Shown piece by piece: positions 1 through 64,000 of a stretch of 64,000 nucleotides of DNA. Positions within the stretch are counted from its first letter, which is position 1. Each line of letters begins with the position of its first letter. The stretch spans positions 3,193,396 to 3,257,395 of the forward strand of contig FN649737.1 of the NCBI GenBank assembly GCA_000310025.1, read 5' to 3'. The notes under the pieces are model-generated. The model did no database searches, was not told the DNA's origin, and was given only the letters and a program-made list of their open reading frames with translations. The translations under genes were made by a program, and so were the position numbers. Source of the DNA: Ectocarpus siliculosus. Taxonomy: Eukaryota > Sar > Phaeophyceae > Ectocarpales > Ectocarpaceae.

Positions 1-178
1 GAGGGGAAGCATTGGCCGATTTGTCGGCCACCTCCTCATAGGTCACGTTCTCCACCGGGGTCAGCACGCCATGCTGCTCGTAGAAAGTCCAGGAGATGGT
101 GGGGCGTGTGTTGTTTCGAGTGTTCGCATTTCGAGTCATGAATTCCTCGTCTGTCTCTGCAATTTGTTCTCCCATCAT
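1..178 (-). CDS. 5' end of an unidentified protein gene, truncated by the window edge
   Basis: An open frame on the minus strand starts with two adjacent ATG codons (176-178 and 173-175) and stays open for 59 codons to the window edge. It begins MMGEQIAETDEEF and later reads TISWTFYEQHGV and ENVTYEEVADKSA. The composition is ordinary for a soluble protein: acidic N-terminus, mixed middle, no low complexity. I do not recognise the family. The ATG pair could instead lie inside an exon, because candidate acceptor AGs occur just upstream on the minus strand. The nearest neighbour is the CAP-Gly exon on the same strand at 1500-1609; whether the two belong to one gene is not resolved. Confidence 0.45.
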   Translation of the reverse strand, partial: MMGEQIAETDEEFMTRNANTRNNTRPTISWTFYEQHGVLTPVENVTYEEVADKSANASP

Positions 179-1499
179 GGAACGTGTATCAGAGACTAAC
201 TACCCCGTAGATTGGTACCCTTTTGTTTTCAAATGACTTAAATCCTAGACTTGCACCTCAATCGTTGCTGTTTAGCGAGTGTTTGTTCGTGAGTACTTGC
301 GCGCGAAAAATCGACTCTAGAGTGTTGACGATGGAGAGGATTTGCTAAACTTCTTGCAAAGAAAAAACTGCAGATGTGTGCCTCAAAGGAAATCCTGCGG
401 TGTGGCTTTGTCCGGTTCGCCAGCGAAGCAGACCATACGGGATCGCCCGAACGAAGCCATTCCCGTTCCACGAGCACAGAGCTACCCAAAGCTCGGCTTT
501 GTTTTCAACTTTACGCCACAGGAACGAGAGGTAAGTCCATCTCAACGTCATCTTTCGGGTCAGGGGGGAGGCGAGTTTCACCGTTGAACGTTGCAGAAGG
601 CGCTCACGACCTCGACTGTGTCCCTCTTCTTTAGGGCATAGCGGTAATTTGTGAGCCCCCTGGCCACCACAAGTGTCAACTCGATCATCGTATCACTACA
701 CTGTGTTGATGCGGTTGAGTGGTCTAGCACAAAACCAACAACAAGATTTGCTTGCGGTGCCGTAAGACTGCACGCATAGTTCTGACGGTAACGACGGCAT
801 GGAAGTGAGGAGGCACGTAACCCGTTTGCAGGCATCTCCGTTGCTGCAGGCTTCAACCCTTATGCGTCACGGTGCACACCGATGTCATTTGCAACGTTTC
901 AGAAAGCTTCTGGCACGAGAGAGGGCGCTCTTCCTACCGCCGCAGATGTACAGCAGTGGTTTTTGAGAACGTTTGTTTTTATCATTTTGACGTTATCATT
1001 TTCATGATCCAAGTGCTTGGTTGTAGGCAAGCCAGCAATTGGATCTAAGAAGCACATTGTTTTCTACAGCACGGTGTAAGTGTACGTGTGATTCGAGCAC
1101 GCGTTTTCAAGCAACACATCCTTGCTTGTTGCGCCTCGCATCGAAGCACGCGTGTGCCAGCATTATTTTCTCCTTCTCCTCCCTCCCTGTTGCCGCACCC
1201 CCTTTAAGTGTTCCAGTAACAACAGCAATTATTCGGAAGGACTTACACCACATACAGGTTTACACATCCTGGATGCCGGGCTACCACGATGCATGTTCTA
1301 TCACCCACGCACTACCACATAGCGCTCCCCTTTGCAGACATACGCAAGGATAGAATGTTCTCCACGCGGCTCAAATGCTATCACCGGGGCGTGGCGTCTT
1401 TTTTTTTCCCGAGACCAAAAAGTGTACAGCGTACCTCTGGGTGTCGTCTGCGACTCCTTCCGTCGGCAGGGACGGCAGAAAGCGAAACAGCCGCCTCAC
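179..1499. other. No assignable gene
   Basis: This AT-balanced stretch carries several short open frames on both strands. A minus-strand frame at about 578-760 (reads NLVVGFVLDHS and VARGLTNYRYAL, then a possible donor) might be an exon of the CAP-Gly gene, but no matching acceptor and phase could be established. Nothing else is supported. Confidence 0.4.
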
Positions 1500-1609
1500 C
1501 TTCGGTTCGCATGTGAAGTACGTCTTCCCTTCGACGGTTCCGTTGCAGTTGCCGACCGCCTCGTCTAGGTCGACCCCTACATGCTCTCCAGGGGCGAAGT
1601 GCACCTCTC
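1500..1609 (-). CDS. CAP-Gly domain exon (microtubule-binding type)
   Basis: On the minus strand a CAG acceptor precedes base 1609 and a GTGAGG donor follows base 1500, giving a 110-nt exon that enters in phase 1 and leaves in phase 0. It encodes GEVHFAPGEHVGVDLDEAVG, then NCNGTVEGKTYFTCEPK. This matches the core of CAP-Gly domains: G-x-V-x-F, the G-x-x-V-G-V-x-L-D-E strand, the GKNDG-type loop followed by G-x-x-Y-F-x-C. CAP-Gly domains bind EEY/F tails of tubulin and EB proteins. The diagnostic GKNDG loop reads GNCNG here, so ligand binding may be altered. The flanking exons (N-terminal strand; the G-x-F-V-R segment) were not located. The Copia insertion lies upstream, so the gene may be intact, diverged or disrupted. 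Confidence 0.55.
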
Positions 1610-1845
1610 CTGCGTAGGCGACTCGCTGGGCGGTAGTTCGGAACGCGAGAGTGACGGCGAGTTGGCTATGGGCCCCTCTCGGAGGGGGGGAAACAAAACA
1701 AGGCATCGTCGCGTCGAATGGTGTTCTCAGCGATGCCTGTGGGTTGCTCCCAGTGGCTGGTTGCAGGATGGATAGCGATAGGTTGGCTTTCATTCATCGC
1801 ACCATCGTCGTATAGTTTACATCTATCCAACCAACACGGAGGTTG

Positions 1846-2011
1846 TGTTGGGAGTACTTGCTGTACAAAACTGCAGGGTTTGACGGGGTATTGGGAATAG
1901 CCCAGTCTGTAACCGTCAGATGAAGTCAGCTTGGGCGTCTGTATTTAGATAATGATTCACTCTGTGTTTCTCTACCCAAGCCTCCACACACGCCAACCAC
2001 AGCGTACAGCA
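1846..2011 (+). repeat. 5' LTR of the Copia element
   Basis: Starts TGTTGGGAGTACTTGCTGTA and contains GATAATGATTCACTCTGTG and ACACACGCCAACCACAGCGT, all repeated in the 3' LTR. It lacks a ~20-bp segment present in the other LTR. Confidence 0.85.
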
Positions 2012-2053
2012 GCCGGTTTTGAGCCTCGCGTGGTAGGGAAACAACGTCGAGTC

Positions 2054-2386
2054 ATGGCGTCGCCCAGCGCCACCATCTCCAGCGAGGGTATGCGCCGTTT
2101 GACGGCATTATGGCGCATTTCCCCGGCTGGCTGTCACTATTTCGCTCCCTGGTGCACGAAGCCGGGTTGGGAAAGGTCATGTCTGGCGACGAGACTGCAC
2201 CAGCTGCACTTGGCGCCGATGCTACTACATCCGAGGTCGCGGCGCAGAAGAAGATGGTCGACAAGTTCAACAAGAAGAACGGCAAGCTTTACACTCGTCT
2301 GCTGCTGGCGACATCGGATTGCGCCAACGGATACGCTAGCACAGCGTCCCAGGTTGTGCAAACTTATGGGCCGATTTTGACTGCGG
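2054..2386 (+). pseudogene. Copia gag N-terminal fragment
   Basis: The frame opens MASPSATISSEGMRRL near 2054. After a frame change near 2105 it continues as FPGWLSLFRSLVHEAGLGKV and KKNGKLYTRLLLATSD. This is the N-terminal Gag arrangement of Copia elements, where a short acidic lead is followed by a W-containing helical segment. The frame ends abruptly near 2390 where sequence homologous to the middle of the polyprotein (zinc knuckle, protease, integrase) should begin and reverse transcriptase appears instead. This marks the internal deletion. Confidence 0.6.
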
Positions 2387-2398
2387 AATTCGGCAGCG

Positions 2399-3294
2399 CC
2401 AGTGGCGTCTATGGAATATGTCCATCTCCTGGTTGCTATCACTGCTCATCACCGTCTAGTTCTCAAGCAAGCCGACATCAAGACGGCTTTCCTCCATGCC
2501 AGAATCCCCGAAGATACGGAACCCATCTACGTGATACCTCCGAAGGGGTTCGAGTGTTCGTCGGAACAAGCTAGACAGGTCTGGCAACTCAAGGCATGGC
2601 TTTACGGTCTGCGTCTCTCCCCGAAGGGATGTAATGAGACATTTCACGTGTATCTGCTGGAGAATGGATCCATGCCTGTACATCTTGAACGCGGGCGAAG
2701 TAATTCTCCTAGTTTACGTGGACGACATCCTGTTCAGAACCGACGAGAATCAAATGTCGACGATCATCGAACAGCTGAAGGAGCGCTTTGATATGGTGGA
2801 CATCGTTGACGCGAGGATTATCCTAGGAATGATCGTTGATCGCAAAGTTGGCGCAGGAACGATTCTCTTGACGCAGGAGGTGTAACCCAAGGCAGGATGA
2901 GTTTGGAATGGGCGACTGGCACCCGAGGAAGATTCCTGCTGAGGTTCAGCCGATCACTGTGGTGGAGGAAAGAGCCTTTGTCGCCAGAGGACACCAAGAT
3001 GTTCAGGTCTGCCACGGGTTCGGCCCTTACCTGTGCAGGGGATCGAGGCCGGATATCGCTCACGCGGTGTTGGTACTTACCACGAGCATGGCTACACCAA
3101 GCCCGAAGGCAACGGTCATGCTGAAGTGATTGCTGCGGTACCTGACGGGGACAATCTCCATCGGAATCACCTACAGCGAAGACGCCTAAGATGGAGACAA
3201 ACTCACGGCGTGCGTTGACTCAGACTTTGCAGGTGACCAAAACAATACCCGTAGAGAAAATTGGGCAGTATGCGTCGGAACTAGAATGGCGTAG
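2399..3294 (+). pseudogene. Copia reverse transcriptase and RNase H remnant
   Basis: The frame begins PVASMEYVHLLVAITAHH and contains QADIKTAFLHA and WQLKAWLYGLRLSP, the conserved Copia RT blocks. A frameshift near 2680 moves the catalytic motif into another frame: LLVYVDDILF, with YVDD at about 2716. The RNase H and connection region follows with more shifts and stops: SRPDIAHAV, then GITYSEDA, then CVDSDFAGDQ. The last codons stop just before the 3' LTR. The product cannot be translated as one chain. Confidence 0.85.
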
Positions 3295-3308
3295 CTCTTG
3301 AGAGGACA

Positions 3309-3494
3309 TGTTAGGAGTACTTGCTGTACAAGACCGACTCTATTCTCTGCAGGGTTTGATGCGGTGTTGTGAAGGTGTTACCAAGTCTGGAATCTTCAGG
3401 TGAAGACAGCTTGGGCGTCTCTGTGTAGATAATGATTCACTCTGTGCTTCTCTACCCAAGCCTCAGCCACACACGCCAACCACAGCGTACAACA
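3309..3494 (+). repeat. 3' LTR of the Copia element
   Basis: Begins TGTTAGGAGTACTTGCTGTA and ends GCGTACAACA. It shares the same blocks as the 5' LTR plus a ~20-bp insertion after the first 25 bp. Confidence 0.85.
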
Positions 3495-3526
3495 GCCAGT
3501 ATGTCGCTGTTCCGAGAGATTGCACA

Positions 3527-3720
3527 AGATATCACGCCCCCTGGGTCGTTTTTCAAAGCCCGATTGCTCTATAGCGAAAACAGTATCGGCCCCGAAATTG
3601 GCTGCGTTAGAACCGTCGCGTCGAGAGCTTTAAGATCACGTACCCTTTGACTTCGGCATCCTCTTGTTCGTGGAGTAATACAGCTTTAAAAACCGGTCTT
3701 CCTTTGGGGGTGTGATATAT
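3527..3720 (+). mobile_element. Short inverted-terminal-repeat element (MITE), copy 1
   Basis: Begins AGATATCACGCCCCCTGGG and ends GGGGGTGTGATAT, an imperfect terminal inverted repeat. Inner blocks such as CGTCGAGAGCTTT and GGCATCCTCTT recur in copies at 30748-30933 (inverted) and 48532-48653. It lies 32 bp beyond the Copia 3' LTR. No coding capacity. The TA target duplication is not clean in this copy. Confidence 0.6.
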
Positions 3721-5174
3721 AATGCAACCTACGGTATCTGCGCCAGTCTAGTTATTTCAGCCCGACTGGTGGTTCCACAGGTGTACAGGAGCTGTCCTCT
3801 GCCGGACACCCTCCGCTTTCCTCCCACGGTGGGCGCTCAATTTGGTGACGATTGTAAAGCGGCAAGTACGTCAAGAACATTCCATAGAATCTCGCTCTGC
3901 TCTGTTGTTGTGGTACATGTAAATCTGGCCCTTGGTGCTTCTCCGGATCGCGATATCAGGAAGTTGTACCTTGATGGCATCTACTCCCTGACTCGGCGAT
4001 TATTCTGGGCAGAGAGCCAACACCATGATAATTGTATGTGCGACGGTGTTTTGGATGTGCGGACAGAGTAGCATAGCTCTGGATTGTTGATCGACCTCAT
4101 GCCGCACAATGCATCTAGACTTGGTGTTGTAGTTTAGAGTACAGTGCAGGTATATAGAAAGTATACCCTGTAGTCTACTCTGTACCCGATGGCGCTGCGC
4201 CCATTTGTGCTGTACACACACGTATCTCCTCTTTCCTGTGTAACACATGTACCTGTGACATCCAGAGACGACGCAATGTACGCCCCCCGCCAACATACAG
4301 TCCGCGAAACTCACCCCCTTGTGCGCATTCTTGAAAACAACCTCTTCTCCCACGATCGGGGCAATGTTGCCGGCCATATCTTTTGTGGGGAATGCGGGAT
4401 CTTGGTATAGCCTGCCTTTGAAGTGGTGCAAGCGATGCTAAAAGCTGTTTGACGCCCTGGGGAGAAGAGGAAAGGCAAAGATCCAGCAGGTCCCGCGCTG
4501 GGTATTGCACTGACCAGCACCTGGCGCTTGTGCGATGTACAGAAAGGGGTTCCGTGCAGATAAGTAGGGGGAGGAGGCGCTTAAGATCTTCATATTGATC
4601 TCACCGGCGGCAGGTAAAAGTCCAATTGAAAGATCCCCCGTCTGAAAAAAAAAGAACAGAGATGTGTGTGCTGCTGTACGTGGTTTTTACCCTCCCCATG
4701 AAGAGAGGCGGCGCCAACATCTGTGGCCCATTGTAAGGCAGCTCCCGGAACCAACTTGGGCGACCGATCCGATCATCCATGTTTGAGCTCTATGTATGGT
4801 ACGTGCGTCGTGCGTCCGCGTGTCCACATGTACTAGACTACAGCAGTATTGCGTACATATTGCGGAGTTTCGCGAACCGGCACCGTTTCACCCGCAATAC
4901 ACGCGCGCGCCATCGAAAATTAAAAAGGGGAGATGTCCCTATATGCTGTCTGGGAAATCGTAGACATACAGGTACTTTGTGACGCTATGAATCCATTGTT
5001 AATCTGTCTCAGACTCTTTTCTATGATAGAGATGGTTTCGTTGTGTCATATATTAAGAAAAAAAAAAAAATTAGACCGCAAGAAGACACGCAAGACGAGG
5101 AGAAAGGGCACGCGCCACGATCTTTACCCGCCCAGAAATCACAGAACTGCAGTAATAGTCCCAACATGGGTGAA
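3721..5174. other. No confident gene
   Basis: The only coding-like signal is a minus-strand segment at about 4310-4455 with a good polypyrimidine-CAG acceptor and a GGG|GTGAGT donor. All three frames are partly readable and none is recognisable, so it is not called as a gene. A poly-A run lies at about 5057-5070. Confidence 0.4.
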
Positions 5175-6840
5175 TCAGTCTGTCCATTAGTCTGTGATGC
5201 GTCTCGTCTAGGGTTGCTTTATGCTCAAAGAGGTTGATCATGCTTCGGAGCACAGCAGCAGCAGCAGCTACTGTAGACTACACAGTGTTTACTGTAGAAG
5301 AACACCTCACAAACTCATCATTCATCAACCTCACATTTTGTCCCTTCACCCTTCACTCTCTACTTCCGTTGATGACCGAAACAAGCAAAATCGCACAGCA
5401 CAACGGCATGGAAACTATCCACAGAGAGTGCCAGCGAAGGTGTTCCTCGGCGACCCCATCATAGGGAACGACTTTGCCAGAGCGTTCCCATCTTGTACAT
5501 TGGTTTCTGCACCTTTGCGGTGTCGCCAAGATCGTCACCGACGTGTCGAGCGGCGGTTCGTTGATCACGAACGAGCACACAATCAGCGGTGAGAGAGATT
5601 TTTTTGTTGTAGACAAGGGCATGTATCACATAGAAATTACCCATTCAAGACAGTTTTCGCAGTACTTTCGAAGTGTTATTTTGGATGGGTGATATGCACA
5701 GTCGCAAGGAGTTGGAGGAGGACAGCGAGAACGAGGAGCGGAAAGAGGATGAAGACGGTGAAGACGGTGAACACGACGGCAGGTGGTGTTCATATACATG
5801 TACATCTTAATGACGCTTTCGAGACGCAAGGCATTCCCCCGTTGTATTCAGGTGGACAGCCCTGCGACATCCGACCTGGCGCTGCCGCGCGGCCTCGTCG
5901 TCGAGACCGGCCATCTTTTTATATAGCAAAGCGTGATGTGGAACCACAATGGATGCTACCGTGCGGTCGTGGAGTCCGCGCAAGTCCGTTCGGCGCTCAA
6001 GCCGCCACCCGTGACCAACGTGAAGAAAGGGACGGCAACTGACGTCATCGGCCGCCTTAAAACCGCGATAGACGCGAAGGGTGCATGTGACGTTCGTTCC
6101 AGCGGTTGGCCCGCCGAGCCTCTCGGTCAAATGCGCCAAAATCCACGCCGTGATCAGCAGCTACAAAGACTGCCCGGTCGGTACGGAGCGCCTCCGGGAG
6201 TCTTGTCCCCCTGCTGGCCATGTGGGAGCTTCGTGTGTGATCCGGTGAGTCGTCCGTTGGGTAGGCTGACTTGGTCCGCCCTGGCGCCCTTTGAACAGAC
6301 GGTGCTGCTCTTTTTTTTTGCTAGAGGACGTGTACGGTGTGAAGAAAGTGTTGGGAATTGTGGGCGAGAACGGCGTCCCATCTCTCAGATTGCTTCTTGA
6401 CTGATGATATCACACGCAAAGCGCACTTACTTGGCCAACGCGTCCAATTTTTTTTTCGATGCTCACGCGAGCAGTAGAAACGTGGCGAAATCTAGTCCAT
6501 ACAGCGGAGTGGTGGAATATGCTGAGAAATGTTAATCTCTTAGGATACAACCGATGCTGCAGTGCTTCCTCTAACCCTACAAGAGCAAGAACTCGACCCT
6601 TCGTTAGCATCGGAGGCAACCCGTTGACCCATAAATTGTAAAGTTACCAAATGCATGCACCCACACCACGGCCATCCGTGCATACTCTCCGGGTGACGTC
6701 AGGAACTCCAAGGGGTGGATTTCTCCGGACCATCAGGCAGCGGCGTTCAACCTCATCGGAATTCCCGTAGCCGTGTGCCGCACGGCACTCCTTCCTATCA
6801 AGAACGCGTTGAGTGCAGACTCGACCCAAGGTGCACTCAC

Positions 6841-6946
6841 CGCAGTCTTGATTGGCTTGAGTGCCTTGTGGCACTCGGCGAGGTGGAGGCCGATTAAGCT
6901 GAAGGTCTCTTCCTGGTGATCCGGGGAAACACACTCTTTGGATTTC
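6841..6946 (-). pseudogene. Inverted, splice-competent copy of exon 3
   Basis: Read on the minus strand this 106-nt block has a GACGCCAG acceptor before it and a GCG|GTGAGT donor after it, the same length and phase as exon 3 of copy B. It is fully open: KSKECVSPDHQ, then FSLIGLHLAECHKAL and KPIKTA. It is closer in sequence to the B exon than the forward A copies are. Its orientation is opposite to the rest of the pseudogene, so it cannot be used in a plus-strand transcript. Confidence 0.75.
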
Positions 6947-8262
6947 CTGGCGTCCAGCGGAGGGGATAATCGGATAAACAGTGAATTTTTCCGAACCGTC
7001 AAGCAGAGGCGTTCGACTCAGTTGGACTCCACCTCGCACCCGTCAAGAACGCGGTGAGTGCAGACCCGACGCATCCTTAGGGCGTTCAGAGATGAGAAAC
7101 ACACATCCTACCCCACGCTCGGATTTGTCGTGAACGCCAAGGCATGGTTCCCGTTTCACACAGCGTTATGGTTTTTGTCTGTTCCCAGGCACATGATGTC
7201 GGTTTTCAACTGTACGCATGGGCTGCTCGGACCCCAAGCCCCGCTCCCGTATGGACCGTCCTCCGTCTTCCCTCCTCCAAAATATCGACCGAGTAGTAGG
7301 GACAATATTAGAGTTCCCTGGGTACAAGGTGAGTCTCTTCAAAACATACACATCCCCACGACTCCTATTAGTTGTTGCGCAGCATATCCCCCCCAGTTTT
7401 TTCAGTTCCCACCGGTACTCGCGAAAGCTTCCCCATATCATCAACACATGTGTTTCACGTCTGCGTTTCGGCACTATGAGTGGTCGTGGTGAGTAAAAGG
7501 GAACGAGTGGCGGTGCAAGTGGACCTACACACTGCCGTTGTTGTTGGTTGTGATGATTTCTTAACACTGAATCAGAGTTTCCGTCTTGGTTCATCCTGCT
7601 CCGGAGAATCCCATCATCCTGTTGGGGTTGGTTTTTACGACATGCGTGGGGTGAATTTCTTCTTTGTCTCAGGCCAGACATCGCTCTCCTTGATTTTGTC
7701 CACCCTCACCCTTCCAGGCTAGCGCGGCCACCTTCTGGCCCGAGGTCGCCACAAGCAAGGGATTGTTGGCAAGGGCGGCAACATTTTCCACCCTGAGCAA
7801 ACTCAAGCGCGAGGCCAGCGGCAGCAGCTGGAGGGTCGGCTAGCCTCCTCCTCTTCTCCCCCATCATCTTCGGGGAGGGACCGGACGAGCAAGGCCTTCT
7901 TTCCCTGTCCTTCTCCTCACCACCTGGGCAATACGTCGAGCGGCAGGACGTCGAGCGGAAGCGGCTGCCGCCGCACCGCGCCCCCCTCGGACGACGACGA
8001 CATTGACGACGCCACCGGCTCACTTTCACCGTTCTCTTCTTCACCGTCGCCATCTACTCGCTCTTCTTTCTGCTCACTTTCCTTCTCCCACGCATTATCT
8101 GGGGGCAATAATATCACCGACAGACAGTCGTCGCTGTCGCGGTGGAGCAAGGGCGCCAGCAAGAAGGCACTGACACTGGTTTCGTCGCGACGTTGGCCTC
8201 CACCCGCTTGTTTTCTCGAAAGGGGGGGGCGCAGCTGGGCCACCAGAGAAAACACGCTGCGG

Positions 8263-8422
8263 CCAAGGTCTCCGTCTAACCCTATCCCCGAACCATTGCC
8301 TGGCCGGGGTGTTCGTGGCTGGGCCACCAGAGGACATGCACCGCGGCCAAGGTTTCCGTCTAACCTTATCCCCGAACTATTGCCGGCAATGGTTCGGCGT
8401 TAGGGTTAGACGGAGACCTTGG
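8263..8422. repeat. Tandem plus palindromic repeat in the last exon of pseudogene A
   Basis: A 38-bp unit beginning CCAAGGTCTCCGTCTAACC occurs at 8263-8300 and again at 8347-8384, then immediately as its reverse complement at 8385-8422. The two inner units form a hairpin with only a few mismatches and no loop (centre GCC|GGC). Copy B has a single version of this stretch, so the repeat arose in A. Confidence 0.85.
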
Positions 8423-9095
8423 TCGGGGTGTTTCTTTTCGGTCGGCTGCCTTACGGTGATGTTCTTGCTCCCAGAGAACGCGTGGGAGGAGGGCCCTACC
8501 GTAGCACGACCCGCCGCGCTAACGAAGGGGAACGAGGCTGCGCGGAAGCGGCGCGATTGCCGGCCACAAGAGTCAATGTTTACGAGGGTGACTTTGAGGT
8601 GTAAGAGAGCACATAGATGTAGACGCGAGAAGTGATAGACCTAAGTAGGGAGAGCGAGTGGCTCGGCACGTGTCGATACGGTGGAAACGGGTAGTAGTAA
8701 GTGTGGCATTTAGTGCATAGCATACCTGGTGCCATGTTTTTCATAAACTGTAGCGAAATAGTCTAGCTGTTCAGCGCGACCAATTTTGGTTCCTGGTGTT
8801 TTGGTGCCGATTCACAAGGATGTCTCTTGGAAATATTGGAAATAGATGTACGCCAAACGCCAATACGTTAGTCCGGGCTGTCGGTTGGTTCGATGGCGAG
8901 GTTCTTCGGAGAACCGTATCCTGAAGCGCGGGAGGAGTGCGGCATCATCGCTTTAGTTGTTTTTGGTCTCAAGTTAAAACCCGTTCCGGTTTTCTGCTCA
9001 GTACCTTCTACACCCGTACCTGTGCAACTGACGCGGACACCTTCCGTGATCACAGGACAACTACTCCACGAAAGGGGGACACACCACGAAAAACC

Positions 9096-12086
9096 AATTA
9101 CAGCGAAACCAATTTGGTAAGAAATCCAAAACAGACACCAAAAATCAGACAAACCCAGAAAAAAAAGCTAAACAGTGTGTCGGGCGAAGGAGATACTACA
9201 AATCAGAAGCAAATAAAGCCTGTAGCGCCCGCTCGACACGTGATGCTAAACACAAACACAGTTTGACAAGAACACTTAAAAATCACTAGACAATCAGTGA
9301 AAATATGAAAGTTTGTTGTCGAAGACCGAATAAACTGTAGTTTATTGTGCACGGAAGAATTCGGAACATCTCCCAGATCTACGGTTGTATTTGAGTTCTT
9401 GTTGTGGCGTGTTGGTTGGGTTGTCTTGGTTTGGTTTCCTGGGGTCTTACAAAAAGAAAGGTCTCACGGAGTTCTCATTCTGCTGCCTCGCTGCTCCTGC
9501 ATCAAGAGTATGATAGACGCGTGTCTACTGGACCAAGCGCCACGTGTTGAGGAATGCAAAGTGTGTAACACGCAGCCCGCGTCGGAGGGTCACGCGGGAA
9601 GGAGGGCAGCAGCTAGCTACATCGAAGTTTGGACCCGTAGCTAGCAGAAATTCGTAGCTTTTCTCCCGCCAACCCACCCCTTTTCTTTCGAAGGTGGGGG
9701 ATAGGAGATGTTATGAGTGAGGACTCACCTAGGAGAGGCATCTAAATATTTCTGTGACTCGGAATTGGTGCAACCGTTTGCCACGTAGAAGTATGGCGTA
9801 GCATTGGGGTGTTCTCTGAATGGTAGTGCGTACCATTGGGAGGCTCAATCGTCCGAGACTGCTACTGTGCAACAGTTTCGTCCCGTCTGGTAGTATTCGG
9901 AGGGAGATTTTGTGTTTAGAAGCAGAGACACGTTAGGATACCGCAGAGGCTTTGTGCCGTGCGGAACGTGTGGTACGGGGGATGTCTCCCTCCGTAGGCC
10001 ACAGAAATATTAATCAAGGCAATTCGAAAGAAAACAATAAACGCTTGGATACATTCTTCGTTGTGACCCTACTCGGCCTGACGCGTTTTCGCCGCCGGGA
10101 TTGCACCGGCCCCATGCCATACCACCCGCACATAGACTACCTCCAAGACAAATCCCACTCGGCCGTGAAATTGCTTCTGGTAGTCACTGCATCAGTTCAC
10201 AGGGGTTCGATATGACAGTCGGGTGGGTGCATCCCGCGGGTAAGAGCTTCGTTTTGGTCGCTATTTGACCTTCCCAGCGCAGGATTCTCCTAGAAAAATC
10301 CATTGATGGCCATGACAAGGTTGTTGGATTTTGGATATGATCAATTCTCAATCGAGGGTACTTTTTTGACCAAAAATCCATAGTCAATATCCTTCGTGGG
10401 TGCTCCCGACATGTCCTCGCTCTAGCCTACACAGGCGCCGCAAGAATAGAAAGAGCACATTTCCTGTGTGAAACACGCTGAAAGAAGACCAACCGGTAGC
10501 CACGAGAAAGGTACATATAGGCTGTTGAGTCGCTTCTTGGCAGCAGGATTCACCACCTAAATAACAACGGGATATATTTGAGTCATAAACGAGGTAAGCA
10601 AGAAACATTTTGGAGAAGCAAGGGTAGGAACGCCCAGCCGCTTCGAAACACTCCGTTTCAGTCATCTCTAGCACACGGCCCGACCAGCACATTATATAGG
10701 ATTCACGACCCTCGCCGGTACCCACGCCAACACTTGACCACGCTATCACTATCATCGACGAGTACACCCGTTGCCGATAACGATGGATCTATCTTCCTGA
10801 ATCACGGTCGTGACGTATACGCCATTCAATATGATAATCGCTAGCGGTCCCGGAATATGTATGTATGTGTATCATTTCGCCTGTTTTTGTGCTTCGGAAC
10901 ATCTTTCGCTGGCGCAAGTCAATCGTTTCTCACGCTTCCTTGTCAGGGGCACGCGGGGGGGTCGTCTGCACAATACAGCGCACGCCCGAGGACGACTATC
11001 CAGCCGTGGCGCGTGTGCTTGACGCCCAAAGTTGAAAAAACTGGCTCTATACCCCGGGGATGTGTTCCGCGCGAAAAAAGCCTTCGCAAGAAATACAAAA
11101 TTAATCTGCTTCGCGTCCCCATAAAAAAAATTATGCCTGTGCAACGTACATATGTCCCACAGACCATAGCAACATGAATACGTAAGAGTGAGTAATCAAA
11201 CGCAGCGGATTACAGCAAGTAGTAGGACCTGCAGCAAAGACGTCGCTAGCCAACACGCACACACATGCGAAAAATCACGACGAGAAAACAAATACCCCTC
11301 ACAGGTTGGTTGCACATGACGCAAATTTCAGACAATTTCTTCAGCAGGTTGTACGCGAAACTGGTACTACCGAACATCATGACTTTGAGATGTAACGAGC
11401 AACGATGCGAACGCGATGACATTGGCCATGGCCTCTTGCGTCGCCCCCGGGAGGCAAGCCACCTATCTCCAGAAAGGGGAGCCTTGTATATATATACAAA
11501 GTACAACGTTCTATTATGCCTGAGGCAAGTGGCAGAATCCGAAGAACGACCCCCTCGTCCTGAGGCGAACCATACGGCCACCGCACTCGTAACCCGACGC
11601 GTCAATCACCGATCGCCCCGAGGTTGGCGCAGGAAAAGACTGCCCAAACGGTGATAAAATACAACGACAGAGGGTTTGGATTCTCCCGGAACAAAACAAT
11701 TTACCATGCCTGAACAAGTCACACAACTACTGTTCAAGCAAGCAACCTCCCGCCACATAGCACACACACATTTTTCATCCGTTGCCCCCGCAGATTGATA
11801 CCAGTCTTGTCACCTCTGAGCACGGCACATCCTGCGGTCTTTCGCTTGCTTCCGACCGCACACCCCACTCGAACCCCACACGCGGAAGTGCTACGAACAC
11901 GCCAATCCATGCGTTTTATATCTGAACTATGGGCACAAAATCGACTATGTTAGCTTTTCACATCGATGATCACGGCCAGATGCCTCGGAGTACTCCCCGA
12001 TCCAAACTCCGAGTGCCAACGAATATGTTGAAGTTCTCACCAGATGCCGTCGTCTGCTCTCCTACGCTCACCAACGTCCCCTGCGC
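9096..12086. other. Intergenic, no gene recognised
   Basis: About 3 kb with scattered short frames, A-rich tracts (9120-9290) and no splice-consistent coding series. No recognisable domain was seen on either strand. Confidence 0.4.
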
Positions 12087-12776
12087 CTAGCCCAAGCTGT
12101 CAACATGTCCTTCGGGAGTAGAGCCGTGCTTCCCGAAAACCTTGACGCCATGAAAAAATGCTCCACATGCACGATTGAACCGACGGGGTTCCGAGTGTGT
12201 GACCAACCACGCCTGGTACACGCGCGTGAAGGTATCCCACCTCTTGATATTGCCTACCAGATAATATCGAGGCCCCGATTTCAGCTCGCCGAGTTCATAC
12301 TTAAATTCGTCAACATCTTCTATGATGAACGTATCTACCGAACGAAGTCGAACCATCGCCTAACCCCCAGGACGACCCCCATCGTCAGTCTGTCATCATA
12401 AGTGTGGATCACGAAAGGTATCGCGAGTACATTTCTCAATCCATGAGATCTGACCTGCTTGGGTAAAAGGATTAGGCTCGGGCTCGACGCAAGGCGGAGG
12501 AGGTGGTTCCTTCCGCGCGAGGATAAGCTCCGTTAGATCGGGAAGGCCGTAGTATTCACTATCCTTGGCTAGTTTCATTGCCATGAAGCCATCGACTCCG
12601 CGACACTCTCCGTACACCAAGAAGTCGAGGATGTGACGGAACGAATCCGGGCATCTGTCGATCACCGTGTCAGCGGGTGACCACCTTTCCAGCAACGCCT
12701 CGAAGTACGGCATCTTCTTCAGCATGTCGTTGCTGACATCGAACTTTGTGCCCCGTACGTTGATGGTCGTGAACAT
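12087..12776 (-). CDS. BTB/POZ (KCTD/T1-type) domain protein
   Basis: The minus-strand frame starts at the ATG at 12774-12776: MFTTINVRGTKFDVSND, then PYFEALLERW, DRCPDSFRHILDFLVYGE, and LAKDSEYYGLPDL. This is the KCTD/potassium-channel T1 form of BTB, with its V-R-G-x-x-F start, P-x-x-F-x-x-I-L-x-F-L-x-Y-G core and A-x-x-Y-x-L end. Such domains oligomerise and often serve as Cullin-3 adaptors. A Pro-rich linker follows (KEPPPPPCVEPEP). The frame stops at 12396, but a second frame from 12334 down to 12087 reads FIIEDVDEFKYELGELK and GPRYYLVGNIKRWD. A 78-nt intron (12335-12412, GTGATC...CGGTAG) would join the two in phase; it is short, so in-frame stops in a decaying gene are the alternative. 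Partner and pathway are unknown. Confidence 0.65.
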
Positions 12777-15344
12777 GACGATGACCTCCAGCAACAAACG
12801 CAGTTCCGGTGGTATCCTTGTTTTACTCAACAAAGAGAAATTCGCAACGCATCGAGCAACACCCGGTCGAATGGGAAGAGCGGAGGAGACACAATGGGTA
12901 TGTGAGGTAGACCACGGCCAGGCGAGACATGCTTCTCGCATAGTATGTGGATACATCAAAGATGAAACGCCTCAAGAAGGCTACGTGTAGGTCCATCGTG
13001 AGCTACAACAGCTCCGCCTCCAAGCTTCATTTTCAGGCCACAAACGGTTTCCAGGACACTGTCGTGCAATAACTTTGTTACGGTTCGTGGCAACAGACGC
13101 GCCGCACGGGAATCTCCCACAGATGGAGTCACCGCATTCTGCGGGGCTCCTCTGGTCGAGTTCGCCACTTGCTCTCGTACCCGAGTGCACCCTGACTTGG
13201 GCTAAATTTTATTATCATAAAAAAGAACCACCGAGGAGGTCTTTGCTCCGACACTTTATCTGCTCGAGCAGCTGATACGAGCATCTCCACCGCTCATTGG
13301 ACTCGGTCATTTCGTGCATTTGCTCTGAGGTCACTTTGTGTATGCCCATATTCTCCCGCTTTGACCTCCAAAACGTAGTCACCAAGGTGAGAGCTACGAT
13401 CAGGCCTGACCAACCATGATCATCGACAATCATGCACACATCTGACCTGGTATACCGAAGTCGCACGACTTGTTACAGTTCCTTCCCTGTCCTCTCGAAA
13501 ATGTGCAGAGACAGAGAAAGAGTCAGCGTCGAATGTAGACGGTCCCCTCTACGCGATTGGTTGCTCCGAGATGCGGGTTTTTCCTTCTCAAATCGCTGAG
13601 TGAAACGTAAACAACGAAATGTCCCTGCTGGCCGTGCTTCGAAAAAGTAACATTGCTTGCGCCGTTGATCACTCGCTGCACATATTCAGGAGCATAAGTA
13701 CTTTGTCTGGCAAGAAGCGTTTGATTCGTCGACAAGGGCATCTGGGGCTGTTCACTGAGTCGTTGACGAAGGCAGAAGAAGCTTGTGGCTGTTTGTTTAC
13801 AGTGTGGTGGCCTAGTCTAGTCTATCTCACTAAAAAAAATGTCAACGACGACGAGGAGTTGACGCGCGGCAAAGGCCGCAGAGATGCCACGAGTATATAA
13901 CGCCGCTTTAGGTTCATCGCAATACACGCGTCCCCTCGTTTGCTAGTAGATAGAGAAGAAATAGCAACACATCGAGCCGACGACAGAGCCGGTTGAACAC
14001 GGTACTTCTCAACTTCTCACGGCGCTGGGGCCCAAAAGACGCATTGACTGTACATTTCGAAAAATTCCGAACGACAGCCTTATGTGTATTCTGGAGTATG
14101 CCGTGGACTGTGTCGCGTTGAAAGACCCGCTTCGTAATTCTCATGGCATAGCTCACGTGGTCTGTTCCATATGCATGGCTGCTGCTCCTCCTACTTCGAA
14201 TATGCAATACACCTACAGCCAACAGCAGTAGTTCGAGGGACGAACAGACGAACTGCCAGCTGCAGCAGCTATCGTCTACTTCTGTAGCGCTGCGTTTGTC
14301 TCGACACTCATTTGATGTCGGTGGTTGGCTTACCTGAGTGCACGTCCGGGCGCTGATGTAGCATTCGCGTGTGGACCCGTCCGCCTCCCCTCCCAATGAT
14401 GCTTGTGGATGTGTGGGGCTTGCGCGTGCTGGAGACAAGATTGTGTTCTTTCTGGGCGCGTCGGTCTGACAATGACGTCATGGTCGTCTCCCGAACCGGC
14501 ACATTTTGACGTATCCGAACCACACACCACACACCACACACCACACCACACGCCACATACCGCCTATTTCAAATTGACATCTCTTGATCCATCGGCCAGA
14601 TAGCGGGTGTCAATTTCATTATACACCTACCTCTGTTGCACGTTGCCTGTGTCGTGGGCGAAAGGCGGTAGTGCCAAGCGTGCGATGCCCCTGAGTGAGA
14701 CAGGCACAAAAGTTGAGTACAGGCGAGAGGCGGAAGAGGCGGGTACAGGGAATTTTGAATTTTTGAACAAAGTTTAGGATTTTTTGGAGGTTTCCGACCG
14801 GCCGACCGGTCGATGGAGGAAGACGCAAAACAAAAAAAAAGAAGACGGCCGCCTCAGGGCCACACCTCTCACACCTCACACACATATCTCCTCCCCACAC
14901 CTGCGTCTTCTCCACAACTTGTGAAGCTACAACTACAACGCTCTTCTTAGAAATCACGAGAACCAAGGTGAGACGCTAAGATTGTATCGAGCTCGGGTTG
15001 AGACCACGGAAGGCACCGACTGTCTTTATGATGTGCCGTTGGTTGCAGGTCGACCCGGCTGTCTGAGTGGCATATAGAGGACGCGGATAATCTTTGTACA
15101 TGTACCTCATGTCTCTCTGCCTCTCCTTAGACGCCCTCTCTCTCGTGGAACGAGTACAAGCAACACACGTACGTTCGCGTTCGTATCAAGGAGATATGCC
15201 TTCTTCCTCGTGACTGGGCCAGCTCCCCGTGTGCTGGTTGGGTCATATTCTGATTTGAGTCTCGGCTAGATCCTCGATCATCGCCTAATTAAAGCGAAGT
15301 TTGGTAATACGCTGTGCACCACTGCTATAAAATAGTTCCAAAAA
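12777..15344. other. Intergenic, simple repeats only
   Basis: Contains a CACAC-rich tract at about 14520-14555 and a C/T-rich stretch near 14870-14920. ACCAAG|GTGAGA at 14968 looks like a splice donor and could end an untranslated first exon of the gene at 15.6 kb, but no transcript evidence is available. No coding series was found. Confidence 0.35.
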
Positions 15345-15598
15345 CCTGTCTGTCCATATATTACACGTCTCGTTTCGGGTCGCTTCACGCTCACGTCAGA
15401 AGGCGACCATGCTTCGGTGCCCTCATGGGATTCGAGTCAGGCCTGTACAGCAGTAGGGAGGCTCTAACACCTCACAACATTTCGTCGCAAAACATGTTCC
15501 AAGATTTCGATAACAACCTTCATTTTACCCGTTCACCCCACCCTCCCTCCACCCTCTACTTCTGTTCATGATCGAAAATAAACCCGATTTCGCACAGC

Positions 15599-18464
15599 AT
15601 GAAAACTATGCAGAGAATGCTGGCGAAGATATTCCTCGGCGACGCCGACACAGGGAACAACTTTGCCAGAGCGTTCCCCATGCTCTACACGGCTTTCATC
15701 TGCACCTCTCCGGTGCTGCCATCAAGATCCTCATCGACATGTCGAGCGGTGGCCCGTCGATCATCGACGCAACAAGCGGTGAGACGTTAAACAGCAGTAG
15801 TTTGTAGACAAAGTCTTTAGTATCACATAGAGACTGGAGACAATTTCTCATGTACATACTGTGAGTCTACACCTTGAATAACGTACATACACACATGCAT
15901 AGAGACACGAGATATTCCAGATATCTTACGACGTACCCCCGTAGTTTGGATGGTTGGTTTGTACAGTTCCGGGATTATGCCATGTAGCGACCAGGACAAA
16001 TGATGATGACGACCTAAGTAAGTAAGGTGCCCGACGTGCACAACGCTGTGTAAGAGGCGGGGAACGCTCTCGTAAGGCCTTTCCCTGTAAATGCATCCGC
16101 TGTTTGATCGTGAAACATGATCAAGTAAGCGCTAAGGACAGACATAAAGAAGTTAGTCTAGAAAATTGATGTATTTTACAATATCTAATGATGATTTCGA
16201 AATGAACGACCTTCATTCCCCCCACTTTATACAGGTGAACACCCCTGCGACACCCGACCTTGCGCTGCTGCCCCGCGTCGTCAACGACGCCGGCCACCGT
16301 TCGATCGCGAAGCGTGATGTCCGCCCTCAGGGAACCACGATGGACGCTACGGTTGCGGTCCTGGCATCGGTGCAAGTCCTTTCGGCGCCCAAGCCCCAAC
16401 ACATGACGAAGACGGAGAAGCGGGTCGCCGTCGACGTCGTCGGTCGCCTCAAGACGGCGATAGACGCGAAGGATGCATGTGACGTTCCAGCGGTCGGCCT
16501 TCTGAGCCTCTCGGTCAAGTGCGCTGCCATCAACGCAGCGTTGCGCAGCAACAAGTGCTGCCCGACCGGTGCCGAGCGCCTCCGGGAGCTCTTGTCCCCG
16601 CTGTTGGCCATGTGGAAGACCGCTAAGTTTGTCATCCGGTGAGTTGTTATTGGGAAGCAGCCCTTTCTTTCTTTTTCGGGCTGGAGGACGTGCAATCTGT
16701 GAAGAAGGCGTTGAAGGTCCGGCCAAGCACGGGTACTTGGCCAACGCTTCCAATATTTGGAAACGTGGCGAAATCTGGTCTAGCCCTACAGCGGAATTTG
16801 TAGTTCATTCATTGAGGAAAAACTTGTTGGTTCAGCAATAATTCAGGTTACCATGGAGATGTTGCACTGCTTCCCTTCACCTCTTAACAACTCGACCCTA
16901 TACTTTCATCGGAGGCAAGCCGTCGACCCAGACATTGTACTGTGACCAACCGCAAGCACTCGCCCTACTGCCATCCGTGTATCCCTTCCGGTCGACACCA
17001 GGAGCTCGAAGGAATGGGTTACCCCGGACCACCAAGCAAAGGCCTTCAACCTAATCGGCCTCCACCTCGCCGAGTGCCACAAGGCACTCTTGCCGATCAA
17101 GACTGCGGTGAGTGCTGACCGACGAATCCTTCAGGCATTTGGAGATTGGAACCACACATGCTGCCGCACGTTCAGACTCGTCTTGCTCGAGAAGGCATGG
17201 CTCCCGTGTCACCCAGCGTAGTGGTATATTTTTTGTTTCCCGGTACCCAAGCTGTCGGTATTGTACATACCGACCGTAGCTATGCTTCGATCCCCACCTC
17301 CCCCCCGTATTGACAGTCCCTCCAAACAACACGACCGAGCAGCGGGGACAATATTTCTTCAATATTTTTGTTCCCTGCATGCAAGGTGATATTCTTCGAA
17401 GAACATTCCCCCGCCACTCTTTGAAGGTGTTGTGCAGCGTATCCCCCCCCAGTTGTTTTCATTTCCCACCGGTATTAATTCGCGATTGCTTCCGCCTACA
17501 TCATCAACACATGTGTTTGGGGTGGATCAAGACGTCTTCTGTGTTAGGCACTACGAGTGCATTGTGGTGTGTAGAAGGCAGTACGTGGCGGTGCAAGTGG
17601 GTACATCCGCTGCCGTTGTTGTTGGTTGTGATGGTCTCTTAAGACTCGGAATGAACGTTTTCGTTGTCGAGTCACACCCTGCACCACGGAACGCCTCCAT
17701 CCCGTCGCTGTTGGTTGTACTACAATACGTGGGATGAATTTCTTCCTTGTCTCAGACCGGAAATCGATCTCCTTGATTTTGTCCCCCTTGACCCTCCAGG
17801 CTGGCGCGGCCATCTTCTGGCCCGAGGTGGCCCCTAGCAAGGGGCTGCAGGACAGGACCGCCACGTTCGCCACGCTGTGCCAAGGGAAGGGCGAGACCAC
17901 CGCGAAGCAGCAGCAACTTGAGGGTCAGCTGGCCTCCTCCTCCGCCTCCTCCCCCCTCTCTTCTCCGGACAAGAGCAGCAAGAGCAAAGTCTTCTTTGCC
18001 TACCCTTGCCACCACCGCTCGGCAGCACATCAAGCAGCACTGGGAGCGGCCGCACCGTGGCCCCCTCGGACAACGACGACGACGACGCCACCGGCACACT
18101 TTCGCCGTCCTCTTCTTCGCCGTCACCATCTACACCGTCTTCGTCCTTCTCCATCTCCTCCTCCCACGCCTTCTCTGGGAGCGAGAACATCACCGTTAGG
18201 CAGTCGTCGTTGTCAAGGTGGACCAAGATCGCCAACAAGGAGGCGTCCACACTGGTGTCGACGTTGACGTCGGTCACCATCCGCTCCTCTTCTCGAGAGG
18301 GGGTTGTGCCGCTGGGCCGGCAGAGAAAACACGCCCCGGCCAAGGTGTCTGTGTCCCCGGGCGTGATGTTCGTGCCCTACCGCAGCCCGACCCGCCGCGC
18401 TAACCCGAGGGGCACGAGCCTGCGCGGAAGCGGCGCGATCGCCGGCCGCAAGAGCCAGTTTTGA
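15599..18464 (+). CDS. Four-exon gene of unknown function, Ser/Asp-rich C-terminus, one apparent 1-nt lesion
   Basis: Exons read as 15599-15778, 16235-16638, 17002-17107 and 17800-18464; donors and acceptors are GT-AG and every phase agrees (0, 2, 0). The start is the ATG at 15599 (MKTMQRMLAKIFLGD). Exon 2 is a helical block with KTEKRVAVDVVGRLKTAIDA and AERLRELLSPLLAMWKTAKF. Exon 3 encodes SSKEWVTPDHQ and LIGLHLAECHKALLPIKTA. The last exon starts AGAAIFWPEVAPSKGL and ends in a low-complexity Ser/Asp tail (SDNDDDDATG, SSSSPSPST) and RGSGAIAGRKSQF. Near 18005 the frame shifts by one base; copy A keeps the same two segments in one frame, so B has lost a base or has a base-call error. Corrected length is about 451 residues. 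No signal peptide or membrane segment is evident. I do not recognise the family. Confidence 0.6.
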
Positions 18465-18540
18465 CAAGAGTGGCTTGAGGTGTACGAGATCAGGAAGATG
18501 TACGCGTGATCATTAAGATGAACATCTATGTAGGGAGAGC

Positions 18541-18780
18541 GAGTGGCTCGACACGTGCCGATACGGTCGTCGCGTATTCACAGGGTAGTAAGTACGGCAA
18601 TTGGCTACATAGCATACCTGGTGCCTTATTTTCGTAATGTTGTGCGCGTGGACATTAAGATGATACAACTAACGAGGGATTGCGAGTGGCTCGGCCCGTG
18701 CCGATACGGTGGTGGTCGGCGTAGAGAGGGTAGTGGGTGCGGCATTTCGTACATGGCGTACCTGGTGCCATATGTTCGAA
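18541..18780 (+). repeat. Tandem duplication downstream of gene B
   Basis: GAGTGGCTCG followed by GTGCCGATACGGT and, later, CATACCTGGTGCC occurs twice, about 143 bp apart. Copy A has it once (from about 8650), so the duplication happened after the two loci split. Probably 3' untranslated or flanking sequence. Confidence 0.7.
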
Positions 18781-19150
18781 ATATTTGAGCAAACAGTAGT
18801 CAGTCGTGGATTGAGTTGTTAGCAGCAAGTTTACCATTCGCTGTTATGCGCAACCAAATGATGTTCGTGATGTCTTTGTGTGTTGACTTACAAGGACGTC
18901 TCGTGGAAATAGATGTACGCCAACGCCAATACGTCGTCCGGGCCGTCGGATGGTTCGTTGGGCAAGGTTCTTCGGAGAACCGGATCCTAAAGGGCGGGAG
19001 GAGGGTGGCATAGTTTGTTTCTTTTGGTCTTCAAGCTTAACCGTTCGGGTTTTCTGCTCAGTACCTTCTACACCGGTACCTGTCCAATTGACGCGAACAC
19101 CTTGCATGATTACAGGACAACTACCCCACAAAAGGGGGGCGCACCCTGTG

Positions 19151-19963
19151 CCCCGTTGTTTGACCAGATGGGATGACGGGTATTTGAGAAATCCCAGCGA
19201 AAGATTGATTCCTTCATGAGCGTGCTCGAGCATGCGCTCGGTTGCAAGAAAACTCTTTTTCTACAGCAAAAACACGGTGGTGAAGGTTCCACTCGTACCT
19301 GCACCCTTCTCTACCGGTCGTCTTGTCTGGGTTGGCATCAGCTCACGTAAATCTTTGAAATCCAATCAAACCCGTCCAAAAACAAAGGCCGATCAGCACA
19401 TTGCCAGCCTCCACTACATTCAATGGCACACAGCTATTTTTCCCAGCTGTTCATGAGACTTTCCGCTTGGTTCACAGAATCACACCACATCTCCTCGCTA
19501 GGTAATCTTCTTAGGCAAGCTTACCAAGAATAAATCACTGCCGCCCAGCCAAACAAACAACACGCCGCCGCCGTGAGCGTGATGCAAGGCAGGATCCTCG
19601 CTGCTGTACAGTAGGTTCGTTCGGTGTCGGCAGCCAACATGTACAACACCAGAAACAAACGTGGTTCAAACGTGGTTCCCCACCCTTCCATTCCTCGTCG
19701 AACCCGCGGCGTCCTCGACGCTTCTCTGTGCACATAAACGAATTAACACTAGAGTCATTCCGAGCCCGAGTGGCCGAAACACGACAAACTCTACCTGTGT
19801 AGGGACTGGGCGCTACCCCCCCCTCCTTTACTCTGTTAAAAAAAACGCCGCTTTCTCTGTGGGAAATGGCCCTGTCGCCTCGCCGCCCATTCAAAGATAA
19901 TACGAGACACATGACATAATTTGTACATCTACGTCGTAGATAGATAGACCGGCAGTACAATGT
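19151..19963. other. Intergenic, nothing recognised
   Basis: Short frames only. It sits between the end of the segmental duplicate and the hAT-like element. Confidence 0.4.
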
Positions 19964-19971
19964 ACCCATAC

Positions 19972-21385
19972 CAGTGTTGGATATCGGTCGGGCAGAAGGG
20001 TTCGATACAATACGCCAATCGTATCGAGAAAAAAACACAAATACCGATATTTTGTTCGATATCCCGAAAATGGCTCGATACGTATCGAGTATCGATACTC
20101 GATATCGATACGGCTGTTTTGAAGGCCTCAGGTTACAAGAAGAGCGAGCGATACGCAACTACACGTACCCTGGCACACCCGAACCCTTATCTGAAGTATA
20201 CAGCAGTGCGCACGACGTGCGCTCATGGTCCGGCGGCATGGAAGTAGTAGTGTTTGCCAGGTGCCAGGTGTGTGCAGTTAGTTGAACATCACGAGCACAA
20301 CAACAGCGGGCACACGTTGTGATGTGATGTTGCGCACACAAAACTGCATCGTGCAAGAGGCAGGAGTTGGTTGTGTAGCTATGTCCACCAGATATATTTT
20401 ACATTTTACAGTCAGTGTGCGTGTGTGTATACACGTACACACTAGACTATAACACCGCCCCGCCGTACGGTTGCGATCGAATCAGTGCAAGCTCGGCTGC
20501 GAGCAGGATTTCATGACAAAAAAACGCGGAAAAAACTCGAACACACTTTCTTGGTTTTATATTATCTTACTACCTTCAAAGTTATGCATGCAAAATTCCA
20601 CCCACCAGTTAGTTGTGGGTGCCCAACAATCAGCAATACACCTCGAGCGGGTATCAACTCTAGAAAAACCAACAGCCAAAAGGAAACAAAAGAAAAAACA
20701 TGGCGAAAACATTGTGTGCGAAAATCAAACGCTTGCCAAACTTAAACACGACATCACCTACCTCTATTCATCACACGCCCAAGTGGTCGGACATGAAATC
20801 AAGCACCCCTTGCCATTACATATTACTAGTCCCAAAACCAAGTTCGCACAGCATAAATTGTCCGCAGGAGGTACGGCCTCTGTTCGCACTAATGTAGTAG
20901 TTCTACTGCTGAAACTGCGGGAAACGCCAAATCTACGTAAGGAGGCAAGCTGACTCAAAAATAGAGGGGATGACTGCTACTCATTCGGCAGAGGCAGCGC
21001 TATCGCCGGCGACAAAGCCGAATTCTTGAAGGCTCATGTTGCACACCGATGTGGTTCTCAGGAGCTGAGACACAGGCGCTGTTGGTGTGGTGTGTGGCTG
21101 GCAGGGGCTGGTGTGTGTGTGGTGTGTGGTTGTGATGACAGTGGGGGGCGACAGGAGTAGGCGCGTAGGCGCCTCCGGGGAGCGAAAAAAGCGGGGTAGA
21201 CAGCTGGGAAACTGACCCCCCCCCGGTAAAAAGGGGGCCAAAATATCGAGTATCGAATACCGATACCGATACCGATACCGATTCGTATCGACAAATATCG
21301 GCGTGGAAACCGGCAATACCGATACTGCGTATCGGCGATATATATTAGTTTTGTATCGATATTCGATACCCAATATCCAACACTG
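19972..21385. mobile_element. Non-autonomous hAT-like DNA transposon
   Basis: The left end begins CAGTGTTGGATATCGG and the right end is the inverse (CCCAATATCCAACACTG). Both ends are flanked by the same 8 bp, ACCCATAC (19964-19971 and 21386-21393). An 8-bp target duplication with a CAGTG-type terminus is the hAT signature. Subterminal regions on both sides are crowded with CGATAC/GTATCG hexamers in both orientations (19990-20112 and 21240-21365), as hAT elements use for transposase binding. The 1414-bp body has no recognisable transposase; the longest frame (20471-20953) has no known motif. It lies just downstream of the HSP70 3' end. Confidence 0.85.
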
Positions 21386-21431
21386 ACCCATACACAAAAC
21401 GTTCAATTTTAAACACGATGCAAGTACGCTC

Positions 21432-26640
<5,209 letters not shown>

Positions 26641-27020
26641 GATTGTTGGTGCTTTTAGCTCTGGTACTGCTGTTTGCGTGTTGTTCTTTCTTGGATCTCT
26701 GTGAGAAGTGACTGAGGGTGGGGGGCAGCAGTTCGCGGTTCGCGGATCTCGAACTTTCAATCTCGAACCTTGTCGAAGCGAAAACGCCTCCAACCACTTA
26801 TGAGGTGGTCGGGGGGGATATCTTTCTAGAAGGATGTTCCAATAGGTTGCGAGGCATGTAGGTTCGCACCCACCCACCCTTTTCGAAAAGTCGCATTTGC
26901 AGATCCCCACCAATCCTCTTGCTCTTGCTTGCTGTTTCTCCTCCCTGTTCGATCCTCTCTGCATCTCTGCCTCTCTTTGGCCTGGGTAGTACGTTGCTTG
27001 GTCGTGCAGTAGGGTGCACG
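26641..27020. promoter_or_regulatory. Shared upstream region of HSP70 and the large membrane-protein gene, with heat-shock-element-like sites
   Basis: Only 380 bp separate the two divergent start codons. A palindromic TTCTAGAA at 26824-26831 with a further TTC at 26836 resembles a heat shock element (alternating TTC/GAA units), and CCAAT lies at 26838. TTTTCGAAAAG lies near 26880. These would suit heat-responsive transcription of HSP70 and might also influence the divergent gene. No TATA box is assigned. Confidence 0.4.
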
Positions 27021-30000
27021 ATGAAGGCTCCCAATATCTACAGAGCAGTCATTGCCGCAGCAGCACTCAGTAGTAGCAGGTTCGATGGCACTGCTGCAGA
27101 CGCTGAGGACACACAGGAAGAAGAGCGATCAGCAGATGCAGCAGTAGAATCAGCAGAGGCCGTGGGGCTACGATGTCCGGTAGCAGTGCCGTGCAAGCTG
27201 GAGATGGGAACAGCGTTCGGCGATCCTTGGCTGAAAGCGGAGGACGGCGAAATCGGCTACTTTGAGGTGATTTAGTTATAAGCTGCAGATAGAGTCAGCT
27301 CGTTGGTATATTTGCCTTCAAGTTAGGGTGCATGCTGTCCGAGAATGAGGTCCGTCGGTGTCTGCACTACTACTGCTGTAGAGCGCCGACTCTGTGTAGA
27401 TTACTGGATGGTCGCTTTCCATTGCATGTAGGGGCGTCCATGCCCACCAGTGGACCATTCTGCATCATGCTTCGGTCGCCTGGGGGGCGGTTGATGGTTG
27501 TCAACAATCTCTCCGCTTCTCCCGAAGAGTAGCATCTGGTTTCATATTCAGCTTCTGTCGATACTTGTCGACGGTTGATGCTGTCGTCGTATTGAGAATC
27601 GTCGTCTGTCAGGCGAAGAAACGGCACTACAGGTGGTCGCAAATACCTCGCCAACAGATAAGTGTAGGCTTGAGCACTGCTGAATGTCGCACGCAACAGC
27701 AGACACACAGATGTCGATCCGGCATATGCATACGGAAATTGACAAACGGCGACCACGCCCAATACTCAAAAGCACCGAACTGAAGGCATGGACGTCCAGT
27801 AAGCAAACAAACTAAACGTTCGTGCGCGTGACCAAAAAGCAAGTGTATAGTGCCGCCTACCTACGGGTTTGGAGGCGTGTAGCGCGAAAAAGAGGGCGAG
27901 GTGTACAGCTGTAGCTTATTGGGCTTTGGGACAGACACATTTGTGGGAGATGAAATAGTTGAAGACATGCGTACCGGCAGAAACTACAGTAGAAAGGCGG
28001 TGACCCAGGCTTCCAGAATATAATTACTATGCAAGTGATGCAACCACATGTCATGCATGGCCTGGGAACAGCAGTCGTCGTCAGGCACCTATACTTCAAC
28101 AAATTGAGCTCCCCGCGCCCATACGGCGTGACCGTCCATGAACGGAATGTGCCATACTATTTATGCTCAGTCCGCGGAACCCCCCGTTGCAGCTGTCAGT
28201 TCCATTCGATTCGAGAAAAGTATAGGGGAGATGTGAGGGCGATCGCCTCCAGTCCTTTGGATCAGGAGATATGGTTAATTTGAGCTGTCTCGAGACTGGT
28301 TTAGTAGGCCACCGCCTCTTGTGTGTACCATCGGAGATTGGGTCGTGAGGGAAGCATGAATTGTGTTCAAGCATACACTGAAAGAAGACTAAAATTCGAA
28401 AACCGTGTCGGAACTGCAAGTTGTCTCTGTTCTTTGTTCCCCCGCCCGGGCGCGTTAGCTCAAATCCCGGGGCAAATTGAACGTACCCAGATATTGCTTT
28501 TCTCCCTCTTTCGCAACCCCTGTTGCGCTATATCTCCGACCCGCGCGAAACCACCACCGGACCGCTGGTTTGTGCCGAAGGTGGCCGGCACTCCACAAGT
28601 GCAGCCCTCGGAAGTGATCATTACGCTGGCCTACGGCGACGTCGAGACGTACGCGAGCAGTTCGGGGCGGGAGCCGACGCCCAGCGAGTCCGACTGGAGC
28701 GGGGGAAGGGTCCTCCGCCTCCCCGGTTGGTCCGTCCCTCACGAGGGGGACACCGTGGTGGTGATGGTCAAGGCCACGGGTACCGCCGGCGCGCTGTACA
28801 GGGTTCTGGCGGCGAGCGACGAGGACGTGCTGCGGCTAGAGGACGGCATGCCGGTGCAGATGCTCCAGGACGCGTCCGAGATGCGGTGCGTGAGGGGCGG
28901 GAGAAACCTCGTGGTTGCGTGAGATGCGGTGGGGTCTTGGGGATGTCGTGTTTGGTGGTATGCATGCTGCTGTTGTAGATGAGACGTCTCGCGGAACTGT
29001 TGGCGCTGTCTCTATGGTGGCTGTTGTGGGTGGCTGCTGTAGTAGTGTGGCGGGAGTAGTCGCAGGGATGGTCGTCGTAGGAGCCTTGGAAGATGAAGTT
29101 GTGGTTGCAGTGGTGGTGCTGGTGGTGTGCCGCAGTTGTAGATAAGAAGGACGGCAAAACTAGGATATCGAACACGGAATGCGGTTATGAGATGAGACAG
29201 GGAAAAACCGAGTCCACCAAGTCCTCAGTGCGCACACCCCCCTCCAGTTTTTCTACAGGCATAAACAAGATTCGCAGCATGCAACCTGGTACTGGCGGGC
29301 CCGTTGAGTTTTTCTAAACTCACAATGCTGATGTTTTCCACACGACGGTCCGCACTCCTTCAAGCAAGAAATAAACAGGCCATAAGCAATTCGTATCGTA
29401 AGTGCGGCTGTTGCCATTGTCATTGCTGCTCCCTTTACGTTCAAAACCACCGTTATCTATCTGGTACCTACTCCCAAGCGCTACTTCAACCTTCGCAAAG
29501 AATTGTATTTTGGGTGCTGGAAAAGTCGTTGCTGTGGTCGTAGCGAAAGCAGAGATTGAAGGCGGTGGCGACCGTGGTCCGTTGCCCTTGCCTTGGAATT
29601 CTGGCAGGTACTTCAGCATTGCTGTTGCAGATAATGCAACGGACCTCTTGATCTCCCTCGACCCCCAATCTGGAGATCCTGACATGTGAGTTGTTGTCCT
29701 AGTTTTTTGCTCTTGGCATTGGAGGCGTTACCTCTGCCGTTGTTTGTTCCGTTGCCATTGATTGCTGGTGCAGCTGCTGTGTAGTGCATATAGGGCATGG
29801 ACGTAAACACTCTTGAACGATGCAAGTATAAAACTAGTTCGATGTTAAGGCCAATTTTTCAGCCTGGCCAGAGCAATTTGTTGTACAACCCCCCGACCCG
29901 TGTGTCTTGGGAGGGCCCTTCTGAGAGACAGTCTCTGCTCAACAGAGTCGTTCTCGTGTGTCGAACCTAGCACTTCACCCTTGTTTTCTGGCACCAACCG

Positions 30001-31579
30001 TCCCGCGGCAGGTACGTGTCGCCCGAAGATCCTGACGGGTTATCTCTGCCTTCCAAGCAGAACTTCACATGGCAAGCACTCAGCTTCGGGAAGGACACGC
30101 TGCACATGCAGGTACCGCTCGTGACGCCCAATAACATCACAACCTCTGCGACGATGCTGATTCTCTCTGCCACTGTTTAGTCCAAGAGGTTTATAGATGT
30201 TTCAGAATTCCTTCCACGGGAACCACCAGCATTGTTGTATTTCTGAAAGAACGTTACACAAGAATGCAGCTCAGAGGAGGTGGTATCAGGCGTCACGTAA
30301 GATCAGGGGTTGCGGTCGCGGTGTGCTACCAACGTGGCGAGCGGCCGAACGCCTTTTCAGTTATTTTTTTCTTTCCATCCCACCTGTTCTGAATCCCCGT
30401 GGGTCTACAGCATGCACGGTGATGAACACCGCCCCCCCCGCGTGCCCCGTGCCCGGTGCAGGCTGAATCCTTGTCCGAGTACTGCACTCCCGGGACGGAG
30501 GACAACGAAATTTGCACCTACTGCATCGGAGTTGAAGCAAGGACGAACTGCAGCTATACCATCAAGGTGTGTTTATGAGCTCGCCCGTCAAGGTGTGGTG
30601 TCGAGTCTTCTCTGTGATACGTTGCGGTGCTTCTTGTCTGTCGTGGTAGATTCACACCGGCTCTTGGCTATAACGCAGAACAACTTCTTTAATGGTCCAG
30701 TCGGCGAGACTCGAGAAGATGCTGCTTGCCGTAGGTGACATGGCGTAAGATACCACACCCCATGGAACGATTTTTGATCAAGTGCTCCACGACAAAGAGG
30801 ATGCACAAATCAAACGAAACTCTTTCGGAAAGCTCTCGACAATTCGGTACCCACCCCGCCATTTTCGGCACCGCCAATCTGTGCGCTGTGGAGCAACTGA
30901 GTTTCGAAAATCGGCCCAGGGGGTGTGGTATCTTATGTCAACTTGTCCGGTACTACGAGAAGACCTTCTCTTGGACACCGGTGGTTCTTCATCTGCCGTA
31001 GCTGTTGCTGCCTTCTACCCCGATCTTTTGCCGAGCTTCTCTCAAAGCTGGTAGAGATATCAGCGAGGGCTAGAGCTGCCCAACTTCCTGCCCGACTTGA
31101 GCGCTTATTATCGTAGTGACCAAACATGCCAATTTTGTACTAATACACTGACCCCCCCCCCCCTATCCCACCCCCGCTCCGAAGGCTTCTCTTAGCAGCG
31201 GGTGGAGACATCCGCAACAGCTGCTGCTCGGGAATCATCCGCAGTCCTCTTTCCTCGAGGAGGGCAACTTCGATTACTACGCCCTGCTCATCACGCCAGC
31301 GCCCGAGGAGAATCCCTGGGAGAGCATTGTCGTGACGACGACACCTACGGATGGAGGGCAGCAGGTGCGTCGTGCAGAACTACATACTCCTTGTTTTTTG
31401 CTCTTTGGACCTCGGATATGTTGTTGTGCTACTCCGTTTGTGGCAACGCATGAGATCATGTTTATTCTATGCATCATTGTTCCTGTAGCTGTTGATAAAT
31501 CTGAACTGTATATTTCTTGTGTGCTGAGGACGTGCAAGTTAGTTGCGATGGTGGCTCTCAAAGTTGCGCTTGTTGATGT

Positions 31580-31625
<46 letters not shown>

Positions 31626-33020
31626 AGTGTACTACTGCTACGCTGTTGGCGATACATGATGTTTGTTGTTGCTGCCGACGCCGGTGCACTATGTTGATGC
31701 ATGGCGCAGCATTTTGTCGTAGTGCTCTATTGGCAAGAAACACAGGCACACTGTCTTTCGCGTTTCGATAATGTCCTGTTGTTGAGCAACAAATCTCACT
31801 GTTTCCACAGACTAGGCATGTAGCAAACTGGATTATGCCGCATTCAACGAAACCCATCCTCTGTCAGTTTCCACACGCTACCGTAGTCGCTGGGTCCAGC
31901 TTCAGTCCCCGTTGTTTTCATCCCTGGACACACTACCGTAGTCGCTGGGTTTCCAGCTTCCGTTCCAGTTGTTTCCGTGCCCCTCATCCATCCCATTCCA
32001 CATCCCGAAGAACTCCATCCCCCGTCTGCTGGAACCCGCCCCCCGATCCCCTGGGTTTCCATCCCGTATCCCCAGGACCTGTACGCCACCGCTAACCGGT
32101 CTCGCGAGCCCGGGCCGGAAGACTACGACGTGAAAAGCAGCAACTGGGTCGGCTCGTCGACGCTGGTGTTTTCGGAAACGGCACCCGGGTAAGGCAGCGT
32201 ATCATGTGTGTGCTGCATAGCTTGCGTCGCTGGTTCTCTGGCCACTCCGGGTGGGCAGCCAGTACGATTGTTGTTTCCGTTGTGGAAGAAATATTTATGT
32301 GGCTGTCGGTGTCACTGGTTTTTGTTTCTCTTGTCACCGTCGTCGTTGTCGTTTTCTTTGTTTCGTGTTCACGGTGCACGTCGGGGGGTCCTCGTGAATA
32401 CAGCTGACCAATTTACCGGCGCCTAGACGTCGCCACCAATTTTGAACGTCTTCCTTTCTCCGAGACACGGGTGTAAAAAATCCTCTTGCGTTTGCCTTCT
32501 TCTTGGCATTGCTTTTCGTTAACTCGCTTTCTTCATCACATGGAAGATAAAACCCTTGTTGAGAACCGATTCATTGAAAAAATATGTTCGTCTTTATCCC
32601 AGCTTCTGCACCGACTGCACCATCTACGTGGGCGTTTACGGCTACAAGAAGGGTGGCTACTCTATCGTAGCGAGCCAGGGGCTGACTAGGCTGCAGGAGG
32701 GGTTCCCACAGCAGGGGCTCGTGGGAGGGGAGGACGATTGGAAGTATTACGAGTTCTTCAACCCCCCAGGGCATGGCAAGTCCATACAGGTAATGAGCGC
32801 GTGCGGTAGAAGCAGGTTGTGCATCAATGGTTGCATGGTTTGTTTTCCTTGAATGTCCCCGTGTACATTGCAAGTCTTCTTGTGGCCAACCGTTCTCCCT
32901 GCTTTGCCCCGTCTGTATCTGTGTTCGGCCCTCTCCCTCTCTCCCTTTCTCTCCCTCTGCTTGATACTGCCTTCTGTCCCTCTGCAACCCCCTCTGTCAT
33001 CCCCGATCCCCTGTGTCTGC

Positions 33021-33081
<61 letters not shown>

Positions 33082-36000
33082 CTATGTCTTCGTGTATGTC
33101 TTCATGTTGCCATTCGCTCTCTTTCTGCCCCCCTCCCGTATCGCCATCTCCGCCGGTGTTTTGCTGCTATACATTTGTGTGGTTCTTGTGCGATGTGATG
33201 TTTGACACCACGAGAGAAGGTGGTGGCAACGGCCCTAACCGGAGATCCCGACATCTACGTCACCGTAGGGGGCAGCGATCTCCCGGGGCCGAACAACTTC
33301 TACTGGATGGGGGGCGCCACGGGTAAGACGGCCTCCTGTGTAGCAGTCGTCTTTGTTGCTGCTCTTGTTAGCGCTTATGTGGCCGCTTTACTGTCGTCGT
33401 CGTTGTTGCTGCTCCTATATTAGCGCTTTTGTGGCCTTGCCGTCGTCGTTGTTGCTACTCCTATTAGCGCTTATGTGGCCTCTTATTGTCGTCGTCGTTT
33501 TTGCTGCTCCTTCTAGCGCTTTTGCGGCCTCTTATTGTCGTCGCCATTGTTGCTGCTCCTTCTAGCGCTTTTGTGGCCTCTTTACCGCCGTCGCCGTTGT
33601 TGTTGCTCCTATAAGCGCTTATGTGTTCTCCTATTGTCGTCGTCGTTGCTGCTACTCCTATTGGCGCTCTTGTGGCCTCTTATTGCCGTCGTCATTGTTG
33701 CTGTTCCTAGCACTTTTGTCGTGCATCGCTTGTGCCTGCTGCAGTCTGCCGGTGATCGTGCTACCTTGGAACACAGTTCGCTGGTCGCAAGCTACACCCC
33801 TGATTTAGCATCGCCTCCGCCGCACACACTTTCTGACGAGTCCGGAGCCTTGTCTATGCTCATATGTTGTTTTTCTCATTTTGTTTGTTGCTGCTTCGAA
33901 AACAATACCGTAAAAGGAGCCGATTTCATCGACATCTCTGCGAGCGACCAGCACTTCTGCGACGACTGCGCCTACCAGATAGGCTTGACCTCCGCCGCCA
34001 ACGCCTCCTACACCGTCTCAGTGTACCGCGGCGATGAGGGAAGTGAGAGACCAACAAAGTCCCCTCTTCTTGTTCTTCTTTCTTTTTACCTCGCTCTCGC
34101 GTGTTTTCCCTTCTATTTCTCTTCGGAGTTAGTTGTTCGCTTTCAGGAAAGATTCCTTAGTCGCCATCTCGGTGTAATAGTCGCAGCGGAGAGCGTGCTG
34201 TGAGTGTTCGTCCGTCGTTTCTGGCGCCATCGTGCACAGGTCTCGGTAGATGTGTTTTACGTGTGATACCGGGTGACAGGGTGGAGGAGAGTACACGGGC
34301 AGGTTTTGAGAACTCATTATGTCAGCTTTCCTCTTATGGATTTCTGTCTTTTGTTTCTTACCAAATGTTAGGTCTTAGCTACAATGAGTTCTAGACTACC
34401 AGTCGACTGCAACACTTTTTGTTCGTCCGAGCTGAAAAAAATAGAAAGAAACGGGTCGCAAGCTGTAGGGTATGTTGGTGGAGAGCGCCGCGCCTCTCAC
34501 TCCTCTCCGGGGGACAGTATACGACCCAGCAGGACTCTAATGTGCGGACAGAGATGTACTGCTGTGTGATGTTTCTGTAAGAAGAGTGCCACGAAACTGT
34601 TTCCTGTCGTTTTCTCTGGTTCCACGCGTAGGAAGACAGCACTGCCGTTTGTAGGAGATCCCACAGACGGTACGTTTTCTTCTCTGATGCGGCCAGTATC
34701 GTTACCCGGCCACACTCGCTCAGCCTCCGTCAAGCTGATCCCCCCACCCCGTGCCCCTCTTGCTTCCCCGCACCTGACGGAACTGTGTTGCCGGACCGGA
34801 CCGCGGAACGATGCTCGGACCGATCACGCACGGAACGGCCCGCGAACGCTCGGAACGCTTGACGTTTTTCGACACGGAACTGCGGACCTCGCTCTGACGC
34901 TCCGTACCTTCGCAATCGCACTCACGCACACATGTTGGTATGCGTACTCCCCGTGACCGCCGGTACGCGCACTCCCCCTGACCACTGGTCCAACATGACG
35001 GCGGCGGCGGCGGCCACGGCCACGGCCACCTTCTTGACCATACCGACACTAAAATAACAAACGCGAAAACGCAGCGACGCTGCTTGTCCACGGGCGTCCC
35101 CAGGCGGGCAAGGTCGCGGCCAACGGCATGCGCTACTACCTCCTGAGGCCCGAGAGCGATACGACCAAGCTGACGGTCACGCTCACCAAGTCCATCGGGG
35201 AGGGAGACCTGTACGTGGTCCGGAGGCCTGCGGGCGGGGAGGGCGAGGACACTGCCGTCATCGACCCGCATGACCGCGCAACTTACAGGCATGACGACGT
35301 TCTATTGCGTTTGTGTAGTTTTGTGAAGAAGACTTATTCGTGTCGGAGTTGTGTTGTCGTCGTCGGTTTACCGGTATTGGGGATTGCTGTTGTTATTGTT
35401 GCTGTTACAAAATGACGTTGGATTTTCTCTGTGTCAGGGTATGGCGCCAACCAGCGTCCGTTGCCGACGGCCTCACCCGATCTCACTCTAGCCTTTCCTC
35501 CACCCCGGGCCTATCGAATAAATTTTACGCAAAACCCAGATGGACGTCGAGAGGTCAAGCCCAGGACACCATAGTCCTTGACGGTGATGGAGGCACCGCG
35601 GATCCCTATCTTATCGGAGTTTCCGGGGTGACCGATGTTACGTTTTCGGTGGTCGGCACCTTCTCGCAGGTTAGTAGCTGTCGTTGTTGTGGGTGTGGGT
35701 GCTGTTGCGTTCCCCAGGCGTGTGGACCGGTCGCATGTTGGTTGGTTGTCGGAGTTTCCGTGGTGAGCGATGTCACGTTTTCGGTCGCCGGCACCTTCTC
35801 GCAGGTTACGTGGTTGTCGTCGTCGTTGGTGGTAGTGATGGTGGTGGTGTTGGCCAGAACGGTGCTGTTGGTGTGGGTGCTCTCGCAGGTTGGTCGTTGT
35901 TGTTGTTGTTGTTGTGGGTGGTGTCGTTGTTAGTGTGGATGCTTGTTGGTGTGGGTGCGGTTGCCTTCCCAGGCTTATGGACCAGTCGTCCTACGCATGA

Positions 36001-39000
36001 GCCACCCCCGTCTCATCGAGGGAGGTCGTCCGCGACTGGGTTAGTTGGGAAATGCCTCGTGTGATGGATCACTCACGCCGTCCATGTTTTCGTCACCATC
36101 TGCTGCGACACGTTTTTTGTACGCTGTCGTGAAAAGGCAGCGATTTCCATTTTTGGCATGGCACATATCTCCAAGGCTCGCACCGCTAGCTGTACTTTTC
36201 ATCTGTCGGCATCCACTCGCATTCCTTTGGGCCTCACTTGTCCACGCCCCTTCCCCTCTCTGTCATTGTTGGCAGGGCGTCTCTATCCTGCAAGAGGGAG
36301 TTCCACAGAGGCATACCCTCGAGGCAGGGAGTTCAATGGCGTTCGGGTTCCTCGTAGACCAGGTGCGCGTGTGTGCTACCCCCTTAAGGTATTTCCCCGT
36401 CCTAAATTTTCGGTGTTGCAGCAAGACGACGCTACCACCAGCCCTACTGCTGAGGCCCAGAAATTGCGACGTTTCGTTGTTCGAAACATCACCTACAATC
36501 GAGAAGTCGGTGGCATCGTCGGCGTTGTGTAGTAGCCGGGGCTGACTGGATGGCAATACGACAGTGGTCGGTCTTGGTGAAACAACTCTAGCTGGGATGG
36601 TTTATTTTGGCGCGGGCCCGAGGGGCTTACGGCGGAGCCCGGATAGACAAGGTCCAGCCTCCGGATTCTGAGTGCTGCAAAAGTTGATGACGCAACACCA
36701 TTCACCCTGAGGGTTCTTTCTAACGAGACCATGATATTTCATGTGTTGTAGTAGTTTATTTTCACGAAGACCGCGGCGCTAGCCGCCTGCCCGTCGAGTA
36801 GGCCCCCGGGAAAAAACGCAAACTGTTTGGTGTGCGTTGCACGATTTGTATTGTTGTTGTTGTTGTTGTCGTCGTCGTCTTCACGATATAACCCGTTCCT
36901 CGGGGCGCGTATTAATATTTTCTCAAAATCCGAAAGCCCACAAATCCCATACCTCAGCACATCCCGCGTACTGCGGACCGTTGGTTACCGCGCCGCAGGA
37001 CAATGTGGACCTGCAGCTGACCGTCACTCCCATCCGTGGGGACCCCGCCCTGTACGCCGGCATGGGCGCCACGCCGAGTTGCGCCGCGCCTGAGGAAAGC
37101 GGGGAGAGCGGGGATGCCGAGGGGGGGGGCGAGGACGCTGGCGTCTGCTCCGGCTGGTGGGTGATCCTCGAAATGCTGCCGTAGACACGTGTTTGTGCAT
37201 GCTTCCTTTAAAACCGTTCTTGCGCTACTGTAGGACAGAAGTAGCACTGCTGTTGCTTTGAACCCGTTTCGCGCTCTACTCGTAGCACTGTTGTTAGGTT
37301 TGTGGCCATTCTTCACGCCGTTCGGCCGCCCTCTCACACGTTCTTGTGCCCTCCCCCCCCCCACCAACCCCCCCCCCCCTTAACCCACACCCCCCCAACC
37401 CCCACCCCCNNNNNNNNNNNNNNNNNNNNNNNNNNNNNNNNNNNNNNNNNNNNNNNNNNNNNNNNNNNNNNNNNNNNNNNNNNNNNNNNNNNNNNNNNNN
37501 NNNNNNNNNACGCGGCAGGGGGCCCCCCCCGGGTTTCCCCCGCCCTGGGGAAAAGGGGGAAAAGGGGGATTCCCAGGGGGGGGGGGGGGGCCCCGGCTTT
37601 TTCTCCGGGTGGGGGGGGGTCCCTGAAAATGCCCCGGAAAACACGTTTTTGGCCATGTTTCTTTAAAACCCTTTTTTGGGTTACTTTGGGAAAAAAAAAC
37701 CACTGTTTTTTTTTGAACCCCTTTTCGCCTTTTATTGGTACCCTTTTTTTTGGTTTTGGGCCCTTTTTCCCCCCGTTTGGGCCCCCTTTTCCCAGTTTTT
37801 GGGCCCCCCCCCCCCCCCCCCCCCCCTCCCCCTCAGGACCTGGTCATGTACGAGAGGGAGGCGCCGCAATATCCCTATCTCCCACTTACACCCGTGCAAC
37901 GTACTTGAAGAGCGACAACAGGGCGATTCAACCGAAGATGGCGATGGTGGCAACGACGCAATCGACGACGCCGACGAAGTCGACAACGGGGAGGGAGTGC
38001 CGACCTCTGGCGTCGAGGTCTCAGACAAGTGTGCACCGTCCAGCTTCGGTGTGGGCATGATGTTCATGACTGTCGTGGCCCAGGGAGGCATGGACGCGAG
38101 CTTTTCTGTCATGGCCTCCCTTGTCGGGAAGGTGCGTTGGTTCTGCTCTTGTCTGGTCCTGCGTTGCGGGTTCTGGTTCCGTCCTCGGGTTCGGTTAGAA
38201 CGTTCGATTGTGTATTCGTGGGTCTTTTGGTGGTGGCGGCGGCACCCCAAGGAGAGTGGGTGCAAGCGCACAATCTGTCTTTTCGTGATTGTCGTGAAGG
38301 TACGGTGGTAGCGTATTTTTGGTTCGTTGCTCTGTCATGGCTCTGCTTGAGTTCTGCGAGTATTTTCACGACTTGGAAGCGTGGCCTCGTTGGTGTTTTC
38401 CCCGGCGACCTGTCGGGTATGACCCCTCCCCCTCCTGCGCTCGCCTTTCCTGGTTGAAACCCTACTCCCCGGTACGCTGCCGTGTTTCCGCATCCAGCAC
38501 GGTCGTAGCGTTGCTGCATCTTCGTGATCACCTCCTGTCGGCCTGAGATCTGGGAGCACGTGACCCAAGCGAGTCCTATGTTGCAATGCCATCTCCCAAT
38601 GTGTACCCCATGCCGACAAACGCGTGTCCTACAGCCCCACCTCGTAGTTTCTACTGTTCCCTCTCCTCCCGTCCCCTCCGGCCGTCTGTCCCTCTCACGC
38701 GGGATGAAAATGGCCCTCTGATTCCACTTTCGAACGATTGAACGGCCCCGTCTCCTCGCAGGGATTTATGTATCCGTCGTTCGCGTTACGCTTCTGTCTG
38801 CATAGCCCGAAAATCGCACGGCGGCAACAACCACGTACCTAGCAATGCACGACTCCCCTCCCTGTTCTCCGTGGACACGCTTGAACCCTTTAGCATGTGA
38901 CCCTGGTGACGGGCGTGCCCCAGCACGCCGTAACGTCTCCCATGGTGCCCTGCGGGGAGGCGAAGCAGACGGAACAGGGCCCGTGCTCGGCGGAGTACGA

Positions 39001-42000
39001 GACGTCGAGCGTGATGCAGGAGGCCCTGTTCGTCTTCAAGGTAAGATTCGTGGTTTTTCTCCAATCTCTCTCTCTCACCTTCCCTCTCCAAACCATGGGA
39101 TCAAGATGAATGTCCCGAGTTCGCCGAAGGGGGTCGATTGTTGGTTGCGGGAAGTACGGCCAGTGCTCTTCACGATGTACGTATGGTTCCAGCAAGTTCG
39201 GTTCCGCGTCGTTGGAACGTCGGAACGTGAAGATTTTCTCAGCATGGGAGGGTGCGATTTCATACGTCGAACACAGTACGGCCGTTCCGCACTTGGAAAC
39301 AGGACGCCTCTCCTCCTCTATCGACATAGGCCGATTTTCCATACTTGATTGCATCCATATCTCCCTAGTGCAAGAAAAGAAAGAGCTGTCGAAGGCGGAT
39401 GAGTTGTGGAACAATGCGTTGCCGACGGCTCTCCGAAAGCGTATCGTTCGGTAGTTTTGGCACCCGTTTATTTGGGGAGAAACGAAGCGATACACCACCA
39501 GCCCGAGGGGGGGGGGGGTGTTGAGCAACACCGGAGTAATATTTTTTCCTATTATATCCTTCCGTTCTTGAACGTGTTCTTGAAGTATTTATCTAGCAAG
39601 TATTGCGGCGGTGCTGGGCTCCGATGCTGACGACCACATCGGTTGTCCTTTGCAGTGTGCTGCCTGCACAACTCGTGAGGTTAGGGAAGGAACAGCACTG
39701 AAAATATGGCACACGTATACTACGCACGCCCGAACAGGTGGGGGCGGGTTCGGTAGCGGCCACGACCGGGTTCTCATTGAGCCTCGTACCGGAATGCGCC
39801 CCGGGCTCGTGCGGCGGGCCAACCTGCGCCTCCGGCTGCCCCAGGAGGCCGGCGAAGGTGTACGTTAAGTCTTGTCCTGAGGACAAATGCCTCCCCGAAG
39901 ACAGGTTCCCTAGCCAGGGGAGCCGCGACAAAGAGGTATGGGGCAAGCTAAATCGAGCGTTGAGTCATCACGTTGTTGTTTTATTTTGTTGTTGTTGTTG
40001 TTGGTTCTTCTTCTTCTTCTTCTTCATGTTGCCTTTGTATTGTAGTATGCACAGTTGGTTTCTGATGGTACGGTGGTGGTTCTTGGTGATGATCTTGGGT
40101 TAATTTTGCGGTCGAGTCCCCGCCTCCTCGCCCCCCCTCCCATCCTTATTCTACCCCCGCGGCTGTGTCTGGAGATTCAGTGTTCGTCCGTCAATTGTTC
40201 TGCTCTGGGTGGAGATAGCGTGCTCGTGTTCTTGGAATTTCGTGACGACTTTTAATCACGGATGGCCCGGATGAATCGCTCTTTTTCTTGGTGGTATGCA
40301 TAGTTGTCTGGGTGAACAACGTGCGATTGTGTGTGCGTGGCGAACAGCCAACCGCCTGCTTGCGCTACTCTGTCATATCATGAGGCTACAGCTGAGTTTC
40401 TGATATCGCTCCTCGCCGTGTGCGAACATTACAAAGTCGTCGGTTTGGTTGGGTCCCCCCTTAAAAATATCGGTCCCCAAAATGGGATCCGTCTCAATTG
40501 GTGTTCGATCGCTTGCGTGTACGTTTTCCCCTGAAATTTCCCCCCAGCCTCCTTCCTCTCGAGGAGGCGTGGTTAACGGCCTAACCGCTGCAGGCATACA
40601 AATCATGAGTGCCCCCCCCCACACACACCCCAAACACGCCCACGGTGCCCCAACGAAGTTCGAGGTGTCCTCGGCCGACGGGTCGGTTTTCATTGCGGAC
40701 GGACGGGGCTCCGCTGGTGACGGAGTGTTTTGCGTCCCCTCCAAGCACGGGGCCTGCGTGTACTACATCGCCGTGACTGCGGGGGGAGAGGACGAGCCGG
40801 CGATGCAGCTAACAGCCACCGCCGATGTTCCCACGGGGATTTCCTTGGTAAGAGCGTTTTGTGTCTCTCGTTTTTTTCTCGTGCCACCTTTTGTTTCCTA
40901 CGCAAATCTGTTCTCTCCCTAGGCCATGACTCTGGTAGAGGCGGCATCGATCGGCTTGGAGGGCTTAGCCATCTCTCCCTGAGGGCCGAACCTCACGTCT
41001 CCCTCCTGCGGTACGCCGTGTCTTTAGTTTTGTCGCAGCAAGGGCACTTCTCCTTTTTCTCGGTTCAGTTTTTCTCTCAAAGTTTAATTTGATAACAGTC
41101 ACGTACGCGTCCTGCCTATCCAGGAAGAACCCCGATATGGGTAAGACTTCCTCTTCTGCGCTGCATGCATGCCTTGCATTTTGACGCGGTTTTTCGGTAC
41201 CTTGAAGTATCAACATGAGTCAAAACAGAAAACTCCATGTAGCACCTAAAAAAAAGGGCTTTCCGGGCGTTCCTTGAGGGCCGCGGGGCTGCAAGGGGTT
41301 GGTTGCTGGTCGCCGTAAGGGTGTACATGCCGCTGTTGCCAAAAACTGGCGAGTTTTTTATCGCCTGTAGGGTGTAGATGCCGCGGTTGCCAAAACTGCT
41401 ACTTCATGTTTGATGGTACCTGTTATCTTGCTTCCCCCCCTGCTTTGCTCGGAATTTCTACTGCTGTTGTCTCGGGATAACTGCAGTGTTTGCAAGCATA
41501 CGGATGGAGTGGTTGTTGTTGTGTTCGATTCGGAACAGCTGTTCGTACCGTGCTTCCCAGTACGTGTCGCACTTGTCCAACAATTCAGACGAGAGATGTC
41601 TGCTTCCGATGGTCCTAGACTTGACGCAACGAACAAGACCGGGAGAAGGGTGTGTCTCATGAATACCCAGGATCGAAGTTTCGACCTTCACGCACCGGCC
41701 AAGGATTGTCGTCCAATCAGAAAGTGACAATAGCGAACTTGACCAATGGGAAATCTGCGGGCAGCCTGATGGCTTTCTCGCGATGTGCTTGGGGGCTCAC
41801 TGGATCCGCTTGGGATGGCTCCGAGCTCTATGTCTGCCATTGCCTTGATTTTGAGGTCGCATCGGATTGGGCTTTAGTTGCGAGCGCCAGTTTGAAGCGG
41901 GGAATGATTCTTGGCGCGCCACCACTTACCCACCAGCCCATATTTTGATGTGCACAAAAAATACGTGAAAAAACAGGTGGTTCCGTGTATCGGAGACTCG

Positions 42001-45000
42001 AGTCTCCCGGACGGTATGATCGTGACCCCCGCCAACCGCGTGCCACTGTCGGGTATGAAGCTGTACGAGCTCTGCTCCAAGGGAGAGGTGGACTTTCAGG
42101 TAGGTTTTATTGATGCCTCTCAGCCCCGTCTCCGCAATCATCCCTTCCAAGCGGCAACCACCGCATGTCCACCTTCCTTGTCCCCTTGTGCTGGTTGATG
42201 CATGTCTCCGTGGGCCCTTTGTTCTTTTCGCCGAAACTATCGTACATGTACTACCCACAACGTATTTTGTAGATGTAGGCTGAACCAAGTGCCTTGCCAA
42301 ATGTTTCGTGCATAAGCGAGAACTGTTGATTGTTATTTGCCCCCAAGCAATTCTGGTGCGTTCTCTCTCTATGGAAGCTTGATTGTAATCGCATTCAATG
42401 GCCTCCGATGTGCCTTGGTCGAAAAAAGGGGGTCCTTCGAGGCGTGCAAGGGTCCCGTGGACGTCCACACGCATATGACAGAATTGTGTGTGTTTTCTTG
42501 ACCGATCCAGATGTCTTGTCGGGTCTTGATTCCAATCGAGAGTACCCGTGCACCCCCGCAAACGAGCTCGTTTGCTTGGTTCAGGTCTCGATTTATCTTA
42601 CTCGATTTTTGCCTCTCAAGCACCCAACCCTAACATCGCCGTGAAATAGTAAATGTCCTGCAATTCCCCTCGATGTGATGTCATATTTTCACCCTTCATT
42701 TTTTCCTTGTGGTGATCAACGTAGGTGTCCGTCGAGTCTTGTAGGGGCGAAGTGGAGCTCTTCGTATGCGACGACACGTGTCCAGGCCTCTACCCCTCCA
42801 AGAAGGTGCGTTGTCTCGAACATCTCGTTAAGGTTAGGGGTAGGATCTAGCATCTCGTTATGATCCTCGACACCAAGCGGTTTTCGTCGCTTGTGCGAAT
42901 AGTCCGCGGGGAATCGGAACCTTCCAGAGTAGATAGAGACTCCCTCGAGAATGAGATGGTAAATAACAAAAGGCATGGGTGCAAACTACCCTCGTTCGAT
43001 AAATTAGAAGGGGTTGAGAAAACGATGACATTCTGTGGTGGCGTCACAACAAACCCCCACAAGGGAGGAGAGAAGGTGTAAAATATGTCGTGAGTGGAAT
43101 ATATGGCAGAAACATCAAGAGGGCCCGGGGTACGGCGGAAGCATGAAGAAGTAGTCGGCTTTTGGTGGTGCCTCGGCTAGCTCCCGAAACTATGCTGCTG
43201 CTCTTTGTGTTCAAATGGTCCCATGACTTCGGCAATCCTCGAACGAGAACGCTCTCACCGTCCGTCCGCTCCCCCCCCCCCCCCCCCCCCTCGGTAGCCC
43301 GGCGAACGCATGGTGTATACATACATGTCCGATGGCGAGATGATCTGCACGGAACACCAGCAGGATACGCACTGCCAGCCTCTACCCGGTAGTGATCGCA
43401 ACAAAGAGGCCTCCGTCACGGTGGAGGCGGGGGATCCGGCGGAAGGGACGACGTCGACGCGGTCGTCGACGTACTTTGTGGGCGTGGGCATGCGTCCGGG
43501 GCAAAGGGCAGAGGACCAGGAGCACCTCCTGAGGGTGAGGGGGGGGGGGGGGGAAGCCTGTTGCTGTTCGTGTTGGTGCTGTTGTTTTAGTCGTTGTCGT
43601 CGTTTTCGGCCGTTGGTGCTGTTTGGAGGGCGGGAGAAAGGTGGGGGAAGGGATTTATTTGACGAGGAGCAATACCGTACAAGTGAGAGTGAGGGAACAA
43701 GGCTGTACTGCGGGAGACGAGAAACTGGCCTGGAATCGAGATGGTCCGGGAAATAACTTTATTTTGTCTTCTTTCTTGTCGAACTCGGGTGTGTGTCTCG
43801 TCCGCATCCCCAAAACGAACCACAGGTTAACGTCATGGGAGAGGAGGGGGTGCCAATATCTCCGTCCCTGTCTGCGAAGTTCCTGCCGTCTGGGTCGGAC
43901 GCGTCGCGTGCCGTGGTCGGCGGGAGAGAGGCTACGGTGGAGTGGTGAGTCTTCTTAGCTTGGTATGCTCACACCGCGAGTACATCGGGAGAAAGGCTTT
44001 TAATCGTCGGATCCCGCGATGTTTAGTGGGGGCATCTCCGTGCTAATTGGTCTCCGTGCTTGCCTTTGTTTTTTGGAGTGCACAATTGTTCGTTTTTATG
44101 GGGACACCAAAGAGTTAGGAAAACTCCTTACAATCTGTGACGACGCATGTCATCAACATCGAGCTACAAGAGTGCGTGAAACATAGCACTCCCGTTACCA
44201 CATCAACAACAGCGTTTGTATCGTAATGCGAAATTTTGATACCGTTGCAACGCGATCTGCATCTATGCGCCGATGAACGCAGGGGAGGAGCAACCCTGCA
44301 CATGCCCAAGTTGAGCGGACGTCACCCATATGAGGCGGAGGACCGCGACTGCGGAATATACTGTTCGTACGAGGTGTACGCCGTGCCGACAAGGTGAGGC
44401 ATCTCGAGGTGTAGTACCCCCCGACCCCCCTCCCGCCGGATTTCCCATGGCACATCTGGTCTGGCACAGCACTCGCAAGGATGATGAATGACGAGATTCT
44501 GGTCCATCCTTGTGAAACGTAACCTGGGCCAGCGAAAATTCGGCATATCGCTTCGTCCCGGCACTGTAGGGATGCGAGTTCAATGGTCTAACGACGGCGG
44601 AATGCGTTTACATGAGTACACCCTCCGTCCCCCGCCGGGTTATCTTCAATTGAATGATTTTGCAAGAGTTCTCGTCCCCGGTGTGGGTGGACTGTAGCCC
44701 AACAAGCCACGAACGTGTGCAGCTTTGCAAAGCCTGGTGTCGTGTGGTCCAGGGTGGCACAATGACGAAATGTTTTTGCGAGCAGTATCGCGATCCTCGA
44801 GGATGGATTCCATCCTGGCCACATTGGGCATAAATGCCGGAGGAAATACACAGGGACAAGGTGATCGATCAGTTTCTCCAAAACCTTGACCAGCTAACAG
44901 ACCAGCCCAGCCTGAACGCCCCGGAAGCCACGAGGGAATTCACCCAAGCTATCCTTGAAGCAGCGCAGTCAGTGCTGCCGGCAGAGACCCGGATACCACG

Positions 45001-48000
45001 CATGCCGGAGTGGTGCAAGAGCCCGGAAACGAAAACAGCAGTCGTGAAAGCCCTTGCCGAGCGAAGGAAAGCACGCCGGAAGATGAAAATCGACCAATAT
45101 CCAGCAACATGGGAAGCACTCCGGACCACTTGCAAGGCAGTACAACTGCAGTCGACGACGGAATTTATGCCCACTTGGAGAAGCATGTGGCTGGGATTTC
45201 CATCCTCGAGGATCGCGACATGCGGGGAGTGTACAAATACCTCAAGAGCTCGGTAGGCCTAGACGGGAAGCAGACAGGGGGACAGCAGCCCGTCAAAGAC
45301 GAGAATGGTGTCATGCTGAGGAGTAAGGATGAGATTCTTCCAATGGTGGGCGAGGTTCTTCGGCTCTCTACTCAACGCTAAATCCCGCACGTTGAACTCA
45401 TCCATCATCGAGGAGGTAAAGCAACAACCGAAGGTACCAACCACTGAATGCTCGCAACACCTGGAGTCCGCACCAACCCTGGAGGAGACTCGGAGAGCAG
45501 CACGGGGGATGAAAAACTGGAAAGCGCCTTGGTCATGATTCCCCGCCGGTAGAACTACTCAACATCGACAACGTTGACGAGCCCATAGTGATCAAACGCT
45601 TCTACGCCATCCTCGTCGAAGTGTGAAACGGGAGGGATTTCCCGCAGGAATGGAAAGATGCCACCATAAAAAGGCACTCTACAAGAAAGCGGACCGATCC
45701 AACAGTAACAACTACAGGGGGATACACCCTATCCCTTCTGTCGCATGGGGACAAGGTGCTCCTGAAAATCGTCGCTAACCGTCTCAGTGATTACTGCGAA
45801 AAACACGACATCTTGCCGGAAGAACAGTGCGGCTTCCGACCTGGTAGGTCCACCGTCGACATGCTGTTCGTCGTCCGACGACTGCAGGAGCTGGCACGGA
45901 GGCGGGGTATCCCGCTGCACATGTGCTTCGTCGACCCCCAGAAGGCCTATGACGCAGTCGACCGGGAGCTGCTGTGACCAGTGCTGGCCCGAGTGGGGAT
46001 CCCGGAGGAAATGATCGCGGTCGTCCGCCAGTTCCACGGCGGCATGCAAGCTCAGGTATGCGTGGGCGACGGGGAGCTCTCTGGCTGGTTCGAGGTCACC
46101 CAGGGACTGCGACAAGGATGTGTATTGTCACCACTGTTGTTTAACATATTTTTCGAGGCAGCGCTCGAGGTAGTTCAGGTACGATTCAGCGAAGACGACG
46201 TTATCCTCAGGAATCTGGTATACCTCCAGGAGGAGACTGGGACGAGGGTAATGACACCACTGGGACAAGTTCGGAAGGCGGTGTGGGGTATGCTGTACGC
46301 CGACGACGCTGGGTTCGTATCGAGATCGGCCGAAGGTCTGGCGAGGATGATGACCATTGTCGTGGAAGTGTTTGGAGCGTTCGGACTGACAGTATCGGAG
46401 AAGAAGACAGAGACTCTCCTGATGAAGGTGCCGGAGAAGAAATCGAAGAAGGGAGCGCCGCCACCGCCACCCCCACCACCTGCGGCACCGCTGGTGATCG
46501 AAGCAGCAGGCCAGAAGTACGCCCAGACAGCGGAGTTCCGATATCTGGGTAGTCGGGTCAGAGAAGATGCTAAAGTCACGCAGGAGATCAACCAACGGAG
46601 CAGAGCAGCGTGGGCGTGCCACCTGGGAGCTCTTCGACGGGCCGACAGCACCGTGGGGACTAAACGTCCGGCTTCTAAAAGCAGAAGCGATGGAGGCCCT
46701 GCGGTACGGATGCATGACGTGGGCCCCGCGCCGCAAGCACTACGACCTGCTGACGAGTACACACTATGGGCTTCCGCTATGGGTTATCGGTTCCCGCCGC
46801 ACGCGCGGCCAATAACGGCAGCTCTCATACGCCCAAGCCCTCAAAAAGGTTGGGTGCCAACACGTGGAGGCTACTGTCCGACTACGGCGACTCCTGTTTA
46901 CTGGGGCATTGGCCAGACAACCGGTCGGGCGACTCCCGAAGCAATTGATGTTCGGACATATCGTTGGGGGGGAACACCCAGGCAGCGGGCGCCCGGAAAA
47001 GAATTGGGTGTTACGCTTGAAGGACGACTTCGTAGAGTTCGGTGCCAATGCCGAATCCACGGATGACGACCTGAGGACGTTCTGTTACCGCGTGGCTGCT
47101 GGCCTGTTGCAGCGAAAGTGGAGAGCGGTTGCCGTGGTACAGAGGGGTGGTAGAGGGAGCGGTGAAGTTCATGGTCAAAAGGCGCAAGGAGCAAGACAAA
47201 CTAAGCAGGCTACGCGCAGAAAAACACCGGACAGAAGACCAACAAGACAGCCGACCGGGGGGGGAAGGGCACACGGGCGGGGGGGGGGGCGTCGAAAGAT
47301 AGGAGGCACGACTGCAGCCGAATAGACGCCAGAACGGAGATGGCTGAACGGATAGAGAGATATGTTCCGGACTGATGATGATGGAGGCGACGGCAGGAAT
47401 ACCAGCCGGACGTATCCCTATATTTTCCGTCGTATCGCTACCCCCCCCCACCCCCCCCGCAGTGCCCCCGATGTTGTGATGTTGTTGTCGTCGAAGTCAT
47501 TCATGTGTTTGGTGCTTGCCTACTTCGTTGTTCCGGTGGAGCGTTGGAAGACCTGTCTATTTTCCTCTTTCTTTCTTTTTCTTTCTTTCTTTCATCCCTT
47601 TTTGACCGGGGTCCATCGTATCCCGGTTAGCTTTCTTTTTCGTTTTGGAAAAAAAAGCGCGTTTTCGAGGGCTCTTCCATTTTTACTTGATTTCTAGAAA
47701 AGTGTACCCCCTTTTGGGCGTAGTTGGCTTGTGACCACGGAAGGTCGTCCGCATCAATTGGACCTTTCAACAGAAGGTACTGAGCGGAGACGGGAACGGT
47801 TTTTAACGTGAAGACAACAGCAAGAATGCCGAGCTTTCTAAGGATCGATTCCACGACATCTCTTCGATCGAGGTATCTATTCGCCATGGAAATATGGCGG
47901 AGTATGCCCCGACTGTCGCCCCGCGTGTCCACGTAAGATGTGGCAGTCACAACCAAACCCACACGCACGAAATATGCACTGCTATCGGCATGTTTCGGGT

Positions 48001-50227
48001 TCTTCAATTGTGTGTTCCCACCGCTGCTGCCGTTGCTGTTGAGAAGACTGAAAGGCGAGTTTCCTCACACGGCTTGCGGGCTGGAGTCCCTCAGCAACCG
48101 CTTGAAGGTGGATGTCGTGTACAAGTTCGTCGGAAACGCCAAGAATCCCGGGGAGGTGACGCAGGTGAGCCCAAAGAGAACACGTGCTTGAAACGGCAAA
48201 CTGTTGTGACGATTACGACCATGGCAGGCATCAAGAGTGGTCCGTCCTCACAATAGAGGCAGCAGATACCACGCCACGATGGCGTTATTTGTTTGGCGTT
48301 CGATGACATTATCAGACGGTGTAATGGTAGGAGGTGTGGTTACTGTCCCACGCATGTCAGCGCATTCTAACACAGCCCAGCTACCACGGGGATGTGATAA
48401 CGAGCGAGTTGTGGGAAATGGGGGGTGAGTGGTATCTTTGCGGGTTAAAAGGAATCGTTGTTGTCGCAATCCCCCTGCGGGCTGTGACACGTTAACGCAT
48501 TCAAGCGGGGGGTGATACCGTAGGCTGCATAAGACGTAACACCCCCTGGGCTGATGTTCAACGCTCGATCTCGTCGAGAGCCTTCCGAAGACGTATTATT
48601 CGAATTTGGGCATCCTCTTCGTCATGAAGTATGGAGCTTGGGGTGTGATATCGTATATTCAACATGATACTCTGAGGGCAAAGAAGTGTTTATGCGAGAG
48701 TGCTCTCTCTTGAGGTGTGTGTGAGATCACAAGGGTGGTGAAATCTCTCATGCAGACTGTTGCTGATTGCAAGGCGTGGCATTTCCACGTGGCGGTGCCC
48801 ATACGTATTTTCTTGCACAGACAAAAGACAGCGCGGAACCTACGAAGCGTAGATCGACCTGGGTAAACCAAAGCATGTTGGACTCGCGAATGTTGATAAT
48901 GCTAAACGGTCAGAACTAGATTCCAGACACCGGCGGAGCTACCCCATGTGCAAACGGAGAAGAAACACACACAGACTGACTGTCACAAACATGTGAAAGA
49001 ATAGAGAATATTGCCGACGGCGAATGGTCCATGTTGGTTCGAACCGCGGGGGTTTTTGACGCGACCTTACAATGTTGGCCTCCATGGCGGTGGAACTCAG
49101 ATGGCGGAGAGGGGGTTACGTGGTTCACTTGTCACCTTTGTAACATGTGACGTGATTCATCGTGGTATGTAGTATCGCGGAATTTCAGAATGTGGTAACA
49201 ACATCTTGTGTTACCCGTGTGATAAATTGGCGGGCGGCTCTGTAAGGGTCGTATCGTACGTGGGTGTAACATCTTGTCAATTACGGCCCTCATGCTCTCA
49301 GACGACGCTGCAAGGCCTGCGTGACGAGGTGCACTACGTTTTCGTGGTGGCCACTTGCGACTTTGTGTGCCTCGAGGCCCTGCTGCGCATGCAGTGCAGC
49401 CGGTCGCTTGGTTCGGCCCATTCTCCCTGCAAGCCTCAGGTGAGCTGACGGTGACAAGCAACGGCCGGGAGAGGACTCGTTGAATTCGGTTCCTTACAAA
49501 TATTTGTTACAAATCGCCATGCCTTGCCTCGGCAACATGTAGTACGAGCGAACAAGCTTTCAAAGAAACCAGAGGTAGTTTGCGCCGTCCTTCCAGGTGC
49601 AAGAAGGAAGAAACACTGCGCGCATGTTCCACTTACGCTGGAGCCGTCGCATTACAAGCGACCAGAAAGACCGCCGTCCCGACCACAATACTTTCGGCTA
49701 CACAACAAACAAATTGATATTGAAACCAGCGCATGTGGCGCAACGCTGCCCGTCCATGTTGACCTCCCTAACACCAATCTCCCCTCCCCCTCCCCGACAA
49801 TCGCTTCCAACAGAACGTCGTGTTCCCTGCGGCACACCTCGTGGCATCAAAGTCGGATCTCACCCCCACCACCACAGGGGACACCGGCAGCGGTGGCGGT
49901 AGCAGCAGCGGCTCGGAAACCACGCAGTCTCCGGTGTTCTTGATGGTAGCGCTGCTTGCCGTCGTCGGCGGGGTCTTGTATGCGCTCAACCGCCAACCCG
50001 CCGGCGGTAGCAGCACTAGCTACGCACCGGCACAGAGCGGTGGTATCAGGTGGCTAGGCGGCTGGGGCGCGAGTAGTGGGGGTGGGCGTGCGGCGGGGTT
50101 CGAGCTCACCGATCTGCAAAGACCGGGTCGAGGGGACGACGGCCTTGGAGAATTCTTGGTCGGGGATGGGAGGGGAAGGGGTGACGCGGAATCGGGCCCG
50201 GCGTACGCCAGCCTCCTGCCCGGATAG
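27021..50227 (+). CDS. Large type I membrane protein with tandem PPC-like extracellular domains, at least 26 exons
   Basis: Exons: 27021-27266, 28581-28918, 29608-29685, 30012-30111, 30462-30566, 31221-31364, 32076-32188, 32603-32789, 33220-33322, 33917-34042, 35104-35288, 35438-35669, 36276-36362, 36999-37156, 37837-38131, 38894-39040, 39738-39935, 40548-40847, 41977-42099, 42725-42805, 43298-43534, 43826-43944, 44283-44393, 48047-48164, 49302-49439, 49814-50227. Phase agrees at every junction except 34042/35104, where a small exon is unresolved. About 1,495 codons. The N-terminus (MKAPNIYRAVIAAAAL) looks like a short signal peptide. Repeats of ~120-150 residues share a pattern: L-x-x-G-x-P-Q, a YY/YF strand, a long beta strand, GDPD-x-YV, an aromatic turn (NFTW, NFYW), C-x-x-C, Y-x-I-G-V, N-x-SYT. 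This resembles bacterial pre-peptidase C-terminal (PPC) beta-sandwiches. Near the end comes a membrane segment (PVFLMVALLAVVGGVLYAL) and a ~75-residue Gly-rich tail. Ligand unknown; adhesion or wall contact is a guess. Confidence 0.7.
30748..30933 (-). mobile_element. Short inverted-terminal-repeat element (MITE), copy 2
   Basis: Ends are AGATACCACACCCC and GGGGTGTGGTATCT, flanked on both sides by TA (30746-30747, 30934-30935). It lies in the intron between the exons at 30462-30566 and 31221-31364. Inner sequence matches copy 1 in reverse orientation. TA duplication and short inverted ends suggest a Tc1/mariner-like origin. Confidence 0.7.
31577..31625 (+). repeat. GTT/GGT trinucleotide microsatellite
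   Basis: A run of GTT repeats followed by GGT repeats inside an intron of the large membrane-protein gene. Confidence 0.9.
33024..33080 (+). repeat. TC dinucleotide microsatellite
   Basis: About 28 perfect TC units in the intron before the exon at 33220. Confidence 0.9.
33344..33715 (+). repeat. Minisatellite, 44-52 bp unit, about 7.5 copies
   Basis: Units begin AGCGCTTATGTGGCC or AGCGCTTTTGTGGCC and end in GTCGTCGTTGTTGCTGCTCC-type sequence. It fills most of the intron between exons 33220-33322 and 33917-34042. It gives long open frames on the plus strand, but the reading is repeat-driven and not coding. Confidence 0.85.
35639..35810 (+). repeat. Duplicated 3' exon end and donor
   Basis: The last ~50 bp of exon 35438-35669 (GGAGTTTCCGGGGTGACCGA through TTCTCGCAG and its GTTAGT donor) recur at about 35751-35808 ending TTCTCGCAG|GTTACG. 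Both copies keep the same frame (DVTFSV-x-GTFSQ). A third fragment of the donor side occurs near 35880. Either donor could be used if the intervening intron were retained. Confidence 0.75.
37054..37826. other. Assembly artefact: N gap (37410-37509) flanked by a false duplicate
   Basis: Sequence after the gap (37510-37826) aligns base for base, in order, with 37054-37360 before it, but with runs of one base smeared and minor bases lost. For example GAGGAAAGCGGGGAGAGCGG becomes GGGGAAAAGGGGGAAAAGGG, and CTTTAAAACCG becomes CTTTAAAACCC. This is how a poorly called trace end looks. The true locus therefore probably has one copy, the 100 Ns are a placeholder, and the intron between exons 36999-37156 and 37837-38131 is shorter than drawn. 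Confidence 0.85.
44834..47325 (+). mobile_element. Degenerate LINE (non-LTR retrotransposon) in an intron of the large gene
   Basis: A 2.5 kb stretch in the intron between exons 44283-44393 and 48047-48164, in the same orientation as the host gene. It has the region before reverse transcriptase (ALAERRKARRKMK; SILEDRDMRGVYKYL), the reverse transcriptase, and the C-terminal part (EAMEALRYGCMTWAPRRKHYD; LFTGALARQP; GRPEKNWVLRLKDDF). Frame changes occur near 45165, 45340, 45700, 46650 and 46850. No apurinic endonuclease domain was seen, so it is 5' truncated. Neither target duplications nor a poly-A tail were delimited. Confidence 0.8.
45756..46640 (+). pseudogene. LINE reverse transcriptase with in-frame stop
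   Basis: Reads LLKIVANRLSDYCEKHDILP, EEQCGFRPGRSTVDM, CFVDPQKAYDAVDRELL, then TGA at 45975-45977 where Trp is usual. The same frame goes on: VTQGLRQGCVLSPLLFNIFF, and the catalytic LYADDAGF with YADD at 46296-46307. A proline run (APPPPPPPP) lies at about 46458-46490. It matches non-LTR reverse transcriptase blocks in order. The stop and the downstream frameshift make it inactive as written. Confidence 0.85.
48532..48653 (+). mobile_element. Short inverted-terminal-repeat element (MITE), copy 3
   Basis: Begins AGACGTAACACCCCCTGGGC and ends GGGGTGTGATATCG, flanked by TA on both sides. Inner blocks CGTCGAGAGCC and GGCATCCTCTTCG match copy 1. It lies in the intron before the exon at 49302. A further GGGGGTGATACCGTA just upstream (48508-48522) may be the end of a nested copy. 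Confidence 0.6.
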
Positions 50228-51998
50228 AGCCGGTGAAGCTAGGGGAGGGGTGAGCGTTGAAGGAGTTTCGTTTGTCTCTCCTCCCCTCTGTGTTTGCGTC
50301 CACCCTCCGGCGATCGGTGTGTCTGAAGCGGCAGCGATCTCGAAAGCAGGGTGCACGTGTGTATAGTTAACCCCACCCTCTCATTTTGGTCTCTGCTGCG
50401 GAGGGGTGTGCGGCCTTTGTCGATATGTGTCGGAGCTGTGTCCCTTTGTCCGTCCTCCTCGGGGACGGTGCTGTACTCCAACGATTGGGAACCGCGCCCC
50501 TAACCGCCTCGCTTCCCGTGAAGACGTTTCGGTATAACCCCTGAAGGGGACTTTGAATAGTGTAGTGCACGCTTAGGAATATTCATGTTGTACATGGATA
50601 TTCATGTTGTACATGGATGGACGGAGGAGATTTAGAAACGAACACGGATCGTGCGGCCGGCCTAGAAAATTCGCTTATGGCTGATACGCGGTGCACCGCA
50701 AGGCTTGTTCGCTTTCTTCTCGTATGTACGAGCTCGAGCTGGGATGCTGAACTCCGAGTCCCGGCAGGCGACAGCGGAAGCCGCCTACTCCGTCTGCAGG
50801 CGGTGCTCTGTGGAGCACTGCATCATGTCCTGTTCTTGAACAGGCACGCCCGGCCTGTCGGTCCACTTTACCCAACCCCCTCGCGGAGAAGGCTTCAAAG
50901 AACGAACGCACTGAGAAACGCGTACCGCCATGGTACCCAAACGTCTTGAATTGGATATTGCGGTTGGACCTATCCACCGCCAGGAAAGTTTTGGCCTTGT
51001 GTCCAGCGAGGGGCGCTCCTGAAAACGATCCCTGGGGGAAGATATTACAAGGGTCATGCTGTCGCTAGAAGAAGAGCGATGTTGCGGTTGATGCATGCGG
51101 CGGTTGCGGGAATTGTATTCTGGGAAAGATGGCTAAGTTTGTTGTCGGTAAACGCAAAAGTGTCGTTTATTGTGGATGGAATTTCGTTTATTGTGTGTAA
51201 AACTAACATGTCAAAATTCATCGTTGTTGGAAACCGGTGTCACGAAGAATAAATCTCGCGTACCCCCTTCTAGACACTTGTGGAGGAGAGCACGTGGTAT
51301 GTCGTAGTCGTAGGTCGTTGCGCTGGTGAGCTCGAGAGGAAACTACGGGAGTACGTGACCACGCCGAAGAATGGAGGCCCTAGCCAACATAGGTGGCCAC
51401 AATGTATATTTTCCGGCCCACACATACCTTTTCTTTCGAAGGTGGGGATACGGAAAAAGTACGGAAAAAGTCACGAGGTCCTTTTTGCTTTTGGTTGGTT
51501 TCTGTTTTTTTCTGGTGATGTGATGATGCATAGTTGAATGATCGAGTACAACTTTGGGACCCGTAGCAGTCGTCGGATTTCCACGGCTGGGTACAGCTGA
51601 CGTGCGAATAGAAAGAGACAGTGTTGAGGGGGAGACGGGCGCGAGACATGCGTTTCTAGCGCTAACTCCTACCCCCCCCCCCCCCCTCTCTATTCCCAGT
51701 GAGGATCTAGAAACCATAGACAAACGATAAAGCAACTGGAAAGGAGAAGATTAAGCGGGAAGTTTGCGAGCTCAGTCAATTGTGCCCCCATCGGTCTGAA
51801 ACTAAACGCACCCTTGGTATAGGTAGCTTATGGCGCTGGTGTATGTGTTTCTGGTCTTGGAACGCATACGGTTTAGGCTATAGGCTAGCACTGACCGATC
51901 AGCGCACGGAGACTTTTCGTGAGAGAACCGCTGCCTGCGCCAACGTCGAGGATGTCCAGCAAAGCCGTGTCCTTGGCTGACAGGGATCCACTCACCGA
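50228..51998. other. Intergenic and 3' flank of the large gene
   Basis: Holds a 20-bp direct duplication (ATATTCATGTTGTACATGG, twice from about 50579) and a poly-C tract near 51671-51687. No coding series was recognised. Confidence 0.4.
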
Positions 51999-52018
51999 TT
52001 AGTGGTTGTTGAGCTTTC

Positions 52019-52517
52019 CTACCGCGCGTGACAGGGGGGGCGTTGCGACCTCCCCTGTTGGTATTGCGAGATCAACGACCCCGCTACCACCACCATCTTC
52101 TCGCACAACGGGTTCACGGCTCTTGTGTAGCTGTGCACCTCGTAAACTCCCCACAGGTTGCCGTCGACAACGACGGCCACTACCAGCGATGTCGTAGTGC
52201 CCATGTCTCGAAGATCGAGGAGGCAGTCTGTCGGTGAAGCTCTGAACGCACTCATCACGGATGAGGTCAAGCGTTGGCATCGTATTGTCCGGGACTGCGC
52301 AAGCTGATACGGCCGGGGCGGAGATGTTCCTGACGTTGTTCAGCTGGAGCATCATCTCCCCTGTGTTTGCAGAGAGATCTGAAGCCGGGAAGCGGAGGTT
52401 GAGGCACGAGGCCATTGCGTAGAGAGCTGGCCTGATGCTCTCATGGACAATCTCGTTGGTGCCGTCAGCGGCCAAACGGTCGACTATTCCCCTGTCGTAC
52501 GCAGATATATGCTCCAC
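52019..52517 (-). pseudogene. Phytochrome-type GAF domain remnant
   Basis: From 52517 the minus strand reads VEHISAYDRGIVDRLAADGT, VHESIRPAL, LNLRFPASDLS, LNNVRNISAP, DECVQSFTD. Near 52230 an extra four bases shift the frame and it continues CLLDLRDMGTTTSLVVAVVV, DGNLWGVYEVHSYTRAVNP. This is the bilin-binding GAF order of phytochromes (YDR, F-PASDIP, R-x-I-D, YL-x-NMG-V-x-x-S, DGxLWGLxxCHHY). The usual DIP is DLS and the residue after the PCH-like site is not His. A TAA directly precedes the first codon and no start is present. PAS, PHY and kinase parts were not found nearby. I read it as a broken gene fragment; an exon of a gene with sequencing errors is the alternative. Confidence 0.6.
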
Positions 52518-53642
52518 TTAGGGCGCCCCTTCAAGCTGCGGTGGAGCGCGTCGAAAAACGGACCGACGGGGATGCACGCCATCAAGTCCGCGACCTCGTG
52601 AGTCCGCGACCTCGTGATTGAGAAGACCGGACGTGGAATCAAAGCAGGTGCTGAGCGGTCCGTGCTTGGGTTCAAGATCAAATCACTCCCCGAATTTGCT
52701 TCGTATCACGGTTCAGGTCAAAGTCTGGTACATGGCCCTCTCGGATCATGTCGCATAGGTAGAGCTCGGCATGTGAAGTAGGGAAATGAGCAGTGGCTGC
52801 TGCGTTTTGGTTGGCCGTTGGGGGCACAAGGTCGGCTCGGGGCTCGCTTGTGGCGGGCCTCGAGAAGAAGCGAATCATTGCCGAGCACTCCAGGAAGAAA
52901 GCAGAACAGAGATGCTTCCCGCGAAAGCTCGGCCGTCGAGCTCGCCCTGGATCCATGGAGCGCGAATCACGTTTGTTTGCCGCTGACATACGAAGTGCTC
53001 GTCCCCGGAGGTCTGCGTGATCTTCGACGGCGAACACACGGCCGATGCCATCCACAAAACCTTGGCTCTTGGGCATTGCATGGGCTTCTGCCACTACTGC
53101 TGAAGACCAGGTGTTCTTGCGAGGCTTGGTGTGAGCAAGAGAGGTAACAACGTCGAAGACGGGCCGATACAAGTTTTGTCTTGTACTGGGTTGCGACAGA
53201 AACTCCCTCAAGTTGATAGCCGTGCGTGCCTTAGCGGTTGTCTTCACAGCCGGCAAACAGCAGCATGGCCACATCCAGTTCGTCACAGTTCCGACCAAAC
53301 GTCCACAGTCAGATTGTCCCATCTGAAAACACCGCTTTCAGCTGACACAACGACACGGGACGAGAGCGCGGGCAGAAAGCCGCGGCGGACTATTCAGCAA
53401 AGCATAGCCTGCCCTCCCTCTTGTAATATTGAAGCACAACGGATAGAGACGTTCAAGAATGAATTTCACGAAAGAGACGCATCCATGCAGCAGCAGAAGC
53501 CGTAAGTTGGTCCCGACACGCCGCGGGGATAAGCGTACATTGTTTCGTTGCATCCTTGTCCCGCTGGATGAAAAAGACAATACATTCGCGACTATGCACA
53601 ACCCGCTGCCGCAAGAAACACATCGAAGCACCGGAGACGCCG
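52518..53642. other. No confident gene; short frames upstream of the GAF remnant
   Basis: Minus-strand frames at 52678-53322 are long but Arg/Ser-rich in places and match nothing I know. A 16-bp direct duplication (GTCCGCGACCTCGTGA, twice) lies at about 52587-52617. If the GAF remnant belongs to a larger decayed photoreceptor gene, its other parts could lie here, but no motif supports this. Confidence 0.35.
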
Positions 53643-56600
53643 TCACAACTCGCCCTCTCCCGCTGACGGTGGCGTTTGCTGCTGCCCTGGCAAACCTTTC
53701 CCGAGCGGGTCGTCTCCTCGATAGTGCTTGAGCAGGAGAGTAAACACCAGAGCGCACAGGCACACGAACGTCAACCTCAAGGCCTCCTCGGCGAGCGCCC
53801 GCCGCCAGGAGGGCTCGTCTTCTTCCTTTCCGGTCCCTACCTCCGCTCCCGCCGTTGCATCATGCAACCCCTTCGCCGTCGCTCCCTTTCGACGCTGCAG
53901 ACCACTGCTGCTGCCATCGCTTGTTGATGTTGGTCGTCCTGTTTGGTCTACCGCGTTCCCGCCGGAACCGGAGGTTGCGGCGGCAGACGCTTGCCCGGGC
54001 TGGTTTCAAGAAAAATATGAACAGCAGGGGCGGGGGTGAAACAAAGCGAAAGAAAATCGGAAGAAGGAGCAAGAGGTGGGGTACACGACGATGAGGCGCT
54101 CGCTACATACCGCGAAGGCACGGACCAAGAACCCCACGCATGTAAACCACCGACAACCATCTTCACCGGTGCTGGTGTTGTGCCTCCTGTTGTTCATGTG
54201 TTGTTCAAACATGTGCCTCTGCTGTTTCTGGCCCCATTGTAACGCTGCATTTATCTGTTGTTACATAAGGTTTGTCGTTGGTGGTACAGTACATTGCTGT
54301 GAATCACGTTTGAGCAGCTACCGTTGATACGGCCACTACTGCTATTGCCTACCTGGTCAAGATTATCGTAAAGCCCCTTCCCAGCAAGCACGTGTGAGAG
54401 CGGCAGTCCAATGGAGGCCTGCTTGCACAAACTCTGAAGCTCCGCCATACGGGAGCACACAGATTGTATTCTGAGCAGCACCAGGAAGTTAGAGGGAATG
54501 CAATCAACATCGACATGGGGGATGACGTGCACGATGGATTGGGGGAGGGGACCTGATACTGATGAAACATTTCGCTGCATCAAGGTCCAAGCCCAAGTAC
54601 TACTTGAGCGCCGAATGATAACGTTCGCAATCATCGACCATGTTGGTTTTATCGGCTGATCCGAACGGATTGCCCCCAACACATGCGAACAGGTGGTGGA
54701 AACGCATCAGTTAGTGGAGCTACAACAGCAGCTTGTAGTGTAGTACTGTAGCCAATTCTCCCACCCACGTTCTACAAGCCAATTCTCGGGGATTCGACAC
54801 ATGAAAAACTATCACATCGCTTGAACCACGGCCATCATGCCATCATGGATGAGGCATTTCTGCTCTCATCTACCATTCCATCAACCGATGACCGGGAAGT
54901 TTGTCGTAGAAAACGAGAAGCCGGGATTCCTTGGGCAGATGTTTCGTGCAACTTCCGTTATCTGTGACTGCAAAAACGAAGGAACATCCTTGATCTAGTA
55001 GAAAATACTGGGCAAGCACATGTGTGTTACGTGTTTTCCAACCTTATATTGTCTGTTTTGTTTGTTGTTTTGGGGACGACATTTCACGCACTCCAGAGTT
55101 CTCTCTGTTACCCGGGTGAAACAAGTTCAGTTCACCACGATGGATGATGTTTTCTCTTCTTTCTTGGAAACCACCTACCTGTAGTTGTCCTCCATGAGCT
55201 CGTCCGCGTGGTCTTGAGACATCCTGTTCTGCCCAGTCCAGTGCTCCAGAGCCCTTTTCACGTCGGTGTTCCTCAAGTCATCTTGCAGGAGCTGGATAAA
55301 CGAAGGGCCGCAAGAAGTAAACACGGACATGTATGCATGCCCATATTTTTCCGTGAGACAACCTTACCCCGGGGCTGCTCAGTCTTCTGCCCAGAACTAT
55401 CGAACGCGACATCTCAATGACAACAACAGGAGCGAAACCAACGCATGATGGTGTTTCCCGCTGATAGCAAGCCCTCGACAAAAGCAAACGTCTGATGATG
55501 CTCATGTCGACGGACACAGGTCAAACCAGGCCTGTTTGTCCTACTTGGCCAGACGGGGGGGAGGGTGTCACCTTGTCTCGCGCGAGAGCTCGAAGCATTC
55601 CGTCCACCCTGTCCAACGCCTCTTGCCGCGAGCCAGTCGCACCTGCAGAGCGCGCCCAAGGTTAGGTGCGGGGAGGAGACGGTCGCTGATCGCAGCCGGT
55701 TCGTAAATATAGTGTTGCCCCGGACTTGAACCTCTAGTTTTGGCCGGGGGGTTCAAAGTTCCTCGGGTTGTAGCATGTAAAATGGCCAGTGTATGGGTTT
55801 AAGGGTTTATTAACAGCTCATAACGGTGTGCGCGTAAACTGTTCGTGAGGTGGATTATGCCATCCTTACGAAGGCTACTGCGGTAGTACTCATGTGTGGT
55901 TTTGAGCTATGCAGGTGCGCATGTGCGTGACCGTCCATCGGTCATTTGGATCTTCGGGGTATCTCCGGTAGCAGGATCTTTGGCAAGTTGTCGCGCGTTC
56001 CTTGCTGTCATGTGTTCCGAGTTCCGAATGCGTCTTGCGACTGTTGCTCGCGTGCCTCGGTGTTGGTGATGCACCTGGGTGCCCACTCTCTTCCGTTGCT
56101 TGTGTCTATGAGGACGACCAATAAAACGACTTTACCATCTCTTCACATTGTCAACCGGGACAGCCGTGCTCATCCAGCAGCACTCGGCTTGGGGCCAATC
56201 AACATAAACGCTCAACTTGCGGGTCCCCATCCATGTCGGGCTTCGCGCCTGTGCGTTCGGCGATTTGGATCCGTCATCACGAATCAGTTCTGAAATGTGT
56301 CCCATCCACCTCCTCAGGATACGATGCGGCCGTGTAGGCGAATGTGTACGTCTTCTTGTGCGAAAAACCGATTTCGTAGCTGTTGCCGTGGCGGGATATA
56401 GGTGGTGGCTATGGCTCCTTGGCGACAGAGCGAGAAAGGAAAGATGTGGAAGAACATTCAAGGTCAGCGTGGTCTGTAAACAAACCCGCAGCTAATTTTT
56501 AGAGCCTGAGGTGGGCACTGCATCTGATCTACAATAGTGCTGCTGTAGACTTGCGCTCTTAGAACCAGCTGCACCTGCTGAGAGAAGATCCGCCACCTCG

Positions 56601-57140
56601 ACAGCAATCATGATACCTATCATTTCATCATTTCGGACTAGGGTTGATGATCAACATCATGCCCGCACTACCCTGATCGCGAACGCCAACCACAAGATTG
56701 CCACACGCCGAATTTGTGTGGCTAACCGGAGGTGGTGAATCGCAGCATGATGAATACCAGTACTGCTGTTCTTTCAGTCAGTACAGCGGCTTGTTCGCTG
56801 CACGGCTGGCTCTATCGTCCTCTACACTTGCGTCATCCATCGCGGATGTAAGCAAATCTTACTCGTGATACAGAGGCTGACAAAACAAAACACGTACTTC
56901 AAGACATACCACCGCCGTATGCGACCAAGACACTGCCAACTGCAAACCTTGCTGGCTGTGCCTTGCGATCCTGAACACGAGGGCTTGCACTACCGCTCGC
57001 TGGCCGACGCGGGGCAATAATTTTCGAAATACCCGGTGCAATTTGGAGTAGTGTAACGTACGAGGCCTGTTACAGGAATCAGGTATTACAGTGCAATTAC
57101 CTGCGGGCATGGCTGCTTCGCGACCTTCAGCCCAAGACAT
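53643..57140 (-). CDS. Tail-anchored membrane protein of unknown function, five exons, 232 residues
   Basis: Exons on the minus strand: 57140-57101, 55642-55572, 55291-55179, 54470-54353, 53999-53643. All introns are GT-AG and all phases agree (1, 0, 2, 0). The protein starts MSWAEGREAAMPAG, followed by a helical stretch (EALDRVDGMLRALARDK), then VKRALEHWTGQNRMS, ELMEDNYR, MAELQSLCKQASIGLPLSHV and GLYDNLDQ. A Gly/Ser-rich linker leads to one hydrophobic span (LTFVCLCALVFTLLL) about 30 residues from the C-terminus, with no signal peptide. That topology places the N-terminal part in the cytosol, anchored to the ER or another membrane after translation. The HWTG-x-NR motif was not assigned to a known family. 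The start codon is 202 bp from that of the divergent coiled-coil gene. Confidence 0.7.
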
Positions 57141-57342
57141 GTTCAGCCCTCGCCTGATGCCTGCGGTAGGTCAAGTTGAACAGCAGCGTCTGTGCGATGA
57201 TGCGGCGGTAACGGGGGGGGGCATCATGGAAAATATCAGTTTGCTCCCCCGTCATTTCCAGCTCGCGGGGACCCTCTCCCGCGTTGGGTGTCAAACTGCG
57301 CTGTGCTGCACAGCGAAGCTTGCTCCCATCGAGAGAGCAGCC
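57141..57342. promoter_or_regulatory. Candidate bidirectional promoter
   Basis: The 202 bp between two divergent start codons must hold the 5' untranslated regions and promoters of both the tail-anchored and the coiled-coil genes, unless a non-coding first exon lies elsewhere. No TATA box is evident. A G8 run lies near 57215. Confidence 0.35.
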
Positions 57343-63967
<6,625 letters not shown>

Positions 63968-64000
63968 GTGAATTTCTTGGGGAGCCCTGGGGGGGGGGGG

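Follow-up and report, generated by a model that had tools for sequence, protein, structure and literature searches.

The window, by which we mean the whole 64,000-nucleotide stretch of the brown alga Ectocarpus siliculosus analyzed here, belongs to contig C12, one of the 492 contigs that make up a genome of 189 Mb. On its plus strand, we found a long split open frame that is predicted to start with the ATG at 27021 and to close with a stop codon ending at 50227; it comprises 22 exons and 1,272 codons with 0 internal stops. The order of elements in the predicted product is a weak signal-like start, eight modules (M1–M8), a Ser/Gly/Thr stalk, one membrane span, and a tail of 79 residues. These elements are distributed over the exons as follows (all coordinates refer to the window):

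27021–27266, plus strand: exon 1, with the start codon, the weak signal-like segment AVIAAAALS, and the beginning of M1; the donor after 27266 scores 5.2.
28581–28885, plus strand: exon 2, with the remainder of M1 and the beginning of M2 (LEDGMPVQ); it has the top coding score among the internal exons.
29608–29685, 30012–30111, and 30462–30566, plus strand: exons 3–5, with the remainder of M2, including GDPDMYV and C-x-x-C.
31185–31364, 32076–32188, and 32603–32675, plus strand: exons 6, 7, and the first part of 8, with M3; the acceptor at 31185 resolves a phase clash.
32691–32789, 33217–33322, and 33917–34042, plus strand: the second part of exon 8 and exons 9 and 10, with M4, the best PPC match.
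35075–35288 and 35540–35669, plus strand: exons 11 and 12, with M5; a GC donor follows 35288.
36276–36362, 36999–37156, and 37837–38131, plus strand: exons 13–15, with M6, which carries an acidic insert.
38894–39040, 39738–39935, and 40659–40847, plus strand: exons 16–18, with M7, Cys-rich and marginal.
41977–42099, 42725–42805, and 43298–43534, plus strand: exons 19–21, with M8, marginal.
43535–49813, plus strand: the last intron, which is 6,279 bp long and contains, at 45978–47063, a LINE-type reverse transcriptase fragment.
49814–50227, plus strand: exon 22, with the Ser/Gly/Thr stalk, the span (residues 1175–1193), the 79-residue tail ending AYASLLPG, and the stop codon.

The cores of the 22 exons were picked by eye from the plus strand read in three frames, a choice that the phase test keeps, and the exon candidates were obtained with a splice-aware gene finder using codon frequencies taken from these cores. 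Gene finding over the whole window was set aside, as it fused neighboring genes, and an upstream first exon that the gene finder proposed at 26268 was not adopted. The 26 exons of the initial annotation are reduced to 22 with support. The additional exons of the gene finder were left out on the grounds of a missing module score (those between 43.8 and 49.4 kb), weak sites, or location in a LINE, with several of them lying in or beside the LINE-type reverse transcriptase. The latter fragment was recognized in Pfam as RVT_1 (E 5.6e-14), and the matches listed for it in the genome number 43 with its own copy counted. The 100 N of the window are intronic, falling between exons 14 and 15.

The initial annotation had also left a single junction out of phase. 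With the acceptor at 31185 for exon 6, all 21 of the 21 junctions, including that between M2 and M3, are phase-consistent in a model built under the phase rule. Because this curated model was itself built to agree in phase, we also ran a phase-blind site test, in which the best donor and the best acceptor were taken at each junction. This placed 17 of the 21 junctions in phase (P ~1e-5, at a one-in-three chance for each). At 14 of these 17, both sites were those of the model, and at the other 3 a higher-scoring alternative site was used; the in-phase set includes the last junction, which bridges 6,279 bp to the exon with the membrane span. The donor after 35288 is the only GC donor, and 5 of the 21 acceptors score below 1. 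Across the 1,272-codon frame GC3 is 0.76, and the T content of the exons is 17% versus 26% in the introns.

The single predicted span, close to the C-terminus of the 1,272-residue product, stands out clearly in hydropathy, with a Kyte–Doolittle mean of 2.44 for residues 1175–1193 compared to 1.36 for the next best 19-residue window. This one strong span followed by a Gly-rich tail of 79 residues fits the membrane-anchored C-terminus that had been proposed for this gene, and the hydrophobic segment also supports the predicted type I topology. The N-terminal signal is weak, being a short hydrophobic stretch with a best 9-residue mean of 2.3 as read from hydropathy only. Within the tail, the motif YASL occurs seven residues from the C-terminus, with LPG after it. 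A search of the whole protein against Pfam at E<=10 returned no peptidase family, in agreement with the earlier view that the modules are found here without a protease domain.

The motifs that the initial annotation had named recur in five of the modules. To score each of these, we used leave-one-out HMMs, in which four of the five modules score the fifth: M2 obtained 41.0, M3 19.0, M4 43.5, M5 27.0, and M6 18.7 bits, and 0 of 1000 shuffles of each module matched its score. When the HMM of all five was applied to the remaining modules, M1 reached 11.1 bits, a score matched by 1 shuffle; M7 and M8 reached 7.8 and 10.5 bits, matched by 0 shuffles. The tail pieces, when joined, scored −1.4 bits, which indicates no homology to the modules. 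We further scanned a six-frame set of 264 kb (5,415 segments) with the leave-one-out profiles. The best exons of the left-out M2, M4, and M5 returned at E 0.033, 0.012, and 4e-5, outranking every segment outside the gene, the left-out M6 returned at E 2.8 behind one outside segment, and the left-out M3 was absent among the 14 matches listed. The shuffles and leave-one-out tests rule out chance or composition as the source of the likeness among M2–M6, which by sequence comparison are true repeats. The repeated module that had been described is secure for M2–M6, weak for M1, and marginal for M7 and M8.

The PPC domain is best known as a protein-binding tail of secreted bacterial proteases. To compare the modules with it, we built a PPC profile from 10 bacterial domains from plasmid loci. 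As an HMM, this scored M2 at 22.8, M3 at 8.9, M4 at 23.3, M5 at 13.7, and M6 at 14.0 bits, with 0 of 1000 shuffles as high in each case, the best shuffle of M5 coming close (13.3 against 13.7 bits). M1, M7, and M8 were not matched by this bacterial PPC HMM (0.4, 0.8, and 1.3 bits; 60, 58, and 35 of 1000 shuffles as good, respectively). Run over the 264-kb six-frame set with its 5,415 segments, the HMM placed its top four hits all in the gene, each of them alone at E 0.13–1.2. A profile–profile comparison of the modules with PPC by hhalign gave 96.5% (P 7e-10, score 56.1, 89 columns). With gap-poor columns the score was 52.5; the reversed profile reached 8.2, and no column shuffle out of 400 went above 20.3. 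Among shuffles that kept the gap columns, one of 200 scored ~130 in each of two series, one of these aligning only 6 columns; we take these scores as an artifact of gap columns because 0 of 400 gap-poor shuffles exceeded 20.3. A joint profile of modules and PPC scored M1 at 11.9 bits (0 shuffles as good), M7 at 7.9, and M8 at 8.4 (one shuffle as good each).

With M2–M6 joined as the query, Pfam returned a single family, PF04151 (PPC), at E 0.57 and 11.5 bits, below its cut-off of 25.9 (the positive control L041 scored 40.5 bits); neither the whole protein (at E<=10) nor the further module queries brought up a PPC entry. Searched against 177,635 PDB sequences, the five-module profile had one match at E<=10, the metalloprotease chain 2luw (E 0.02); in searches with single modules, M5 had no PDB match and M4 only unrelated ones. 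A fibronectin-III fold was considered and rejected: an fn3 profile made from 8 stretches of the same genome, out of 15 listed matches, gave an hhalign value of 0.2% with the modules; as a control, one half of this fn3 set recognizes the other at 98.5%. Searching the genome for Calx-beta gave one match, which lies elsewhere. AlphaFold structure prediction for most of the M1 exon, run with no alignment, produced strands only, at a mean pLDDT of 46.1, and was unusable.

The profile comparison, the shuffles, and the 2luw match together uphold the PPC-like character that had been ascribed to the modules in the case of M2–M6, and it is M1, M7, and M8 that fail the bacterial PPC HMM. On this basis, M2–M6 are, as judged from their sequences, diverged homologs of the bacterial PPC domains, M1 is probably of the PPC type, and M7 and M8 possibly so. 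Pfam alone is nearly blind to these modules.

Functional precedents for the bacterial domains come from two enzymes, as given in the accessible text of each source. The PPC domains of the protease E495 have protein-binding activity, with D26, D28, Y30, and Y/W65 being of importance (PMC3327674), and in the Grimontia collagenase, the PPC-containing segment binds triple-helical collagen (PMC6168687). We transferred the E495 numbering to a Pseudoalteromonas domain on the basis of spacing and read the residues off the joint alignment; by this count, 15 of the 20 binding positions are kept in M2–M6 (M2 and M4 keep four each, M5 keeps three, and M3 and M6 keep two each). Protein binding is the best-supported activity for the modules, by analogy with the E495 and Grimontia domains and because of the residues that are kept. 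With 2luw and the PPC domains of Pseudoalteromonas M4 proteases, the modules share, besides these residues and the 89-column profile match, the order of motifs L-x-x-x-x-P, YY/FF, GDxDLYV, and aromatic-I/V-x-V near the end. They differ in falling below the Pfam cut-off and in being longer (97–111 residues as cut here), and M2–M4 possess a C-x-x-C near the C-terminal strands where bacterial PPC has a Cys pair instead. Further, unlike in the bacterial PPC proteases, the modules form a tandem array that has no protease, is split by introns, and is predicted to be membrane-anchored.

We then looked for further copies and relatives. The joined M2–M6 query had 15 matches in the genome at E<=10, all inside the gene. 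One of the 15 lies within an intron, where the end of an exon is present as a diverged copy. Thus, no paralog of M2–M6 was found by this six-frame search, which diverged, intron-split copies could escape; the same holds for PF04151, which had no match in the six frames of the genome. A DNA pattern of the GDxDLYV type matched two places in 189 Mb (0 in the reversed control); the match in contig C52 was rejected as a second copy, having no module context. Beyond the genome, the joined modules matched one place among 72,556 plasmids, in Variovorax, at E 0.5. The same place is matched by a known PPC fragment (E 3e-6), and its open frame carries a PPC domain above the Pfam cut-off with no peptidase family reported. 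When this Variovorax domain was searched against the 189-Mb genome at E<=10, it had two matches, one in contig C25 (E 0.125) and the other M4 of the gene (E 0.158); the C25 frame was taken for chance, as was a 17-residue match in a viral contig. No relative was found in prokaryote genome contigs with an M4 or M2 query, none in phages, and NCBIfam gave no match, so that across the viral, plasmid, phage, and prokaryote collections no convincing relative emerged beyond the Variovorax place.

Among the listed open-access papers on algae or on PF04151/IPR007280, judged by title and abstract opening, no algal PPC protein is mentioned, and the literature seen to name PF04151 includes one eukaryotic protein, the Entamoeba receptor CPBF1. 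The accessible text of a review of brown algal membrane and matrix proteins (PMC8307928) makes 0 mentions of the term PPC; the alpha-integrin-like, fasciclin-like, and WSC proteins of brown algae covered there likewise belong to the membranes or the matrix of large algae.

The closest eukaryotic precedent, by analogy of overall plan, is the CPBF family of hydrolase receptors of Entamoeba, known here by its published description. As presented in the accessible text of PMC3465781, CPBF1 is 904 residues long and combines a signal sequence, a single span close to its C-terminus, and a YxxPhi tail; its similarity to PF04151 is low (2.3e-3). It transports a cysteine protease towards lysosomes, binding the mature part of the enzyme in a carbohydrate-independent manner. 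Most but not all CPBF tails, which are 11–38 residues long, end in YxxPhi; mutating this motif left the localization of CPBF1 unchanged, and the authors describe the family as having no identifiable homologs in other organisms (PMC3465781). CPBF6–8 have a serine-rich region ahead of the span (PMC3465781, PMC3285589), and CPBF8, which binds lysozymes and hexosaminidase, is described as requiring it (PMC3285589). According to these descriptions, the product predicted here would share with the family the one span near the C-terminus, the marginal PPC similarity (stated for CPBF1), the Ser-rich stretch before the span (CPBF6–8), and a tail motif of the YxxPhi type (most members). It differs in its length of 1,272 residues versus 904 for CPBF1, in having several recognizable modules, in being the one gene found here versus 11 CPBF genes in E. 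histolytica, and in its tail of 79 residues versus 11–38, where YASL stops short of the C-terminus. Since CPBF1 kept its localization when the motif was mutated, YASL is weak evidence for sorting and could easily be a chance occurrence. The architecture, considered unusual when the gene was first noticed, is indeed so, but with the CPBF type I receptors, and the weak PPC similarity reported for CPBF1, it has a precedent.

We consider it somewhat probable that the gene encodes a single-pass type I membrane protein with a diverged PPC array that works as a protein-binding receptor. The lumenal or extracellular part of such a protein would be an array of diverged PPC-type β-sandwich modules, five of them secure and up to eight in all. 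Several of these modules might dock protein ligands via the same acidic and aromatic residues as the bacterial PPC domains. The placing and recycling of the receptor might fall to the Ser/Gly/Thr stalk, span, and cytosolic tail. For such a protein-binding role, the closest working precedent would be a carrier of hydrolases to lysosome-like compartments, as in the Entamoeba CPBF proteins.

Within the receptor reading, two forms are about equally likely by analogy, each by itself possible rather than probable. The array could act in surface adhesion or wall anchoring, binding extracellular matrix or neighboring cells with the tail as the anchor, as would suit the predicted type I plan, the long repeated ectodomain, and the Ser/Gly/Thr stalk; PPC segments of bacterial proteases are described as binding collagen (PMC6168687) and protein substrates (PMC3327674). 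Against this, no sequence feature singles out the cell surface, the whole protein matched no lectin, integrin, or wall-binding family in Pfam at E<=10, and the five N-glycosylation sequons all lie within M2–M4. It could instead serve in hydrolase sorting, as a cargo receptor for the route to the vacuole or lysosome, in the manner of CPBF1, whose signal sequence, single span, YxxPhi tail, PF04151 similarity, and carbohydrate-independent protease binding (all as described in PMC3465781) parallel the PPC-like lumenal part, stalk, one span, and YASL tail predicted here. However, the tail is longer and its motif not at the very end, the likeness to CPBF is one of description and not of sequence, and the shared plan may be convergent. 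An endosomal or vacuolar receptor fits as well as a cell-surface protein does.

Two further explanations question the receptor reading at the level of the gene itself. The locus might be divided into two transcription units, one for a secreted protein with the PPC array that ends at ~43.5 kb and one, of another gene, with the span exon; the 6,279-bp gap with its LINE-type fragment and no module score, and the lack of homology between the joined tail pieces and the modules, are consistent with such a division. This is nevertheless unlikely in our estimation: the best donor at 43535 and the best acceptor at 49814 agree in phase unasked, which has a one-in-three chance, and exon 22, read in its open frame, lacks an ATG upstream of the span, so that this exon must join some upstream exon, for which the module array is the nearest candidate partner. 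A single transcript would then unite the array with the span. That the array is a decaying pseudogene, no longer translated, is very improbable. The strongly diverged modules, some weak splice sites, the GC donor, and the repeats and retroelement in the introns might be read as signs of decay, but the 1,272 open codons, the GC3 of 0.76, the low T restricted to the exons, and the best sites in phase at 17 of 21 junctions speak against it.

Already known are the PPC domain itself, its occurrence as a protease tail, and a single family of type I receptors with PPC-like similarity. A wider proposal, which we offer as a speculation with the chances rather against it, is that PPC arrays on type I proteins might constitute a second, wider eukaryotic class of protein-cargo receptors, described to date from Entamoeba alone as CPBF, of which this gene would be an independent member in a distant eukaryote, derived from bacterial-type PPC and hidden from Pfam through its divergence. 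If the receptor reading is true, a domain filed as an accessory of bacterial proteases would also build the ectodomains of eukaryotic receptors, and genes for such receptors would escape Pfam-based annotation. A PPC-based membrane receptor in a second lineage would make single versus repeated acquisition a testable question, and for Ectocarpus, the gene offers a concrete candidate for work on receptors or adhesion.

Within and around the gene for the predicted membrane protein of diverged PPC-like modules, the window carries the following features:

2381-2788, + strand, part of a Copia-type reverse transcriptase (RVT_2, E 3.2e-17)
21979-22773, - strand, HSP70 exon (E 1.4e-91)
33346-33709, intronic minisatellite within the PPC-module gene, with 7.4 copies of a 49-bp unit
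35660-35810, + strand, end of exon 12 of this gene with a diverged intronic copy
45978-47063, + strand, LINE-type reverse transcriptase fragment within the last intron of this gene
63700 to ~17.7 kb past the window end, + strand, stop-free frame of 6,014 codons (raw open-frame length)

The end of exon 12, IGVSGVTDVTFSVVGTFSQ, recurs in diverged form within the next intron, as VVGVSVVSDVTFSVAGTFSQ; this is a partial duplication of the exon. For the LINE-type fragment 43 genome-wide matches were listed, at 70-100% identity, one of them the fragment itself. The HSP70 exon lies upstream of the gene on the opposite strand.

The 6,014-codon frame starts within the final 300 bases of the window, and farther along the same contig there are more very long frames, of 7,838 codons (with an N run at its start) and 4,687 codons, all these lengths being raw stop-free spans that count in any low-complexity stretches and N runs. 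On another contig, C25, the region around position 4295375 (L053), hit by a bacterial PPC query in a match put down to chance, holds an open frame of 1,452 codons whose sequence resembles that of a large, repetitive extracellular protein. On that contig, several fibronectin-III (fn3) matches lie at most 65 kb from it.

The Variovorax plasmid place matched by the spliced modules (L041) contributes one further feature:

L041 145-1806, bacterial open frame with a PPC domain

The domain lies at the C-terminus and scores above Pfam's cut-off, and the Pfam scan of the frame reported no peptidase family. Thus, PPC domains are not bound to proteases, even among bacteria.
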